A stretch of 64,000 nucleotides of DNA from Candidatus Baltobacteraceae bacterium (GTDB lineage: Bacteria > Vulcanimicrobiota > Vulcanimicrobiia > Vulcanimicrobiales > Vulcanimicrobiaceae), in the NCBI GenBank assembly GCA_036489885.1, contig DASXEW010000004.1, positions 1 through 64,000 of the forward strand, given 5' to 3'. A program made the translations under genes and the position numbers. Positions 1 to 64,000 of the stretch are shown piece by piece; the stretch's first letter is position 1, and each line of letters opens with the position of its first letter. A model generated the notes under the pieces. It made no database searches and was not told where the DNA came from. It saw only the letters and a list, made by a program, of their open reading frames with translations.

Positions 1-2
1 AT

Positions 3-467
3 GCCGAGACCGATCTGCGGTACGCTGCGGAGAAGGTTCGGGCCGGCGCGCATTTTTTGACGACGCAGTTGTTTTTTGACAACGAACGCTATTTCACGTT
101 CGTACAGCGCGCGCGCAGCATGGGAATCACGGTTCCGATTCTTCCGGGCATCATGCCGATCACCGACTACCGTCAGATCCAGCGCTTTACCGAGATGTGC
201 GGATCGGAGATCCCGTTCCGTTTGCGCTCTGAGCTAGAGCGCCGCGTGGACGAACCCGAGGCCGTCGTCGATCTCGGCGTTGCATATGCCACGCTGCAGT
301 GCGCTGATTTGCTCGCGCGCGGTGCACCGGGCATCCACTTTTACACGCTGAATCGCTCGCCGGCAAGTCGCGCCGTGTGCTCGGCACTTCGTGCCGCAAA
401 CCGCTGGCCGCTGTCCCTCGACTCCGCGCCTGCAGGCGCTACTCTCGGGATGACAACTAAGAAGTAA
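3..467 (+). CDS. metF: Methylenetetrahydrofolate reductase, C-terminal part (5' end outside window)
   Basis: Open from the window edge in frame 3, so only about the last 154 residues are visible. Residues such as QLFFDNERYFTFV, ILPGIMPI and the terminal HFYTLNRS are typical of the C-terminal half of the MetF TIM barrel, which reduces 5,10-methylene-THF to 5-methyl-THF with NAD(P)H and FAD for methionine synthesis. The expected family end lies shortly after LNRS. The last ~19 codons here (from about 410) run into a palindromic repeat that also occurs near 10.7-10.8 kb, so the C-terminal tail and stop codon are derived from the repeat. A gap of 34 nt separates it from fliQ. Confidence 0.9.
   Translation, partial: AETDLRYAAEKVRAGAHFLTTQLFFDNERYFTFVQRARSMGITVPILPGIMPITDYRQIQRFTEMCGSEIPFRLRSELERRVDEPEAVVDLGVAYATLQCADLLARGAPGIHFYTLNRSPASRAVCSALRAANRWPLSLDSAPAGATLGMTTKK
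412..455 (+). repeat. Palindromic dispersed repeat, copy 1 (in the metF 3' end)
   Basis: The segment begins TGTCCCTCGACT, has a GC-rich centre and ends CTCGGGATGACA. Closely related sequences lie at 10728-10773 (opposite orientation) and 10804-10846 (same orientation). The copy lies inside the metF reading frame and supplies its last residues. Function unknown; it resembles REP-type dispersed palindromes. Confidence 0.8.
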
Positions 468-489
468 CCGTCTCGTAATCTACCTCGCG

Positions 490-495
490 TAGTAT
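490..495 (+). promoter_or_regulatory. Candidate -10 box for a leaderless fliQ operon transcript
   Basis: TAGTAT ends six nt before the fliQ ATG at 502, so the predicted transcript start would fall on or beside the start codon. No clear -35 box and no Shine-Dalgarno sequence are visible. The spacing is like that of the cysteine leader (34.7 kb) and the second asparaginase gene (48.0 kb). Weak evidence on its own. Confidence 0.35.
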
Positions 496-501
496 CGCGG
501 C

Positions 502-771
502 ATGGGCGAGCTCGATGCGTTGCTACGGCAGGCATGCGTGGTCTGTGCGGTGCTCGCGTTGCCCGCCGTCGTCGTTGCCACGATCGTCGGCACCGCGGTT
601 GCAGTCTTGCAAGCCGCGACGCAAGTTCACGAACAGACGCTGACGCTGCTGCCGAAATTGCTGGCGATCGGCGCGCTCGTCGTAGTCTTCGGTGCCTTCG
701 GGTTACGACTCTGCAGTGGTCTGTTCGAGGCCGCCGTCAGCGCGCTTCCGGCGCTGGTTCACGGAGCGTGA
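502..771 (+). CDS. fliQ: Flagellar/type III export gate protein FliQ
   Basis: An 89-residue protein with two hydrophobic helices, the usual length and topology of FliQ/SctS, a subunit of the inner-membrane export gate (FliPQR). It is first of four overlapping genes, fliQ-fliR-flhB-flhA, the conserved order of the export apparatus. The identity rests on size, topology and context. Sequence alone does not separate a flagellar from a non-flagellar (SctS) role. fliP, normally upstream, is absent: metF precedes it. Confidence 0.8.
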   Translation: MGELDALLRQACVVCAVLALPAVVVATIVGTAVAVLQAATQVHEQTLTLLPKLLAIGALVVVFGAFGLRLCSGLFEAAVSALPALVHGA

Positions 772-1451
772 CGGCGACGCTGCTTGCGGTGTTCGCGCGC
801 GCGATCGGCTTCTTCGTGCGCGCACCGGGATTCTCGCGAGCCAACGTCCCGGCCAGCGTTCGCGTGCTGTTTGCGTTCACACTCGCCATTGCGGTTGCGC
901 CGAGCGCCGGAAACCTTCGCGAGCACTCGGCCGCGGCGTTTCTCGTACTTCTTATGGGCGAGGCGTTGACCGGCGCGGTCTTCGGGCTGGGCGCAACGCT
1001 TGTCTTCGAGGGGTTTTCGGCCGCCGGACGTCTTCTCGACGATCTCGTTGGGCTGCGCGCGAGCGTCCCGGGAGTAAGCGTTGCGCCGGCTGGTTTCGGC
1101 GGCTTGTGGCTGCTCGTTTTCATCGCTGCGTACTTTGCACTTGGTGGAATCGATGCGCTGATCGTAACCTTTGCGAAGACATTTCTCGCGGTTCCGTTAG
1201 GAGCCGCGATCGACGCGCATGCACTACGCAGCTTCGGCTTCGCGTATGCGCCGCAATTCGCGCGCATTACGCTGCAGCTCGCAGCACCGGGCATTTGCGT
1301 GGCCATCTCCATTCAGGCCGGATTGGCCGTGCTGACGCGCGTCATCCCACGCTTCGGGAGCTTGTCGCTCGCGTATCCGCTCGCGTATGCTGCCGTGCTG
1401 CTCGTCGCATTCATCTCGCTCGGAAACGTTCGTGACATGGCTTCGCGTTGA
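768..1451 (+). CDS. fliR: Flagellar/type III export gate protein FliR
   Basis: I place the start at GTG 768, whose GTGA overlaps the fliQ stop. The open frame extends further upstream only as a shadow of fliQ. The 227-residue product begins VTATLLAVFARAIGFF and is almost entirely hydrophobic helices, as expected for FliR/SctT (about 250 residues), the export-gate subunit that assembles with FliP and FliQ. It ends inside the flhB start (TTGA overlap), so the operon is translationally coupled. Confidence 0.8.
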   Translation: MTATLLAVFARAIGFFVRAPGFSRANVPASVRVLFAFTLAIAVAPSAGNLREHSAAAFLVLLMGEALTGAVFGLGATLVFEGFSAAGRLLDDLVGLRASVPGVSVAPAGFGGLWLLVFIAAYFALGGIDALIVTFAKTFLAVPLGAAIDAHALRSFGFAYAPQFARITLQLAAPGICVAISIQAGLAVLTRVIPRFGSLSLAYPLAYAAVLLVAFISLGNVRDMASR

Positions 1452-2359
1452 AATCATTTGAGCCGACCCCGTCCAGACTCGAACGCGCGCGGCGCGAAGG
1501 CGATCATCCGGTCTCGCGCGATGCCGTCTCGGTCGCGTCGTTCTGCGGTGCGCTGCTCGGTTTTTCGGCCGTGTTGCCCGTCGTGCGAGCCGGCTTCCTC
1601 GAGGGCATGCACGCGATTGCGAATCCCGGCGATCTGGCTCGCATCATGAGGGCGGGCTTCATTGCCGTCGCTGCGACGGGAGCCGGCAGCGCTCTTGCCG
1701 CGGCGCTGGCAACCGTAGCGCAAACGCGTGGGATTTCGATGCGGCCCTTACCATTTCGACTCAATATCAGCCCACCGCTTGGTATCGAGGCCGCACACGG
1801 CGTGGCGCGCAGCACGCTCTCCGCTCTGGCGTGTCTGGTAGTCATTGCATGCGCGATCAAACCGGTTCCTAGCGCAATCGGGCGCGCGATCGAAGGCGTG
1901 GTCGCTGTCGGCATCGTTGCAGCAATCGTGGACGTCCTCGTCGTGCGCAAAGGCTGGCGACGCCGCTTGCGGATGACCTTCGACGAGCTACGCCGTGAAA
2001 TGCGCGAGAACGACGGTGATCCGCAAGCGCGCGCACGCCGCCGTCGCCTGCATCGATTGGTGATACGCGGTGCGCTGCGAAACGTTCGTCGCGCAACCTT
2101 CGTCGTCGTCAATCCAACGCACATCGCGATTGCGTTGCGCTATGTTACGGGTGAGATGCCGGTGCCGATGATCCTGGTTCGAGCCGCCGGCGACGGCGCA
2201 CTGCGCGTGAGAAAGCTCGCGGCGGAGTTGCGCATACCGCTTATCGAGGACCCGCCGTTGGCGCGCCGGCTCTTCGCGCATGATGCGCTTGGCCCGATAC
2301 CGCCCGAAGTGTACCTCGCCGTCGCACAGATCATCGCGGCATTGCAGCGAGAAGAGTGA
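1448..2359 (+). CDS. flhB: Export apparatus switch protein FlhB
   Basis: Starts at TTG 1448, overlapping the fliR stop by 4 nt. The N-terminus EPTPSRLERARREGDHPVSRD matches the conserved cytoplasmic start of FlhB/SctU. Four hydrophobic segments follow, then a cytoplasmic domain with the autocleavage motif NPTH (VVVNPTHIAIALRY), which in this family self-cleaves between Asn and Pro to switch substrate specificity. At 303 residues it is shorter than most FlhB (about 350-380), mainly through a compact membrane region and a short tail. The end overlaps the flhA start. Confidence 0.9.
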   Translation: MKSFEPTPSRLERARREGDHPVSRDAVSVASFCGALLGFSAVLPVVRAGFLEGMHAIANPGDLARIMRAGFIAVAATGAGSALAAALATVAQTRGISMRPLPFRLNISPPLGIEAAHGVARSTLSALACLVVIACAIKPVPSAIGRAIEGVVAVGIVAAIVDVLVVRKGWRRRLRMTFDELRREMRENDGDPQARARRRRLHRLVIRGALRNVRRATFVVVNPTHIAIALRYVTGEMPVPMILVRAAGDGALRVRKLAAELRIPLIEDPPLARRLFAHDALGPIPPEVYLAVAQIIAALQREE

Positions 2360-4482
2360 TGCGTTCGACATACGCATTCGCCGGCGTGGTCCTCGGCATC
2401 GTCTTTGTACTCGTCGTTCCGCTGCCGCCGCCGCTGCTCGACCTGCTTCTCGGCGTCGACATCCTGGCTGCAGCGCTCGTGCTGCTGGTAGCGATTCGTG
2501 TCGAGGAACCGCTTCAATTTTCTGCGTTCGCGCCCGCACTACTGGTTGCAACGCTTTATCGTCTAGCGCTCGATGTATCCGCGACGCGGCTGATTCTCTC
2601 GCACGGCGACGAGGCGGGCGGTGTCGGTGCCGTCATCCCAGCCTTTGGGTCGTTTGTCGTGGGTGGAAGCCCCATCGTCGGACTGATCGTGTTTGCAATT
2701 CTGATTACGATTCAATTCGTCGTCGTCGCCACGGGTGCGCAGCGCGTGGCCGAGGTTGCCGCGCGGTTCACGCTCGATGCGATGCCCGGCAAACAGATGG
2801 CGATCGATGCCGAGGTGCACGCCGGCGTTCTCGATGCGGAAGCGGCGCGCGCGCGTCGCGCACGGATCCAAGCTGAGGCCGATTTCTATGGAGCCATGGA
2901 CGGCGCCGGAAAGTTTGTAAAAGGCGATGCCGTTGCCGCGCTCGTTATCGTCCTTTTGAATCTCTGCGGGGGAATCGCGATCGGGCTCACCCATGGCCTC
3001 GCGCCCGCCGACGCGTTCGCACGCTACGCGATTCTTTCGATTGGGAATGCGCTCGTAACGACCTTACCTGCATTCTTGATTTCGGTCGCAATGGGTCTGA
3101 TGGTGACGCGGGTTGCCGTCGAGCGTTCGCTCGGGAGCGATCTGGCACAACAGTTGCTTGCGCGGCCCGATGCCTTGCGCGGAGCAGCTGCGCTCGTCGG
3201 AATTCTGGCCTTCGTGCCGGGGCTGCCCGGGCCGCTCTTTGCCACGCTCTCCGGGGCGGCATTTCTTGCTGCCCATTTCGCGCAGCGTCGGGCGCGCGAC
3301 GAGAATACGTCCACGCGAAAGAAACATTCCGATGCGCGCCGCGTTGCGTTGCGTCGTCCGGAAAGCGCGCTCGGTTTGGTTGGAGTCGATGCGATTGCAA
3401 TCGACGTCGGTGCGGACTTGCTCGCGCTGCTCAAACCGCCGCATGACGAAATGCTGCTCGACCGGATTGGAGAAATTCGCCGCGCCCTTGCAATTGAAAT
3501 CGGAATCGCAATTCCCGGGGTACGCCTGCGGGATGATCTCACGCGCGAGAGAGACACGTACGCAATTCGCGTGCATGATGCCGTTGCGGCCGTAGGTCGC
3601 TTACGGCTTGACCGTCTGCTCGCCGTGGGCAACGACGAGCTTTTAGCCAGCGTCGCCGGTGATGCCGCTCGCGAGCCCGTCTATGGCCTCGCCGCACGCG
3701 CAATCGATCCTGCGCTTCGAGGCGACGTTGAAAAGCAGGGCCTGATCGTCTTCGATCCGATTTCGATTCTGGGCTCGCATTTGGCGGAGGTCGCGCGCCG
3801 CCACGCTGCCGAGCTTTTCGGTCGCCAAGAGTTTGCGACGCTGCTCGAACATCTTCGCGCCGTAGCACCGGCGCTCGTCAAAGAGATCGGCGAAGCGATC
3901 CCCGTAGCACTTGCACATCGCGCGTTCGTGCTGCTCTTGCGCGAGAAGATGTGGCCGCGCGATCCGCTCGTTGCGCTGGAAGCCCTCATCGATGCGGGCG
4001 GTACGCGTGAACCGCGCGATCTCGCCGAGGCGATTCGCAGGCGCATCGTACCAGTCGAGCTGCGACGTCGTAATCGCGTGCCGCATGTGCTCGTGGCTGC
4101 GCCCGACCTCGAGGAGACGTTGCTATACTACGACGATCCGGAGCTCGGCGTCGCGCCTGATCCCGGTTTCGCGCTTGGTTTGCGCGCTGCGATCGTCGCC
4201 CACGCCGACCGATTCGCGCACGCCGGCGCAATCGTCACGGGCTCGCGTGCGCGACCCTTACTCAGCGAGCTTGTCGTTCGGTGGGGACTGGAAGTCGAGG
4301 TATTCTCTTACGCTGAGCTGCCGCGCGAAATGCCGCTCGAACCGATCGGAACGCTCGTCGTCGAACACGATGGACAGAGTCCGGTGACGGTCAACACGCA
4401 GTCGATCTCGGAAAATCCGCGCGTCGAGCCGATCGCTGCGGCGAGATCCGCAAGTCCGGGCGCGGTGATGTTGACGAGCTGA
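2359..4482 (+). CDS. flhA: Flagellar/type III export protein FlhA
   Basis: A 707-residue FHIPEP-family protein: a hydrophobic N-terminal half with RLALDVSATRLIL and the signature AARFTLDAMPGKQMAIDAE, then a large cytoplasmic domain that docks export substrates and chaperones. ATG 2359 overlaps the flhB stop (TGATG); GTG 2356 is an alternative. The family-conserved end lies near YAELPREMPLEPIGTLVVE. About 38 further residues form an unusual tail whose DNA is antisense to the convergent Fur-family gene. No other flagellar genes are in the window, so the rest of the machinery must be elsewhere. Confidence 0.9.
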   Translation: MRSTYAFAGVVLGIVFVLVVPLPPPLLDLLLGVDILAAALVLLVAIRVEEPLQFSAFAPALLVATLYRLALDVSATRLILSHGDEAGGVGAVIPAFGSFVVGGSPIVGLIVFAILITIQFVVVATGAQRVAEVAARFTLDAMPGKQMAIDAEVHAGVLDAEAARARRARIQAEADFYGAMDGAGKFVKGDAVAALVIVLLNLCGGIAIGLTHGLAPADAFARYAILSIGNALVTTLPAFLISVAMGLMVTRVAVERSLGSDLAQQLLARPDALRGAAALVGILAFVPGLPGPLFATLSGAAFLAAHFAQRRARDENTSTRKKHSDARRVALRRPESALGLVGVDAIAIDVGADLLALLKPPHDEMLLDRIGEIRRALAIEIGIAIPGVRLRDDLTRERDTYAIRVHDAVAAVGRLRLDRLLAVGNDELLASVAGDAAREPVYGLAARAIDPALRGDVEKQGLIVFDPISILGSHLAEVARRHAAELFGRQEFATLLEHLRAVAPALVKEIGEAIPVALAHRAFVLLLREKMWPRDPLVALEALIDAGGTREPRDLAEAIRRRIVPVELRRRNRVPHVLVAAPDLEETLLYYDDPELGVAPDPGFALGLRAAIVAHADRFAHAGAIVTGSRARPLLSELVVRWGLEVEVFSYAELPREMPLEPIGTLVVEHDGQSPVTVNTQSISENPRVEPIAAARSASPGAVMLTS

Positions 4483-4787
4483 CCGCACTTTGTACACAAC
4501 AGGTGATGATGTTTTTCGAGCACGGCTTCGAAGCGTGCCGCTGAACCTGCATGCGAAAATACTTGCACGAGGCCAAGTTCGCGCAGAATGTCGAGCGTGC
4601 GGTAGATCGTTCCAAGGCTAACGCCGGGAAGCTCTTCTCGAACGCGTTCTAAAATCGTTTCGGCAGAAAGATGTGCTGCGCCATCCAGGGCGCGCAGAAT
4701 CGCGGCGCGCTGCTTCGTCAGACGATACTTCGTCTGAAGAAGGCCGGCGTCGACCCCCTTAACATCCACCATCTCAAGCGCCCTCAT
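4308..4787 (-). CDS. Fur-family metal/peroxide-responsive repressor
   Basis: A 159-residue winged-helix regulator. The N-terminal half (YRLTKQRAAILRAL, AETILERVREE, VSLGTIYRTLDIL) is the Fur DNA-binding domain. The C-terminal half carries the metal motifs EKHHHLLCTKCG and GLCPSC, giving the two CxxC pairs of the structural zinc site. Whether it senses iron, zinc or peroxide cannot be told. The last ~18 residues after CPSC are unusual and arise where the gene runs 175 nt into the 3' end of convergent flhA. ATG 4787 is used; ATG 4772 (MVDVKG) is equally possible. The secD promoter begins 8 nt from its start, so the two diverge. Confidence 0.88.
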   Translation of the reverse strand: MRALEMVDVKGVDAGLLQTKYRLTKQRAAILRALDGAAHLSAETILERVREELPGVSLGTIYRTLDILRELGLVQVFSHAGSAARFEAVLEKHHHLLCTKCGQLVNITAPGLADLAAAIGSTRGFSEIDCVLTVTGLCPSCSTTSVPIGSSGISRGSSA

Positions 4788-4794
4788 TCACGGT

Positions 4795-4823
4795 TTGACC
4801 CGGGATGCCGACCCTGCTACAAT
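4795..4823 (+). promoter_or_regulatory. Sigma-70-type promoter of secDF
   Basis: TTGACC (4795-4800), a 17-nt spacer and TACAAT (4818-4823) form a near-consensus housekeeping promoter. The predicted transcript start near 4830 leaves about 25 nt before the secD ATG at 4855, and it rules out the longer open frame beginning at TTG 4795. Confidence 0.75.
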
Positions 4824-4854
4824 CTTGCGGTTCTCCCCTTCCCGCTGGCGGAAA

Positions 4855-6195
4855 ATGTGGTCTAGATTCAAAAATCCCGTGAAGGCGGCACTGCTGCTCG
4901 TCTTCGTCGCCCTTTGCGTTTGGGCGATTCTGCCCGTGCAACAGAAAATACGATTGGGTCTCGACCTGCGCGGAGGCGTTCAGGTCATTTTGCAGTTGCA
5001 ACCCACAAAAGAGGTCCCTGCTATCACGAGCCAGGTGCAGAGCCAGGTCGTGCAGGTCATCGACAATCGTATCAACGGCTTGGGCGTAACGGAGCCGCAG
5101 ATCACGCGCGTGGGCAACGATCGGATATTGGTCGAGCTTCCGGCGGTGAAGAATCCCGACGAAGCGATTCGCGCGCTCAAAGACGTCGCGCACCTCGAAT
5201 TCAAGATCGTGCCGGAGCAAGTTGCGACCCGCGCGTATGCAGCGCAAACCTCGGGCAAAGATCAAGCCTATATTCAAGGAAGCGTCGAGAAGCCGTCGCC
5301 GGCGTTCCTCGCCAGCGGTGCGACCATCTATAGCGGTGCCGAGCTGAAGGGCGCTCAGGCCTCCTACGATCAAAGCGGCCACCCGAAAATCGACTTTCAA
5401 ACGAAGAATCCCGGCAAGTTCGATTCGCTGACGCGCAAGTATTTGCATCAAAACCTCGGCATCTTCTTGGATGGCGGCTTCGTTTCGTCGCCCGTGATTC
5501 AATCGCCGATCGGTGAAAGCGGCGAGATCACCGGCAACTTCACGGAAGACGATGTCGTACGCATCGCAAACGAGCTCAACGCCGGTGCGTTGCCCGTCCC
5601 CGTCGTGATCATCTCGGACGACACGATCGGTCCGGTACTCGGTCAGCTCGACTTGACGGAATCGCTGTATGCTGCGGCGCTCGGTCTCGGCCTCGTCCTG
5701 GTATTCATGGTCATCGTCTATCGGTTACCGGGATTGCTCGCCGACTTGGCACTTGTCGTATACGTCGTCGCCTTGTTGGCGTTGCTCGCAGTCAATAAAG
5801 CGACGCTCACGCTTCCCGGCATCGCCGGCTTCGTTCTCTCGATCGGTATGGCGGTTGACGCCAACGTTCTGATTTTCGAGCGCCTCAAAGAAGAGTTGTG
5901 GGCCGGGAAGACGTTGCGCGCCGCAGTCCGGACCGGATTCGCGCGCGCCTTTACGACGGTTTTCGATAGCCACGTGACGACGATCGTCGGCGCGGGCGTT
6001 TTGTTTTTGCTTGGAACCGGAACGGTGAAAGGCTTCGCATACACGCTCTTTTGGGGAACGGTATTCTCGCTGGGTACCGCCGTCTACATCACGCGCTTCT
6101 TTATGGATGTCGTCGTCGATACCGACATCGTGACGTCGCCTGCCGCATACGGTGCGAGTGCGGGTGACATCGCCGCCGTGAAAGCCGGAGCCTAG
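4855..6195 (+). CDS. secD: Protein translocase subunit SecD
   Basis: A 446-residue inner-membrane protein that, with SecF, uses the proton gradient to pull proteins through SecYEG. A first transmembrane helix is followed by the conserved LGLDLRGGVQVILQL, a periplasmic P1 region, and a five-helix RND-like domain with GIAGFVLSIGMAVDANVLIFERLKEEL. I chose ATG 4855 because a near-consensus promoter overlaps the longer open frame and the usual SecD N-terminus (MWSRFKNPVKAALLL) starts here. secF follows after a single intervening base. Confidence 0.95.
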   Translation: MWSRFKNPVKAALLLVFVALCVWAILPVQQKIRLGLDLRGGVQVILQLQPTKEVPAITSQVQSQVVQVIDNRINGLGVTEPQITRVGNDRILVELPAVKNPDEAIRALKDVAHLEFKIVPEQVATRAYAAQTSGKDQAYIQGSVEKPSPAFLASGATIYSGAELKGAQASYDQSGHPKIDFQTKNPGKFDSLTRKYLHQNLGIFLDGGFVSSPVIQSPIGESGEITGNFTEDDVVRIANELNAGALPVPVVIISDDTIGPVLGQLDLTESLYAAALGLGLVLVFMVIVYRLPGLLADLALVVYVVALLALLAVNKATLTLPGIAGFVLSIGMAVDANVLIFERLKEELWAGKTLRAAVRTGFARAFTTVFDSHVTTIVGAGVLFLLGTGTVKGFAYTLFWGTVFSLGTAVYITRFFMDVVVDTDIVTSPAAYGASAGDIAAVKAGA

Positions 6196-6196
6196 C

Positions 6197-7435
6197 GTGT
6201 TCTTCCGGCGCCTGAATTGGAACATCGTCGGCTGGTTCCGCATCGTCTCGGCGATATCGTACGCCGTGATCGCGGCGGGCCTCATCACAATGGGCGTCCA
6301 TTGGCATAATACCGGCGCACCGCTGCGCCTCGGTCTATCGTTCACCGGCGGAACCGATCTGACGCTGAAATTCGATAAGAGCGTCACGCAAGCGCAGATC
6401 GCCTCGGCTCTCTCGACGGTCGGCGTCGGTGACGAGCGGATCAACACGCTCACCAAGTCGGGAGATCTCCCGGATTCGCGCTGGAGCGTCGAGACGCAAA
6501 CCGATTTCGGCAACGACACCGCAAAACTGTGGACCGCACTCGCCACGGTTGGGACAGTCGACCGCGCGCAATCCTCGATATCGACGGTCGGACCGACGCT
6601 ATCGCACGAGTATCTGCTGCACGCGCTCTACGCGCTCGTTATTGCGATCACGATCCAATTCATCTATATCGCGTTCCGCTTCGGCTGGAATTACATCTTC
6701 GGGCTCGTGGCGATCATTGCGCTCGTTCGCGATTCGCTGATGATGATCGGTATCTATGCGATCGCCGACAAGCGCGTCGACGACGCGTTTTTAGCTGCGG
6801 TTCTGACCGTCATCGGCTACTCGGTCATGGATACGATCGTCATTCTCGACCGGATTCGCGAGAACACGAAGGTCATGGACGGTGAACCGTACGAGCGGAT
6901 CGTCAACACGTCGATCTTGCAGACGATGACGCGCTCCGTGAATACACTGGCAACCGTCGTCATCACGCTGGTCGCGCTTCTGGCGCTTGGCGGAGCGTCG
7001 CTCAAGAACTTCGCATTTGCGCTGCTGGTCGGTATTTGCTCCGGCGGCTATCACTCGATCTTTTACTCGGCGCCCCTGGTTGTTCGGCTGCGCAAGCAGC
7101 AGGTGGAACGCGCAGAGCGGCGTCGCGCGCTCGGCCTTAGCGCGCCGGTCTCGCGTCCGCGTACGGTTGCCGAGGCCAAGGCGCAGGCGTCACGGACTGC
7201 AATAGAACGCGAAGCGATTCTGGCTGCGCGCAAAGAGCGCAAGGAAAAGGAAAAGGTCGATCCAAGTAGCGGCCCGCGGCAAACACGCTACAAGAAGCGT
7301 CGCATCGTGACGGCAGCTACGGAAACGATCGAGCCCGAGATCGATCCGCTCGATGCGCAACGCGCCGGCCTGCACGACGAAGCGCTCGAGCAAGGCCATG
7401 AGGAGATAAAACTCAATCTCGAAGAGACCGAGTAA
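6197..7435 (+). CDS. secF: Protein translocase subunit SecF with long basic/acidic tail
   Basis: Partner of SecD. Starts at GTG 6197, one base after the secD stop. It shows LGLSFTGGTDLTLKF in the first periplasmic segment and the SecF core VIGYSVMDTIVILDRIRENTK near residue 220, followed by further membrane helices. About 110 hydrophilic charged residues follow the last helix, making the protein (412 residues) longer than usual SecF (about 300). The tail ends in a run that overlaps the 5' coding extension of the helicase gene. Confidence 0.95.
   Translation: MFFRRLNWNIVGWFRIVSAISYAVIAAGLITMGVHWHNTGAPLRLGLSFTGGTDLTLKFDKSVTQAQIASALSTVGVGDERINTLTKSGDLPDSRWSVETQTDFGNDTAKLWTALATVGTVDRAQSSISTVGPTLSHEYLLHALYALVIAITIQFIYIAFRFGWNYIFGLVAIIALVRDSLMMIGIYAIADKRVDDAFLAAVLTVIGYSVMDTIVILDRIRENTKVMDGEPYERIVNTSILQTMTRSVNTLATVVITLVALLALGGASLKNFAFALLVGICSGGYHSIFYSAPLVVRLRKQQVERAERRRALGLSAPVSRPRTVAEAKAQASRTAIEREAILAARKERKEKEKVDPSSGPRQTRYKKRRIVTAATETIEPEIDPLDAQRAGLHDEALEQGHEEIKLNLEETE
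7401..7418 (+). promoter_or_regulatory. Shine-Dalgarno sequence and candidate ATC start of the helicase gene
   Basis: AGGAG at 7401-7405 lies 10 nt before ATC at 7416, within the secF tail. The helicase frame is open from 7410 and has no ATG, GTG or TTG until 7620, yet the intervening 68 codons look coding. ATC is the only near-cognate codon placed behind this strong ribosome-binding site. Confidence 0.45.
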
Positions 7436-9365
7436 GTCTCTTCCACCTCCGACGCCGTCCGAGGCTGCATTCGAGCGGCTCCTTACGACGTTTGATGAAG
7501 AAAAAAGCGAATCGAGTGCGTTCGTCGACGCGCTTTTCGCAAAGTCGGGGCAGTTTCTCGACCGCGACCGTTATGCGAACATCGGCGATTCCGCGGAGTT
7601 CAATACTAAGCTCGCGGGCGTGAGCTTCGAAGGGCGTCAAGATATCGTCGCCGGCATCCGGCCCGGGGCCACGCTCGAGCTGCGGCGGGAACCCGGCAAC
7701 AAGTTTGACGCGAATGCGATCGCAGCGTTCTACGGGGGCTTGCAGCTCGGTTTCTTGAATCGGAGTCTCGCGCAGAAGCTTGCGCCGCTCATCGACGCCG
7801 AAGGGCGCCGTTACGGCGCGGAAGTTACAGACATAACGGGCGGTGGCGCAGGACGTTCGTTTGGTGTCAATGTGAGAGTGAGACGCAGCGATCTCATTCG
7901 AAAGCGCGCGCGTGCCTTTCCGGCTGCCGGCCCCCCGCGACATGACGACGTCGTACGCGCACTGATCGGGACGCATCCGCTGCGCGAGTCGCAATCACTG
8001 GTCATCGATCGCGTCGAAGGTGGACGTAACACGCTTGCCGTGATGGGGACCGGCCGCGGCAAGTCATTCTGCTTTCAATATCCCGCCGCGATTCGCGCAC
8101 TCGAACGCGGAGCGAAGACGCTCGTCATCTACCCGCTACGTGCGCTCGCGAACGATCAGTTCTCGGCGCTCGAGCGTAAACTCGGCGACCTCGGCATACG
8201 AATGTTTCGTGCAAACGGCGCGATCGACGGCGAAGAGCGGGCTGAGCTGATGGCGGCGCTGGAAAGCGGCGAATGGGATATCGTCTGCTCGACGCCCGAG
8301 TTCATCGAGTTTCACATCGAGCGCTTTGCCACGCCGCAAAGCCGTCCGTCGCTGCTCGTGATCGACGAAGGCCATCATGTCTATGAATCGACGCACCGGC
8401 CCGCATACGCGAAACTTCCGGAGAAACTTCCGAAACTCGGGATGCCGCAGGTGCTGGCGCTGACGGCGACCGCCACCGACGCCGCATTCGATCACATTCG
8501 ACGCGAACTCGGCATCGACGCTTGGGTGATCGATGCGACGATCCGCGAAAACCTGCACGTCGTCGACGCGCGCAATACCAGCGCGAGGGAAGCCTATCTG
8601 ATCGACGTCCTGCGCAACGGCGGCAAGGGCATCGTGTACTGCAATTCGCGCAGCGGCGCAACGAATGTGGCCGAGAAGCTGCGCGTGGCGCTTGGCAACG
8701 AGGTCGCGTTCTATCACGCCGGCATGGGCTCGGCCGATCGCGCCATGGTGGAAAACTATTTCCGTGAAGGCGATCTGCGTGTCGTCGTCGCTACCTCGGC
8801 GTTCGGCGAGGGCATCGATCTCCCGGACGTGCGCAACGTCTTTCTCTATCATCTGAGTTTCGATTTCACGCAGTTCAACCAACAAGCGGGGCGAGCCGGG
8901 CGTGACGGCGCCGATGCCAACGTCCACCTTCTTTTTGGAGAGACCGATAAAGGGCTCAACGAATTTCTGATTGATTGCGATGCGCCGAGGCTCGAGACGT
9001 TGCGCGAGATATACCGTTCCCTTCGCGGCATTGCACGGGACGGGATCGCGCGCGTCGACAATGAGACGGTCGTCGCGAGCCTGAATCTGCGCAACGTTCG
9101 GGCATCGACCATAGGCTTCGCGCTCCTGATCTTTGCAGATGCCGGTCTGGCGGAGGTCGGCACCGATGATGACGGGCGTTTCATTCGAATCCTCGACGTC
9201 CCCGGAAAAATCGACTTGACGCAGAACGCGCGATTTGCAGAAGGCGAAGCCGAACGCGAGAGCTTTGCGCGCTTCTGCTCGCTCGTGCTCGCGGAATCTC
9301 CGGAAATGCTCGAACGGATCATTAATCGCCCCATCTATCCGCAAAACGCCAAGCTCGTCGAATAG
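7416..9365 (+). CDS. HIRAN-domain DEAH/RecQ-like helicase
   Basis: Superfamily 2 helicase, probably in DNA repair. The N-terminal HIRAN domain (NTKLAGVSFEGRQDIV to about residue 145) normally recognises DNA ends or damaged DNA. The motor carries Walker A GTGRGKS, motif Ia YPLRALANDQ, motif II DEGHH in place of DEAH, motif III LTATAT, motif V TSAFGEGIDLPDV and motif VI QQAGRAGRDG, all RecQ-like. The conventional start is GTG 7620, but that begins inside the first HIRAN strand. The same frame reads back to 7416 with protein-like sequence (SEAAFERLLTTFDEEK), so I extend it to an ATC codon behind AGGAG. If ATC is wrong, use 7620..9365 (581 residues). Confidence 0.8.
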   Translation: MSKRPSKSLPPPTPSEAAFERLLTTFDEEKSESSAFVDALFAKSGQFLDRDRYANIGDSAEFNTKLAGVSFEGRQDIVAGIRPGATLELRREPGNKFDANAIAAFYGGLQLGFLNRSLAQKLAPLIDAEGRRYGAEVTDITGGGAGRSFGVNVRVRRSDLIRKRARAFPAAGPPRHDDVVRALIGTHPLRESQSLVIDRVEGGRNTLAVMGTGRGKSFCFQYPAAIRALERGAKTLVIYPLRALANDQFSALERKLGDLGIRMFRANGAIDGEERAELMAALESGEWDIVCSTPEFIEFHIERFATPQSRPSLLVIDEGHHVYESTHRPAYAKLPEKLPKLGMPQVLALTATATDAAFDHIRRELGIDAWVIDATIRENLHVVDARNTSAREAYLIDVLRNGGKGIVYCNSRSGATNVAEKLRVALGNEVAFYHAGMGSADRAMVENYFREGDLRVVVATSAFGEGIDLPDVRNVFLYHLSFDFTQFNQQAGRAGRDGADANVHLLFGETDKGLNEFLIDCDAPRLETLREIYRSLRGIARDGIARVDNETVVASLNLRNVRASTIGFALLIFADAGLAEVGTDDDGRFIRILDVPGKIDLTQNARFAEGEAERESFARFCSLVLAESPEMLERIINRPIYPQNAKLVE

Positions 9366-9382
9366 CAAGAGAAGAGGTAGGG

Positions 9383-10744
9383 ATGCATTCGAACGCAACG
9401 GTCATCGATTCGTCGATCTACCGCGACATCTTCAGCACGCCCGCGATGCGCGCCGTATGGTCGGATGAACGACGCATTCAGGCCTATCTTGACTTCGAGA
9501 GAGCCTTAGCCGTCGTGCAAGGCCGGCTCGGCATCATTCCACCGAACGCGGCCGCCGAGATCACAAAACATTGCACGGCCCAGGCGATCGACTTTGAAAA
9601 GCTGAAGACGGCCACCGAACGCGTCGGCTTTCCGATCATGCCCGTCGTGCAGCAGCTCACGGCAGCTTGCGCCGATGGCCTCGGGCAATGGTGTCACTGG
9701 GGCGCGACGACGCAAGACGTCACCGACACGGCGACGGTCTTGCAGATGCGTTCCGGACTCGAGCTGATCGAGCGCGACATGCACGCCGTCGTCGATGCGC
9801 TCGCAAAGCTCGCGCGTGCGCATCGCGAGACTCCGATGGTTGGCCGCAGCCATCTGCAACAGGCCGTTCCGATGACGTTCGGCTACAAAGTTGCCGTGTG
9901 GCTTTCGGGGTTCCATCGTCAGGTGGAAAGGCTCGCTGAAATGAAGCCGCGCGTCTTGATCGGGGAGCTTGGCGGCGCGGTCGGGACGCTCGCAACGCTG
10001 AAAGAGCGCGGCTTCGAAGTTCAAGACGCGGTGATGGATGAGCTTGGGCTCGGGCGGCCGCCGATTGCCTGGCACGCGATGCGCGATACGATCTGCGAAG
10101 TCGGCAATTTCCTCGGACTCCTGTGTGGCTTGCTCGAAAAGATCGCGCTCGACGTCAAGCTGATGATGATGACGGAACTCGGCGAAGTTGCAGAACCGGC
10201 GGGTGGCGGTCAGCGTGGCGGTTCGAGCACGATGCCGCAAAAACGCAATCCGATCTCGTGCGCGTACATCACGGCCTGCGCGGCCGTCGTGCGCCAGCAT
10301 GTTGCCGGACTGCTCACCGCAATGGGCTCCGACCTCGAGCGCGCTACGGGGCCGTGGGAGGTTGAGTGGCTCGTGCTGCCTGAGATTTTTTGCTTGACAG
10401 CCGGAGCGCTCGCGCAAGCCAAATTCATGCTCGATGGTCTCGAAGTCCATCCGAAGAGCATGCTGAAGAATTTGCAGATCACGGACGGTCTGATCAATAC
10501 TGAGAACGTCATGATGGCGCTCGGTCCGAAGATGGGACGCGAGATCGCGCACGACAAGATCGCCGAAATTTGCGTCGCCGTTGCGAACGGCAAGGGACGG
10601 TTGATCGATCTCCTGGCTGCGGATCCCGAGATCGCGAAGATCTTCGATCGTGCGGCGCTCGAGAAATTGCTCGATCCGCGCAGCTACGTTGGTTTATCGG
10701 CCGCGATGGTCGATCGAGTTCTCGCCTTGTCATCCCGAGCGTAG
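9383..10744 (+). CDS. Fumarase/aspartase-superfamily lyase, PcaB/adenylosuccinate lyase-like
   Basis: A 453-residue cytoplasmic enzyme with the superfamily signature GGSSTMPQKRNPI (near residue 280) and the conserved segments GATTQDVTDTA and MVGRSHLQQAVPMTFG. These place it with adenylosuccinate lyases and 3-carboxy-cis,cis-muconate cycloisomerases. The sequence style and lack of other purine genes favour a PcaB-like or another carboxylate lyase over PurB, but the substrate is unknown. The final codons (LSSRA and stop) come from a palindromic repeat. It is convergent with a CoA transferase gene, which may or may not be related in function. Confidence 0.8.
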   Translation: MHSNATVIDSSIYRDIFSTPAMRAVWSDERRIQAYLDFERALAVVQGRLGIIPPNAAAEITKHCTAQAIDFEKLKTATERVGFPIMPVVQQLTAACADGLGQWCHWGATTQDVTDTATVLQMRSGLELIERDMHAVVDALAKLARAHRETPMVGRSHLQQAVPMTFGYKVAVWLSGFHRQVERLAEMKPRVLIGELGGAVGTLATLKERGFEVQDAVMDELGLGRPPIAWHAMRDTICEVGNFLGLLCGLLEKIALDVKLMMMTELGEVAEPAGGGQRGGSSTMPQKRNPISCAYITACAAVVRQHVAGLLTAMGSDLERATGPWEVEWLVLPEIFCLTAGALAQAKFMLDGLEVHPKSMLKNLQITDGLINTENVMMALGPKMGREIAHDKIAEICVAVANGKGRLIDLLAADPEIAKIFDRAALEKLLDPRSYVGLSAAMVDRVLALSSRA

Positions 10745-10773
10745 AGGCGCAAAGCGCCCCGTAGTCGAGAGAC
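10728..10773 (-). repeat. Palindromic dispersed repeat, copy 2 (inverted)
   Basis: Begins TGTCATCCCGAGCG and ends TAGTCGAGAGAC, the reverse complement of copies 1 and 3. It contains the stop codon of the lyase gene. Together with copy 3, 31 nt away, it forms a long inverted repeat between two convergent genes, which could act as a bidirectional terminator. Confidence 0.8.
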
Positions 10774-10785
10774 CGCGAAAAATGC

Positions 10786-12045
10786 TTAAGCGATGATGGT
10801 TTCTGTCCCTCGACTACGCGCCTGCGGCGCTACGCTCGGGATGACACTCTGGCCGCGCAACGCCTGGATTTCCGCGTCCGATAGGCCGAGGTCACGCTTC
10901 AATAACCGCGCCGTGTCGGCGCCGACTTCCGAGGGTCCAGGTACGAGCGTGGCCGGTTCCGAGCGCAAGAATTCGGGTTGCGCGCGCATCATGCGCAGCG
11001 CGCCGAAGGTCGGATCTTCGACTGTAACGTAGGATTCGCGAAACTGGATCTGCGGATTGTCGAAGATCGTTTGAATCGTTTCGAGCGGTCCGATTGCGCA
11101 GCCGAGCGGAATCAAGGTGTCGAGAACGTCTGGTCGCGTGCGGACTTTGCACCAGGCTTCGATCGCACGATTGAGCGCATCGCCGTTTTTGATTCGATCC
11201 GTATTCGTCTTGAAGCGCGGATCCTTCGCCAGCTCGTCGCCCCCGATGGCGTGAATAAACCGTTCGGCGATCGATTGGGAGCTGCCGGATAAGGCGACCC
11301 ACAAACCGTCGCTGCACGCAAACGCGCCGCGCGGCGCCGTGAACTCGAGCTCGTTGCCTTTGCGAATCGCAACATGGCGCGTTTGATCGTAGTCCATCAT
11401 GTGCAGCTCGGTGAGCTTCATTGCGGCTTCGTAGATTGCGCAGTCGATGATCTCGCCTTCGCCTGAATCTCGCGCGCGAAGGTAGGCTGCGAGAACTGCG
11501 CTCGTCGCCAACATCGCCGCCATCGTGTCGGCGAGCGCGAAGGGTGGAAGAAGCGGCGGACGGTCTTCCCAACCGGTAACCGCCGCGATTCCGGTCATCG
11601 CTTCGGCGAGTGTTCCGAAACCAGCGCGGTCGCGATATGGACCTTGTTGTCCGAATGCCGTCATGCGCAACACGATCAAGCGCGGATGTTGCGCGAGAAG
11701 TTCGTTTGGATCGAGATTCCAACGCTCGAGCGTACCGGGCCGGAAATTTTCGATCAAAATATCGAACGTTCCGAGCCAGCGTCGAAAAATTTGCTGCGCT
11801 TCAGTTTTATGAAGATCGAGTGCGACGCTCGCTTTGTTGCGCGAAAGCGTTTTCCAGTAAATCCCTTCGCCGTGCTTCTCCGCGCCGAAGTGTCGCGCGG
11901 GATCGCCTTTACCCGGTTGCTCGAGCTTGACGATTTCTGCGCCGTAATCGCCGAGTTGCGTTGCACACAGTGGTCCTGCGATCATCGTTGCGCAATCGAG
12001 GACGCGCACGCCGCGGAGCGGCCGAGGGGCTGCTTTGGAAGCCAT
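10786..12045 (-). CDS. CaiB/BaiF (family III) CoA transferase
   Basis: About 420 residues. The N-terminus PLRGVRVLDCATMIAGPLCATQLGDYGAEIVKLE is the family III CoA-transferase fold start, followed by SRNKASVALDL and LIENFRPGTLERW. The catalytic Asp of the family probably corresponds to the one in ALADTMAAM. It moves CoA between carboxylic acids, with substrate unknown. I use ATG 12045 (MASKAAPRP). A TTG at 12060 is preceded at about 14 nt by AAGGAGG and is a good alternative; the open frame to 12120 overlaps the divergent RND gene and is unlikely. The last ~19 codons include the palindromic repeat. Confidence 0.88.
   Translation of the reverse strand: MASKAAPRPLRGVRVLDCATMIAGPLCATQLGDYGAEIVKLEQPGKGDPARHFGAEKHGEGIYWKTLSRNKASVALDLHKTEAQQIFRRWLGTFDILIENFRPGTLERWNLDPNELLAQHPRLIVLRMTAFGQQGPYRDRAGFGTLAEAMTGIAAVTGWEDRPPLLPPFALADTMAAMLATSAVLAAYLRARDSGEGEIIDCAIYEAAMKLTELHMMDYDQTRHVAIRKGNELEFTAPRGAFACSDGLWVALSGSSQSIAERFIHAIGGDELAKDPRFKTNTDRIKNGDALNRAIEAWCKVRTRPDVLDTLIPLGCAIGPLETIQTIFDNPQIQFRESYVTVEDPTFGALRMMRAQPEFLRSEPATLVPGPSEVGADTARLLKRDLGLSDAEIQALRGQSVIPSVAPQARSRGTETIIA
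10804..10846 (+). repeat. Palindromic dispersed repeat, copy 3 (in the CoA transferase 3' end)
   Basis: Begins TGTCCCTCGACTAC and ends GCTCGGGATGACA, nearly identical to copy 1 and inverted relative to copy 2. Read antisense, it encodes part of the CoA transferase C-terminus (about IPSVAPQARSRGT). Confidence 0.8.
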
Positions 12046-12086
12046 AAGCCGGAATTCCAAGGGCTCGCGGCCAACCTCCTTGGCGA

Positions 12087-15000
12087 GTGAATTACTTCCT
12101 GCGGCGGCCGATCTTTGCATCGGTTTGCTCGCTCTTTATCGTGTTGGTCGGGTTGATCACGATCCCGGCGCTTCCGATCTCTCAGTATCCGCAAATCGCG
12201 CCGCCGACCGTCACCGTCACCGCGACATATGTCGGCGCAAGCGCGGAGACGGTCGAGCAAACCGTTACGATCCCCCTGGAAGAAGCGATCAACGGCACTG
12301 AGGGCCTGCGTTACATCAGCTCGCAGAGCACGAATAACGGCACGGTCACGATTACGTGCACGTTCTCGCTCGATACGAATCTCGATATCGCCGCGACCGA
12401 CGTACAGAATGCTGCGAACAGCACGCTCGGCGTCCTGCCGCTGGCAGTACAGCAGACCGGACTTGTTATCAAGAAGAACTCCGGCTCGTTCGTGATCGCG
12501 TTCGGCCTTTACGCCACCGATCCGAGCGTCAGCCGGCTCTTCATCGCCAACTACGCCGACATCTATTTGGTCGACGCGCTCAAACGCATCAAAGGTGCGG
12601 GCGACGTGCACACGTTCGGCGATCGCCGGTACGCGATGCGCGTCTGGATCGACCCCAAGAAGTTGAATGCGCTCGGACTCACCGCCCTCGATGTCACCAA
12701 TGCGATCGCAGCGCAGAACGTGCAAGTCCCGGCCGGTGCGTTCGGCATGCCGCCGATTCCGAACGATACGCCGTTCCAGATCCCGATCGACGTCAGCGGC
12801 CGCCTAGCCGATCCGGCGCAGTTCGGCAACATCATCGTGAGGACGACGGCAAACGGCGGCTTCGTACGCATGCGCGACGTCGGTCACGTCGAGCTCGGTG
12901 CGCAAGATTATTCAACCGAGCTGCGCTTCAACGGCCGCCCGTCGGTCGGCATCGCGGTGCTTCAGCTGCCGAGTGCGAACGCACTCGATCTCTCGCAGCG
13001 CGCGCGCGTGACGATGGCCGAGCTCTCCAAACATTTCCCGCCCGGTATGAAGTACGGCCTGGCTTTCGATTCGAGCGAGTTCGTCCGCGAGTCGATCAAG
13101 GAAGTCTTGATCACGCTGCTGATGGCGATCGCGCTGGTCGTCATCGTGATCTTCTTGTTCTTGCAAGATTGGCGCACCACGCTGATCCCGGCGATCACGA
13201 TCCCGATCTCATTGATCGGAACCTTCTTTTTAATGAAGGTCTTCGGTTTCACGATCAATACGCTCACGCTCTTCGGCTTGACGTTGGCGACCGGACTCGT
13301 CGTTGATGACGCGATCGTCGTCATTGAAAACATCGCGCGTTTCATCCAAGACAAAGGCATGGAACGCATGGAGGCCGCGCAGCAGGCGCTCAAAGAGATC
13401 TATGGCGCCGTCATCGCGAGTTCGCTGGTGCTGCTCTCGGTCTTCGTTCCGGTCGGTTTCTTTCCGGGAACGACGGGACGGCTTTATCAGCAGTTCGCGC
13501 TGACGATCGCATGCGCGATCGGCATCTCGCTATTCTGCTCGCTGACGCTCACGCCGGTGCTCTCGCGCTTGTTGATCAGCTCCGAAGAAGGCTCGCACGG
13601 CCGATTCTTCGATATCATCAACGCCGTCATTCAGTGGATGCGGACGGCGTACGATCGGACGCTCGTGCCGACGATGCGGCACGGCAAAGTCGTCGGCGCG
13701 CTCTTCGCAATCGGGTTGCTGGTAACCGGATACGTCTTTACGCGCACGCCGACCGCGTTCATTCCGGACGAGGACGTCGGCTATTTCTTCGTCTTGTTGC
13801 AGGCTCCGGATGGGTCGTCGCTACCCCATACGTCATCGGTCGCGCTCAAAGCCGAGCAGGTCATTCGTGCGGAGCCCGATGTGCTCGATCTTTTCAGTAT
13901 TCAAGGTTTCAGCTTCGTAGGACAGGGCCCGAACTTCGGATTGATGTTCGCGCATCTCAAACCGTGGGGCGAGCGGCCTGGTGCGCAGCACACTCTAGCC
14001 GCGATCTTGCGCCGCTTGAACGCCAAGCTCTCGCAGATTCCCGAGGGATCGATCGTAGCGTTCAATCCGCCGGCAATTTCCGGCGTCGGTAACGTCGGCG
14101 GATTTCAGTTCGAGCTGGAGGATACCGGCAACATCGGCCTTTCGGCACTAAGTGCGGCGGCGAAGCAATTCGTTCGCAGCGCGAACCAAGATCCGAACCT
14201 ACGCTCGATCTACACGACCTTCCATGCGAATGCTCCCGAATTAGTCGTCGACATCGATCGCGACAAGGCGCAGCAAATCGGTGTCTCGATTGCGGACGTG
14301 TTCAGTACGCTTGCGATCTACATGGGATCCGACTACATCAATGATTTCACGTATCTCAACCGTTCGTTCCGCGTCTACGCTCAGGCCGATACGTCGTACC
14401 GGCTCTCGCAGCTAAACTTCCAACGAATTTTCGTACGCTCGTCCGGCGGCGGTTCGATTCCCCTTTCGGATATCGTTAGTGTGCATCCGGGTCTGGCAGC
14501 GCCCGTCATCACCCACTACAATCTCTTCCGCAACATCGAAGTGCTCGGACAAGCAGCGCCCGGTCACGGCAGCGGCGATGCGTTGGCTGCAATGGAACGT
14601 GTGGCGAAGAATCTGCCGGCCGGCGTTCAGTACGAATGGACCGGTATCGCGCTCGAAGAGACGACCGCCGGCGGGCAGTCGCTGATGATCTTCCTCTTAG
14701 GAATTCTCTTCACGTTTCTCGTGCTCTCGGCGAAATACGAGAGCTTCACGGAACCGCTGATCATTCTGTTCACCGTTCCGCTTGCGATTCTGGGCGCGTT
14801 GATCGGACTCTGGACACGCGGCTTCGCGAGCGACGTCTACGCGCAAGTCGGCTACGTTATGTTGATCGGGCTCGCGAGCAAGAACGCCATCTTGATCGTC
14901 GAGTTCGCGAATCAGCAGCGTGAGCTTGGAAAGACGCCGGAAGAAGCCGTCAAGATGGCAGCCGAGATTCGTCTGCGCCCGATCTTGATGACGTCAATCG

Positions 15001-15281
15001 CGTTCATTCTTTCGGTCGTACCACTGGTCGTTGCGACCGGGGCCGGCAGCCACGCGCGCAATTCGCTGGGCACCGTCGTCTTCTTCGGGATGGTGCTCTC
15101 GACGATTCTCAATTTGTATGTCATCCCGGTGCTCTATGTGTTCATCGTGCGGCTCTTCAGCCGTAAGGACGGGGATCGTCCCTTGCGTCCGCTCGGCGCA
15201 TTGCGTGCGCGCTTCGCGAACGGCAAGAACGGTAACGGTCATGGAGTTGTCGTCCCAACTGAAACTGAGGGACACCGATAA
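12087..15281 (+). CDS. RND efflux pump inner-membrane permease (HAE1/AcrB type)
   Basis: A 1064-residue proton-driven drug/hydrophobe exporter. It starts MNYFLRRPIFASV (GTG 12087), has the family segment NGTVTITCTF, and GLVVDDAIVVIENIARF in TM4 with the paired Asp residues of the proton relay. The second half repeats the fold (GLASKNAILIVEFANQQ). Such pumps normally work with a periplasmic adaptor and an outer-membrane channel; neither is encoded beside it, so partners must be elsewhere. The last base of its stop is the first base of the extended MBL-hydrolase frame. Confidence 0.93.
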   Translation: MNYFLRRPIFASVCSLFIVLVGLITIPALPISQYPQIAPPTVTVTATYVGASAETVEQTVTIPLEEAINGTEGLRYISSQSTNNGTVTITCTFSLDTNLDIAATDVQNAANSTLGVLPLAVQQTGLVIKKNSGSFVIAFGLYATDPSVSRLFIANYADIYLVDALKRIKGAGDVHTFGDRRYAMRVWIDPKKLNALGLTALDVTNAIAAQNVQVPAGAFGMPPIPNDTPFQIPIDVSGRLADPAQFGNIIVRTTANGGFVRMRDVGHVELGAQDYSTELRFNGRPSVGIAVLQLPSANALDLSQRARVTMAELSKHFPPGMKYGLAFDSSEFVRESIKEVLITLLMAIALVVIVIFLFLQDWRTTLIPAITIPISLIGTFFLMKVFGFTINTLTLFGLTLATGLVVDDAIVVIENIARFIQDKGMERMEAAQQALKEIYGAVIASSLVLLSVFVPVGFFPGTTGRLYQQFALTIACAIGISLFCSLTLTPVLSRLLISSEEGSHGRFFDIINAVIQWMRTAYDRTLVPTMRHGKVVGALFAIGLLVTGYVFTRTPTAFIPDEDVGYFFVLLQAPDGSSLPHTSSVALKAEQVIRAEPDVLDLFSIQGFSFVGQGPNFGLMFAHLKPWGERPGAQHTLAAILRRLNAKLSQIPEGSIVAFNPPAISGVGNVGGFQFELEDTGNIGLSALSAAAKQFVRSANQDPNLRSIYTTFHANAPELVVDIDRDKAQQIGVSIADVFSTLAIYMGSDYINDFTYLNRSFRVYAQADTSYRLSQLNFQRIFVRSSGGGSIPLSDIVSVHPGLAAPVITHYNLFRNIEVLGQAAPGHGSGDALAAMERVAKNLPAGVQYEWTGIALEETTAGGQSLMIFLLGILFTFLVLSAKYESFTEPLIILFTVPLAILGALIGLWTRGFASDVYAQVGYVMLIGLASKNAILIVEFANQQRELGKTPEEAVKMAAEIRLRPILMTSIAFILSVVPLVVATGAGSHARNSLGTVVFFGMVLSTILNLYVIPVLYVFIVRLFSRKDGDRPLRPLGALRARFANGKNGNGHGVVVPTETEGHR

Positions 15282-16276
15282 TCGAAACGACGCACAGCTC
15301 ACGCGGCGACGGCATCGAACAGATTCGGCTGCCGATGACGGATCATGCGCTCAAGTACATCAATGCGTACTTGATCGAGGGCGACGACGGCTACACGCTC
15401 GTCGATTGCGGATGGGGACTGCCCGAAGTCTTGCAGACGCTTGAAGACGCGCTGAGCGACCTCGGCAAGAGCATCGATCAAATCTCGTGGGTGATTGCGA
15501 CCCATTATCATACCGACCACTACGGGATGGCCGGCACGATCGCCGAGCTTGGTGGTGCAAAACTGATGATGCATCCGGCCGATTGGGCAATTCTTGATAC
15601 GCGCTTTCGGCACATCGAATCCGATTTGCAGCGGCGCGATGCGTGGCTGGCAAGTAACGGATTTTCAATCGAAGGCCACGCCGCGGAAGATCGCGGGCGG
15701 CTCTTCGCTCGGCGCTACACGCTGAAAGCCCCCGACCGGGAACTTGCGGACGGCGAAGAGCTGCGCATCGGAAGTCATCGCTTTCGCGTCGTGTGGACGC
15801 CGGGTCATACGCCCGGACATATTTGCTTGTATGACGACGAGCGCAAGGTATTGCTGAGCGGCGACCACGTGCTTCCACGAATTACGCCGCACATCGGTTT
15901 TTGGCACGCGGACGACGGCGATCCACTCGGAATGTTTCTGGAATCGCTTCGCAAAGTAGCGACTCTCGGCGCGAAGAGCGCACTGCCCGCGCACCGCGAA
16001 CCCATCGATGATCTTCCGGGGCGGATCGAAGAACTGATCGCCCACCACGCCGAGCGCGAAACGCAACTCCAGAATGTTCTGAGCGGACTCATGACGGGTA
16101 CGGAGGTGGCGTCGCAGCTCACATGGCGAAGGAACCTGAGCCGCTTCGAGGATCTACCGGCAAGCGAACGGAGCTTTGCCCTTGTTGAGACGTTGGCTCA
16201 TCTCGAACACCTTCGCGCAAATGGCAGCGTTGAGAAAATTCAGCAAGCAGGTATGTACCGGTATCGGCGCACGTAG
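15281..16276 (+). CDS. MBL-fold metallo-hydrolase
   Basis: Glyoxalase II/lactamase-like hydrolase with the zinc motif THYHTDHYGMAG, a downstream TPGHTPGH and LLSGDHVLP, and a C-terminal winged extension typical of the long MBL subfamily. Substrate unknown. The first ATG (15335) falls just after the conserved leading strand GIEQIRLPM and has no ribosome-binding site. The same frame reads back to 15281, where ATC sits 10 nt after GAGG (15267-15270); I therefore extend the gene to that codon. The fallback is 15335..16276 (313 residues). It directly follows the RND gene and may be cotranscribed. Confidence 0.8.
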   Translation: METTHSSRGDGIEQIRLPMTDHALKYINAYLIEGDDGYTLVDCGWGLPEVLQTLEDALSDLGKSIDQISWVIATHYHTDHYGMAGTIAELGGAKLMMHPADWAILDTRFRHIESDLQRRDAWLASNGFSIEGHAAEDRGRLFARRYTLKAPDRELADGEELRIGSHRFRVVWTPGHTPGHICLYDDERKVLLSGDHVLPRITPHIGFWHADDGDPLGMFLESLRKVATLGAKSALPAHREPIDDLPGRIEELIAHHAERETQLQNVLSGLMTGTEVASQLTWRRNLSRFEDLPASERSFALVETLAHLEHLRANGSVEKIQQAGMYRYRRT

Positions 16277-17936
16277 ACTCGCAATACTCGTCGTTCTGGT
16301 AGCCTTCGTTCACGCGCCCGTCCCAGCGCAAGCGCAAACCACTCCCGAGCCGGCTCCAACTCCGCTGACTGCGACGCCGCTACCATCTGTGAGTCCGACA
16401 CCCGCGCCGTTCTTGGTGGCCCAACCCGTGAGTTTTACGCTTACGGTCGGCGGAAGCCAGGACGTGAAGATTCTCGGCGCGACCGGCGCGCTGACCGCGC
16501 AACTCTCAAACCCGATTGCGCAAGTCACGGTCGATCAAACGACGATCCACGTCATCGGACAGCAGCTGGGTGCAGCAACCTTGCACATCATCGATCAAGC
16601 CGGCGCATCGGTCGACGTGCAAGTGCGTGTCGGTCCGCCGGCCGGAACAGTTCCCGCGACGCTGTCGCTGACCGTTACCGGATCGCCGGCCGGCCCTCAA
16701 TTCTTGATGCGGCAAATCCAAGCTGAGCTCGATCGCGCAATTCGCCCGACACTCGTTGCGGGCGCGTCAATTGCTTATGGACCTTTGCCGCGCGATCCGC
16801 CGCCGTTGCAACCCGAAGGCGTCGCGAACGTTGCAATCCCGGTTACAGTCGCGGGTTCCGAAGCGACTGCGACGGTAACGGGCATCACGAGCGTCACGGT
16901 GACGAACATGACGCTTGTGCCGGCACCACCGGTGCAACTCTTCTACGATGACGATCCGGAATACGTCAGCGGACTCGGCGTGCTTTTTAGCGGTACGGTT
17001 ACGGTCGATAAGCCGACGCGACTTTATTACTATCATGACGACTTGAATCTGCCGAAAGACATCGCGATCGTCATCAGCTCGGATGGCGAGAGCCAAGTTC
17101 AAGTAATTGACGCCGACGGCGGTCCCGATCTCGACGTCATGAGCGTCGGTCATCTCGTTTCAAAAGCGTTTATGCTGGCGGAGCCGCGCAACGAGGGAAT
17201 CGTCACCAGCGTTACGCCGGCGACGCCGTTCATATTACGCAACTCGATGATACTGGCGGGTGAGCTCGTTGCGGGAGCGGCTGATGTTCGCGTAGTCGGT
17301 GGTGCCCCGGTGACGGTCAGTGTTATCGCGTACCCGGCCGGAGACGACTGGCACAAATACACAGCGGGATTCGCATCGCCCGACGGGCACCATCGGCGCG
17401 GAACGTTCGATCTCGGTGGCTTCGGAATTCAGTCGCTGACGTACAGCGTCGGAGGACCGGATGTGACCTACGAGTACGGTACGCGTGACACGACGCCACG
17501 TAACCTCGATCCGAGCGGCCCCGGGCACGACTACGGTGACTACGGCGTCATTCATCGTATTACGTTCGACATCGACAATCCCGGAAATACGCCGCAGACG
17601 CTCTATCTCTATGAGAAGCCGCTTGGCGGGCCAACGCGAAGCACGTTCATCGTCGACGGACAGATCAAGGAGCTCGGTTGCGTGCGCGTTCCGCAGCGCT
17701 ATCAAGTCATGGCGTACACGATGCCGCCGCAACAGCAAGCTGCATCGACGGTTATAACGATGACGGAAGGCGGCTCGAATTACCCGATTGAGATCGGGAT
17801 GACGAGTACGGCGCCGCTTCCGGCGGTTCCACCGCAAAGCGCGCCCGACGGGTGTTTCCCGAAACCATCGCCTTCGCCAAGTCCGTTGCCAAGCGAAACG
17901 CCATCTGTGGAACCATCCCCATCGTCCTCGCCATAG
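16221..17936 (+). CDS. Secreted protein with pilus/secretin-type N-terminal domain
   Basis: About 571 residues. A signal peptide (RRLAILVVLVAFVHAPVPAQAQ) is followed by a Pro/Thr-rich linker and a domain of about 70 residues (VSFTLTVGGSQDVKIL to VDVQVRV) resembling the T2SS/T3SS pilus-formation N-terminal domain. The remaining ~400 residues are beta-rich and unassigned, ending in a Pro/Ser tail. ATG 16221 overlaps the MBL gene; TTG 16230 or even ATC 16263, right before the signal peptide, could be the true start. Function unknown; probably a periplasmic or surface protein. Confidence 0.65.
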   Translation: MAALRKFSKQVCTGIGARRLAILVVLVAFVHAPVPAQAQTTPEPAPTPLTATPLPSVSPTPAPFLVAQPVSFTLTVGGSQDVKILGATGALTAQLSNPIAQVTVDQTTIHVIGQQLGAATLHIIDQAGASVDVQVRVGPPAGTVPATLSLTVTGSPAGPQFLMRQIQAELDRAIRPTLVAGASIAYGPLPRDPPPLQPEGVANVAIPVTVAGSEATATVTGITSVTVTNMTLVPAPPVQLFYDDDPEYVSGLGVLFSGTVTVDKPTRLYYYHDDLNLPKDIAIVISSDGESQVQVIDADGGPDLDVMSVGHLVSKAFMLAEPRNEGIVTSVTPATPFILRNSMILAGELVAGAADVRVVGGAPVTVSVIAYPAGDDWHKYTAGFASPDGHHRRGTFDLGGFGIQSLTYSVGGPDVTYEYGTRDTTPRNLDPSGPGHDYGDYGVIHRITFDIDNPGNTPQTLYLYEKPLGGPTRSTFIVDGQIKELGCVRVPQRYQVMAYTMPPQQQAASTVITMTEGGSNYPIEIGMTSTAPLPAVPPQSAPDGCFPKPSPSPSPLPSETPSVEPSPSSSP

Positions 17937-18056
17937 CCACGTCGCGCCACGGACAAAATGACAGCCGTCCTGCGACATGGTGTTCCAAATAGCGAACGGC
18001 GGCCTACTCTGAACTCCGGAAAGCCCGCACTCCACACATAACGGCTCGGAGGAAGA

Positions 18057-19262
18057 ATGTCCAAACAACCGTTGGCGCGAGCATTCAGTTTGCTCGCGGC
18101 ATCATTTTTTTTGCTTAGCTCGCTATCGATAACGCCGACATCCGCTGCCGGCACGGTCAAGGTAGGCGTGCTGCACTCGCTGAGCGGCACGATGGCGATT
18201 AGTGAAGTCACCGTCAAGAACGCGACACTGTTGGCGATCGATGAGATCAACGCCAAAGGCGGCGTCATGGGCGAGCAGATCGAGCCGGTCGTCGAGGATG
18301 GCGGTTCCGACCCAGCGATTTTTGCGCAAAAAGCTCAAAAGCTCGTCCAACAAGACAAAGTCGTCACCGTTTTCGGCGGCTGGACGTCGGCGAGCCGCAA
18401 GGCAATGTTGCCCGTTTTCGAACGTTTCCACGGATTGCTATGGTATCCGGTTCAGTTCGAAGGCAACGAATGCTCGAAAGACATCATGTATTCGGGAGCG
18501 CAGCCGAACCAGCAGATTCTTCCCGCGCTCGATTGGGCGAAGTCTAAAGGATATAAGAGTTACTTCCTTCTCGGTTCGGACTACGTCTTTCCGCGGACGG
18601 CGAACCTGATCTTGAAGAAGCACATCGTGCACGACGGGCTCACCGTTGCCGGCGAAGAGTATGTACCGCTCGGCGGCACCGACTTCAGCGCGATCGTCAA
18701 CAAGATCAAGCTGGCGCAGCCGTCGATCATCTTCAATACGCTCAACGGCGACAGCAACGTATCGTTCTTTAAGCAAATGGCCGCCGCCGGGCTCACGGAA
18801 TCCAAACTTCCCGTGATGTCCTTCAGCATCGCCGAACCCGAAGCAAAGTCCATCGGGCCGTCGTTGCTGCAAGGCAGCTATGCGGCATGGAACTATTTCG
18901 AAAGTCTTCCCGATCCGGTCAACAAGAAGTTCGTCGCCGCATATCATGCCAAATATCCCGATCAACCGATCGACGACCCGATGATACACGGTTATCTCGA
19001 CGTCTATACGTGGGCGGCCGCAGTCGAAAAAGCCAAGAGTTTCGATATCGACAAAGTTCGAAAGGCCGCGACAGGGCTGAAGTATTCCGACTATGGGATG
19101 GGCGAAACGAAGTTCGCTGCCAACCAAAGCCTGGTCCAGACAGGATTCGTGGGCGAGCTCTTGCCCAGCGGACAGTTCAAGATCATCTGGCAATCGAAGG
19201 GACCGATCGCGCCGGTGCCTTACGATCCGCTCTCCTTCCCGGGCAAGGTCTGCTCGGTCTAA
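18057..19262 (+). CDS. urtA: Urea-type ABC transporter substrate-binding protein UrtA
   Basis: A 401-residue periplasmic binding protein with a signal peptide ending at TSAAG. Key stretches are VKVGVLHSLSGTMAISE, EDGGSDPAIFAQKAQKLV, FGGWTSASRKAMLPVFE and LWYPVQFEGNECSKDIMY, all characteristic of UrtA/FmdD-like proteins binding urea or short amides. A strong GGAGGA lies before ATG 18057. It is first in urtABCDE. No urease genes are in the window, so urea hydrolysis would be encoded elsewhere. Confidence 0.93.
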   Translation: MSKQPLARAFSLLAASFFLLSSLSITPTSAAGTVKVGVLHSLSGTMAISEVTVKNATLLAIDEINAKGGVMGEQIEPVVEDGGSDPAIFAQKAQKLVQQDKVVTVFGGWTSASRKAMLPVFERFHGLLWYPVQFEGNECSKDIMYSGAQPNQQILPALDWAKSKGYKSYFLLGSDYVFPRTANLILKKHIVHDGLTVAGEEYVPLGGTDFSAIVNKIKLAQPSIIFNTLNGDSNVSFFKQMAAAGLTESKLPVMSFSIAEPEAKSIGPSLLQGSYAAWNYFESLPDPVNKKFVAAYHAKYPDQPIDDPMIHGYLDVYTWAAAVEKAKSFDIDKVRKAATGLKYSDYGMGETKFAANQSLVQTGFVGELLPSGQFKIIWQSKGPIAPVPYDPLSFPGKVCSV

Positions 19263-19278
19263 AAGGCACCATATCGCG

Positions 19279-20190
19279 ATGAGCGAGTCCGTTCTCGTTG
19301 CAGGTCAGCTTTTCAATGGGATTAGCGTCGCCTCGATTCTCCTCTTGGCGGCGCTCGGACTCGCTCTGAGTTTTGGGTTAATGCGTGTCATCAACATGGC
19401 GCACGGCGAGATGTTGATGATGGGCGGCTACATCGCATACGTGTGCACGCTGCTTTTCGGAAAGAGCACCGGTTTTCTCATCGGTTTGGTCGTCGCGTTT
19501 TTCGGCGCCGCCGCGTTTGGTGCGCTGATGGAAGCGACGCTCATCCGAAAGCTCTACGGGAGGCCGCTTGACACGCTTCTCGCGACGTGGGGCGTGAGTC
19601 TCATCTTACAACAGGCTGCGCGCAGTATCTTCGGCCCGATCGGCGTCGAGGTGACTGCGCCGTCGTGGCTTGCGGGATCATTAGCCATTGGAGGCACGGC
19701 ATTGACCGGGCTTTCGATCCCGCTCGTGCGCGTCTTCATTATCGTCGTAGCGGCGATCGTGTTGGGCGGCGTGACACTGCTGATCATGCGCACGAGGCTT
19801 GGAATGCTCGTGCGCGCGGTGCATCAAGACCGCGGAATGGCGGACGCACTCGGCGCGGACACGCGTTGGGTGGACCTTTGCGTGTTCTCACTCGGCACCG
19901 GCATAGCCGGATTGGCGGGTGCAGCGCTCACCTTGATTGCGCCGGTCACACCGACGGTCGGCCAAGGTTATATCGTCTACGCATTTCTCGTCGTCATCTT
20001 AGGCGGTCTCGGTAGCCTCGCCGGAACGCTGGCGGCAGCCGTAATCGTCGGGCTGTTCTCGGCGACGGCACAGATCGTCACCAGTCAAAGTTTCTCCGAC
20101 GTGCTGTTGCTCGTCTTCGTTATTGTCTTCATTCAATTCCGGCCGCGCGGTATCGCGTCGTCGCGCTCGAGGGCGCTCGACGAAGCATGA
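19279..20190 (+). CDS. urtB: Urea ABC transporter permease UrtB
   Basis: A 303-residue branched-chain-type (LivH) permease: MRVINMAHGEMLMMGGY near the N-terminus and about eight membrane helices. I start at ATG 19279, 16 nt after urtA; the longer open frame overlaps urtA. It ends with an ATGA overlap to urtC, showing translational coupling. Confidence 0.92.
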   Translation: MSESVLVAGQLFNGISVASILLLAALGLALSFGLMRVINMAHGEMLMMGGYIAYVCTLLFGKSTGFLIGLVVAFFGAAAFGALMEATLIRKLYGRPLDTLLATWGVSLILQQAARSIFGPIGVEVTAPSWLAGSLAIGGTALTGLSIPLVRVFIIVVAAIVLGGVTLLIMRTRLGMLVRAVHQDRGMADALGADTRWVDLCVFSLGTGIAGLAGAALTLIAPVTPTVGQGYIVYAFLVVILGGLGSLAGTLAAAVIVGLFSATAQIVTSQSFSDVLLLVFVIVFIQFRPRGIASSRSRALDEA

Positions 20191-21251
20191 ACATCCCGCG
20201 CAAAGAGCTTTTGTACCCGGCCCTGTTTGTAATCGCGGCATGCGCGCCGTTGTATCTTTCCGGATACGAAGTCACGATACTCGGCAGGTTCTTAGCGTTC
20301 GCGATTCTCGCGCTCGGCATCTCGCTGATCTGGGGGACGGGTGGAATCCTCAGCCTTGGACAGGGTTTGTTCTTCGGTCTCGGCGGTTACGTGCTGGCGA
20401 TGTATCTGAAGCTTTCAGCCGCTGGTCCCGGCCAACTACCCGACTTCATGGAATGGAACGGCGTCTCAACGCTCCCTTGGTGGTGGGAGCCGTTTCGCTA
20501 TCCGGCCGTCGCGCTGGCAGCGGTCATCGTCGTCCCCGGCGCGGCAGCTCTCGTACTTGCGTTCCTCGTATTCCGGCGTCGCGTCAGCGGCCCGTACTTC
20601 GCAATCATCACACAAGCGCTCGTCTTGGCTGCCGCAACACTGATCATCAGCCAGCAGCCGTACACCGGCGGATTCAACGGGCTGACGAACTTTAGCGACG
20701 TTTTTGGATTGCAGCTCACGGATCCGAAAACGCAGCTCGCACTCTATTTCGTGACGCTCGCGATCCTCGCGGTCGCTTTCTACGTTTTGCGCTACATCAT
20801 CCAATCACGTTTTGGACGGCTGCTCCTTGCGATTCGCGACGGTGAGAACCGCGTGCGATTCCTCGGCTATAATCCAGTTCCGTTCAAGATGATCGCATTC
20901 GCGATCGCAGGTGCGCTTGCGGGAATCGCGGGTGCGCTCGTGACGCTCAGCATCGGCGACATCTCGCCGGCAATGTTCGGCGTCGTCCCCTCGATCGAAA
21001 TGGTCATTTGGGTTGCGGTCGGCGGCCGCGACAGCTTGCTTGGCGCGATCGTCGGGACGCTGCTCGTCAATTTCGGAAAGGATTGGATCAGCAGCGCGTT
21101 TCCGAACGCGTGGCTGTATATCGTCGGTGCGCTCTTCGTCGTTGTCGTGACCGTTGCGCCGCGTGGGCTCGTCCCGCTCGCGCAGGTCGCCGCCGTTCGC
21201 GTTGCCGCATTGATGAAGCGCCGTCCACGCGTGGAACCCGCAATCGAATGA
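20187..21251 (+). CDS. urtC: Urea ABC transporter permease UrtC
   Basis: A 354-residue LivM-type permease. The segments GTGGILSLGQGLFFGLGGY and the large loop containing PDFMEWNGV, then GLTNFSDVFG, are typical of UrtC. The UrtB/UrtC pair forms the membrane channel. ATG 20187 overlaps urtB by 4 nt, and the stop overlaps urtD by 4 nt. Confidence 0.92.
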   Translation: MNIPRKELLYPALFVIAACAPLYLSGYEVTILGRFLAFAILALGISLIWGTGGILSLGQGLFFGLGGYVLAMYLKLSAAGPGQLPDFMEWNGVSTLPWWWEPFRYPAVALAAVIVVPGAAALVLAFLVFRRRVSGPYFAIITQALVLAAATLIISQQPYTGGFNGLTNFSDVFGLQLTDPKTQLALYFVTLAILAVAFYVLRYIIQSRFGRLLLAIRDGENRVRFLGYNPVPFKMIAFAIAGALAGIAGALVTLSIGDISPAMFGVVPSIEMVIWVAVGGRDSLLGAIVGTLLVNFGKDWISSAFPNAWLYIVGALFVVVVTVAPRGLVPLAQVAAVRVAALMKRRPRVEPAIE

Positions 21252-22006
21252 GCGGCTCGGATCGGTCGCTCCTGCTCGTCGACGGTTTGACGGTCTCGTA
21301 CGAAGGCTATAAAGCGCTCGACGACGTTACGTTTGGCGTCGAAACCGGCGCCGTGCACGTTCTGATCGGGCCGAATGGTGCGGGCAAGTCCACATTGCTG
21401 GATGCGATCATCGGCCGCGTGCGTCCGACGTCCGGACGTATCATGTTCAAGGGCGAAGACATCAGCGCGCTGCCCGAACATGAAATCGTTCGGCGCGGCA
21501 TCTGCCGCAAATTTCAAACGCCCGGGGTGCTCGAGGCGCTGAGTGTAGGCGAGAATCTCGCCGTGGCGGCGACCCACAACCGAGGCGCGCTGCGAGCGCT
21601 GGGGACATTTACGCTCAACGGTTCGCGCGCCCGGGTCGACGAAGTGCTCGAGACGATCGGCCTGGCTCCAAAGCGCGACTATCTTGCCGCACATCTTTCC
21701 CACGGGGAGAAGCAATGGCTCGAAATCGGGATGGTCGTTGCCTCGAATTCGGATTTGCTGCTGCTCGATGAACCTGCCGCAGGCATGACCCATCGCGAAG
21801 CGGAGTTGACGGCGCAATTGATTCGCTCGCTTGCGGGCCGTCACGCGTTCGTCGTTATCGATCACGACATGGACTTCGTCGGATATCTTGCTGCGCCGGT
21901 CAGCGTGCTGCACATGGGACGATTTCTGGCGCACGGTACCATAGAAGAAGTGCGTCGCAATCCGCAGGTCGCGGCCGTCTATCTCGGACGCGAGAACGTG
22001 GCATAG
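21248..22006 (+). CDS. urtD: Urea ABC transporter ATPase UrtD
   Basis: A 252-residue LivG-type ATPase: Walker A GPNGAGKST, FKGEDISALPEHEIVRRGI, a variant signature LSHGEKQWLEIGM typical of UrtD, and Walker B LLLLDEPAAGM followed by a switch His in VIDHDMDFV. I start at ATG 21248 (4-nt overlap with urtC). It pairs with UrtE. Confidence 0.93.
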   Translation: MSGSDRSLLLVDGLTVSYEGYKALDDVTFGVETGAVHVLIGPNGAGKSTLLDAIIGRVRPTSGRIMFKGEDISALPEHEIVRRGICRKFQTPGVLEALSVGENLAVAATHNRGALRALGTFTLNGSRARVDEVLETIGLAPKRDYLAAHLSHGEKQWLEIGMVVASNSDLLLLDEPAAGMTHREAELTAQLIRSLAGRHAFVVIDHDMDFVGYLAAPVSVLHMGRFLAHGTIEEVRRNPQVAAVYLGRENVA

Positions 22007-22007
22007 C

Positions 22008-22712
22008 GTGCTGAACCTAGAACGCGTCGGCGCGGCATACGGTGAAAGCCAGGTCCTCTCCGGCGTGGATCTTACGGTCGGCGCCGGCGAAGCCGTGACG
22101 CTGCTCGGCCGCAACGGCGTCGGGAAAACGACACTGCTGCGTTCGATTATCGGACTGCACCGCAACAACCAGGGCCGCGTCCTTTTCGACGACGGTGATG
22201 TGACGTCGATGCAGCCGCATCGCCGTGCGCGCATCGGTATCGGATACGTTCCGCAAGGTCGCGGCATCTTTCCGCATCTCACGGTCGAGGAGAACCTTGC
22301 GATGGGCGCGTCCGCGCTGACCGGCCGCCCCAAGCGTTCCGACTCGGTGCTCGATCGCGTCTTCGGGCTCTTTCCGACCCTATCGCGCGTTCGAGCTCGA
22401 AAGGGCGGCGTCCTAAGCGGTGGCGAGCAACAACAGCTGGCGATCGGGCGTGCGCTCATCGGCGAGCCGCGTCTTTTACTCCTCGACGAGCCGACTGAAG
22501 GCATTCAGCCTTCGATCGTTCAGGAAATCGAGGCGGCGCTGGCGTCGATTCGTAAAGACTTCGGAGTCGCTGTATTGCTTGTCGAGCAGCATCTCGACTT
22601 TGCATGGTCGATTGCGGAACGCTACTACGTGATGCAGCGAGGTGCAATCGTGCGCACAGGAAGCACGCGGGGTGAAAGCCCAGACGACGTGGCTTCGCTT
22701 CTCAGCGTATAA
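22008..22712 (+). CDS. urtE: Urea ABC transporter ATPase UrtE
   Basis: A 234-residue LivF-type ATPase starting at GTG 22008, one base after urtD. It has Walker A GRNGVGKTT, GYVPQGRGIFPHLTVEENL, signature LSGGEQQQLAIGRAL and Walker B LLLLDEPTEGIQPSIV, the last phrase being typical of UrtE. Its 3' end overlaps the convergent vapC-like gene by 11 nt. Confidence 0.93.
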   Translation: MLNLERVGAAYGESQVLSGVDLTVGAGEAVTLLGRNGVGKTTLLRSIIGLHRNNQGRVLFDDGDVTSMQPHRRARIGIGYVPQGRGIFPHLTVEENLAMGASALTGRPKRSDSVLDRVFGLFPTLSRVRARKGGVLSGGEQQQLAIGRALIGEPRLLLLDEPTEGIQPSIVQEIEAALASIRKDFGVAVLLVEQHLDFAWSIAERYYVMQRGAIVRTGSTRGESPDDVASLLSV

Positions 22713-23052
22713 CGGCCGCGGCCGCGCGTTGCAAGGCGAGATCGAGTGTCCATAAGTTGCAGCGTGAAATGATGGCGGACGCGAGTAGATGGCAATCGAT
22801 CCAGCCGACGCCTTGACTCCAAAGAGCGCGGTTTTCGACGAGATGCAACACCTCGTCGTGATGTGCAACGTTCGTCCTCGGTAAAACTGCAAGATCGGCG
22901 AGGATCCGGCGTCGATCCGGCAACGCACCGCACGCGAGCTCGCCGATTACGAATGGATGGGTTAGCACCGTGTCGTCTTCGAGTAAGTCTTCGAGCTTCG
23001 AATTCCCGCGGCGAAAGTAGTCGATCCAAACGGACGTGTCGACGAGGGTCAC
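22702..23052 (-). CDS. vapC: PIN-domain ribonuclease toxin, VapC family
   Basis: A 116-residue PIN-domain protein. The starting LVDTSVWIDYFR supplies the first catalytic Asp (D5), IGELACG the Glu, and GWIDCHLLAS and LWTLD the later acidic residues, so the metal site of an RNA-cleaving VapC looks complete. Its start overlaps the antitoxin stop by 4 nt. It forms a type II toxin-antitoxin pair with the upstream gene. Confidence 0.88.
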   Translation of the reverse strand: MTLVDTSVWIDYFRRGNSKLEDLLEDDTVLTHPFVIGELACGALPDRRRILADLAVLPRTNVAHHDEVLHLVENRALWSQGVGWIDCHLLASAIISRCNLWTLDLALQRAAAAVIR

Positions 23053-23252
23053 CGCTTTGCAGGCGACTGCCTACGCCTCGGTATAGGACGGGCTTGAGGC
23101 ATGGTGCCTCCAAGCTGCATCAAGCGCCGTGCCGCTGCGCGCTCGACGAGCATCCTCAAGCCCGCGTGTACAAGGGCCGTCTTCTCCTGAATGCCAGTCA
23201 ATTCGCGAGCCCTGTCAACCAACTCGTCATCAAGTATCAGTGTGGTTCTCAT
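23049..23252 (-). CDS. vapB: VapB-type antitoxin
   Basis: A 67-residue ribbon-helix-helix-like antitoxin, MRTTLILDDELVDRARELTGI, followed by a flexible basic tail that would thread into VapC. ATG 23252 begins the family-typical MRTTL; ATG 23258, two codons earlier, is also possible. The gene is directly upstream of vapC and coupled to it. Palindromic operator-like sequence lies over the start. Confidence 0.85.
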   Translation of the reverse strand: MRTTLILDDELVDRARELTGIQEKTALVHAGLRMLVERAAARRLMQLGGTMPQARPIPRRRQSPAKR

Positions 23253-23276
23253 ATGCATCAGTATGCATAGATTATA
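23251..23276 (-). promoter_or_regulatory. vapBC promoter and operator-like palindromes
   Basis: On the minus strand TATAAT (23276-23271) is a consensus -10, followed by two near-identical palindromes around TATGCATA and ATGCAT, one of which overlaps the vapB start. This matches autorepression by VapBC complexes, which bind paired palindromes. The 5' leader would be only a few nt. Confidence 0.55.
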
Positions 23277-23310
23277 TACATGACGCAATCCCCAAGGAAG
23301 CGAGGGCGTA

Positions 23311-24519
23311 TTAGGCGACGAGCGCGTCCGTCAAGCGACCGGCATCGACGGCTTTCCAAAAGGCGTTGGCAGTCTCGGTCATCTGGGGAACCCACGGATC
23401 GATCTGATTCTCGCGAATCGGCGCGTGAACCGTCGGACCAACCGCGTCGCTGTAGCTGACGCCGCCATAGGGTGCAAATTCGCGGCTCTCGCGATGCGCC
23501 AGCACCGAGCTGCGAACCGACGCAGCCGCCGCAGTTGCATCGTCGCGTACCTTTTGCGGAAGACGCGCGTCGCTCGCGAGCTTGTCGTAGAGCGCGATCG
23601 CCGGCCGGTCGGCGCGCCATGGAAGCGTCTGCTTTTCACCGCGCGCCATCCCTTGCACGCTGCGTTCATCCGCGCGAACGTGCGGTGCGAGCTCCGGATT
23701 TCTTTCGATCGCCGCGGCGAGATCGTCGTCAAGCGTTTTCACGGCCGTGCGGATCTGCGCCGTTTTTTCCGGCGACGTATCCAGGACAGAAAAGGAAGCG
23801 GCCGGCGCAAAGACCTCACTTCCGATCGTATAACGCGCGCCCATTGTTGCGGCAACGATGCTTTGAGCCATCGCTTGGGGATCCTCGAGGTGCTGCGCGA
23901 TTGCCGAAGCGACGGTCGTCGGCACGCCCGGCGCGATCATAATTTCGTTGCTCGCAGCGAGGCGTGAGACGCCCGCGGCCGAGAGTGCATCGGCGAAGCC
24001 GAGTGTCCCCATTAGGCACTGGTTTGCGACCACACCATCGACTTTGCGATCTGCGTCCTCGGGATGAGCGTTCGCGTGCATTGCAGTCCCGTCCGCAATC
24101 GCGCCCGCGATGTCCCGCTCGCTCATCATCGAACCGTGCGATGCGCTCTCGAGTCCTCCGCCGTCGCCGCCGCCGTGATCGACCAGCTCGATCCAAGTTT
24201 GTTGCGCACCGCTCAGCTGTGCGCGGTCGAGCGTACGCGCAACGAACGCGGCGAGATTCTCGCGGCTCGACGGATCGTGCGGCGTCTCGACCTTCACGTC
24301 GGTCGCGGCCCCGTCGCGGATCAGGTAGCTCTCGGTTCGAAGCGCGCCTTCGTGAAGAAGACCGCGCCGCGACGTCGTATCTTCGACGACGAATTCAATC
24401 GATGAGTCGCGGTCGCTAACGTTCAACGCCTGATTGATCACGAGTGCCTGCTCGTGATCGAGATTGTTGTCACCGTCGCGGTAAATGCCGAACTCGAGCG
24501 CAGCCGGCGCGATAGACAT
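23311..24519 (-). CDS. Clostripain-like (C11 family) cysteine peptidase-type protein
   Basis: About 402 residues. The core resembles clan CD, family C11: GIYRDGDNNLDHEQ near the N-terminus, the catalytic-His segment WIELVDHGGGDGGG, then VVANQCLMGTLGFADAL with the candidate catalytic Cys (family usual: DACLMA), and SNEIMIAPG. The remainder is Ala-rich. No signal peptide is visible, so it may be cytoplasmic. I choose ATG 24519 (MSIAPAALEF); ATG 24567 is in frame. It has no obvious operon partner. C11 proteins cleave after Arg/Lys; activity here is inferred. Confidence 0.7.
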   Translation of the reverse strand: MSIAPAALEFGIYRDGDNNLDHEQALVINQALNVSDRDSSIEFVVEDTTSRRGLLHEGALRTESYLIRDGAATDVKVETPHDPSSRENLAAFVARTLDRAQLSGAQQTWIELVDHGGGDGGGLESASHGSMMSERDIAGAIADGTAMHANAHPEDADRKVDGVVANQCLMGTLGFADALSAAGVSRLAASNEIMIAPGVPTTVASAIAQHLEDPQAMAQSIVAATMGARYTIGSEVFAPAASFSVLDTSPEKTAQIRTAVKTLDDDLAAAIERNPELAPHVRADERSVQGMARGEKQTLPWRADRPAIALYDKLASDARLPQKVRDDATAAAASVRSSVLAHRESREFAPYGGVSYSDAVGPTVHAPIRENQIDPWVPQMTETANAFWKAVDAGRLTDALVA

Positions 24520-24671
24520 GAAGATCTCGCTTTCTGTAGCAGGATGCGTACGTGCCGCGGAGTCCATGGATGGACGAGAGCGGCCTTGTAGCGAGAGTCC
24601 TTATGTGGCGAATCGCCTCAACGGAAAGGGTGAGTTGCCACAAGAGTCATCGCAAAAGCCGTGTGGCGCGC

Positions 24672-24677
24672 TATACT
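24672..24677 (+). promoter_or_regulatory. Candidate -10 box of the hydrogenase operon, possibly leaderless
   Basis: TATACT at 24672-24677 (with an overlapping second TATACT) is followed by six nt and then the proposed GTG start of hyfB. No Shine-Dalgarno sequence precedes the GTG and no good -35 is seen at 17 nt. Confidence 0.4.
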
Positions 24678-24683
24678 ATACTC

Positions 24684-26573
24684 GTGCCGTTACCAGCTTT
24701 TTTGGTGGGCTCTCATTCGGCGCGCTTGATTGGAGTCGGCGCGCTCTTCGGAGTGGCGTTCGTCGCGGCCATTCTTGCGTTCGTTGCGCTTGGGCATGGC
24801 CCGGCGTCAATCTGGACGCTTGATGCGTTCTCCCCAATGCTTCGGCTCGAGTTCGGCGTCGTCATCTTTGCCGCACCGTTTATGGCGTTGCTCGCCCTGG
24901 TTGCGATTCCGGTCGGCATATGGAGTTTGCACCGCGGCCGCGCTATCGATGTTATGTTCATCGCGGCTTTCGCGGCTGCGATGCTGTTGGTCTTGCTTGC
25001 GCGGAGCGTTACGGCATTCTTCCTTGCATGGGAAGCGATGTCGATCGTCTCCGCATTCTTGGTTGCGGCGCACCACGAGAGGCGCGACGTGCGCCGCGCA
25101 ACTTTGACGTACATTATCGTCGCACAAAGCGGTGCGCTGTGCATTCTCGTTGCGCTTGTTCTGCTCGCAATCAATGCGGGAACCGCGTCGTTCGCTGGAA
25201 TCGCTGCCGGAGCGCCGATCTTACCTGCCGGTATTCGCGACGCCGTGTTCGCGTTCGCACTCATCGGCTTCGGTTCGAAGGCGGGTTTGATGCCACTACA
25301 TTTTTGGTTGCCGCGCGCACATCCCGTCGCACCTCCCAATGCATCGGCGATGCTTTCGGGCGTGATGCTAAAGATTGCGATTTATGGTCTCGCACTTGTA
25401 ATGCTCGAGCTGGCCGCGCCCGCGACCACGGGTTGGGGAATTGCGATTATGCTCATCGGAGCGGCCAGCGCCGTTGGTGGCGTGCTCTATGCGCTCGTCG
25501 ATCACGACTTGAAACGCTTGCTCGCGTATCATTCTGTCGAAAACATCGGGATCATCGCCATAGGGCTCGGCGTGGCGTTGACGATGCAAGCGACCGGAGC
25601 GTATGCGCTGGCAGCACTTGCTCTGATGGCCGCTCTTTTTCACACGATCAATCACGGCTTGTTCAAGAGCTTGCTATTCCTCGGCGCGGGTACGGTAGCC
25701 GATAGTGCTGGAACCGTCGACCTCGAACGGCTCGGCGGTTTGTGGGCGGATCTCGTGTGGACGGCGCCGCTCTTCTTGATCGGCTGCGCGGCGATCAGCG
25801 CCTTGCCGCCATTCAACGGTTTTGTCTCCGAGTGGATGACCTTTCAGAGTTTGATTGCCGGGATCACGAACGCAGGACTTGCGGTCAAACTCGCATTGAT
25901 TGCGACGATCGCCGCGCTCGCGCTCACGAGCGGTCTAGCCGCAGCGTGTTTCGTAAAAGTTTTCGGGGTCGCGTTCTTGGGACGCGCGCGAGAAGCGCGA
26001 ACGGCACCTCGCGAGCGATTCGATCCAAGTGCGGCGGCGCTGGCGCTCCTTGCAATAGGTTGCGTGACGCTCGGCATCGTCCCCATGCTCGCGATTGTCC
26101 CCCTTGCGCATGTGGCGCAATCGCTCTTCGGAACCTCGCCGCTCGCGCTCCCAACAGGACCGGCACTGCCGGCATTCTTGATCGTTCTCCCAGCTCTCGG
26201 TGCGTTCGCCGCCTACGCCCTCGCGCGTCGCCGCGGCATTCGCGCAGTAGCGACGTGGACGTGCGGGTCACCCGTGACAGTTTCCGCGCAATATTCCGCA
26301 ACCGGCTTCAGCAAGCCGCTGCGCACGATCTTCGCGTTCTTTCTCGCCCCCGAGCGTCGCCGCGTCGTCGAAGTCGGATTTTCATCGTGGTTTCCGCGGC
26401 GGATCACTTACCGTACGACAAGCCGCTATCTTATAGATGAAGTCGCGCGGCGCTTCTCCGCTGCGCTGCTCTTGAATGCGCGGCGAATGCGGTTGGTGCA
26501 AAGCGGAAGTCTCCAGCTTTATCTGATGTACGCAATCCTAACGATGGCCCTGACCCTTGTGGTGACGCGATGA
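24684..26573 (+). CDS. hyfB: Hydrogenase-4 component B-like membrane subunit (HyfB, NuoL/M type)
   Basis: A proton-pump-like antiporter subunit of about 629 residues with some 14-16 helices. Conserved phrases are FFLAWEAMSIVSAFLV, GFGSKAGLMPLHFWLPRAHPVAPPNASAMLSGVMLKIAIYG (family core with key Lys residues), KRLLAYHSVENIGII and ALFHTINHGLFKSLLFL. The later region WTCGSPVTVSAQYSATGFSKPLR is characteristic of HyfB/HycC. I choose GTG 24684, since the upstream open frame lacks membrane character and overlaps divergent DNA. It is first of six overlapping genes. Confidence 0.88.
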   Translation: MPLPAFLVGSHSARLIGVGALFGVAFVAAILAFVALGHGPASIWTLDAFSPMLRLEFGVVIFAAPFMALLALVAIPVGIWSLHRGRAIDVMFIAAFAAAMLLVLLARSVTAFFLAWEAMSIVSAFLVAAHHERRDVRRATLTYIIVAQSGALCILVALVLLAINAGTASFAGIAAGAPILPAGIRDAVFAFALIGFGSKAGLMPLHFWLPRAHPVAPPNASAMLSGVMLKIAIYGLALVMLELAAPATTGWGIAIMLIGAASAVGGVLYALVDHDLKRLLAYHSVENIGIIAIGLGVALTMQATGAYALAALALMAALFHTINHGLFKSLLFLGAGTVADSAGTVDLERLGGLWADLVWTAPLFLIGCAAISALPPFNGFVSEWMTFQSLIAGITNAGLAVKLALIATIAALALTSGLAAACFVKVFGVAFLGRAREARTAPRERFDPSAAALALLAIGCVTLGIVPMLAIVPLAHVAQSLFGTSPLALPTGPALPAFLIVLPALGAFAAYALARRRGIRAVATWTCGSPVTVSAQYSATGFSKPLRTIFAFFLAPERRRVVEVGFSSWFPRRITYRTTSRYLIDEVARRFSAALLLNARRMRLVQSGSLQLYLMYAILTMALTLVVTR

Positions 26574-27439
26574 CGAGCGTTGCACAAGTGCTGGCGATTG
26601 CCGCCCTGGCTCCGTTGTTGCAAGGATGCATGAGGTCGCTTCGCGCGCGCTTGTCGGGAAGGCCGGGACCGTCGCCGCTCCAAGCATATCGCGACCTTGC
26701 AAAGCTATGGCGTAAGGAAGCGCTTTTGCCGGATAGCGTTTCCGTGCTTGCGCTGATCGCTCCAGGTGTTGCTCTCGGCGTCGCTGCGACATTTGCCGCG
26801 GCGATCCCACTCGCGAACACGTTTGCAAGCAATATCGTTGACGTCGTGGCTCTCGCGATGCTCCTTACGCTCGGTCGTTTCGTAACGGCGCTCGTGGCGC
26901 TCGATACGCGCAGCGGATTTGCCGGAATGGCTGCCAGCCGCGAGATGACGTTTGCGAGCCTAGCCGAGCCGGCGCTCTTGATCGCGCTTTTGGGCGGCGC
27001 TGCGATCGGAAATGGAACCGCACTTCGATCGCTCGTCGGCGTTCCGTTTGGAATCGCAGGACTGCTCGCAATCGCAGCGTTTTTTCTCGTGCTTCTGTCG
27101 GAGACCGCGCGCGTTCCGATCGACAATCAAGAGACGCACTATGAGTTGACGATGATCCACGAGGGTCTGGTTCTCGAATATGGCGGCTGGCAATTGGCGC
27201 TGATGAGTCTCGCCGCGCAAATCCGTCAGCTCTGCTTCTTGCTGCTGGCCTCCTTCTTGTTGCCGGGCTCTGATTGGCAAGCGCATCTTGTGTGGGTGGC
27301 TGGGCTCGCAATAGCGATCACAGTTGTGGAAACAGCCCTCGCGAAAGTCAGGCTTTTCGAAATACCGCAGCTGATGACGAGCGCCTTGATCCTGGCGCTT
27401 GCAAGCATTTGCCTGCGTATCGGGGTGTTGCCGTCATGA
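26570..27439 (+). CDS. hyfC: Hydrogenase-4 component C-like membrane subunit (HyfC, NuoH type)
   Basis: A 289-residue NuoH/HycD homologue that anchors the hydrophilic arm to the membrane. It has GPSPLQAYRDLAKLWRKE near the start and the hallmark ETARVPIDNQETHYELTMIHEG near residue 180. ATG 26570 overlaps the hyfB stop by 4 nt; the stop overlaps hyfE. Confidence 0.9.
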   Translation: MTSVAQVLAIAALAPLLQGCMRSLRARLSGRPGPSPLQAYRDLAKLWRKEALLPDSVSVLALIAPGVALGVAATFAAAIPLANTFASNIVDVVALAMLLTLGRFVTALVALDTRSGFAGMAASREMTFASLAEPALLIALLGGAAIGNGTALRSLVGVPFGIAGLLAIAAFFLVLLSETARVPIDNQETHYELTMIHEGLVLEYGGWQLALMSLAAQIRQLCFLLLASFLLPGSDWQAHLVWVAGLAIAITVVETALAKVRLFEIPQLMTSALILALASICLRIGVLPS

Positions 27440-28047
27440 CCTTGGAGTTGGGGCTCTTGGTGGCAGGAGCAGCACTAATCTTGAGTTCGCGCACGCTGCT
27501 TACCGCAGTAGCGTACCTCGCGATCGCCGCGATCGCGACGGCATCAATTCTTCCCGCAACAGCCGGCTCGCGACTTGCCCTCGCGCTATTGATTGGATCG
27601 GCATTTTTGAAGCTGGTCGTCGCGCCGGTCGGCATCTACCTCTTCATACGCGCAAATCCCGCGACGCGCGATCTTCGGCCATCGCTACTGCTTCCAATCC
27701 GCCTCGTCCTTGTGGTCGTGATCGCTATCGCCGCTCGGGTCGTCGCTGGATTTGTCGCTTTCAAGGACGTCGCTGTGGTCGACATAGCCGCTTTCGTCAT
27801 TCTGTGCGCGCTCGGCATGCTCGTCGTCCAGCGGAATCTTATCGCGCACATCATTGGGCTCTTAGCATTCAGCGCCGGTATCACACTCGCAGGGTCGACG
27901 ATCGCTCCCGACTTGCCGGTGGCGGTCGAGCTCGGTGCATCGTTCGATGCGCTCGTCGTGACCTTCATCGGGCTCGCGATCGTTCGCGCGTTCCTCGCGC
28001 ACAATCCACTGCTCGACGTTGCATCACTGCGGAGGTTGCGCGGGTGA
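27436..28047 (+). CDS. hyfE: Hydrogenase-4 component E-like membrane subunit (HyfE)
   Basis: A 203-residue protein with about seven membrane helices starting MTLELGLLVAGAALILSSRTLL at ATG 27436, 4-nt overlap with hyfC. Size, topology and position between hyfC and hyfF match HyfE; the last region (FDALVVTFIGLAIVRAF) resembles NuoK-type helices. The sequence is poorly conserved, so context carries much of the call. Confidence 0.82.
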   Translation: MTLELGLLVAGAALILSSRTLLTAVAYLAIAAIATASILPATAGSRLALALLIGSAFLKLVVAPVGIYLFIRANPATRDLRPSLLLPIRLVLVVVIAIAARVVAGFVAFKDVAVVDIAAFVILCALGMLVVQRNLIAHIIGLLAFSAGITLAGSTIAPDLPVAVELGASFDALVVTFIGLAIVRAFLAHNPLLDVASLRRLRG

Positions 28048-29429
28048 TCGTGGGCGTCATCGTGGCACCGGTTGCTGCAGCGATTCTCGCGATGCCGTTC
28101 CGGCCGTTGCAGATTCGTCGATACGTACGTTTGACGCTCGTGACGATCGCTGCACTGCTTCCGCTCTCACTCATCGGCAGCGTCAATGGGCTTTCGCTGC
28201 TCTTCGTCGGCATCGTGTCGGTACTCAGCTACTGTGCAACCGTGTTCTCGACGGGAATGTACTCGTTCGACTGGGGCGTCGGCGACGTAGTCTGGTCGCG
28301 CAAATCGGTGTACTTTCTCTTGTTGGGCGCGTTCTGGAGTGCAATGTTGCTCGTGGTTCTGTCTACGAACTTCGGTGTGATGTGGCTCGGCGTCTCGATG
28401 ACGACCCTCGCGACGGCGTTCCTCGTCGGCTTTAGCGGAGAGCGCGAGGCTCTTGAAGCCGCGTGGAAATACCTGGTCTTATGCAGCGTCGGCCTCGGCT
28501 TTGCGCTGCTCGGAATTCTAATGCTCGCGCGGCTCGCCAAGACGCTTGATTGGTCCGATTTTGGAACGCATCCGTCAACGCCCCTCGCACGGATCGCCGT
28601 CGGCTTGCTGATCCTGGGCTTCGCTACCAAAGCGGGTCTCGTGCCGATGCACGCGTGGCTGCCCGACGCGCATTCGAAGGCGCCAGCGCCAATTAGTGCG
28701 CTGCTTTCGGGCGTGCTCGTATCATGCTCGCTGTACGCGATCATGCGCGTCACGAACGTCGCATTCGCGTACGGCGAAAGCGCCTTACTGCAGCATATGC
28801 TCCTCGCGCTCGGTGCCGCGTCGGCGGTCGTGGCCGGTGCATTGATGCTCGTACAGTACGATCTCAAGCGCATGCTCGCATATTCGACGATCGAACACGC
28901 CGGACTGGTGGCGCTGGCAATAGGCTTTGGTGGTCCGCTTGGATTCTTCGCCGCGCTTTTCCATATCGTGAATCATGCGGCCGCAAAGTCGGCGGCATTT
29001 CTTTCTGCCGGGATGGTGCAGCGGGAGCGGGAAACAACCGCGTTGCGTCACTTACATGGGCTGTGGGAGAGTGGTCCCGCCGGACGTACCCTGCTTGGAG
29101 CTTTGATGGCGCTATGCGGCTTGCCGCCATTTGGTCTCTTTGTTAGTGAGCTCTTGCTGATCGGGGCCGGCATAAGTGCGCATCAGTGGCTGCCGCTCGC
29201 TGTGGGATTGCTTGGAATGACGCTCGCATTCGTCGCGCTCGCGCGAACGGCGATTGAGATCGAGGCCGGACGAGACCACAACAAAAGGCCCCAGGGGGCG
29301 ACGATTCCGAGGCTTTCGATCGGCGCAACCACATGTGTACTTGCGGGTGCGCTCGTGCTCGCAATCTCGCCGTGGACTCCGGCCGGCGATCTCTTTCAAT
29401 CCGTCGTCCAGAGCATCGCACGCTTCTGA
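28044..29429 (+). CDS. hyfF: Hydrogenase-4 component F-like membrane subunit (HyfF, NuoL/M type)
   Basis: A 461-residue second antiporter-like subunit. I start at GTG 28044, overlapping the hyfE stop (GTGA); the longer frame is a shadow of hyfE. The core GFATKAGLVPMHAWLPDAHSKAPAPISALLSGVLVSCSLYAI, with KRMLAYSTIEHAG and ALFHIVNHAAAKSAAFL, is the NuoM/HyfF signature including the conserved pumping Lys residues. It ends overlapping hyfG by one nt. Confidence 0.88.
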   Translation: MIVGVIVAPVAAAILAMPFRPLQIRRYVRLTLVTIAALLPLSLIGSVNGLSLLFVGIVSVLSYCATVFSTGMYSFDWGVGDVVWSRKSVYFLLLGAFWSAMLLVVLSTNFGVMWLGVSMTTLATAFLVGFSGEREALEAAWKYLVLCSVGLGFALLGILMLARLAKTLDWSDFGTHPSTPLARIAVGLLILGFATKAGLVPMHAWLPDAHSKAPAPISALLSGVLVSCSLYAIMRVTNVAFAYGESALLQHMLLALGAASAVVAGALMLVQYDLKRMLAYSTIEHAGLVALAIGFGGPLGFFAALFHIVNHAAAKSAAFLSAGMVQRERETTALRHLHGLWESGPAGRTLLGALMALCGLPPFGLFVSELLLIGAGISAHQWLPLAVGLLGMTLAFVALARTAIEIEAGRDHNKRPQGATIPRLSIGATTCVLAGALVLAISPWTPAGDLFQSVVQSIARF

Positions 29430-30826
29430 TGGTAAACTCGCGTGTGTCCAACTCCAAGGAAGCATTCCACGCGGATATCATTCGTGAATCCTCACACAGC
29501 ATTCCGATTGGCGCGTATGCGACCCCTGATGCAGGCCACTATGTGTTTTTGGATCGCACCTCCCCGTACGAGCTGCGCTACGAATTCAACTGGATGGGAC
29601 GGAGCTTACGTTCCGTCTCCGCGATATTGCCGCTGTTCGCATGGGACGAGCGAGAAATGGCGCAGGAACAGGCAGTCGAGTTTGACGGGCTTCCGGACGC
29701 TCGACCGCTACGGGGCGAAGCCGGCATAATGCCGTCACCGATCATCGCGCACGGCGAGGGGCTCATGCACCTGGTCGTCGGCCCCGTACATGCCGGCATC
29801 ATCGAACCGGGACGTTTCACGTTTAGCTCGGGCGGCGAAACCGTGGTCTATCTCGATGCGCAGCTCGGCTACGCGCATCGCGGTGTCGAGCGTCACCTCG
29901 AAGGACTAGACCCGATTCATGCAGCGCATCTGATCGCACGCATTTGCGGCGGATGCAGTGCGGCGCGTTCGTACGCCTATGCGCTCGCGCTCGAACAGCT
30001 TTCAGGCGTGACCTGTTCTGTTGAGATCGATCTCGTGCGGATCATATTTGCGGAATTGGAGCGGATTTATAATCACCTTGGAGATCTCGCCGCGTGCGCG
30101 TCGGCAGCCGGATGGAATCCCGGATTCACGCATGCGATGGGTCTCAAAGAACGTGCTATGCGCCTGTGCGCTGCAGCCGGCGGTCACCGTTTGCTCTTCG
30201 ATGCGATCGTACCCGGAGGCGTCCGTATCGCGCAACTGGATATCGCCGACCACGTCGAGACACTGAGGCGCGATGTAGAATCCTACCTGGCTACACTCTT
30301 CGGGAACGGATCGGTATTGTCGCGCTGGAGTGGCGCGGGCGTCCTTTCGCACGAAACGGCAAGCGTCTTCGGTGCGGTCGGTCCTGCGTATCGTGCGTCG
30401 GGTGGAGAGCTCGACATGCGCACGTTTACGACCTACGGAGCATACCGCATGCTCGCGCCGCGAACGGCACGCGCCTACGCCGGTGATGCGCTCGCGCGCT
30501 GCGAGGTCAAGCGCGACGAGCTTCGTGAATCGCTTCGTCTCCTTGCTGCGGCGTTGCGCCTCCTCAACGGAGTCCCGGTCAGGTCACAACAGATGCACGT
30601 ACGGGTGCGACCCGGGAGCGCAATAGGCGTTGTCGAGGGGCCGCGCGGACGCGAGTTAGTCGCTGTCCAAATCGGACGCGACGGAAAACTCAAGCGCGTC
30701 CACATCATTGCGGCTTCGTATCGAAATTGGCCCCTTGTTACGCGCGCAATGGACGGGAACATCGTCCCAGATTTTCCGCTCGTTAACAAGAGCTTCAACC
30801 TGTGCTACGCGTGTGCGGATCGATGA
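29429..30826 (+). CDS. hyfG: Group 4 [NiFe] hydrogenase large subunit (HyfG/HycE type)
   Basis: A 465-residue catalytic subunit: a short NuoC-like N-terminal part (about residues 45-90, EFNWMGRSLRSVSAI) fused to a NuoD-like domain (GPVHAGIIEPGRFTF, AQLGYAHRGVERHLEGL). Both Ni-binding Cys pairs are present: Cys173/Cys176 in RICGGC and Cys459/Cys462 in LCYACADR. This separates it from Cys-less complex I relatives. The protein stops three residues after the last Cys, so it lacks the C-terminal extension that HycI-type proteases remove from FHL large subunits. ATG 29429 overlaps hyfF. Confidence 0.88.
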   Translation: MVNSRVSNSKEAFHADIIRESSHSIPIGAYATPDAGHYVFLDRTSPYELRYEFNWMGRSLRSVSAILPLFAWDEREMAQEQAVEFDGLPDARPLRGEAGIMPSPIIAHGEGLMHLVVGPVHAGIIEPGRFTFSSGGETVVYLDAQLGYAHRGVERHLEGLDPIHAAHLIARICGGCSAARSYAYALALEQLSGVTCSVEIDLVRIIFAELERIYNHLGDLAACASAAGWNPGFTHAMGLKERAMRLCAAAGGHRLLFDAIVPGGVRIAQLDIADHVETLRRDVESYLATLFGNGSVLSRWSGAGVLSHETASVFGAVGPAYRASGGELDMRTFTTYGAYRMLAPRTARAYAGDALARCEVKRDELRESLRLLAAALRLLNGVPVRSQQMHVRVRPGSAIGVVEGPRGRELVAVQIGRDGKLKRVHIIAASYRNWPLVTRAMDGNIVPDFPLVNKSFNLCYACADR

Positions 30827-31236
30827 GCGCGTTTCGTAGGTCGCTTGGGATTCGCCACCTGGTGTGCGGAAGCTGCAATGGCTGCGAGCACGAGATGAAT
30901 GCGCTTTCGAATTCGTTCTACGACATGACTGCCGACGGATGGGATATCGTGGCTTCACCGCGGCACGCGGACGTCGTAACGGTAACCGGCCCGATCACCG
31001 ACGCGATGCGCTCGGCGGCGCACGCAACGATCGAGGGAACTCCGTTACCACGAATCGTCGTCGCAATCGGAGATTGTGCCGCAAACGAAGGCCCCTGGAA
31101 AGACGCGCCGGCAAGCGGTAGGGGCGCGGTCGAAGAACTCGGAGCACAAGTGATTGTCAAAGGTTGTCCGCCGAGTCCCGATCAGATCAAAATTGGGCTG
31201 CGTGAGGCCGCAGATCTGCTCGAGTCGGACCACTGA
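30823..31236 (+). CDS. hyfI: Group 4 [NiFe] hydrogenase small subunit (HyfI, NuoB type)
   Basis: A 137-residue iron-sulfur subunit holding the proximal [4Fe-4S] cluster that feeds the NiFe site. The four ligands are visible: Cys18 and Cys21 (GSCNGCEHE), Cys85 (IGDCAANEGP) and Cys115 (KGCPPSPDQI). ATG 30823 overlaps hyfG by 4 nt. No ferredoxin-like subunit (HyfH/HycF/NuoI), formate dehydrogenase or hyp maturation gene follows. Confidence 0.9.
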   Translation: MSAFRRSLGIRHLVCGSCNGCEHEMNALSNSFYDMTADGWDIVASPRHADVVTVTGPITDAMRSAAHATIEGTPLPRIVVAIGDCAANEGPWKDAPASGRGAVEELGAQVIVKGCPPSPDQIKIGLREAADLLESDH

Positions 31237-31248
31237 TTCACGTAAACG

Positions 31249-31773
31249 ATGCCGTCAAATAAGTCGCAAACCGAACGTAGCAGTCAACCGAAGTCGTTTG
31301 ATGCGAGAGCCATCCAACGCATTCTTCCGCACCGGTTTCCGATGCTGCTCCTGGATCGCATCCAGGTATTATCGCTAACCGAAGCGAGCGGTTACAAGAA
31401 CATCTCGGCGAATGAACCGTGGTTCTCGGAAACAGTTGGTAGCTTTCCCGAAACACTACTGATTGAGGCGATGGCGCAACTCGGTGGACTACTCGCTGTC
31501 GGTCCCGCGAACTATCTGAGTCGGATGGCGTATCTTTCCGGAATTGTCACTGCGCGTTTTACAGGAAAGGCAATCCCTGGCGATCTTCTGGAGCTGATTG
31601 CGATGGTGGTCAACTTGCGACGAACCGCGGCGGTTGTCACCGTTACGGCGCAGGTTCGAGCGGAGACTATTTGTTTTGCCAAATTGACGTACGCTATGTT
31701 TGACATTGTGCCCGATCGATCGACGCCTTCTTCGGTTAAGCCGATGACCAAATCGAAAGTCTCCTCGAAGTAG
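31249..31773 (+). CDS. FabZ-like hot-dog protein lacking the catalytic histidine
   Basis: A 174-residue protein. ILPHRFPMLLLDRIQVL, NISANEPWF and LLIEAMAQLGGLL are clear FabZ (3-hydroxyacyl-ACP dehydratase) landmarks, and the catalytic Glu in IEAMAQ is kept. However, the usual GHFPGRPVMPG stretch is replaced by ETVGSFPE, two residues shorter and without the catalytic His, so dehydratase activity is doubtful. It may bind acyl-ACP without dehydrating. It lies 12 nt after the hydrogenase operon but no functional link is evident. Confidence 0.72.
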   Translation: MPSNKSQTERSSQPKSFDARAIQRILPHRFPMLLLDRIQVLSLTEASGYKNISANEPWFSETVGSFPETLLIEAMAQLGGLLAVGPANYLSRMAYLSGIVTARFTGKAIPGDLLELIAMVVNLRRTAAVVTVTAQVRAETICFAKLTYAMFDIVPDRSTPSSVKPMTKSKVSSK

Positions 31774-31802
31774 GAGGATCCCGGCCCTTCGCGTGCGGTC
31801 CC

Positions 31803-31826
31803 AAGTCCTAGGCGACAGCTGTGGCG
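31803..31826 (+). repeat. Left copy of a 24-nt imperfect direct repeat
   Basis: The sequence around TCCTAGGCGACA matches 59451-59474 at 21 of 24 positions in the same orientation. The two copies bracket the accessory region. It could be an island boundary or coincidence. Confidence 0.35.
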
Positions 31827-31926
31827 CTTTAGACGGCGATTAGGCACTGATTGGCGGCCACGAATTATCGCGAAAGTTGCTGGACGGCGCCGACTCTAAC
31901 ATGAAGAAAGGAAAATGCCTGTCAGA

Positions 31927-31939
31927 AAGGAAAATCCTT
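31927..31939 (+). promoter_or_regulatory. Perfect palindrome just before the antitoxin gene
   Basis: AAGGA-AAA-TCCTT lies 4 nt before the ATG at 31944; a second GAAAGGAAAAT stretch is found about 20 nt upstream. It is a plausible operator for the AbrB-type antitoxin; AAGGA may also serve as ribosome-binding site. Confidence 0.45.
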
Positions 31940-31943
31940 ACCA

Positions 31944-32162
31944 ATGATCACGAGCAAGCTCACGAGCAAGGCGCAGACAACAATTCCGCAACCTGTCCGC
32001 GCCGCATTGCGCGTTGCAAGCGGCGACGAACTGGCCTACACGATCGATGGCAACCGCGTCATTCTAACCAAGGCGGCGCACCAGAACCTCGCCGATAATC
32101 CGTTCGCGACATTCGGCGAATGGGCGTCCGACAACGACCGTCGAGCCTATGGCGACCTCTGA
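31944..32162 (+). CDS. AbrB/SpoVT-type antitoxin
   Basis: A 72-residue swapped-hairpin DNA-binding protein, MITSKLTSKAQTTIPQPVRAAL, the hallmark of PrlF/AbrB antitoxins, with GDELAYTIDGNRVIL completing the fold. The acidic C-terminal tail would neutralise the toxin. It overlaps the toxin gene by 14 nt. Confidence 0.85.
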   Translation: MITSKLTSKAQTTIPQPVRAALRVASGDELAYTIDGNRVILTKAAHQNLADNPFATFGEWASDNDRRAYGDL

Positions 32163-32493
32163 CTCTGCGCCGTGGAGCATCGTTCGCGTTCCGTTTCCGT
32201 ACACCGATCGGCCAGTGCGGCAGCACCGCCCGGCTCTTGTGATCGCGTCGACAGGCGCACACGCCCTACTTTGGGTGCTAATGATCACCAGCGCTGAGAA
32301 CCGCGGCTGGTCCGAAGACGTGCTCATTTCAGATCACAAACGCGCAGGACTTCCCGTTCCCTCGCTCGTGCGGTGCGCGAAGATTGCAACGATCGATGCA
32401 CAGGATGCAGAGCGTATCGGAATGCTCCCGAATGCTGACCGGAGAAAAGTCGCGCGCATCGTGCAACGCATCCTTGCACCGCAACTCGCGTAG
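32149..32493 (+). CDS. PemK/MazF-like toxin
   Basis: A 114-residue growth-inhibitor-type protein: IVRVPFPYTDRPVRQHRPALVIAS is the usual PemK/MazF start, and LVRCAKIATIDAQDAERIGML matches the core strand and helix. Probably an mRNA interferase. ATG 32149 lies inside the antitoxin gene, as in mazEF-type operons. Confidence 0.83.
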   Translation: MATSDSAPWSIVRVPFPYTDRPVRQHRPALVIASTGAHALLWVLMITSAENRGWSEDVLISDHKRAGLPVPSLVRCAKIATIDAQDAERIGMLPNADRRKVARIVQRILAPQLA

Positions 32494-32508
32494 GAATTGC
32501 GCGAGATC

Positions 32509-32715
32509 TCACGCCATTCGCATAAACGGCGAGCACGTAGAAGTTGACATCGCAGTCCGCGGCCCCACGCCATGTTGTCGCGGTCCTCTTCCGGTCCGGG
32601 TCTGCGAATGAAGGGGATCAGTATACAATCGCTGCTGCCGAGATGATGATCCGACGCCCGAGAAACCGATGAAGCACCCGACGACAAAGCCGGCGAAAGT
32701 GTAACGTGGATCCAT
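32509..32715 (-). pseudogene. Remnant of a TauE/SafE-type sulfite exporter gene
   Basis: The first ~23 residues, MDPRYTFAGFVVGCFIGFSGVG, match the glycine-rich start of TauE/SafE (DUF81) transporters. After GVGSS the reading continues with unrelated, non-hydrophobic sequence to residue 68, so the gene looks cut by a deletion. Its ATG shares one base with the cysI stop (TGATG), showing it was coupled to cysI. The exporter identity rests on one short stretch. Confidence 0.45.
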
Positions 32716-34418
32716 CAGCTCGCCACCGCTGCGCCGGCGAGTGCCTCACGTCCAAGGCGATGGCAAAAATCGCCGAAGCTCTCCTCGCCCTCGCCTTCTT
32801 GCTGCCAACGCCGTAAGAGCGGCGCGACGGTCGACGCAAGTTCATTCAGGCGAACGCCTGTCGCGAATATCCAGTTTAGACGCGTATTTGCCCAATCGCC
32901 ACCGAGGAAGATGTCGTAAAGGTCTTTCGAGCGTCCGACGAAACCGACATCGCCCATGTACGGGCGAGCGCAACCGTTCGGGCATCCCGTCATGCGAATA
33001 CTGAGCGGCCGATCGTCGAGACCAAGTTGTTCGAGTTCGGCGTCGATCTCAGCAACGACATCGGGGAGCACGCGCTCGGCATCGGTCAGCGCCAAGCCGC
33101 AGGTCGGTAGTGCGGGGCACGCCATGGCGTGCCGGTGCGTTCCGAGCTTTTGCGGATCGACGGCGACGCGACACGATTCGAAGAGCCGCGTCACTTCAGG
33201 TACATCGGAGACGTGAATATCGGTCAGCAAGATATTCTGCTGTGCCGTGAGGTGCACCCCGGGCTGGAAGCGGTCGATGGCGGTGCGAAGTGCTTTCCGC
33301 AATGTCGACGTTTCGTCGTCTTTGATGCGGCCGTTCTCGACGAATAGACCGAAGCACCAACGCCCGTTTGGCTGCGGCTGCCAGCCAAGGTGATCGTCGA
33401 CATTGTCTAAACGAACGGGTCGCGGGGCGCGTAGCGGTAGGTCGCTTCGACGTTGCACTTCCGTACGGAACCACGCGATGCCGCGTTCCTCAACGACGTA
33501 TTTGAGACGCGCGTGCTTACGGTTGTTGCGATCGCCCCAGTCCCGATACGTCGTGACAATGGCCTCGACGATCTTGAGCACGTCGTCCGGGACGGCAAAG
33601 CAGAGCGGCGTACCGAGCCGAGGATAGGTCGCCGCTTTGCCATGCGTCATGCCCATGCCGCCGCCAACGAGTATCGTGAAGCCGACGAGACGTTCAGCCT
33701 CGACATTTGCGACCAGGCCGATGTCTTGCGTGTAGACGTCGACGCAGTTGTCATTTGGGCGCGCAATGCCGATCTTGAATTTGCGCGGTAGATACGTCGA
33801 GCCGTAAATCGGTTCGACGTCAGGCGCCGCTTGCTCGACGCGTTCACCGTCGACCCAGATCTCGCGGTATCCGCGCGTTGTAGGGGTTAGGTGGCGCGCG
33901 ATTGCCTGCGCGACGCCCACGATCGCCTCATCGGCTTCCGTCCGGATGGGCGCTGGGCATGTCATGACGTTGCGATTCACGTCCCCGCAGGCTGCAAGCG
34001 TCGTCAGATCGGCGGAATTGATCTCCGCGATCGCACTGCGCAAGTCTCCCTTGAGGACGCCATGATGCTGAAATCCCTGCCGCGTCGTAATGCGAAGTGT
34101 GCCATTTCCGTACTTGTCCGCGAGTGCGTCTTCGGCCAAGTATTGCGCCGCGGACAACACACCGCCGGGCACCCGCGTGCGGATCATGAACTGATACGCT
34201 TTGCCCGTACCCTCGTCGCGACGCGCTCGGCGCTGGTCGCGATCCTCTTGCTGATAGCTTCCATGAAACTTGAGGAGCTGCGCGTCGGCCTCCGGAAGGT
34301 TAGGGCTATCGCTGAGGAGTTGCTCTGCGATCGTGCCGCGCAAGAATGCGCTGCCGGCCTTGACCGATTCGACTTTGCTGCCGGCACCGGAGCCGAGGTC
34401 GAGCAGATGATCACTCAT
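32715..34418 (-). CDS. cysI: Sulfite reductase hemoprotein (assimilatory)
   Basis: A 567-residue cytoplasmic siroheme/[4Fe-4S] enzyme reducing sulfite to sulfide for cysteine synthesis. RITTRQGFQHHGVLK and NVMTCPAPI are typical, and the four cluster Cys are in ACPALPTCGLAL and MTGCPNGCARPYMGD. No flavoprotein partner (cysJ) is nearby, so electrons may come from ferredoxin. The start ATG 34418 lies within the stop of a short cysH-like frame, and upstream is a leader with tandem Cys codons plus a terminator hairpin, so expression is probably attenuated when cysteine is plentiful. Confidence 0.92.
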   Translation of the reverse strand: MSDHLLDLGSGAGSKVESVKAGSAFLRGTIAEQLLSDSPNLPEADAQLLKFHGSYQQEDRDQRRARRDEGTGKAYQFMIRTRVPGGVLSAAQYLAEDALADKYGNGTLRITTRQGFQHHGVLKGDLRSAIAEINSADLTTLAACGDVNRNVMTCPAPIRTEADEAIVGVAQAIARHLTPTTRGYREIWVDGERVEQAAPDVEPIYGSTYLPRKFKIGIARPNDNCVDVYTQDIGLVANVEAERLVGFTILVGGGMGMTHGKAATYPRLGTPLCFAVPDDVLKIVEAIVTTYRDWGDRNNRKHARLKYVVEERGIAWFRTEVQRRSDLPLRAPRPVRLDNVDDHLGWQPQPNGRWCFGLFVENGRIKDDETSTLRKALRTAIDRFQPGVHLTAQQNILLTDIHVSDVPEVTRLFESCRVAVDPQKLGTHRHAMACPALPTCGLALTDAERVLPDVVAEIDAELEQLGLDDRPLSIRMTGCPNGCARPYMGDVGFVGRSKDLYDIFLGGDWANTRLNWIFATGVRLNELASTVAPLLRRWQQEGEGEESFGDFCHRLGREALAGAAVAS

Positions 34419-34560
34419 GGATCAGCTGCGTATGGTGCACGACATCGAGCGAGACGATGCCGGACGGGCCACCGAAGGAACACGTAAGCGCGATACGATT
34501 GTGGAACTTGGCAACAGCCAAGCTGAGGACGTGCCTCGTTGTGTCAACGAGCGCTTCCAT
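34411..34560 (-). CDS. 49-residue CysH-like N-terminal fragment, translationally coupled to cysI
   Basis: Begins at ATG 34560 behind a strong TAGGAGAG and ends at TGA 34411, overlapping the cysI start by 8 nt. The product contains HNRIALTCSFGGPSGIVSLDVV, resembling the first beta-alpha unit and P-loop-like SFGG...G of PAPS/APS reductases. The rest of a ~230-residue CysH is missing. It may be a relic of cysH fused to cysI by deletion, retained because it drives cysI translation, or a genuine small protein. Confidence 0.6.
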   Translation of the reverse strand: MEALVDTTRHVLSLAVAKFHNRIALTCSFGGPSGIVSLDVVHHTQLIHE

Positions 34561-34589
34561 GACTATCTCTCCTAGTGCGATGGGAAGAG

Positions 34590-34625
34590 AAAATGAAGAG
34601 CCCCCGCCGAATCGGCGAGGGCTCT
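34590..34625 (-). terminator. Attenuator terminator upstream of cysI
   Basis: On the minus strand AGAGCCC-T-CGCCGA pairs with TCGGCG-G-GGGCTCT (34625 to 34597), followed by TCATTTTCTCTT. Its 5' arm (34617-34610) can instead pair with leader bases 34668-34661, which would prevent termination. Confidence 0.7.
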
Positions 34626-34657
34626 ACGCAGCCATGAAAGGCACGCGTGTGTGTCCT

Positions 34658-34720
34658 CTACGCCGATCCCCGCAGGGGCGAGATACAACACATCATCATG
34701 ATCGCGTGCGCGCTAAACAT
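34658..34720 (-). CDS. Cysteine leader peptide (20 residues, tandem Cys codons)
   Basis: Short frame MFSAHAIMMMCCISPLRGSA. Two adjacent TGT codons (34690-34685) would stall ribosomes when charged Cys-tRNA is scarce. The stop TAG (34658) immediately follows the antiterminator segment. ATG 34720 lies exactly 7 nt after a -10 box, so the message is probably leaderless; the three in-frame ATGs at 34699-34691 are internal alternatives. Similar leaderless Cys-rich short ORFs control sulfur genes in mycobacteria. Role inferred from this arrangement. Confidence 0.75.
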   Translation of the reverse strand: MFSAHAIMMMCCISPLRGSA

Positions 34721-34727
34721 CGCGGTG

Positions 34728-34756
34728 ACCGTAACACGAGACAGTAGCGTAGTCAA
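34728..34756 (-). promoter_or_regulatory. Promoter of the cysteine leader/cysI transcript
   Basis: Minus strand: TTGACT (34756-34751), a 17-nt spacer and TACGGT (34733-34728). Seven nt later is the leader ATG at 34720, predicting a transcript that begins at or beside the A of ATG. Confidence 0.65.
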
Positions 34757-34783
34757 GTAGCCTTCGATGTAATATCAGGGCCA

Positions 34784-35372
34784 AATACAGATGTCCCCTT
34801 TCTGACCGGATAGAAATGTCCCCGACCTGGTTGCGAAGGCCGCTCTATGAGGAGCGACTTAACGACCATGAGCCAGCGCGAGATTACGCGGCTGCAAGCG
34901 ATGCAACGGCTTGAGAGCGGTCATCTGAAGCAACACGACGTCGCTGTGCAACTTGGACTCACGACACGTCAGGTCAAGCGACTTTGGCGCGCATACCGAC
35001 GCGAAGACGCAGACGGACTCGTCTCCAAAAGACGCGGCAAACCCGGCAACCATCGCACCAATCCGGCGTTGTTGCAGCAAGCTCTCTAGCTGATCGCGAC
35101 ACGGTATCCGGACTTCGGGCCGACGCTGGCCTCAGAGAAATTGGCCGAACGCGACGGCATTACGATCCCCAAGGAAACGCTGCGCACGGCAATGATCACG
35201 GCAAGACTCTGGAAGCCGCGCCGCTCGAAGCGCAAAGCGACGCATCCACCACGCGAGCGGCGGCCCTGCTTTGGTGAACTCGTCCAGATCGACGGCTCCC
35301 ATCACCGCTGGTTCGAAGATCGCGCGCCGAAATGCACGCTCTTGGTCTTCGTCGACGACGCGACGCACGAAT
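34784..35372 (+). mobile_element. Truncated ISNCY-type insertion sequence
   Basis: The left end shows two ATGTCCCC motifs separated by a short spacer (34791-34824), typical of the subterminal ends of this IS group, followed by the transposase. Homology stops near 35372 inside the catalytic domain and no right end is visible. Its junction with the LuxR-family gene region suggests an old insertion followed by deletion. Boundaries are approximate. Confidence 0.6.
34847..35372 (+). pseudogene. ISNCY-family transposase, broken
   Basis: The first 80 codons encode the helix-turn-helix part (MSQREITRLQAMQRLESGHL, RQVKRLWRAYRREDADGL). An in-frame TAG at 35087-35089 interrupts the gene; the same frame resumes with IATRYPDFGPTLASEKLAER, ending in the DDE-type start ELVQIDGSHHRWFEDR and LVFVDDATH. 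Sequence then diverges, removing the rest of the catalytic core. Two independent lesions make it non-functional. Confidence 0.82.
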
Positions 35373-35490
35373 CCGAACGGCGCTCACATCTGTCTCAGGA
35401 TCACGCGACTAGTGGATTTCCGGGGTTCGGTATCGCTTCATACTTTAGTAGCGGACCGGCGAGACAGATTAACGAATTTAACCTGGAGAC

Positions 35491-38247
35491 ATGCCAACGA
35501 CGGTTTCGTCACCAATTTCCTGTCGCGAGCTCATTGGGCGCGATACGGAATTGCGTGCGCTGCAGGCCGCGTTTGGAGGCGTGCTCGCTGGCGCGGGTTG
35601 CTCCGTCGTCGTGAGCGGCGAAGCCGGCATTGGGAAGACGCGTCTCGTCAATGCATTCCGTGAAGCCGTCCTGGAGCACGATCCCGCCGTCTACGTTGGT
35701 CAATGCTACGACAGTGTCAGCGGTGCGTACGTTCCGTTTGATGATCTCCTCGAGGATCTCCGCAAGCGCCCCGCTCGCGCCGAGACGTCGACCAGTGCCG
35801 AGCGACCCGGCGGGGATAGCAAGATCCGCTATTTTCGAACAGTCGCGGATGCGCTTCGGAAGAGAAGCGCACGTCGTCCGGTTATTTTGATAATCGAAGA
35901 CATTCAGTGGGCTGATCGCGCGACTGTGGAACTGTTTGCATATCTCGCGAACAATCTGCGTCAAGCGCCGGTCATGCTGCTTACGACGATGCGGCAGGAT
36001 GCGTTCGACTCGCGTGACGTTCTCGCGATTTTGGCTGGACTGCACCGTGCCGGCGCAATCGAAATCGATCTGGCAGGATTAGAGCGCGAAAAGACCCGCG
36101 AGCTGATCCATCGGGCCCTTCAAGGTCATCGTATGCCGTCGGTCGAGCTGCGGCGTCAAATTGAAGAGATGTCCGAAGGGAATCCGCTTTACGCCGAAGA
36201 GATGTTGCGCTCCGCGGTCGATCGACTCGACGATCCCGAGGCACCGGTACGGATTCCGCTAACAATCTCTGCCGTCGTCGCGCAACGATTGCGCGCATTC
36301 GAGGAAGCGGAAATCGAAATGTTGCGGTTTGCGGCCGTCATCGGTCGACGCTTCAACGCGATCTTTCTCTCAAAGGTGACAGGCGCTGCCTACAGCGACG
36401 TTCTCGGCATCCTCCAAAAGGCGCGCGCGCATCAACTCATCGAGGAGCTTCCGGGGCAACCGGTCCCCTACGTATTCCGCCATACGCTGATCCGCGAAGC
36501 ACTGTACGCGCAACTGCTAACACCTGTAGCACACGGCATGCACGACCGTGTTGCAAGCGTTCTCGAGGCCGAAGGTGAGGGAAGTGCAGCTGAGCTGGCT
36601 CACCATTGGGATAAAGCCGGAAGAGACGACAAGGCGGTCGTCTACCACGAGCGTGCCGGCGATTCGGCGGTTGACCTCGTTGCGTGTCATGACGCCGCGG
36701 GCTTCTATCGTAAGGCCCTCGCGGCGCATCCCCAGGGCACGAGTCGAGCTCGCCTCTACGAAAAGCTCGGACTCGCTCTCAGTATTGAAGGGTCATTTGA
36801 CGAGGCTGGACTCTGCCTCAACGCAGCTGCCAACGAGTACCGCAACCTCGGCGATTTTGACGCAGTGGCAAATGTGCTCTTGCACATCGCCCGCCAACGT
36901 TGGGAAGAATCAAACACGACGGAAAGCTTGCATGCCTCGCAAGAAGCAGCCACGCTTCCTCTGGGTTCGAATTCTGAAAGAATTCTTGCTCGCGCTCGAA
37001 TCACGCATGCTCGCTTTTTGATCACGCTTGCGGACGCAACCGCCGCAGCCGAGACGTTAAAGCTCGCTTCGGGGAGTTTGGAAGACCTCGACGCGCCGTG
37101 GCAGGCACAATATTACGAGGTGCTCGGAGAGACACTCGCCGCTCTCGACGATGTCGAAGGTTTCCTATCGGCCTTTGAGGAGGCGACACGGCTCGCCAAC
37201 GAAGCCGGCAACGTCGACGGTCTCGTACGGATCGAAAACGCCTACGCTCTCAGCGCTGTCGATTTGGGATTAACTGATACGGCAGTCGCTGCCCATCGAC
37301 GAGCACTTTCCGCTTCCGGTCACGCGAATCTGATTTGGCGTGATGCTTATACGCGTCTCGGGGCCGCGGGGACGTCCTTTTTGTGTGGTGACCTTCAACG
37401 ATCGCGCGACTTGATTCGAGGCGCGCTTGGTCAAGGGCTCGAGAGTTCGACGCTTCGGACGCGCGCAGCGGCAGTCGGATTGCGCGTTGCTGTTCTCCTC
37501 GACGACAAGGAACTTATTCGGGATCTCAGCGATGTTCGTGCCGTCGAGGAAGCGTTTCGGTCGGGTGAACCGCAGCGTATCGGAAGCGTCGCGGCAGCAT
37601 TCAGCCTGTTGTATCGGGAGCAGGGAAAAATCGACGAGGCCACTGATCTTTTGCGAAAAGCACTGAGTCGGATCGATCGGCTTCATCGGTGTTGGGACTT
37701 TGCTCTCGAAGTCGCAGCATTCGGAGACATTGCTGACGCGGACGCCTTAATGAGGCTCATTAATGGGCGTCGATCCGAGGCAAATAAAGCCGCGGCGGCC
37801 TTCCAAAACATCTGCGCGGCCTACATTGAGAAGCGAAAGGGTCAAGCGGCTTTGTCGATGACCCTCGCGAAGGCGGCGGCCGAAGGATTTAAGCATTTGC
37901 GCTGGCCGACGTACGAAGCGCTTGCACACGAGCTCGCCGGCGAACCTGAAGAAGCGCTCGCGCTCAATCTCACGATTGGAAGCTTGAAGTCAGCGCGGCG
38001 GCAAGAGAAAGCGCTGATGGCGAGCCGTGAAGGTGAGCACGTTGCGCTTACGGCGCGCCAGGCGCAGGTCGCCGAACTCGTTGCCGAGGGATGCACGAAT
38101 CGCGAGATCGGCAAACGCCTATTCATTAGCGAGCATACTGTTGAGAACCACCTCGCCGTGATGTACGAGCGCCTTGGCGTACGATCGCGTTCGCAACTGG
38201 CAGCCTATTTCAGCCGAACAGGTCAGTCCGAAGCTAAGACTTCGTAG
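35491..38247 (+). CDS. Large ATP-binding LuxR-family regulator (LAL type), copy 1
   Basis: A 918-residue MalT/LAL-like regulator. N-terminal STAND ATPase: Walker A GEAGIGKTRL (about residue 50) and Walker B VILIIEDIQWAD. A long helical tetratricopeptide-like middle follows. The C-terminus is a LuxR helix-turn-helix, LTARQAQVAELVAEGCTNREIGKRL, HTVENHLAVMYERLG. Signal ligand unknown. It is preceded by GGAG, and followed by a convergent asparaginase gene with a 25-nt overlap. A paralogue at 45.2 kb precedes a second asparaginase gene, suggesting both control Asn/peptide-related genes. Confidence 0.9.
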   Translation: MPTTVSSPISCRELIGRDTELRALQAAFGGVLAGAGCSVVVSGEAGIGKTRLVNAFREAVLEHDPAVYVGQCYDSVSGAYVPFDDLLEDLRKRPARAETSTSAERPGGDSKIRYFRTVADALRKRSARRPVILIIEDIQWADRATVELFAYLANNLRQAPVMLLTTMRQDAFDSRDVLAILAGLHRAGAIEIDLAGLEREKTRELIHRALQGHRMPSVELRRQIEEMSEGNPLYAEEMLRSAVDRLDDPEAPVRIPLTISAVVAQRLRAFEEAEIEMLRFAAVIGRRFNAIFLSKVTGAAYSDVLGILQKARAHQLIEELPGQPVPYVFRHTLIREALYAQLLTPVAHGMHDRVASVLEAEGEGSAAELAHHWDKAGRDDKAVVYHERAGDSAVDLVACHDAAGFYRKALAAHPQGTSRARLYEKLGLALSIEGSFDEAGLCLNAAANEYRNLGDFDAVANVLLHIARQRWEESNTTESLHASQEAATLPLGSNSERILARARITHARFLITLADATAAAETLKLASGSLEDLDAPWQAQYYEVLGETLAALDDVEGFLSAFEEATRLANEAGNVDGLVRIENAYALSAVDLGLTDTAVAAHRRALSASGHANLIWRDAYTRLGAAGTSFLCGDLQRSRDLIRGALGQGLESSTLRTRAAAVGLRVAVLLDDKELIRDLSDVRAVEEAFRSGEPQRIGSVAAAFSLLYREQGKIDEATDLLRKALSRIDRLHRCWDFALEVAAFGDIADADALMRLINGRRSEANKAAAAFQNICAAYIEKRKGQAALSMTLAKAAAEGFKHLRWPTYEALAHELAGEPEEALALNLTIGSLKSARRQEKALMASREGEHVALTARQAQVAELVAEGCTNREIGKRLFISEHTVENHLAVMYERLGVRSRSQLAAYFSRTGQSEAKTS

Positions 38248-39278
38248 TTTCCAACTGCGGCTCCCGAAGCGTTTCGTATCGGACCAAGGAACGGTTCGAT
38301 CGCCCGGCTTGTGCGTTCGTCGCAGGCACCGAGCCACTCGAGGATCGAGCGAATCGCAACGGGTAAGGCGCGTGGCGAGCCGTCGTGCACCTTCACGGCA
38401 ATTCCGCAATGCTTTGACATGACGGTCGCGCTGTAGAAGGCTTCGGCGCCCGACTTTGAGAGGATGTCAGGGCTGGCGCGCATGAGGGCGGTATCGAAGG
38501 ATCCGCCGCCGCCGACGTACTCAGGATGTTCCGTCATTGCATGCGTAACTGTTTCAATCGCTTCGGCATCTTCCGATCGAAATGCGCTTGGATGCGAGAA
38601 GAGTGCGAAGGCACGGGCTGTGTCGCGCAGCGAGAATGCGAGGGTCGGAAGCCCACAACCATCAACCCCCTTTGGCGCGGCATCGACGTCTAGGCGAAAG
38701 ATCCGCTGAATAATTCGATCGAGTGCTGCGTGGATTGGGTGCGAGGATTCTATGTAGGGTACTTCGTCGGGAAACGTTGACGCAAAACAGGCGAGAGCCG
38801 CGTGCTGCCCGGAGCAATTGTTATGTATTGGAAGAAAGCTGCTTCCCGCTCGAATGATTCGATGAGCTGCTGCTTCGTCTTTCGGAGCCGTCGCTCCGCA
38901 CAGTAGCGCGCTTTCGCTTAGGCCATTTCGCGCAAGTAGTCCCTCAATGCACTCAAGGTGAAGCGCCTGACCCCAGTGCGATCCGCTTGCGATCGCGATC
39001 TCTTGAGAGGTCAAGCCGGCCGTTTTTGTTGCGCCTGCCCGAATGAGTGCTGTTGCAATAAGCGGCTTCGCTGCAGACCGAAGGAAAACAGGGGATTCGA
39101 TCTCTCCCTGGTGTTTGAGTACGACACCCGTCGCGTCGACAATACAAAACGAGACGAGGTGAACGGACTCCACGCTCCCGCCACGTGTCACTCGAACGCG
39201 CAGGGGGTTTGTAGATCGTATTCCGTCCGTGCTCGTGGGGATGGTGTCCAGTGTCAAGAATCTCCAGAGGCGGCCCAC
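38223..39278 (-). CDS. Type II (Rhizobium-type) L-asparaginase, copy 1
   Basis: Family PF06089 enzyme hydrolysing Asn to Asp and ammonia, cytoplasmic. The SxxK catalytic motif is present in FLRSAAKPL. Of the zinc-site residues known in the R. etli enzyme (Cys, Lys, Cys), the two Cys are kept in NNCSGQH and DGCGLP, but the Lys of CSGK is Gln here; the second copy has Lys. The true N-terminus is uncertain: GTG 39278 gives about 26 extra residues before the conserved LRVRVTRGG; an internal GTG at 39191 is possible. The 3' end overlaps the convergent LAL gene. Confidence 0.88.
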   Translation of the reverse strand: MGRLWRFLTLDTIPTSTDGIRSTNPLRVRVTRGGSVESVHLVSFCIVDATGVVLKHQGEIESPVFLRSAAKPLIATALIRAGATKTAGLTSQEIAIASGSHWGQALHLECIEGLLARNGLSESALLCGATAPKDEAAAHRIIRAGSSFLPIHNNCSGQHAALACFASTFPDEVPYIESSHPIHAALDRIIQRIFRLDVDAAPKGVDGCGLPTLAFSLRDTARAFALFSHPSAFRSEDAEAIETVTHAMTEHPEYVGGGGSFDTALMRASPDILSKSGAEAFYSATVMSKHCGIAVKVHDGSPRALPVAIRSILEWLGACDERTSRAIEPFLGPIRNASGAAVGNYEVLASD

Positions 39279-39485
39279 ACCCGGCCATTTGTCGAAATTG
39301 AATACGATTCTGCGTCATCATCGCGCCAAATGCACCCCTGGAAATCCACTAGTGACTATAGACGCTCTTCACAATAGTGGGAACTCAGGGTAGTAATCTC
39401 CCTTAGGCGGATGATAGCGTTTGGTTAGCGTCGGCTTTATGTCGGCTTAACCGCCCATGCGTGCAGCGTATATGGGAGAGAATCA

Positions 39486-42398
39486 ATGCCTATCTTTCTC
39501 CAAGTGCTTGCGAGTCGTTGTTGGTATCTCTTTGTCTCCTTTTCACGGAGAGCAGTTCTCGCCTCAGTGGATCGACGAGCTCGGCACGCATCGGCCGCGA
39601 CGACGCTTCTACACCAAAGCCAAGTTGCGGCTTCACGTATTGCGATGTCGATCATCGCAACTATGTTGCTTGCGTCGACGCAAGCGCAAGCACAGATTGC
39701 TCCGGGAGTCACGCAATCGGCTGCGCACACCGCCAATCTTAGTGGGACGGTTACAAAGGCCGATGGTACTCCCGTCTCCGGCGCCGATGTAAAATTACAC
39801 GGCCCGGCGATTCTATCTGCAAAGACGGACGATCGTGGAACGTTCACTCTGACAAGCGTGCCATGGGGAATCTATCAGATCTCGGTGACGTCGGGTCTGG
39901 GCACAGCTACGCGCAGCGATGTCGCGATCAGTGGCGATATCAACGTCTCTATACAGTACGCGCAGCGAAGTGATCTTCGCACCATTGCGAATGTTTCAAC
40001 CGGGGGAGCCGGTGCTCATATCAATGTGACGTCCTCGAGTATAACCTCGGTGACGCCAAGCGAATACGCATTTCAGGGAAACGGTACGTGGACACAGCTT
40101 TTTGCACAGGTTCCCGGCGTGGCGCCTTCCGGTTATACGTACGGCGGTGATGCCACCACGATGAGCACGCAGGGATCGCCGCAGACTCCCGTCGTGCTTT
40201 CACTAAACGGAGCCCTGCCCTACGAGACGTCGACAACGCTCGATGGTATGCCCCTCCAAGGGACCACTTTCGCTGTGCTTGGAGCTGCAGTCGGCGGCGG
40301 CTTCGATTTGAGCAGTCTGCCAATCAATGCGTTCGACACAGCAGACATTGTCCGAGGTCCGGGAGCAAACGCCCCGAGTATTGTTGACTCGATCGGCGGA
40401 AGCTTCGTGCTGCACGGGCCTGGATTGGTCAATGCAAGCCACTTCGAGTTTAACGCCAGCAATGATCCTTATGGGGGCATTATTTCGAACGCGAAGGCGC
40501 AGTTTCGTGTCGGACGTCTAGCCGCTACTCTTATCTACGGTGTCAATGACAGCCCTGGTCCTCTTGGCACTAAGAGCGTGCTCACGACGTCCTTTGCCTC
40601 GCCGGCAACGATCGGTGGGCAGCCCGTTAATCAGCCAACTACTGGCGAGAACGCTAATGGGCAAGGCATTACAAACTGTTATTGTACCTTTAGTAACACG
40701 CTTCTCTACAAGGGGCCCCCTTTGCAGTCATCGACTGCGTGGACAGCCCACAATGGTGCGGCCGATCTTGCATATGAGATCGCTCCATCCGTGACCGTAG
40801 AGATGTTCTATGCGGCAGGAACGTCGATCGTTAACGATCTGGCTGGCAACTACCCGCTCAATTTTGCGCCGTCAGTCGCCGTGCCGCCTTATAGCGGCAG
40901 CTTAGCAGCGAGTCCCGGCATGGCTACAAATTACTCGCTGTTGACAGCACAGGCGTCTCAGCCCATAGAAGAAGCGACCAGTCTCCTCGAGGAGAAGCTT
41001 ACGGCGTATATCGGCAGCGGCGTCCTACGCATCGCAGCGTTGCAGAACAACACGTACAATTCTCTGAACTACTACGATACCGCGCCGAACGGAACATATC
41101 AGGTGTGGGGTACGGCTAATGTCGGTACCCCCGGCACTACGACGGCGTATAACGGCACAAGCCAAGCTCTCACCTTTTCGCCGCTCACAATCGATTCTCA
41201 CGCCTGGACAAATAACCGTGATCTACTCGGGAGTTACGCGATAGAGCTCGGCCCAAAGTCTAGCGCAGGAGTGTCATACACGCAGTCGTACTATAACGCC
41301 CCAAATTATCTAACCATCGATTATGGTGGCGGTCCTTTGCCGGCAATCAGTCAGTCGACCGCGGTGTCGGAGACGACGCGGGAGACGCGTCTGCACGTTG
41401 ACACCGCGCTAAGCAAGTTAGCCCTTGATGCGTCATGGTACTTCGCAAACGGCTCGTTCCACGTCCCCTCTCCAATTACGGCGGGAGCATTTTCAAACCT
41501 ATCATTCCCGTACAGTGCGCCGCGACTGGGGGCTGTTTGGTCCGCAAGTAGCGACATCGCAATTCGAGCTTCGGCCGGCGGCGGGTACGCACTACCAACG
41601 CTCACCAACGTGACGGGGTCGCCACCGGCGTATGAAGCGCCGGAGTACTTGCAAACGATTCCAAATCCGAATATCAAACCCGAAGAATCGTTTGGATTCG
41701 ACGTGGGAGCTGACACGCGCATTCAACGGAATACCGTCGTTTCGCTTGACCTTTATCGTACCAATCTTTATGGCCAGTTCTTCACATCGACAACGTCCTC
41801 AACGTTCCAAGGTTCACCTCTGTACATAACGCAGTTTGGGAACCTGGGGACGAGTCGTATGGAAGGCATCAACCTTGATGCGAAACGTGATGTCACATCG
41901 GGATATTACTGGCGGGGAACCCTGGGTTTCACGCGCGGATACGCGCTTAGTTTGCCTGCGGGCGTCTACAACAACCCGAGCATTCCATGCACGAATTGCA
42001 CAAACCAAGGTCTGATCCCAGGGCCGAACTTTAACTCCGCCTCCGGCTTTCTCGCGACGGTGCCTTACACAAGTGCCTCTGCACAATTGGGCTACAAGTG
42101 GTCGCTAGGGAAGTATGTCGACTTATCGGCGACATACTATGGAAACAACAATATTTACAACACGCCGACCGCATTTGTCGGATGGGATGCCCACGCTGGA
42201 TATGCGCTCAAAAAGAACGTCTCCCTGGTACTGAGCTTCACAAACATTACCGGCGCCTACGATCAACCAATTGAGAACTACAATCCCTCCCGAGCGGTTC
42301 CCGTTATTCCGGGGGCCAACGGATACTATCAAGGCGCGATCTTCGCCTCGCCTTATCAAGCGCGATCGTTAACCTTGAACGTCGCAATCAAAGAATGA
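39486..42398 (+). CDS. TonB-dependent receptor with carboxypeptidase-regulatory domain, copy 1
   Basis: A 970-residue outer-membrane receptor. After a hydrophobic stretch ending ASTQAQAQ come a carboxypeptidase-regulatory-like beta-sandwich (GTVTKADGTPVSGADVKLHG to about residue 155), a plug-like domain with DGMPLQGTT and DTADIVRGPGANAPSIVDSIGG, and a beta-barrel ending with an aromatic-poor strand LTLNVAIKE. ATG 39486 has GGAGAG upstream, although it leaves a long segment before the signal helix; ATG 39645 is an alternative. It is about 60% alike by eye to the receptor at 49.2 kb. It imports an unknown, probably peptide-like, ligand with TonB energy. Confidence 0.85.
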   Translation: MPIFLQVLASRCWYLFVSFSRRAVLASVDRRARHASAATTLLHQSQVAASRIAMSIIATMLLASTQAQAQIAPGVTQSAAHTANLSGTVTKADGTPVSGADVKLHGPAILSAKTDDRGTFTLTSVPWGIYQISVTSGLGTATRSDVAISGDINVSIQYAQRSDLRTIANVSTGGAGAHINVTSSSITSVTPSEYAFQGNGTWTQLFAQVPGVAPSGYTYGGDATTMSTQGSPQTPVVLSLNGALPYETSTTLDGMPLQGTTFAVLGAAVGGGFDLSSLPINAFDTADIVRGPGANAPSIVDSIGGSFVLHGPGLVNASHFEFNASNDPYGGIISNAKAQFRVGRLAATLIYGVNDSPGPLGTKSVLTTSFASPATIGGQPVNQPTTGENANGQGITNCYCTFSNTLLYKGPPLQSSTAWTAHNGAADLAYEIAPSVTVEMFYAAGTSIVNDLAGNYPLNFAPSVAVPPYSGSLAASPGMATNYSLLTAQASQPIEEATSLLEEKLTAYIGSGVLRIAALQNNTYNSLNYYDTAPNGTYQVWGTANVGTPGTTTAYNGTSQALTFSPLTIDSHAWTNNRDLLGSYAIELGPKSSAGVSYTQSYYNAPNYLTIDYGGGPLPAISQSTAVSETTRETRLHVDTALSKLALDASWYFANGSFHVPSPITAGAFSNLSFPYSAPRLGAVWSASSDIAIRASAGGGYALPTLTNVTGSPPAYEAPEYLQTIPNPNIKPEESFGFDVGADTRIQRNTVVSLDLYRTNLYGQFFTSTTSSTFQGSPLYITQFGNLGTSRMEGINLDAKRDVTSGYYWRGTLGFTRGYALSLPAGVYNNPSIPCTNCTNQGLIPGPNFNSASGFLATVPYTSASAQLGYKWSLGKYVDLSATYYGNNNIYNTPTAFVGWDAHAGYALKKNVSLVLSFTNITGAYDQPIENYNPSRAVPVIPGANGYYQGAIFASPYQARSLTLNVAIKE

Positions 42399-42519
42399 TC
42401 CGGCTTGTCGCCGCCGGCCAGTCCTGCTATCGTGACTTGCACCCGCCAAAGGCCCTGCGCAATCATTCACGACACCTCGGTGATGAGAGCGATCGTCATC
42501 GTTTGATGTCACGCAAATA

Positions 42520-44718
42520 ATGAGTAAAGGCGTCCTTTCCGCACAGATGAATTCTTGTAGCACGGTGCGTCTATATCTTGGCATATGCACGAAGTGCGTG
42601 TGCACGTTCGGGATACGTTTACGCGTCTTTGCGATGCTCGTCAGCGTATGTGTTCTCGCAATATTGCCACGAGACGCTGTTGCGAGCACACGGCAGTTTG
42701 CTCTTAGTGATATTCTCCGAAACGAGCAGATCTCTTCGGTTGTTATTTCTCCGAATGGTCGTTACGCCGCAATCGTGCGCGTTCGCTCACATGATGCTTT
42801 CGGGCATTTCGGAGGACCCGACAATGCTGCGGATCTTAATCGCTCAGAAATCTGGCTTTTTGACCGCGATCGGTGGCAGCTCAGAAAGATCATCGCAAGC
42901 GCTGACGGATTTGGATATTGGCAGCCCCACTGGTCGCCGGATTCGGAGCGTTTAGCGGTTCTAACGAGTGAGGGCGGCGGCGTGGCCGTTCACCTTTGCA
43001 TTTGGGAGCGTCAAACGGGCGAATTGACGCGAATCGGCAGGGACGGATTCGATGGTAACTTTGCACTTGCGATCGGCGAATCGAAGTCCAATGTGGCCTG
43101 GGTGGATGCTACGCACGTTCTTGCCGAGTTCTTGCCAGCTGGCGAAGAAGATAGGATCTATAGCGAGGGGGAAGACTCGCTCGGACCGCTGACGCGAAAG
43201 CGGTGGCTCATAACGGACTCGGGACGTTTTCCCTCAGTAAACGTGCTACAGTCCGGGACACCTCTTCCAGAGACGCGTCGCCCGCAGGGTAGCCTTGTAA
43301 CGATCGATGTTACGACCGGTCAGATAAATTTGCTGACAAGGGCGAACATTCGTGCAGCTGCCATTTCGCCGGATCGACGCTGGGTTGCGGTAATCGCCGA
43401 CAACGGTCGCCGTCGACTGCGGCCCGATGAACTCTTAGATTATTCAGACCTATTTGACGGCTATACAGGTGGCAATTTCGAAACGTCGCTATTCGTGCAC
43501 CGACGAATTGGGGTGGTTCATCTTGACGGGCAAGCGCCTGTCAAGTGGGTGAAGAGCCAGTACACTGATCCATTCTTCTTGGATATCATGCGTTGGAGGA
43601 ACGGACGCGTTAATTTCGCTGCAAGCGTAAAGCGAGGTCGTCCGGTCGTGCTCAGTCTAGGGATCAATGGCGTCGTAAAGAGATCGGCCGGTTCGTTGCC
43701 GCGCGACCTCAATTATCTACGGCCCACTACATATTGGCGGATGACGCCGCCTTGCCGCGAAATGGATAGGTCAGCTAGCACGGGATTTTCTCTTTCCTTG
43801 TGTGTTACAACGCATGGGACAATATTGCGGGCCAAGAGAGACGCGAAAAGCGCTTGGTCGCAGATCCTAGCCATCAATCAGCATTTGCAAAGCGTCGCGG
43901 TTCCAGTATTGAAGTACGTCCCATACACCGACGCGGACGGTCATGAAGTACTTGCACGCCTTCTGCAGGCGGCTCGAGCTGCCAGCGCATCGCCCAGGGC
44001 TCTAGTCGTAGCCGTCTACCCAGTGACCAAGCCCGTTACAAGGGGCGATTTCAATATCGCTAGAGAGATGAATAGCTCCGGATGGTACACGGACCTCCTA
44101 TTTGCGTCGCATGGCTACACGGTCTTACTCTATCCGCCAGTGAAGCCGTGGACCCACGAACCGCTAGCGGCTTGTGTGCGAGCAGTTTTGCCGGCCGTCA
44201 AGGCTGTAATAAGAGCTGAGCATATTGACAAGTCGCGGGTCTTTTTGTTCGGGCACAGTCAAGGTGGATACGAGACCATGGGTTTGCTCACCAAAACAAA
44301 AATATTTCGCGCTGCCGCGGCTTCGAATGGTTCATCAGACTCTACATTAGAGTATCTTACATTCGGCGGTCCAACTCGTTATTTTGAAAACTATGAGCGA
44401 ATGCTCACGATCATGCCCGACATGGAACGAGGGTGGGATTCCATGTCGCTCGACGCAACACCGTGGACAAATCCGGGTCGCTATGTACGGAATAGCCCGA
44501 TCTACTGGAGCGGAAACATTTCAACGCCCCTGTTGATGCTGCAAGGGGAGATGGACGACTTTAACTCGGCGCACTTGGATATGATGTTTCAGGCGTTACT
44601 ACGCCAGGGGAAGCGTGCCGAGCTCGCTCGCTATTGGGGCGACGGTCACAACTTCGAGTCTCCGGCGGATATTCGCGATCTTTGGAATCGCGTGTTCCGT
44701 TGGTTTTCGGTCAAATGA
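42520..44718 (+). CDS. Secreted S9-type (prolyl oligopeptidase-like) hydrolase, copy 1
   Basis: A 732-residue protein with an N-terminal signal/anchor (LRVFAMLVSVCVLAILPRDAVAS), a beta-propeller-like region (SPNGRYAAIV, WSPDSERLAVL, SPDRRWVAVI) and a C-terminal alpha/beta-hydrolase. The nucleophile Ser is in GHSQGGYETMG; acid and His candidates are in QGEMDDFN and GDGHNF. It probably cleaves peptides in the periplasm. It lies downstream of the TonB receptor and is paralogous to the gene at 52 kb. POP-type enzymes also include isopeptidases for lasso peptides, so an isopeptide substrate is possible. Confidence 0.85.
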   Translation: MSKGVLSAQMNSCSTVRLYLGICTKCVCTFGIRLRVFAMLVSVCVLAILPRDAVASTRQFALSDILRNEQISSVVISPNGRYAAIVRVRSHDAFGHFGGPDNAADLNRSEIWLFDRDRWQLRKIIASADGFGYWQPHWSPDSERLAVLTSEGGGVAVHLCIWERQTGELTRIGRDGFDGNFALAIGESKSNVAWVDATHVLAEFLPAGEEDRIYSEGEDSLGPLTRKRWLITDSGRFPSVNVLQSGTPLPETRRPQGSLVTIDVTTGQINLLTRANIRAAAISPDRRWVAVIADNGRRRLRPDELLDYSDLFDGYTGGNFETSLFVHRRIGVVHLDGQAPVKWVKSQYTDPFFLDIMRWRNGRVNFAASVKRGRPVVLSLGINGVVKRSAGSLPRDLNYLRPTTYWRMTPPCREMDRSASTGFSLSLCVTTHGTILRAKRDAKSAWSQILAINQHLQSVAVPVLKYVPYTDADGHEVLARLLQAARAASASPRALVVAVYPVTKPVTRGDFNIAREMNSSGWYTDLLFASHGYTVLLYPPVKPWTHEPLAACVRAVLPAVKAVIRAEHIDKSRVFLFGHSQGGYETMGLLTKTKIFRAAAASNGSSDSTLEYLTFGGPTRYFENYERMLTIMPDMERGWDSMSLDATPWTNPGRYVRNSPIYWSGNISTPLLMLQGEMDDFNSAHLDMMFQALLRQGKRAELARYWGDGHNFESPADIRDLWNRVFRWFSVK

Positions 44719-44823
44719 TGCTCGCGTTGAACTGATGGGGCGCTCTCGTGCGGGCAGAGTGAAATACAGCTAGCCGCACAAGCGGCTCAAGAAGCGCAAC
44801 TTCTTTCAGTAGGACCAATCAAT

Positions 44824-45138
44824 TTGCGTGTTATTCGATCCGAGCATGCTCCGAAACCGAGCGGCGCATATGTGCAGGCCGTCGATAGCTTCGGATTTGT
44901 GTTTTGCAGCGGGCAGCTTGCGGTAAGCGCGGACACCGGAGAGTTCCTTGGCGGCGACGCGCGGGAGCAAACACGTCAGGCTATTGCAAACATCTCCGCA
45001 ACTCTTTCTGCGACGGGCCTCGATTTAGTCCACGTCGTTAGGACAAGCGTGTACTTGACGGATATGCGAAACCTGGACGACATGGTTCGTCCGGCTGCTA
45101 TTCCTCGCCCGGTTGCAAATCGTTCCGTCTGGTCGTGA
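44824..45138 (+). CDS. RidA-family protein, C-terminally truncated
   Basis: The 104-residue product starts at TTG 44824 with AGGA at good spacing. SEHAPKPSGAYVQAVDS, FVFCSGQLAVS, QTRQAIANISATL and VVRTSVYLTDM are clear RidA/YjgF features (2-imino-acid deaminase). The family's last ~20 residues are missing: the frame stops right after RPVANRSVW, at the region of the substrate-binding Arg. The protein is probably inactive or altered. Functional RidA would fit beside asparaginases and peptide catabolism, removing reactive imines. Confidence 0.75.
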   Translation: MRVIRSEHAPKPSGAYVQAVDSFGFVFCSGQLAVSADTGEFLGGDAREQTRQAIANISATLSATGLDLVHVVRTSVYLTDMRNLDDMVRPAAIPRPVANRSVWS

Positions 45139-45189
45139 GGCTCGCTGGCGCAAATGCTCAGCACGCACCGGCGGAGAAACAGGCCCTAG

Positions 45190-48003
45190 ATGATTAGGAA
45201 GGCCGTTCGAAGCGAAGTCTTTGTTGGTCGTACGCGGGAGCTCGCGCACTTACGTGAATGCTATTCGCGTGCCGAGCGCGGTAATGGCAACCTCGTCATG
45301 ATCGTCGGCGCGTCTGGTATCGGGAAGACACGGCTGCTCGAGGAATTCCTGAACAAACTTGCTCCTGAGGCCTGCTGGCGAACGATGGCTCAATGCCTCG
45401 AATACGTCCGCTCGCCATACATGCCATTCCGAGACGCGCTACGAGGTCTCTTTCCGGTTCCAAAGAGAGCAGAACGTCGAGATGTGGAATCGGGATCGGT
45501 TGCACGCGTGCTGACGCGCTGGGAGGAACTTGCTGGGCCTCAAGACGCTCACTTGAGTCAACACGATCGCCAAAAGCTCGCGGAATTCCGCACCGTGTTC
45601 AATGAGCTTCAGTCGCTCAGCCGTATTCGGCCAGTCATTCTCGTCATTGAGGATTTCCACTGGGCGGATATTGCCTCAACCGAGTTGCTCCAGTTTATTA
45701 GCCGCGGAATCGGTACGACGCGGATTTTCGTGGTGCTTACCGCTCGCTCAGAACCCATAGATGACGCGCAGCAGATAAGCAAGGTCACCGCGATTCTCCA
45801 GCGCGACGGTGCAAGTTGTATCGATCTTGGCAGATTGAGCGAGGCAGAGATCCGGGTTTGCTTGCAAAGCGCCGCCCGATCCGGCGAGGTGCTCGTCGAG
45901 ACCCTACAGCACATCGCCGACCTTGCGGATGGGAACCCTCTCTACGCCGAAGAGCTGCTATGCACGGCACTAAGTCGGCAAGTAAGTGATCTCTCGCAGC
46001 CAAGCTCATTGCCAATGTCTCTACGCGCTTCTGTCATCGAACGGCTTCGCGATTTCGACGTCACTGAAAGGAATGTCATCGAGCAAGCTTCGGTCATCGG
46101 CCGGACGTTCGATTCCGCGCTCCTGGGGCGTCTCATGAACCAATCTCCTGAGTTGATTCATAGGGCGCTGAGGAAGGCGAAGAACTTAAACTTGATCGTG
46201 GAGCGTGACACTGACCCCGTCACGTTTGCCTTTCGACATGCCCTGATTCGAGAAATCGTGTATCGCGATCTCCTTGCAGCAGAGACACTCCCTTGGCACG
46301 AGTGGATCGCAGAGGAACTCGAGAAAGTCGAACCGCTCCCGGTGGCTGAGCTCGCTTACCACTGGGCAGCAGCGGGAAATGCCGCCAAGGCAATTCACTA
46401 CAATCTAAGAGCCGCGGACGCCGCTGGTTCGGCATTCGCGCGCACAGATGCGGCACGATTCTTGAAGCGGGCATATCATTTCTATCATAATCCATCGCGC
46501 GAAGCTGCGGAGCTCTGTGAACGGCTTGCGCTCACGTGCTACTTGGCCGGCCAATCGGAAGAAGCACGACGATGGACAGACCTTGGGATTGACCAATTCG
46601 AAAAGCTCGGACTGACGGCGAGAATACCGGTATTGCTCACGCATCTCGCGCGGATTCACTTCGCCATAAACAATGCGAAGGAGAGCCTTCAACTTGCAAA
46701 CCGAGCGCTCTCGGTGTTGGAGGATACAACAACTCTCGAACAAGAGGTCACCGCGCGTCTTCTCGTGGCACGTTATGAAGTGTTGCTTACGCATTGGGAA
46801 GAGGGCCTCGGTCAGGTTCAGATCGTCGAGCCTCTCCTAGACGATGTCAGCGGCACGGCACGCGCGAGCTTTCTGGACGTACGTGGAATGGCGCGCGCGA
46901 ATCTTGGAATGATCGACGCCGGCCTATCGGATCTCGAGGAGGCGGTAGCAATCGCGTCATCCCTCGACGATACCGAAATCCAAATAGTCGCGCTTAACAA
47001 TTTAGGCTTCGTCAATTCCTGGCTGGGCCGCAGTTCGGAATCGCTTCGGGCGTATTCGAGATCGCTGGAAATTGCGGACGGCAAGGGATACATCGTACAA
47101 GCGGGCTTCAATGCATTCGGGCTCGTCCGAACGCTCCTGCGGATGGGCGATCTCGCCGAAGCGCGTAAAATGATTGACACTGGAATCGAGCGCGCTCTTA
47201 CGCCGGTAACTGAAGTTGTATTGGCTGAGATCGGCATTTCCCTCGGCCTTCTCTTAGGGGACGATGCACTCGTGCGGCGATCGTCGGCTCCGGGAATTCT
47301 CGAAGGCGTTTTCGCGTCGGAAAGCAGCGAGCGCATCGGGGCAGTTGCGAGCGCGTTTGTGGATTTGGCGATTGCGCGCGGTAAACACGACGAGGCTCGA
47401 GGTATTTTGGAGCGTGGTATCGGCTTGATCGAGAACGCAGCCCAGTCATGGTGGATGCTCTGTCAGGTAGCGCTTTATGGCAGAGAGGAGCGATTCGGAG
47501 AGGCTGAGGAGTTGCTTTCGCAAGCGGCTTCGGTGCCCGGCCACAACATCTCACGAGCGTTCCTGCTTCTCTTCCGCAGTTACAAAGCTGAGCGTTCCGG
47601 TAGTGATGGACGAACGCAGGCCTTGGCGGCGGCAGCTATCTTCAACGAATGCGGCTGGCGAATTTTCGAGGCTCGCTCTCGCGAGTCGGGTAGTCAGCAA
47701 GCGGAAGCGCTCGAGCTTTATCGATCTGCGGGAGCCGTATCGGAGGTGCGCCGGCTTGAAGGATTGCAGCCGAAACGGCGTGCGCGCGGCCGCCCCAATA
47801 GCGCCTTGACCCCGCGAGAAGCTGAAGTCGCCGCGCTTGTTTCGCGGGGCATGTCGAATCGCGATGTGTCCAAACACCTCAACATCAGCGAGAATACCGT
47901 TGGACATCATCTCGAGTCGATCTTCAATCGTCTCGACATTACGTCGCGCGTTCAGCTCGCAGCTCTTGTCGGATCAGGTGAGGTCACGCTCTCCCAAAAT
48001 TGA
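45190..48003 (+). CDS. Large ATP-binding LuxR-family regulator (LAL type), copy 2
   Basis: A 937-residue paralogue of the regulator at 35.5 kb. Walker A GASGIGKTRL near residue 40, Walker B VILVIEDFHWAD, a long helical-repeat middle and a C-terminal LuxR helix-turn-helix (LTPREAEVAALVSRGMSNRDVSKHL, NTVGHHLESIFNRL). It is followed 51 nt later, in the same direction, by an asparaginase gene. With its twin it is the best candidate regulator of the surrounding peptide locus; the ligand is unknown. Confidence 0.9.
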   Translation: MIRKAVRSEVFVGRTRELAHLRECYSRAERGNGNLVMIVGASGIGKTRLLEEFLNKLAPEACWRTMAQCLEYVRSPYMPFRDALRGLFPVPKRAERRDVESGSVARVLTRWEELAGPQDAHLSQHDRQKLAEFRTVFNELQSLSRIRPVILVIEDFHWADIASTELLQFISRGIGTTRIFVVLTARSEPIDDAQQISKVTAILQRDGASCIDLGRLSEAEIRVCLQSAARSGEVLVETLQHIADLADGNPLYAEELLCTALSRQVSDLSQPSSLPMSLRASVIERLRDFDVTERNVIEQASVIGRTFDSALLGRLMNQSPELIHRALRKAKNLNLIVERDTDPVTFAFRHALIREIVYRDLLAAETLPWHEWIAEELEKVEPLPVAELAYHWAAAGNAAKAIHYNLRAADAAGSAFARTDAARFLKRAYHFYHNPSREAAELCERLALTCYLAGQSEEARRWTDLGIDQFEKLGLTARIPVLLTHLARIHFAINNAKESLQLANRALSVLEDTTTLEQEVTARLLVARYEVLLTHWEEGLGQVQIVEPLLDDVSGTARASFLDVRGMARANLGMIDAGLSDLEEAVAIASSLDDTEIQIVALNNLGFVNSWLGRSSESLRAYSRSLEIADGKGYIVQAGFNAFGLVRTLLRMGDLAEARKMIDTGIERALTPVTEVVLAEIGISLGLLLGDDALVRRSSAPGILEGVFASESSERIGAVASAFVDLAIARGKHDEARGILERGIGLIENAAQSWWMLCQVALYGREERFGEAEELLSQAASVPGHNISRAFLLLFRSYKAERSGSDGRTQALAAAAIFNECGWRIFEARSRESGSQQAEALELYRSAGAVSEVRRLEGLQPKRRARGRPNSALTPREAEVAALVSRGMSNRDVSKHLNISENTVGHHLESIFNRLDITSRVQLAALVGSGEVTLSQN

Positions 48004-48041
48004 TGGGGAGAATACCCCGCGAAAGTTTCGCCCGCAGGCGT

Positions 48042-48047
48042 TACGGT
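48042..48047 (+). promoter_or_regulatory. Candidate -10 box of a leaderless asparaginase transcript
   Basis: TACGGT ends exactly 7 nt before ATG 48055, the same hexamer and spacing as the cysteine leader promoter at 34.7 kb. No clear -35 or ribosome-binding site is seen. Confidence 0.5.
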
Positions 48048-48054
48048 CGATAGT

Positions 48055-49032
48055 ATGCTGGTCGAGGTAACTCGCGGATCCATTGTCGAGTCTCGTCATC
48101 GTATCCAAGTGTTCGCCGTCAACTCGAACGGCGAGACATTGCTGCAGTCAGATTGTCAGGACGATCTCGTTGTTCTTCGCTCCGTGCAGAAGCCGTTCAT
48201 CGCAGCCGCTGTGGCTCGATTGGGCGCGATTCATCGCTTTGGTCTGCATTCTCGCGACTTGGCGATCATGTCCGGCTCGCATATGGGACAGCAGGTCCAC
48301 GTTGCAGCAGTCCAGAGGCTGCTTGAAAAGATCGGACTCTCCGAAAGCGATTTACAATGCGGCGTCCACGCACCTCGAGATGAAGCCGAAGCAACGCGGT
48401 TGCAGCGCGCGGGCGAGCCTCTCTCGCAACTGCACAATAACTGCTCCGGTAAACATGCCGGCCTGCTCGCCCTCGCCATTTTGCTCAAGTCAGATGTCAA
48501 AAAATATCGCGAGCTGAGCGGACCTGTGCAGCACCACGTGCTTGATTATTGCCGTCGCGTGCTGGCATTTGACGCTCCGCTGTTGGTGATTGACGGATGC
48601 GGACTTCCCGTGATGGCGACACCGCTTCGTAACATCGCCATAGGTTTCGCGAGGCTGGCAACTCTCGATGGCCTGTCCGATGAAGATGCCGGCCCTTTGG
48701 GTCTTGTTCGTGATGCAATGCTTTTACATCCCGAACTCGTTCGAGGGGTGGGCTCTTTCGATACTCAGGCGATGCATGCGATGCGTGAAGCACTTCTCCT
48801 AAAGGGGGGCGCCGAGGGCGTTACGGGCGTCGCGTATCCTGCGGCTGGCGTCGGCGTGGCGATTAAAGTAGAGGATGGCAATCTTCGGGCTCTGCCTTCC
48901 GCGACGGTGGCAGTGCTTCGCAAGCTGTTTCCAAGCAACGCAACATTGGATGTGCTGGAACCCTTCGGGGTTGTCCAAGTGCATAACGTCGCGGGCGACA
49001 TCGTTGGACAGATACGTGCCGCCCACACATAG
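48055..49032 (+). CDS. Type II (Rhizobium-type) L-asparaginase, copy 2
   Basis: A 325-residue PF06089 asparaginase. The SxxK pair is Ser43/Lys46 in LRSVQKPF, and the zinc-site residues NNCSGKH and DGCGLP are all intact, unlike copy 1. ATG 48055 gives the compact MLVEVTRGSIVES start. No signal peptide, so it acts on imported Asn or Asn released from peptides. It sits between the second LAL regulator and the second TonB receptor. Confidence 0.92.
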   Translation: MLVEVTRGSIVESRHRIQVFAVNSNGETLLQSDCQDDLVVLRSVQKPFIAAAVARLGAIHRFGLHSRDLAIMSGSHMGQQVHVAAVQRLLEKIGLSESDLQCGVHAPRDEAEATRLQRAGEPLSQLHNNCSGKHAGLLALAILLKSDVKKYRELSGPVQHHVLDYCRRVLAFDAPLLVIDGCGLPVMATPLRNIAIGFARLATLDGLSDEDAGPLGLVRDAMLLHPELVRGVGSFDTQAMHAMREALLLKGGAEGVTGVAYPAAGVGVAIKVEDGNLRALPSATVAVLRKLFPSNATLDVLEPFGVVQVHNVAGDIVGQIRAAHT

Positions 49033-49172
49033 GGAGGCCGCATGATGGGGCATCTGCACCATGTAGGCCGGCGAGCGAGGCGATATAGTTTAACGCAACT
49101 TAAGGTGCTATACGGCTTGCCTCTGGGCGCTTATAGTCCAATGCGTTTCGCTATTGCCGGGAGTTGCTCACA

Positions 49173-51962
49173 ATGAAATCATCGCCGGAATTCACGTGGT
49201 TTCGCAGGACGGTGGCGTTAACTCTATGCACTGTCTCGCTGCTGATGGCCGCAATACAGCCGGCGTTTTCGCAGATTGCACCGGGAGCAACGCAATCAGC
49301 GGCTCAGACAGCCAATATTACCGGTAGAGTCACGGGAAACGACGGTGCGCCTATCGCCGGTGCCGACATCGAGCTCACCGGTTCGGCCCGGCGTTCCACA
49401 AAGAGCGACGAACGCGGAACGTTTGCGTTTACGAGCGTGCCATGGGGAACCTATCAAATCGCGGCGAGATTCCGCGGCCGAACGGTGTCTCGCAACAACA
49501 TCACCCTTAGCAACGACATCTCTGTTACAATCGCGTTTCCGCCCGAGAGTGAACTCCGGACAATTGGGCGCGTATCGACGAGCAACGCTGGCGTACACAT
49601 CAACACGAGCTCGTCGAGCGTCGACTCGATAAGTCCAAGTGACGCTGCGTTTCAAGGTGAAGGCACGTGGAAGCACGTCTTCGACCAAATCCCGGGGGTG
49701 GCGACCTCCGGGAACGAATCAAATGGCTTGAGTGGAGTTACATCGGTGGTCGGGTCGCCGTTGTCTCCTGTGATCCTCTCACTCAACGGAGCGTTGCCGT
49801 ACGAGACGTCCACGACACTTGATGGCATGCCTCTCCAAGGGATTTCGTCCACACTATCGGCGGGCGGCGGCGTCGATTTGAGTACTTTACCGTTAAACGC
49901 ATTCAGCACCGCTGACGTCGTCCGCGGCCCCGGCGCGAATGCGCCAAGCATCGTTGACTCCGTTGGCGGAAGCTTCGTGCTTCACACGCTCGGAGCGGTG
50001 AATGCGAATCACTTCGAGTTTTCGGCGAGCAACGATCCCTATGGGGGAAGCATCGAAAATGCGAAGATCGCACTACGTTTCGGGAAGCTGTCGGCGACGC
50101 TCGTCTATGGCATCAACAATAGTCCTGGCCCGCTGGGGACGAAACCTGTTCTCGGAGGCCTTAGCACGCCCACCGCCATCAATGGGCAAGTCGTCAATCT
50201 CCCTACGGCGACATATAACGTCAACGGTTGCGGGATTGCGAACAGCTATTGTTCGACTACAAACACGTTGCTGTATTCGTCGATTCCTCAATCGACGGCT
50301 TGGACTGCGCATAACGGTGCCGTCGATTTGGTTTACGATGTTACCCCGGCCATCACGGCGGAGGCATTCCACGCTGCTTCCAGCGCAATGCAAAGCGCGC
50401 AGTATGGTTTTTTCCCTGTTTCGTTTGCTCCATCAAGCAACGTCCCCGCCTATAGCGGAAGTATTCAACCGAGTCCGGCGGGTCAAACGAATTACGCACT
50501 CATGCAAACGCAAGGACTGGCCATGGACTCGCAAGCGAGCAGTCTTTTCGAGGAGAAGGTGACCGCTTCAATAGGTGCGGGTGTCCTCCGATTAGCTGCC
50601 CTGCAGTACTATTCGTACAACTCTGAGCCTTATTCCCCGCAAAATCCGCCTAGCGGCGAATACACGCTCTGGGGCACAGCGAATGTCGGTACGCCGGGGA
50701 CAACCACAGTCTACAACGGAACGCCTGCGAGTCTGTTATTTCCAAACGAATATCTTAGCAGCACGAACAATTCAATTTCCCGCGATATTTTGGCGAGCTA
50801 TGCGACACAGATTGGCTCTTCCTCGAGCGTCGGGGTTTCGTATGTTAAGTCGTATTACGATTCGCCTGGTGCTGGCGCGCTGTATTTCAGTGGCGCGCCG
50901 CTGTTCACGTTTAGCCAAGGATCCGATATTGCGGAATCCACGAGCGAGATTCGGACGCACATTAACACCGACATTGGAGATAAACTCTCACTTGGTCTTT
51001 CGTGGTATTTCGCGCACGGTGATTACCACGTGCCTGGACTCAATGCTGTCGGCTATACGGATGTCAGCTTTCCGTATAATGCGCCAAGGTTCGGTGCGGT
51101 GTGGAAAGCGAGTCCCGACGTTGCCTTGAGAGCATCCGCCGGTGGCGGCTACGCTCTCCCTGTACTATACAATCTCACAGGTTCCAGTCTTACTTGCCAG
51201 CCGACGCTTTGTAACGAGAGCATCGCGAATCCGAACATTAAGCCGGAAGAATCATTCGGATATGACATTGGATCTGATGTTCGACTACATCGAGACACGC
51301 TGCTCTCAGCGGATCTTTACCTCACGAATCTCTACGGGCAGTTCTTCGATTCTTATGCAGAATCGACATACAATGGTTTACCGCTGTTTATTTCCCAGTT
51401 TGCTAACCTTGGTACCAGCCGGATGGAAGGCGTCAACTTAACTGCAAAGCACGACGTCGCATCCGGCTACTACTGGAATGCGGATCTCGGATTGACTCGA
51501 GCCTACGTTGTAAGTGTCCCTTCGGCTCTTTACGACAATCCCACGGTGCCGTGCATAAAGTGCGCAAATCAAAGCATCGTCCCCGGTCTAAACTTCAATA
51601 GTAGCGCGGGCTACCTTGCGACCGTGCCGTATGCGACGGCTTCCGCAGGTTTCGGTTATCGGTGGAGCCCGGGCAGATCGATAGATCTGCAGTCAAACTA
51701 TTACGGAAATAACAATGCGTACTTCGAGCCGGCATTCGTGGGGCTGAACGCGCACATCGCGTATGCTTTCAATAAGAGAATCTCTCTCCTGGCGACCTTC
51801 AAGAACATCACGGGCGCTTACGACGAAAGCGTTGCGCACTATTATTCCAACTACGCGAATCCGGTCATCCCAGGTGCTGTAGGACCGTTCATTTATCCCG
51901 CCCCTTATTCTGCACCGTATGGACCGCGGGCAGTGATTCTTACCGCCAGTCTTGGCCTATGA
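49173..51962 (+). CDS. TonB-dependent receptor with carboxypeptidase-regulatory domain, copy 2
   Basis: A 929-residue outer-membrane receptor with a clear signal peptide (RRTVALTLCTVSLLMAAIQP to AFSQ), a carboxypeptidase-regulatory domain (GRVTGNDGAPIAGADIEL), a plug (DGMPLQGIS, TADVVRGPGANAPSIVDS) and a barrel. ATG 49173 has GGGAG 9 nt upstream; the TTG at 49164 is not preferred. It is collinear with copy 1 through its whole length, evidence of module duplication. It overlaps the S9 gene by 4 nt, so the two are cotranslated. Confidence 0.88.
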   Translation: MKSSPEFTWFRRTVALTLCTVSLLMAAIQPAFSQIAPGATQSAAQTANITGRVTGNDGAPIAGADIELTGSARRSTKSDERGTFAFTSVPWGTYQIAARFRGRTVSRNNITLSNDISVTIAFPPESELRTIGRVSTSNAGVHINTSSSSVDSISPSDAAFQGEGTWKHVFDQIPGVATSGNESNGLSGVTSVVGSPLSPVILSLNGALPYETSTTLDGMPLQGISSTLSAGGGVDLSTLPLNAFSTADVVRGPGANAPSIVDSVGGSFVLHTLGAVNANHFEFSASNDPYGGSIENAKIALRFGKLSATLVYGINNSPGPLGTKPVLGGLSTPTAINGQVVNLPTATYNVNGCGIANSYCSTTNTLLYSSIPQSTAWTAHNGAVDLVYDVTPAITAEAFHAASSAMQSAQYGFFPVSFAPSSNVPAYSGSIQPSPAGQTNYALMQTQGLAMDSQASSLFEEKVTASIGAGVLRLAALQYYSYNSEPYSPQNPPSGEYTLWGTANVGTPGTTTVYNGTPASLLFPNEYLSSTNNSISRDILASYATQIGSSSSVGVSYVKSYYDSPGAGALYFSGAPLFTFSQGSDIAESTSEIRTHINTDIGDKLSLGLSWYFAHGDYHVPGLNAVGYTDVSFPYNAPRFGAVWKASPDVALRASAGGGYALPVLYNLTGSSLTCQPTLCNESIANPNIKPEESFGYDIGSDVRLHRDTLLSADLYLTNLYGQFFDSYAESTYNGLPLFISQFANLGTSRMEGVNLTAKHDVASGYYWNADLGLTRAYVVSVPSALYDNPTVPCIKCANQSIVPGLNFNSSAGYLATVPYATASAGFGYRWSPGRSIDLQSNYYGNNNAYFEPAFVGLNAHIAYAFNKRISLLATFKNITGAYDESVAHYYSNYANPVIPGAVGPFIYPAPYSAPYGPRAVILTASLGL

Positions 51963-54016
51963 CTCGAGTTCTGGCCCTACTCGGTATCGCATTCATGGGG
52001 ATGTCGCTAACAGCGATCGCCTCTCCAATCTCGTCGGACAAAACCGCTGGTGATGGTTGGTTGACGATCGCGTCGGTCGTTGATTTTGCGCAAAGCCGGG
52101 CAGGACGGAACATTCATTCCGATTTTGTCTGGAATCCGTTGCGTCCGGAAATTCTTTTTTCATCCTATGTCGGCGATGAGCCATGGATATTCCGCTACAG
52201 GCCTGCGTCTGGGGAGTCGGTGCGCGTCATTCAGGGGAGCGATCCGTCAGTGTCGCCCGACGGACGGCATCTTGCTTTCTTGCGCGAGACCGCGCTCATT
52301 GGTGGCATCGATCGAGAAACCCAGGTATGGGTCGCCAACTCCAATGGAAGTGATCCGCTGCAGATATCGCACATTAAGGGTGGAATCGGGCTGGTAGGCA
52401 TACCGCAGAATCAAATCGTTTGGTCGCCTGACTCAGAGCGGCTATTGTTCGATACGCTTGTTCTTGGATACGCATTGGATCCCGGAGGCGCAATAGGCGG
52501 GCTCAAGCCGACACCTCCCCCTCAAACTCCCCGAGTTTATCCGCTACCATTCAAAGACACGGCACGAACGAGCGTCTTTCACATGATCGACCTTAGCACC
52601 GGAGCCGATCGTGTATTGATTGTGGGCGTTTGGACGGGTGCATTCGCGTGGATTGACAACGATCACGTTCTGATTGAGCGCAATGATAAGATGACGTCTT
52701 CACATTGGGACTGCGAGATCGTATCGGAAAACGTCGGGACACATCGCGTAAAACGGCTTTTGTCCGGCTACAATCAACAATGTGTCGATGAGCCAGTATT
52801 AGACCCTCACGGCGCGAGGATGGCTTTTCAAGCGGACCCGGGCGAGCTGGCGTTTCTGCCGTTTCGGCGAGAGCTCGCTATCAAAAACCTTACTTCCGGA
52901 AGCATAAAACTGCTCACGCACTTCGAGTCTACTCTTGGACCGAAGGCGTGGACGCCCGACGGGCGTTGGCTGCTGTACAGCAGAGGGAGATCACTTCACC
53001 AGAGCCTTTACGCCACAGATGGAATTCGAACCATTGCAGTGCTCTCCACGACAAGCCGCATCTTGCGCATCGCCGTAGAACCGCACGGCACGTTGATCGC
53101 ATGGGCAAATCTCGACGCAGGCGACGTCACCCGATTGTACGTCGGAACCTTTGCGCATAATCGTATCGAGAATATCCGACGGGCTGCGGTCATTGACGAT
53201 CCGACTCTCGGGTTGCATGCAGGCCGGTCGAGAGCAATCGGGTGGCGCAGCGGCGACGGTCTTGCAGTCGATGGCGCCCTAACGCTGCCTGTCGGGTATA
53301 GCGCTCGAAAACGATATCCGGTTGTCGTGTTAGTGCACGGCGGACCGGGCGGCGGGGTGTGGCCAAATGGGGAGTGGCCTGGCGGAGCTCATTTCATACA
53401 ATATCTGGCACAACACGGTTACGCGATCTTTCAGCCCGACTATCGCGAAAGTGGTTACGAGGGTTTTGATCAGTTGCTAAAGCTGCGTCAGAAGCGTCAG
53501 ATTTTTCAGGGCGACCAAGACGACATTCTCTCGGGAGTTCACTCCCTCGAACGCCAAGGTATCGCCGATCCCCGTCACATTTTTGTGCTTGGACATAGTT
53601 ATGGCAGCATGGAAGTAAACTGGCTCATAACCCATACGTCGACATTCGCCGCTGCCGTCTCCTACGAAGGCGCGGACGTTCTCTGGGATTATGCAAATGC
53701 TTACGGTGTGAATAGTATTGATGAGTGGAGATTGCGCGGGACACCAATGAACCATATGCAAGCATACGTTGAGAACTCGGCTGTGGCGCACGCTGCGAAG
53801 ATAACAACACCGACGCTGTTTGTGAACGGGGAACTCGGGCTCGACGCACCATCCATGCCTTGGATGTCCGCGGCCTCACGTCGAATGGGGATCGATTCTT
53901 CATACGTACTGTACCTCGGCGAGGGCCATAACCTCGCAAAGCCGGCGAATCAAAGAGATCTCTTGATTCGCACGCTGACGTGGCTGAAGCGGCATAATAC
54001 GCGCCGAGGAGCCTGA
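51959..54016 (+). CDS. Secreted S9-type (prolyl oligopeptidase-like) hydrolase, copy 2
   Basis: A 685-residue protein: signal peptide (MTRVLALLGIAFMGMSLTAIAS), propeller-like repeats (SVSPDGRHLAFL, VWSPDSERLLF), and an alpha/beta-hydrolase with GHSYGSMEV holding the nucleophile, GELGLDAP for the acid and GEGHNL for the His. The overlap with the receptor gene (ATGA) implies joint function: ligand import by the receptor and cleavage by this enzyme in the periplasm. Confidence 0.86.
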   Translation: MTRVLALLGIAFMGMSLTAIASPISSDKTAGDGWLTIASVVDFAQSRAGRNIHSDFVWNPLRPEILFSSYVGDEPWIFRYRPASGESVRVIQGSDPSVSPDGRHLAFLRETALIGGIDRETQVWVANSNGSDPLQISHIKGGIGLVGIPQNQIVWSPDSERLLFDTLVLGYALDPGGAIGGLKPTPPPQTPRVYPLPFKDTARTSVFHMIDLSTGADRVLIVGVWTGAFAWIDNDHVLIERNDKMTSSHWDCEIVSENVGTHRVKRLLSGYNQQCVDEPVLDPHGARMAFQADPGELAFLPFRRELAIKNLTSGSIKLLTHFESTLGPKAWTPDGRWLLYSRGRSLHQSLYATDGIRTIAVLSTTSRILRIAVEPHGTLIAWANLDAGDVTRLYVGTFAHNRIENIRRAAVIDDPTLGLHAGRSRAIGWRSGDGLAVDGALTLPVGYSARKRYPVVVLVHGGPGGGVWPNGEWPGGAHFIQYLAQHGYAIFQPDYRESGYEGFDQLLKLRQKRQIFQGDQDDILSGVHSLERQGIADPRHIFVLGHSYGSMEVNWLITHTSTFAAAVSYEGADVLWDYANAYGVNSIDEWRLRGTPMNHMQAYVENSAVAHAAKITTPTLFVNGELGLDAPSMPWMSAASRRMGIDSSYVLYLGEGHNLAKPANQRDLLIRTLTWLKRHNTRRGA

Positions 54017-54020
54017 GCGA

Positions 54021-56039
54021 GTGCGTCTAGCAGCGCAGCTTCGCCGCGGTATACTCACGGCTCTGTCTCTGGCTGCGTTGTGTGTTCTTCCTCGACTCGC
54101 AGCGTCCGCGCAGCCACCGCAGGTGGTAATGAAAGACGCTCAGCTCTCCTGGGCGGACGACGGACCACACTTTTGGTGGCAGATTGCCGTAAGCCGGACC
54201 AATGCCGAGCATGTTGCAGTTTGCGCATTACGGCTATCCGCTAAGACGGGACACGACGTCCAAGCGATTCTCTACGGATCGGTAGACGGCGGCGAAAGTT
54301 GGCGGATTCTCAAGTCGACTTCAGCGTATCCGAGCAATTCGGAAGTGTCATGCGCGATGTCGGGCGACGACACGATCTATTTCGCCATGTCCGTTATAAA
54401 GCTCGGGGTGCATGGATCAAGAGGCGGCGCGATGTATCTCTGGCGTTCGCCGGACTTCGGTCGGACGTGGAAATTAAGCCCGCACATTTCCCACTTCGAC
54501 GCGGCTTTATTACTCGTCAAGAAGAACGCTGCAGGTCGCGATCGGGTCTTCGACTTCGCGGACAGCGTACATCACTCCGAAGATCGTTATCTAACTATTT
54601 TCGATAACGACGCTACATCGATCCGAAAGTTACACTCGTGGAATCCCGCGCCTGCGCAACCACTCGGCGTGTTTCACGTTCACTGCGGCGTTTCGCCAAA
54701 AAAGAGCGTCGGCATATTCGACACAGCCGCCTTGCCGGCACGACCGGGCGTTTGTATCAACGGGGTTGCGACGGAGTCCGTAGTGGATTTGGGGCCGAGC
54801 GCGCTCGGTGCCTTGTTCACGGAGTGGCGACTTCAGAGTGGTGCCATGTCGTTGACGTTTTCACGATTGGCCGACGATGGCCGGCCGATCGGCACGCCCC
54901 TCCTCGTCGCAAGCTTTGCGTCCAATAACGTTAAGAAAATGCTTGCTATGAGTGGTGTGTTTGATGATTCCTCGCGAGCGGGAGTCGCGTTCGGTTCAGT
55001 CCCAGGTTCCGAGGTGCGTCGGCTCTACGTAACGGAACGAAACATTATCGATGGCCGGCTGCGCATCTTCGTGACGATGTCCGATGATCAAGGCATACAT
55101 TGGTCGCCGGCTCGTCCCATAGACGATGCGACAATCCGTCTTGGACGTAACGCCGCTCCGGCGGATGCGAGCATTGCTGTTAACAAGTACGGCGTTGTCG
55201 CTGTAAGCTGGCTCGAGGGTGGTGGGTGCTGGCGCGTCGCATTCTCGCGCGACGGTGGCCAGCATTTTGGAAACAGCCTTCCGCTCAACCCGTGCGAAGA
55301 CTATCCGAAACTAACGGTTGGGCAAGCGCTTGCCCAACACGTGTACATTCTTTCCAAGAGTGGCACCGTTACGTACGGGCAAGGGAATACCGCTTCAGCC
55401 TTTCGCATTGCTGACCTGGGCATCGCCGATTTTAGAAGATCCTTTGAACCGGTGTTACGGGGGAACTCCTTAGTCGCCGCGCCGGATGGGTCATTTTATG
55501 CGCTATGGTCACCACCCGGTGCAGTAAATGACCAATTGCACGTGACGCGTATTCGGGATCAGCACGAAGACGGTGTCGTCGCGAGTCGGCGACGCAGTCT
55601 CATTGCAAATGCAAGATGCTGTGTAAAGATCGCGGAGCTTTATTATACGTCCTTCGATTACGATTCGACCACTCAGGAATTCGAGATCGGAGCAGTCTTG
55701 GTGCGTCCACGTCGGTCTCGAGGAAACTGGCCTGCGGTGCTGCGTGTGGGAAAGATCAACTCGATGCTCGGGCCAGTGCAGCCTAGCAATGCCGACAACG
55801 ACGTTCAAGGTCCGGGCGCGGCGTGGGTTTTCGAAGGTCCCGCGGCGAGGCTTCCGCTTTCCAGTGCTCGTGCCGATATTAGCGCATTGCCTAGCGGCTA
55901 CGAGCACAGTGCGCCGCGTGTATTACGTTTTCGTGTAGAACGAAACCTTAACTCGATCCTATGGAAGTCGCTAAATGGGTCAGGCTCGTACGGTGAACAA
56001 TACTTGAATTTTCATGTCTCCGTTCTCTCCACGAAATAG
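54021..56039 (+). CDS. Secreted BNR/Asp-box repeat (sialidase-like fold) protein
   Basis: A 672-residue protein starting at GTG 54021, 4 nt after the S9 gene. A signal peptide (ILTALSLAALCVLPRLAASAQ) precedes several Asp-box turns: SVDGGESW, SPDFGRTW, SDDQGIHW and SRDGGQHF, the hallmark of sialidase-type beta-propellers. I see no clear sialidase catalytic set, so it may be a binding protein or glycosidase. It belongs to the same transcription unit as the receptor, S9 hydrolase and cyanophycinase-like genes. Confidence 0.72.
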   Translation: MRLAAQLRRGILTALSLAALCVLPRLAASAQPPQVVMKDAQLSWADDGPHFWWQIAVSRTNAEHVAVCALRLSAKTGHDVQAILYGSVDGGESWRILKSTSAYPSNSEVSCAMSGDDTIYFAMSVIKLGVHGSRGGAMYLWRSPDFGRTWKLSPHISHFDAALLLVKKNAAGRDRVFDFADSVHHSEDRYLTIFDNDATSIRKLHSWNPAPAQPLGVFHVHCGVSPKKSVGIFDTAALPARPGVCINGVATESVVDLGPSALGALFTEWRLQSGAMSLTFSRLADDGRPIGTPLLVASFASNNVKKMLAMSGVFDDSSRAGVAFGSVPGSEVRRLYVTERNIIDGRLRIFVTMSDDQGIHWSPARPIDDATIRLGRNAAPADASIAVNKYGVVAVSWLEGGGCWRVAFSRDGGQHFGNSLPLNPCEDYPKLTVGQALAQHVYILSKSGTVTYGQGNTASAFRIADLGIADFRRSFEPVLRGNSLVAAPDGSFYALWSPPGAVNDQLHVTRIRDQHEDGVVASRRRSLIANARCCVKIAELYYTSFDYDSTTQEFEIGAVLVRPRRSRGNWPAVLRVGKINSMLGPVQPSNADNDVQGPGAAWVFEGPAARLPLSSARADISALPSGYEHSAPRVLRFRVERNLNSILWKSLNGSGSYGEQYLNFHVSVLSTK

Positions 56040-56044
56040 AACCC

Positions 56045-57109
56045 GTGGGTATTCGCGCGCGCATAACATCGTTAGTCATCCCATGTGCAGCCATGCTCTT
56101 CGGGATCGCTGCGGCTCCCGCTGCGGCGAGCTGCAGTATCCACGTCTATCCGGTTGCGGGAACTCCGAATCCCGCGCCATTTCCCCCTGGCGGTCCCGGT
56201 TTGGTGCTCAACGGAGGAGGTAGTTATGGAAAATCGTCGCTTGCCTGGATGGGGCGCACGATCCGTGGCGATGGTTCGCCCAAGGCGGATGTCGTGTTCA
56301 TCACCGCGATGGCGTATCCGGATGACCGCGTCCCGAGCAACACATTGCGGCGCCTGGGAGATTTCAACGCCGTGGTCGCCTTCAATATCCCGACATGCGC
56401 TTCCGCGGATTCATACGTTCAAGTGGCGCAAGCCATCGACGGTGCCGAAGGCGTTTATATTGACGGCGGCGCTCAATCAGATTACGTCTCGTGGCGCCAC
56501 TCTCCGATCACTGCCGCAATCGATCGACTGTATCAGCGTGGTGGTGTGGTGGGCGGCGTCAGCGCGGGTCTCGCGATTTTGGGAAACTTCGTTTACGACG
56601 CAGCTGCGGCAACCGCGTTGAAAGCGTACACGACGAGTGCAGACGCTGTCGAGAATCCGTACGAACCTCGCATCAGCGTGTCCGGGCCGTTTTTCAATTT
56701 TCCGGCGTTGCGCAACGCCATTGCGGACACGCATCTCGCCGTGCGCGATCGCCTTGGACGTATGACCGTCTTCATGGCTCGATTGATCGCTGACCACATG
56801 GTGAAAACGCGACCGGCCAGAATTCTCGGCGTCGGTGTCGACGAGGGCTCGGCGATCGTGATCGATCGGCACTCCGTCGGACATATCATGGGGGATGACG
56901 CCGGTGCGCGCGCATATCTCGTCGTCGGGAGAAGGCCAACGGTTATTCGGCGCGGTCAACCATTGCGATACGATAACCTTCGGCTTACCATTCTGAGCCG
57001 GCAGAATCCGACATTCAACTTTATTTCATGGACGAGCGCGCAGAAGCCGATCCCGTTGTCGATCGACGGGCGTCAATCGTTTTATCGTCCGTTTAATCCA
57101 TATCGTTAA
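56045..57109 (+). CDS. Secreted cyanophycinase-family (S51) peptidase
   Basis: A 354-residue protein with a signal peptide cut near AAPAAASC. The S51 fold is marked by VLNGGGSYG, YIDGGAQSDYVSW, and the nucleophile Ser173 in VGGVSAGLAILG, followed by DTHLAVRDRLGRM, the usual cyanophycinase DTHF..R.R motif. Cyanophycinases hydrolyse the Asp backbone of cyanophycin to beta-Asp-Arg dipeptides; relatives act on other alpha-aspartyl peptides. GTG 56045 is the start, 5 nt after the upstream gene. Its place before a peptide-binding protein and near asparaginases supports Asp-rich peptide breakdown. Confidence 0.82.
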   Translation: MGIRARITSLVIPCAAMLFGIAAAPAAASCSIHVYPVAGTPNPAPFPPGGPGLVLNGGGSYGKSSLAWMGRTIRGDGSPKADVVFITAMAYPDDRVPSNTLRRLGDFNAVVAFNIPTCASADSYVQVAQAIDGAEGVYIDGGAQSDYVSWRHSPITAAIDRLYQRGGVVGGVSAGLAILGNFVYDAAAATALKAYTTSADAVENPYEPRISVSGPFFNFPALRNAIADTHLAVRDRLGRMTVFMARLIADHMVKTRPARILGVGVDEGSAIVIDRHSVGHIMGDDAGARAYLVVGRRPTVIRRGQPLRYDNLRLTILSRQNPTFNFISWTSAQKPIPLSIDGRQSFYRPFNPYR

Positions 57110-57115
57110 GCGAAG

Positions 57116-58708
57116 ATGATCGACCGTGCCGCCTTCTTCATCGGCTGTCTAGCGCTCGTTTCATCGAGTGCAAGTTATGCGGCGACTCCGGAGCTTCGTG
57201 TCGCGCTCGCTGAGGAACCCGACTCGGTGAACCCGCTCACCGGCACGCTGGTAGTCGATAACGATATCTCTGCGCTCGTTTATGACGGGCTGACGCGCTT
57301 CGATGACCGTCGCAATCAGATCCCCGACCTTGCCGAAGCCGTTCCAACGCTGAAGAATGGGGGCATTTCAGCGGATGGGAAGGTGCTGACCTATCACCTC
57401 GTGCGGAATGCGCGTTGGCATGATGGCGTGCCGGTGACATCAAGGGACGTAGCCTTCTCGCTGGCCGCCTATCGCAATCCGAAACTGAACGCCGGCAGCA
57501 ACAGCCACTTCGACAATATCGTTCGCATCGAAACGCCGGATAAGCGTACGGTACGGATCGTCTTGACGCGTCCCTGGGCGCCAGCCCTTACGGCCTTCGC
57601 CGGTGGAAGCAACGGAGTCGTCCTGCCGGAGCACTTACTTTCGGCGAAAGCTGATCTTAATCGCGTCGATTTCGTCGACCCCGAATTCGGCAGCGGTCCC
57701 TACAGCCTGACCGCCTGGCATCGCGGCAGCGACATGACATTCGCGGCAAATCCCTCGTACTTTCGCGGTGTGCCGCACATCGCCCGAATACGCCTCGTCT
57801 TTCTCGAGAACGGCAACACCATGGTCACGGCGATACGATCCGGCGCCATCGATCTCGCCGACAACGTCAGTGTGTCCACGTACGAAGCGGCGCGCGGTGC
57901 GCCGCTAAAGACGGAAATGAACGCTCGATCGAGCTGGGATCACCTTACGTTCAATACAAGTAAAGGTCCACTTGCCGACGTGCGTGTTCGGCGTGCGCTC
58001 TGTTATGGCTTTGATGCTGATCGAATATTTACGACCATCTACCACGGTCTCGGTGTGCGAGGTCCCGTTGCAGAAAACCCAAGGACGAGCTGGTATGATA
58101 GTCAGCTACACTATTACGCCTACTCTCCTTCAAAAGCCGCCGCGTTGCTTGACGCCGCAGGATGGCATTTGGGTTCAGATGGTCTGCGAGAAAGAGACGG
58201 CCGTCCTCTAAGCCTGACCTTCGTTACGACGGCCGGAAACCAAACGCGCGAGCAAGCCCAGATATTCTTGCAGAGCTCATGGCAACAAATTGGAATAGGG
58301 ACAATCATCAAGAACGCGCCCGCTGCCGTACTCTACGCTCCGGCGTCGAGCGGAGGCCTGGTCTATAGCGGCAAGTTTGATGTTGCGCTCAACGGCATCG
58401 TCAGTGCGGCTGATCCGAGTCTCTGGGATATCAACAGTTCGGATGCAGTGCCACCGAAGGGGCAGAATCTCTCGTGGTTCGCAGACCCCGAGCTCACGTC
58501 CCTCGAAAATCGCGCGGCTTCAACTTATGATGTCGCGTCGCGAAAACGACTGTACGATCACATCCAAGAAATCGAACTGTCGGATCTTCCGTACTACGTG
58601 CTGAGATGGAATGAGATCATTTCAATGCACGCTCCTCGTCTGCACGGCGTCCACCCGAGTATGACGGAATCCACGTTCTGGAATGTCGCATCATGGTCTT
58701 GGAACTAG
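57116..58708 (+). CDS. Oligopeptide-type ABC transporter substrate-binding protein (SBP_bac_5)
   Basis: A 530-residue family 5 binding protein. It has a signal peptide ending SASYAA, then LRVALAEEPDSVNPL, DISALVYDGLTRFDD, HLVRNARWHDGVPVTSRDVAFSL, and a typical C-terminal half (HIQEIELSDLPYYVLRWNE). It captures di/oligopeptides or related solutes in the periplasm. No permease or ATPase genes are alongside. It directly follows the cyanophycinase-like gene by 6 nt, so a product peptide is a reasonable guess. Confidence 0.88.
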   Translation: MIDRAAFFIGCLALVSSSASYAATPELRVALAEEPDSVNPLTGTLVVDNDISALVYDGLTRFDDRRNQIPDLAEAVPTLKNGGISADGKVLTYHLVRNARWHDGVPVTSRDVAFSLAAYRNPKLNAGSNSHFDNIVRIETPDKRTVRIVLTRPWAPALTAFAGGSNGVVLPEHLLSAKADLNRVDFVDPEFGSGPYSLTAWHRGSDMTFAANPSYFRGVPHIARIRLVFLENGNTMVTAIRSGAIDLADNVSVSTYEAARGAPLKTEMNARSSWDHLTFNTSKGPLADVRVRRALCYGFDADRIFTTIYHGLGVRGPVAENPRTSWYDSQLHYYAYSPSKAAALLDAAGWHLGSDGLRERDGRPLSLTFVTTAGNQTREQAQIFLQSSWQQIGIGTIIKNAPAAVLYAPASSGGLVYSGKFDVALNGIVSAADPSLWDINSSDAVPPKGQNLSWFADPELTSLENRAASTYDVASRKRLYDHIQEIELSDLPYYVLRWNEIISMHAPRLHGVHPSMTESTFWNVASWSWN

Positions 58709-58950
58709 TGCGCCCATCATCGCAGAGCGCCTTCACTGACATGGAAACGGATATTCTGCACGTACTTAGGTCACGAGTGGCGCAGATCATCACATTTGAC
58801 CAATTCGAACGTGCTCTAGCCCGGCCTCCCGCGTCGCGCCGCGCGCTTGCCGTCCACATTTGCGCGATCCGACGGAAGGTTGAGGAGCATCCACATTGGC
58901 CTCGTCACGTTCTCACGGTTCGTGGGAGAGGATACGTATTCCGCAACTAG
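58693..58950 (+). CDS. Stand-alone OmpR/PhoB-type winged-helix protein
   Basis: An 85-residue protein consisting of only the effector DNA-binding domain: AVHICAIRRKVEEHPHWPRHVLTVRGRGYVFRN matches the recognition helix and wing of the Trans_reg_C domain. No receiver domain is present. ATG 58693 is inside the 3' end of the binding-protein gene (16-nt overlap), so it is cotranslated and may autoregulate the peptide operon. Confidence 0.8.
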   Translation: MVLELVRPSSQSAFTDMETDILHVLRSRVAQIITFDQFERALARPPASRRALAVHICAIRRKVEEHPHWPRHVLTVRGRGYVFRN

Positions 58951-58960
58951 GGAGGGCGGG

Positions 58961-59245
58961 ATGCTAAGAATAGTCGCCAAAGCCCGCATGCGCGAGATGA
59001 TCGGGATATTGCGGGAGCACTGCGTCGCCTTCAATCAGCTCGTGCTTCGGTCAGACCATCTCGAAGACAGGGATGGTGACAGCATTGTACGCGCTCTGCA
59101 GCACGACATTGCCGATCTGCGTCGCATAGGCATGCCCGATGCCAGTGTACGGATCGCACTCGGCGGAGCCATTCTCGCGGAACTATTATCCGCAAAGAAT
59201 TGGGCCGACTCGACGCTGCCTCGAGCTCAACGCCGCGATTCTTAG
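58961..59245 (+). CDS. Small unknown protein, first of a tandem duplicate pair
   Basis: A 94-residue product behind a strong GGAGGGCGGG. I do not recognise the family. The stretch NQLVLRSDHLEDRDGDSIVRALQHDI...RRIGMPDASVRIALGGAILAE is mostly helical and is repeated, with clear similarity, in the next frame (59211-59400). It is the last well-supported gene of the peptide locus operon. Confidence 0.6.
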   Translation: MLRIVAKARMREMIGILREHCVAFNQLVLRSDHLEDRDGDSIVRALQHDIADLRRIGMPDASVRIALGGAILAELLSAKNWADSTLPRAQRRDS

Positions 59246-59411
59246 TCGCCAGGCTTTTGCCGAACGCGAAGGTGACCGAATTCTTTTACGCTTTAGGGTC
59301 CTGTTCAAGCGGATGAGGCGCGCGGGAGTATCAGAGATGCGTGTCAGGACAGCACGAGCCGGCGCCGTCCTCGCCGAGTCGATGCATAACAACGCCAAAG
59401 ACATTCAGTAA
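59139..59411 (+). CDS. Small unknown protein or frameshifted second copy of the upstream domain
   Basis: From about 59211 the product (LNAAILSRQAFAEREGDRILL ... RMRRAGVSEMRVRTARAGAVLAESMHNN) aligns along its length with the preceding gene. No ribosome-binding site or good start exists close to the homologous part; ATG 59139 lies inside the first gene. Either the two domains were once one protein now split by a frameshift, or the second is reached by coupled reinitiation. Confidence 0.4.
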   Translation: MPVYGSHSAEPFSRNYYPQRIGPTRRCLELNAAILSRQAFAEREGDRILLRFRVLFKRMRRAGVSEMRVRTARAGAVLAESMHNNAKDIQ

Positions 59412-59450
59412 ACCGGCTTGCCATGCCTAGATAAAATCAATGAGTAACTC

Positions 59451-59474
59451 AACTCCTAGGCGACAACTGCGGCG
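59451..59474 (+). repeat. Right copy of a 24-nt imperfect direct repeat
   Basis: Matches 31803-31826 at 21 of 24 positions, same orientation, at the edge where the peptide locus gives way to BON/PRC genes. Possible island boundary. Confidence 0.35.
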
Positions 59475-59497
59475 TGTCGAATTGGTTATACCTTACC

Positions 59498-59544
59498 AGG
59501 TGCTTTACGCGGCGGTTTGGCCGCAGATGGTTCGTAAAGCACCT
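59498..59544 (+). repeat. Long perfect hairpin in a gene-poor stretch
   Basis: Between the last small gene (59411) and the BON gene (59776) no convincing gene is seen. The stretch holds an inverted repeat with 12-bp perfect arms, AGGTGCTTTACG and CGTAAAGCACCT, separated by 23 nt that contain an inner GCGGC/GCCGC stem. No T-tract follows. It could be a terminator for converging transcription, a structured RNA or a mobile-element end. Confidence 0.7.
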
Positions 59545-59775
59545 GCATCGCGTAAGCTAATTCGCGACCATTTCACTCGTGTCTCTGGGTGCCACGTTTA
59601 TAATCCCGTTGTACACCAGGGGGCAGGCGGAATGTCAGGGTTAACCCCGTCACTTGAGCAATTCGAGGATGTGGGTGCGCGGACGAACGTCCGAAGCACG
59701 ACGCGCGTCGTATCCGCGTCCGGCGCGCACCGAGAAATCATGTGTGCCGGCGCCAGACCGCTCTCTCGGGGCGGG

Positions 59776-60423
59776 TTAGGCTACGACCAAATGACTTTCG
59801 ACATCGGTAACGCCGGGAACGGACCAGGCCGCTCTTCTCGCCGCGTCGAGATCCGTCCAGGAGTGGACGCTGCCGCGCAAGACCACGCTACCGTTCTGGG
59901 CTTGGATCTGGATGTGGCTGGCTTCTTGTTCGACGGTGCGTTCGAGTTCGCGACGAATTCGGTCGCGCACGTCGGCCACTTTCGGCGTTGCCTTGATCGT
60001 GATGTTGTTCGTTACCCCGATAACGCCGCTGAGGTACTTAACAGCGCGCTCGGCTTCATCCCTTTGAAACTGCCAATCGACGGAACCGGAGAGCGTAAGC
60101 CAACCGCTATTAACAACGACCTTGATGCCCTCGGGCAAATCACTGTGCCAGGATAAAGCCTTCGTTGCCGACTCGGCGATATCGGTGTCGTCGCGCCGGT
60201 GTAATGCGGCTAGTTCTACCTTCAGTTCGTTCGCGATCGCCCTTACGCCGGTGACGCGCTTGACCGCGCTTTCGGCCTCGATCTTCTGCCAGTAGCTTGG
60301 AACGGTTCCGGTCAGCGTAACCGCACCATCGTGAACGGCAACGGCGATGCGTTTGGCATCGAGGCTTGGATCGGTAACGATCTCTTCTGCCACATCGGCA
60401 TGTAGCTGTGTGTCTGACTTCAT
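59776..60423 (-). CDS. Protein with three BON domains
   Basis: A 215-residue protein starting at ATG 60423 (MKSDTQLHADV) after GAGGCGACC. Three repeats of about 65 residues each carry the BON pattern: VAVHDGAVTLTGTVPSYWQK, VVVNSGWLTLSGSVDWQFQR and IQAQNGSVVLRGSVHSWTDL. BON domains (OsmY-like) bind phospholipid and are usually stress-induced. No signal peptide is visible, so it is probably cytoplasmic. Confidence 0.9.
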   Translation of the reverse strand: MKSDTQLHADVAEEIVTDPSLDAKRIAVAVHDGAVTLTGTVPSYWQKIEAESAVKRVTGVRAIANELKVELAALHRRDDTDIAESATKALSWHSDLPEGIKVVVNSGWLTLSGSVDWQFQRDEAERAVKYLSGVIGVTNNITIKATPKVADVRDRIRRELERTVEQEASHIQIQAQNGSVVLRGSVHSWTDLDAARRAAWSVPGVTDVESHLVVA

Positions 60424-60586
60424 GGTCGCCTCTTCACTGAATGCGAGTATGATAGGCATCGATGGTGCGGCTTTGCGATGCGCTCGTCAATAAACTACAG
60501 AGCCTAGGATTGCCAGTTGTGCGAGTAACGGTCCTACGTCTTTAAATCGATTGACGACCGGCTTCCAGCAGCGCGACACTGGTAGC

Positions 60587-61021
60587 ATGATGAAAAAAGC
60601 TGGAGTAGTCGCGACGTTCGCGATGCTCGTTCTTGCTTGCGAAACCATTGTCGCGGCACCGGGAGCCGAACTCGTGGGAGCGGTTACCCCATCCGCGCCG
60701 GCCGCCGGTCAAATTCCGCTCGGAATAACGATCATCGAGATGCGCGCGGTCGTCGCGGGTTGGAGCGTCAAGAAGGATGTGTTCGGGAAACACGTTCAAA
60801 ACGATCGCAAAGAAGATCTCGGCAAGATCGAAGATATCATCATCACACCGGAAGACCAAGCGGCATTTGCGATTGTCGGCGTTGGAGGATTTCTCGGGAT
60901 TGCTGAGCGCCGCGTTGCGATTCCGATGCGGAACTTCAAGGTCGTGGGCGATCATTTTTTGTTGAAGGGTGCAACCAAAGATGTGTTGCGCGGAATGCCG
61001 CCCTTCATCTATACCCACTAA
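60587..61021 (+). CDS. Exported PRC-barrel domain protein
   Basis: About 144 residues: signal peptide (MKKAGVVATFAMLVLACETIVAA) and a PRC-barrel (GWSVKKDVFGKHVQND, LGKIEDIIITPEDQAAFAIVGVGGFLGI, RRVAIPMRNFKV). Such proteins are small periplasmic or membrane-associated stress factors of unclear role. ATG 60587 or 60590 precede the signal peptide directly. The 3' end overlaps the convergent regulator gene by 17 nt. Confidence 0.82.
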   Translation: MMKKAGVVATFAMLVLACETIVAAPGAELVGAVTPSAPAAGQIPLGITIIEMRAVVAGWSVKKDVFGKHVQNDRKEDLGKIEDIIITPEDQAAFAIVGVGGFLGIAERRVAIPMRNFKVVGDHFLLKGATKDVLRGMPPFIYTH

Positions 61022-61913
61022 TGCCTGCAGGTGCGGCGAGGAGAGCGACCATCGCGACGAGCGTCTCGATCAGGGCGACCTCGATCGGCAGATGCGCCCG
61101 CGGTTCGGTCCACGAGCAACTCATCACTCCGCGGCACGTGCCTTTCTCGAACAACCCGGTCACTAACTCGCTGCGCTGGAGCAGACGGCAATTGTAGGAC
61201 TGGTAGGCGGCGGCGGGCACATCGTGCATGCCAGCCGTTTGGCGTCCGTCCAACGTCTTCACGCGAACCGGATGAGCTGCGTCCCGCATCGCCGAATGTG
61301 GATTCGGCGAATCTTCGCAAAGGACGACGGCACCGCTGCGAACGGAATCGTTCATATCGAGCATGCATTGCGCTAGTGCGGGTCCCACGAAGCTCGCGCG
61401 CGGCCCGATGGCGAAGGTGCGGGGCGGGGCGAAGCTGTTTTGTACGCTGGCGATGGTCACGCAGGTCGGCGCGATGAGCGCCTGCGTCGCCTCGACGACC
61501 GCTCCGCTGGCTTCTTCGAACGAGTTGGCGGCCGCCAAGCGCCGCGCGAAATCGCGCGCCTGCGACACGTAATGCATTACCCCGTCGCGGATGTTTGCTT
61601 CCAAGATCCGAGCTGCGTAGCTAACGTCCGGCAATGCCAGCCGAAACAGCGTCGCTTGCTCCTGATCGGTGAGTCGCAATGCGGATGCGACCCGTTGGAT
61701 GAAGGCCGGAGAAAAACTGCGTCGCGAGTTGCCGCTCTCGAACTGCTCGTACCAACCGGTTGAGACTTCCGCCAGCTCGGCAACTTCCGTCGATCGCAGG
61801 CCCGGGACCCGGCGCGGGCCGCGCGACGGCAAGCTTACGTCAGCCGGGTGCAGCCGCGCGCGCCAATTTCGAAGAAGTTCCCGCAGCTCCCCGTGTTGCT
61901 CGTGCATAGGCAC
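61005..61913 (-). CDS. MmyB/XRE-like transcriptional regulator, copy 1
   Basis: A 302-residue regulator. The N-terminal helix-turn-helix region (RGPRRVPGLRSTEVAELAEVSTGWYEQFESG) is the characteristic MmyB-type XRE domain, followed by FIQRVASALRLTDQEQATLFRLALPD. The C-terminal part (residues ~130-300) looks GAF-like rather than the usual MmyB ligand-binding domain, so its signal may differ. It diverges from a second MmyB-type gene across a ~180-bp spacer. Confidence 0.8.
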   Translation of the reverse strand: MPMHEQHGELRELLRNWRARLHPADVSLPSRGPRRVPGLRSTEVAELAEVSTGWYEQFESGNSRRSFSPAFIQRVASALRLTDQEQATLFRLALPDVSYAARILEANIRDGVMHYVSQARDFARRLAAANSFEEASGAVVEATQALIAPTCVTIASVQNSFAPPRTFAIGPRASFVGPALAQCMLDMNDSVRSGAVVLCEDSPNPHSAMRDAAHPVRVKTLDGRQTAGMHDVPAAAYQSYNCRLLQRSELVTGLFEKGTCRGVMSCSWTEPRAHLPIEVALIETLVAMVALLAAPAGISGYR

Positions 61914-62094
61914 ATCGGGACCTCAGTGATGAAGAGGGGCCCCAATTATAACATGCAAGGCGGTCAACCACCCGGTCTTTTTTATTGTACGCAAGCGGAC
62001 GCTCGAAGTAATTATTCCCCCTACTCGTGGTCAGGTGTACTAAAGCTGCCGCGGTGCTATCCTGCCAGGAAAATGCCAAAAGGGAGCTTGACAG

Positions 62095-62886
62095 ATGGGC
62101 CTCGTTGCACGCCCGCCCCGCAACGAAGAACTCGGAAAATTTCTGCTGAGCAGACGGGTGCGGCTGAGCGCGGAGTCGAGCGGTTTGCCGGTGCTGCGCT
62201 CGCGCCGGCGAACGCCGGGCCTGCGGCGCGAAGACGTCAGTTCGATCGCGGGAATTTCGACGGCCTACTACGCTTGGATCGAGCAAGGCCGGCCGTTCGA
62301 CATTTCGGCCGACGTGCTCTATGCCATCGCCGGCGCGCTGCAGCTTAGCGATGTCGAGACGAGCTACATCTTTTTGCTCGGCGGCAAAGCCGAGGTGCGG
62401 CCCAAGTCACCGCAGGCACCGCCGTGGAGTGACGACATCATGCAAGTCGTCACCGGTTTCGAAAGCGGCCCGGCATTGGCCCTTACGTCCTGGCTTGACG
62501 TGCTCGGCGTCAATGCGATAGCCAAAGAACTTTTTGAGTTTGAGCCCGGAACGAACCTCGCGTGGTGGCTCTTCTGCGCGAAAGGCGTGCGCGTCAAACC
62601 CTGCAATTGCAACGACGTCTCGGTGGCGCTGGTCGCGCTCCTGCGCCGCAATCGCGCGCGCGAGTCCGATCCCCGCCAGTTCAGCGAACTCATCGAACGT
62701 CTGCGTGCGGAAAGCCACGACTTCGCGCTCTTGTGGGATGGGCACGTCGTCGACTCGTCGCCGCTCGTCGACGTCGAATTCGATCGTCCCGCCGAGGGCC
62801 GCATCGCCTACCGGGCCATGTTGCTATGTGATTGCGTCGCCTCGAGGCAGTTCGTTATCTTGATGACGCCCATTCCGAACCGGTAG
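62095..62886 (+). CDS. MmyB/XRE-like transcriptional regulator, copy 2
   Basis: A 263-residue regulator with GGGAG upstream of ATG 62095. The N-terminal domain (SRRRTPGLRREDVSSIAGISTAYYAWIEQGR) is the classic MmyB HTH, followed by ALQLSDVETSYIFLLGG. The C-terminal MmyB ligand-binding domain (LTSWLDVLGVNAIAKELF) is thought to bind fatty acid-like ligands. Divergent from copy 1; the shared spacer likely holds both promoters. Confidence 0.85.
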   Translation: MGLVARPPRNEELGKFLLSRRVRLSAESSGLPVLRSRRRTPGLRREDVSSIAGISTAYYAWIEQGRPFDISADVLYAIAGALQLSDVETSYIFLLGGKAEVRPKSPQAPPWSDDIMQVVTGFESGPALALTSWLDVLGVNAIAKELFEFEPGTNLAWWLFCAKGVRVKPCNCNDVSVALVALLRRNRARESDPRQFSELIERLRAESHDFALLWDGHVVDSSPLVDVEFDRPAEGRIAYRAMLLCDCVASRQFVILMTPIPNR

Positions 62887-62991
62887 ACGAAGCCGCGCTC
62901 TACGGGAGATTCCTTGAACTCGGCATCGATAACGTCCGACCGCTGCGCGTTCGCGTTTCCGGCGCCCAGGCGCTGATTTATGTTTTGGCGT

Positions 62992-63561
62992 TTACACCGA
63001 CGCCGCAACGGGCGATTTGGCGACCCTACGCATCCGAATCGCCGCCACGAGCAACAAGATACCAAAGGCGATCGCGTACGCACCGGTCATGATCACCCAG
63101 ACGAAGAGTCCGATCAGCGGCAGTGCGGCCATCGCGATGCCGAAGACGATCGAGACGATACCGCCTAGCCCTAAGACAATCTCCGGGCCGAGGGTGCGAC
63201 GGAGAAGAAACGCACTGGTAAGTTCGAGGATCCCCGTCACGATCGCCCACGCCGCGATCGTGTAGACCCACGCAAGTGCAGTGAGCCCCGGCCACAAGAA
63301 CGTAATCGTTCCGATTGCTATGCCAAGGAGGCCCTCGAGGAGCAGCATCACCCAATGCTCGCGTTCGTGCCGGAAACGGATCGCAGCAATAAGCGCGAAC
63401 GCACCGTCGACAAACATGTAGGCGCCGAAGAAGAGGATCAACACGGCCAGCGTGACGCCCGGCCAGACGAGCGCCGCAACCCCGAACATCACGCCGAGCA
63501 AGCCGCGCAAACCCAAGAGCCACCAGAAGCGCGCAAGGCGAGCGATCGCGGGCGCGATCAC
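62992..63561 (-). CDS. HdeD/DUF308 family membrane protein
   Basis: A 189-residue protein with six hydrophobic segments arranged as repeats (LLGVMFGVAALVWPGVTLAVLI, GLLGIAIGTITFLWPGLTALAW), the HdeD pattern linked to acid resistance in enterobacteria. GTG 63561 overlaps the stop of the small Hsp20-like gene, so they are cotranslated. Confidence 0.88.
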   Translation of the reverse strand: MIAPAIARLARFWWLLGLRGLLGVMFGVAALVWPGVTLAVLILFFGAYMFVDGAFALIAAIRFRHEREHWVMLLLEGLLGIAIGTITFLWPGLTALAWVYTIAAWAIVTGILELTSAFLLRRTLGPEIVLGLGGIVSIVFGIAMAALPLIGLFVWVIMTGAYAIAFGILLLVAAIRMRRVAKSPVAASV

Positions 63562-63731
63562 GTCGCCTCGATCGGGATTTTCTTCGCAGCGATGGGACTC
63601 GTCGGCTGCAGCGTTATTTTTAGAATGCCGTTCTCAAAGGTCGCCTTCTCGGAGTAACGCCGTTTGCGGTCTTCCTGTTGTTCGTCGTGCTGGCCCGAAA
63701 GGGTCACCTGATTGCTCGTGACTACTGTCAT
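63558..63731 (-). CDS. Mini Hsp20/alpha-crystallin-like protein (57 residues)
   Basis: A short frame behind GGAGG. The product reads VTSNQVTLSGQHDEQQEDRK, RRYSEKATFENGILKITLQP and ends AAKKIPIEAT. These match the NVLTISGE, FKNGVLTVTLPK and KKIPI segments of Hsp20 chaperones, but the central strand block (SFSRSFTLPEGV) and the whole N-terminal region are missing. It is translationally coupled to hdeD. Either a deletion relic or a minimal acid-stress chaperone. Confidence 0.6.
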   Translation of the reverse strand: MTVVTSNQVTLSGQHDEQQEDRKRRYSEKATFENGILKITLQPTSPIAAKKIPIEAT

Positions 63732-63829
63732 GATGGGATCCTCCGCTGAATTAGCGTCACGGTTCGTGTCGCCATGGTCTGACGTTGCATTGGCGTGTCA
63801 ATCGAGTAGCGTTCATTGGAATGGGCGTC

Positions 63830-64000
63830 CTAGGGTTGAGCCGGCTCGGCTTCACGCCCATACGGAAGCCGGGTCATCTCCAGATGCAACTGACGGTCGA
63901 TGACGCCGGGCAGGAGATAGACGATGGGGATGATCGCATACGTTACGATGCTCAGGAGTGGATCGACGAGGACGAGCGCGGTTGCGAAGACGTATGACAT
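63830..64000 (-). CDS. TMEM175/DUF1211-like membrane protein, C-terminal part (5' end outside window)
   Basis: Open to the window edge in the minus direction; the last 56 residues are seen. SYVFATALVLVDPLLSIVTYAIIPIVYLLPGVID is a hydrophobic helix pair resembling the end of DUF1211 (TMEM175-type potassium channel) proteins, followed by a charged tail. The call rests on a short stretch only. Confidence 0.4.
   Translation of the reverse strand: MSYVFATALVLVDPLLSIVTYAIIPIVYLLPGVIDRQLHLEMTRLPYGREAEPAQP

Follow-up and report, generated by a model that had tools for sequence, protein, structure and literature searches.

The window analysed here is a 64-kb stretch of DNA, on whose minus strand a candidate regulatory element lies 5' of cysI, the gene for the hemoprotein subunit of an assimilatory sulfite reductase (Table 1). 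The short frame that separates the element from cysI resembles the N-terminus of cysH followed by a short tail, and the same place in the relative G014 is occupied by an intact cysH; a Pfam search of the frame returned no match. This cysH remnant probably couples translation to cysI. The sole PF01507 match in the genome lies elsewhere, adjoins a gene for a CysN-like GTPase and looks like cysD, and no intact cysH was found in the genome, from which it is apparently absent. Directly upstream of the promoter lies an insertion-sequence-like remnant (window ~34775-35614) with repeated GGGGACAT motifs, within which an integrase-like frame (35141-35614) has no Pfam match.

An earlier note on this DNA had listed, in order, a promoter, a gap of 7 nt, a 20-codon frame with two adjacent Cys codons, a hairpin, a strand suited to alternative pairing and a terminator, all upstream of sulfite reductase. 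Each of these parts is present in the sequence, and the identity of the downstream gene is confirmed by its NF010029 score. The complementarity described in that note is also real: the 5' arm of the terminator contains CGCCGATT (34617-34610), which matches GATCGGCG over 8 bp with one terminal G-U. The U-tract behind the terminator hairpin is interrupted (TCATTTTCTCTT), which counts against the attenuator reading, and the Shine-Dalgarno sequence of the first structural frame lies downstream of the hairpin and outside it. Adjacent Cys codons occur in 22 frames of the window, most of them presumably by chance. Exactly one frame starts with ATG, spans 10-40 codons, includes adjacent Cys codons and has both a terminator no more than 60 nt away and a TTGAC/TAnnnT promoter 6-10 nt upstream, and the same combination was encountered in 0 of 40 Markov-randomised windows. 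A search of the window against Rfam 15, with its riboswitch and T-box families, gave nothing above the gathering score.

Table 1. Features of the cysI locus in the window
Feature	Position	Strand	Basis or remark
-35 box TTGACT	34751..34756	-	sequence
-10 box TACGGT	34728..34733	-	sequence; 17 nt after the -35 box
Leader ORF MFSAHAIMMMCCISPLRGSA, then stop; 20 codons, ATG at 34720, 7 nt past the -10 box	34658..34720	-	sequence; putatively leaderless
Tandem Cys codons TGT TGT (codons 11-12), ATG ATG ATG just before	34685..34690	-	sequence; Cys leaders in relatives
Small hairpin CCCC-TGC-GGGG, between Cys codons and antiterminator strand	34668..34678	-	sequence
Antiterminator 5' strand GATCGGCG, directly before the leader TAG	34661..34668	-	predicted to pair with 34617-34610 in the stalled-ribosome fold
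Middle hairpin inside the antiterminator	34626..34648	-	fold; the paralogous copy retains the stem
Intrinsic terminator stem-loop AGAGCCCTCGCCG-ATT-CGGCGGGGGCTCT	34597..34625	-	13-bp stem, -26.3 kcal/mol, z -6.2
U-rich tail of the terminator, TCATTTTCTCTT	34596-34585	-	sequence
Shine-Dalgarno sequence AGGAGAGA of the first structural frame	34566..34573	-	sequence; conserved in the C3 copy
Truncated cysH, 49 codons, between terminator and cysI, 8-nt overlap with the cysI start	34411..34560	-	TIGR00434 weak, E 0.12; by-eye alignment with G014 cysH
cysI, assimilatory sulfite reductase hemoprotein subunit	32715..34418	-	PF01077, PF03460; NF010029 728.6 bits, cut-off 457

Leaders in the same genome and in other bacteria

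A second whole element starts at C3:217608 and comprises a promoter, a leader (MLSVYAMMMCCISPLRGSA, then stop), a terminator, a Shine-Dalgarno sequence and a shorter cysH remnant, in front of a cysI paralogue with 90% identity to the window gene. The stretch that begins with the Cys codons and ends at the stop is identical in the two copies, as is the terminator, and the N-terminal part of the C3 leader differs from that of the window leader, one codon being deleted in frame. Both paralogues stand behind cysH remnants of unequal length (window 34560-34411; L002 1698-1784), each of which retains its start, its Shine-Dalgarno sequence and the overlap with cysI. Across the genome, the pattern TTGAC, 17-19 nt, TAnnnT, 6-10 nt, ATG has 22 matches, compared with 4 for the reversed pattern. 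The short frames among these matches include four Cys leaders, each with a terminator, which precede the two cysI genes, a gene for an SsuA-family sulfonate-binding protein (209 bits, cut-off 163.5) and a gene for the homocysteine synthase MetY (729.8 bits, cut-off 726). One Ile/Leu/Val leader of the leaderless type, also with a terminator, lies before leuA (MRNRAIGLILVLTGSSTT, then stop; G000:C1:4094, L082) and may represent a branched-chain attenuator of the same build as the Cys leaders. The amino acids of the leaders fit the operons behind them, with Leu, Ile and Val before leuA and Met plus Cys before hom-metY.

The genome of the window is placed in the phylum Eremiobacterota through its named relative palsa_1516. 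Relatives were sought in 149 genomes of this phylum, 14 of which carry this cysI, at 15 loci; one locus begins at a contig edge, leaving 14 that are readable. A Cys leader with an intrinsic terminator is present at 13 of the 14, with sequences that are mostly unrelated (for example MLLCCCLLMACPASVARRSASS, MLARACCCPGCPPARSIGTG and MSSLLGTMCRCCRNCSTGGPANSAMT); in the G125 leader the two Cys codons are separated rather than contiguous. The exception is G102, in which the leader and the terminator are gone and the promoter, the same as in its sister genome G019, is kept, directly followed by the Shine-Dalgarno sequence and the gene start. This natural deletion is located at ~1400-1490 on the reverse strand of L049, and the sister genome has both leader and terminator. 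Further Cys leaders in the same relatives precede cysH (G019, G124, G008 and G029) and, in G007, a gene for a TauE/SafE permease. An intrinsic terminator, consisting of a G+C-rich hairpin and then a T-rich tail, follows the stop codon at a distance of 16-51 nt in all 34 Cys leaders, and by-eye inspection of several relatives places hairpins at the position of the small hairpin. The leader sequences do not align between genera, and within groups the helices hardly vary. The earlier note had set conservation in relatives as a test of its reading, and the Cys codons, the terminator and the alternative pairing are indeed kept as a layout though the sequences differ. Where the upstream DNA of related leaders can be read, almost all of them have a TTGAC-type -35 box with a spacing of 17-18 nt, and the -10 position is occupied by TAnnnT or TAAATA. 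Among such leaders from Eremiobacterota and Gemmatimonadota, 30 of 31 place the ATG 7-11 nt past the -10 box, and the maintenance of this spacing fits a leaderless start.

In ten other genomes, metY or hom is preceded by a leader in which Met codons occur together with Cys codons (for example MFATTTAMMCSMCRMQMRTAWVVMESTV and MNRRSLAMMMCCCSPRGTV), and some of these leaders carry Thr runs as well. Leaders rich in both residues precede hom, which encodes homoserine dehydrogenase, at L163, L166, L168, L169, L173 and L178, and metY at L157, L160, L165 and L170 and, in the genome of the window, at G000:C4:111745. Met makes up 14.8% of the residues in the metY/hom leaders versus 5.4% in the Cys leaders, where Cys contributes 17%. 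This composition suggests that the metY/hom leaders may function as dual Met/Cys sensors.

In some Gemmatimonadota, leaders of unrelated sequence and the same layout are found before cysC, cysI or cysH (for example MIVRHTTTRCCPPCRMMCPCSFGSGRGCGAVVAGIG). Their promoters read TTGACA, 17 or 18 nt, TAAATA or TAAGGT, with mostly 7-11 nt to the ATG, and their terminator is of the form CGGGCCCGCTTCC. The antiterminator strand of the Gemmatimonadota cysC leaders is situated well upstream of the stop, out of direct reach of a ribosome at termination, and a 1:2 hairpin would be needed. One locus from Gemmatimonas (L018), with a Cys-rich frame and a terminator but without the leaderless promoter, was left out of the set. 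One Anaerolineae genome (L033/G150) has two tandem Cys leaders before cysI (L033 503-640 and 640-790), which have separate terminators and separate alternative pairings of 8 bp each (CTGAGGTT/AACCTCAG and ATAGTTCG/CGAACTAT); a leaderless promoter was seen at neither. Among Chloroflexota, where 54 of 400 genomes have cysI and 30 loci were scanned, a leader with a terminator was recognised in this Anaerolineae genome only, and none was seen at the Planctomycetota and Ktedonobacteria cysI loci that were checked. The two Ktedonobacteria loci have, instead of a leader peptide, a shared GTTGAT...ATCAAC-type palindrome by the promoter (L016 ~4800-4875; L017 ~4720-4790), which is probably bound by a repressor.

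Alternative pairing and the proposed mechanism

The alternative pairing was assessed by folding, for each leader, the span that starts at the edge of a Cys-stalled ribosome and takes in the whole terminator 5' arm, with dinucleotide shuffles of the exposed segment as the control. This ensemble test on all loci replaced a first, duplex-only shuffle test with hand-defined arms, in which the high G+C content of the arms made single p-values weak. Pairing of the exposed segment with the terminator 5' arm exceeds that of the shuffles, both with hand-chosen arms (Fisher p 4.8e-5, 12 groups) and with automatic ones (Fisher p 2.2e-5, 20 groups). When the best complement of the arm was searched across the entire leader transcript, it fell between the stall and stop footprints in 33 of 34 leaders, corresponding to 19.5 of 20 groups versus 10 expected. 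The ten metY/hom leaders, which were collected independently and only once the test had been fixed, confirm the pairing (p 2.9e-6; 10 of 10 in the interval versus 4.6 expected), and in both sets together the best complement lies in the stall-exposed stretch in 43 of 44 leaders. Shifting the ribosome to the stop codon costs the terminator arm about six of these pairs on average. Taken alone, the window element gives a modest result (p 0.03 when the arms were chosen by hand; with automatic arms 0.16, which is not significant), and G119 fits poorly (p 0.5-0.7).

Computational support covers the parts of the element and their conserved layout, the location of the alternative pairing and its excess over shuffles, and the association with sulfur genes; from these data we infer a leaderless start, ribosome stalling, termination, a cysteine response and possibly a methionine co-response. 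In our judgement the window element is very likely a ribosome-mediated transcription attenuator that responds to cysteine on a leaderless message. RNA polymerase would start at the leader ATG or within one or two nucleotides of it, and a ribosome would load on the 5'-terminal AUG. With ample Cys-tRNA, the ribosome would reach the leader stop and cover GATCGGCG (34668-34661), leaving the terminator 5' arm to pair with its 3' arm, and transcription would stop short of cysI. With scarce Cys-tRNA, it would stall at codons 11-12 and leave GATCGGCG free to pair with CGCCGATT ahead of synthesis of the terminator 3' arm; with this antiterminator in place, polymerase would read through into the cysH remnant and cysI. 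In folds of the window RNA that carry a Cys-stalled ribosome and lack the terminator 3' arm as not yet made, GATCGGCG does pair with 34617-34610. In the complete RNA at equilibrium the terminator is favoured even with a stalled ribosome, and antitermination must therefore be kinetic, dependent on the order of synthesis. Classical attenuators are generally held to depend on the order of RNA synthesis as well. The switching logic put forward in the earlier note is largely supported as to layout and the position of the pairing, with the qualification that a stalled ribosome does not suffice at equilibrium and that a kinetic switch is needed.

It is conceivable, though we consider it rather doubtful, that the leader senses methionine or sulfur amino acids generally, rather than cysteine specifically, and that the ATG ATG ATG run contributes to the sensing. 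In this genome all four leaders have a Met run ahead of their Cys codons, as does the metY leader of G008, and the enrichment of Met in the metY/hom leaders points in the same direction; several cysI and cysH leaders (G103, G007, G019 and G029H), on the other hand, have no internal Met, whereas Cys occurs in all and has the large share of residues given above. The cysteine sensing proposed in the earlier note fits the conserved Cys codons, but the adjacent Met codons suggest that sulfur amino acids, not cysteine alone, may be read.

A different mode of action, in which the leader would control access to the downstream ribosome-binding site or coupled translation in the mycobacterial style and the hairpin would be no working terminator, appears improbable. 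Mycobacterial leaderless polycysteine ORFs are described, in later papers that refer to them, as acting on downstream translation (PMC9031893, PMC13236596), and a Shine-Dalgarno sequence does lie downstream of the hairpin. In the window, however, this sequence (34573-34566) is no part of the hairpin, the same hairpin and T-rich tail recur in every one of the Cys leaders, and G102 lost leader and terminator together. There is scarcely any likelihood that the frame is a chance ORF which happens to cover an upstream gene's terminator or a simple constitutive leader. The insertion-sequence-like remnant directly upstream and the many adjacent-Cys frames in the window would be in keeping with such an accident, but the layout recurs in two phyla and one Anaerolineae genome with sulfur genes downstream, and the randomised windows are devoid of the pattern; the chance reading was rejected, as the conservation of layout refutes it. 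Extending the transcription attenuator beyond the window, we lean towards the view that Eremiobacterota and, separately, part of Gemmatimonadota possess a multi-locus leaderless attenuator regulon for sulfur amino acid supply, in which 70S ribosomes on a 5'-terminal AUG would sense Cys-tRNA and, in hom/metY leaders, Met- and Cys-tRNA, and to which leuA may also belong.

Relation to known systems

The first prediction of leader peptides with Cys codons, by Seliverstov et al. 2005, covered Mycobacterium, P. acnes and B. longum, and terminators were not found (PMC1262725). The leaderless polycysteine ORFs of mycobacteria (Canestrari et al. 2020) are cited here through later papers (PMC9031893, PMC9094748, PMC13236596), and their action is reported to be translational (PMC9031893, PMC13236596). 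As characterised in these sources, they resemble the present leaders in the Cys codons within a short ORF, in the leaderless start, which is predicted here, and in their place before genes of sulfur assimilation or cysteine synthesis; they differ in their translational action and in that no terminator was found there (PMC1262725), whereas intrinsic terminator and alternative pairing are present at every locus here. Also in a diderm, the uORFC-8-2 motif upstream of the Rhodobacterales cysS gene resembles the present leaders in that it has tandem Cys codons followed by an intrinsic terminator and is predicted to act as a ribosome-mediated transcription attenuator (PMC8632094). That motif controls cysteinyl-tRNA synthetase, is restricted to Rhodobacterales and has its Cys codons inside the first stem, unlike the window element, in which they (34690-34685) precede the small hairpin (34678). 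The present leaders belong to biosynthesis and uptake genes, cysI being the downstream gene in the window, have a putatively leaderless start and occur in other phyla. The earlier note had seen a notable extension to a diderm with TonB receptors. The genome does encode a TonB-dependent receptor (PF00593), and Vulcanimicrobium alpinus, a cultured member of the phylum, has an outer membrane covered with LPS (PMC9758169), but the earlier prediction of the Rhodobacterales attenuator (PMC8632094) makes the extension less unprecedented.

In Streptomyces lividans, leuL2, trpL1 and ilvL are leaderless leader peptides with Rho-independent terminators, and metL, the leader of metN (MSTTSDRTPATEATTTPGARCMCRRMCAF; table 4 of that paper), mixes Met and Cys (CMCRRMC), its termination being called unclear (PMC8079986). 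The former are alike in joining a leaderless leader to a terminator and sense Leu, Trp or Ile/Val; metL combines Met with Cys in the manner of the Eremiobacterota hom/metY leaders. The classical trp, his and leu attenuators of Proteobacteria have Shine-Dalgarno-led leaders and respond to other amino acids; they share with the present element the regulatory codons and the order of antiterminator and terminator, whereas the leader here would be leaderless. The present system shares parts with each known system and equals none of them. A search of mainly open-access literature turned up no terminator-based cysteine attenuator upstream of genes for sulfur assimilation, nor any Met+Cys leaders before hom or metY.

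If the attenuator reading is correct, ribosome-mediated cysteine sensing would no longer be a mycobacterial speciality with one predicted alphaproteobacterial case in addition, and a cysteine-sensing regulon would exist in Gemmatimonadota and in a diderm phylum with hardly any cultured members. Such a regulon would join leaderless initiation to intrinsic termination for cysteine, with the suggestion of leaders that read methionine and cysteine together. The system allows attenuation to be tested where the first ribosome has to bind the 5' end of the message as soon as this end emerges, and G102 and its sister G019 provide a natural deletion comparison. Leaderless-type micro-ORFs with T-rich tracts downstream also occur in the genome of the window: MPLG-stop at G000:C3:2004218 (L100) and MPLGR-stop at G000:C1:837952 (L086), upstream of the apparent rpoB and rpoC, respectively, on separate contigs.
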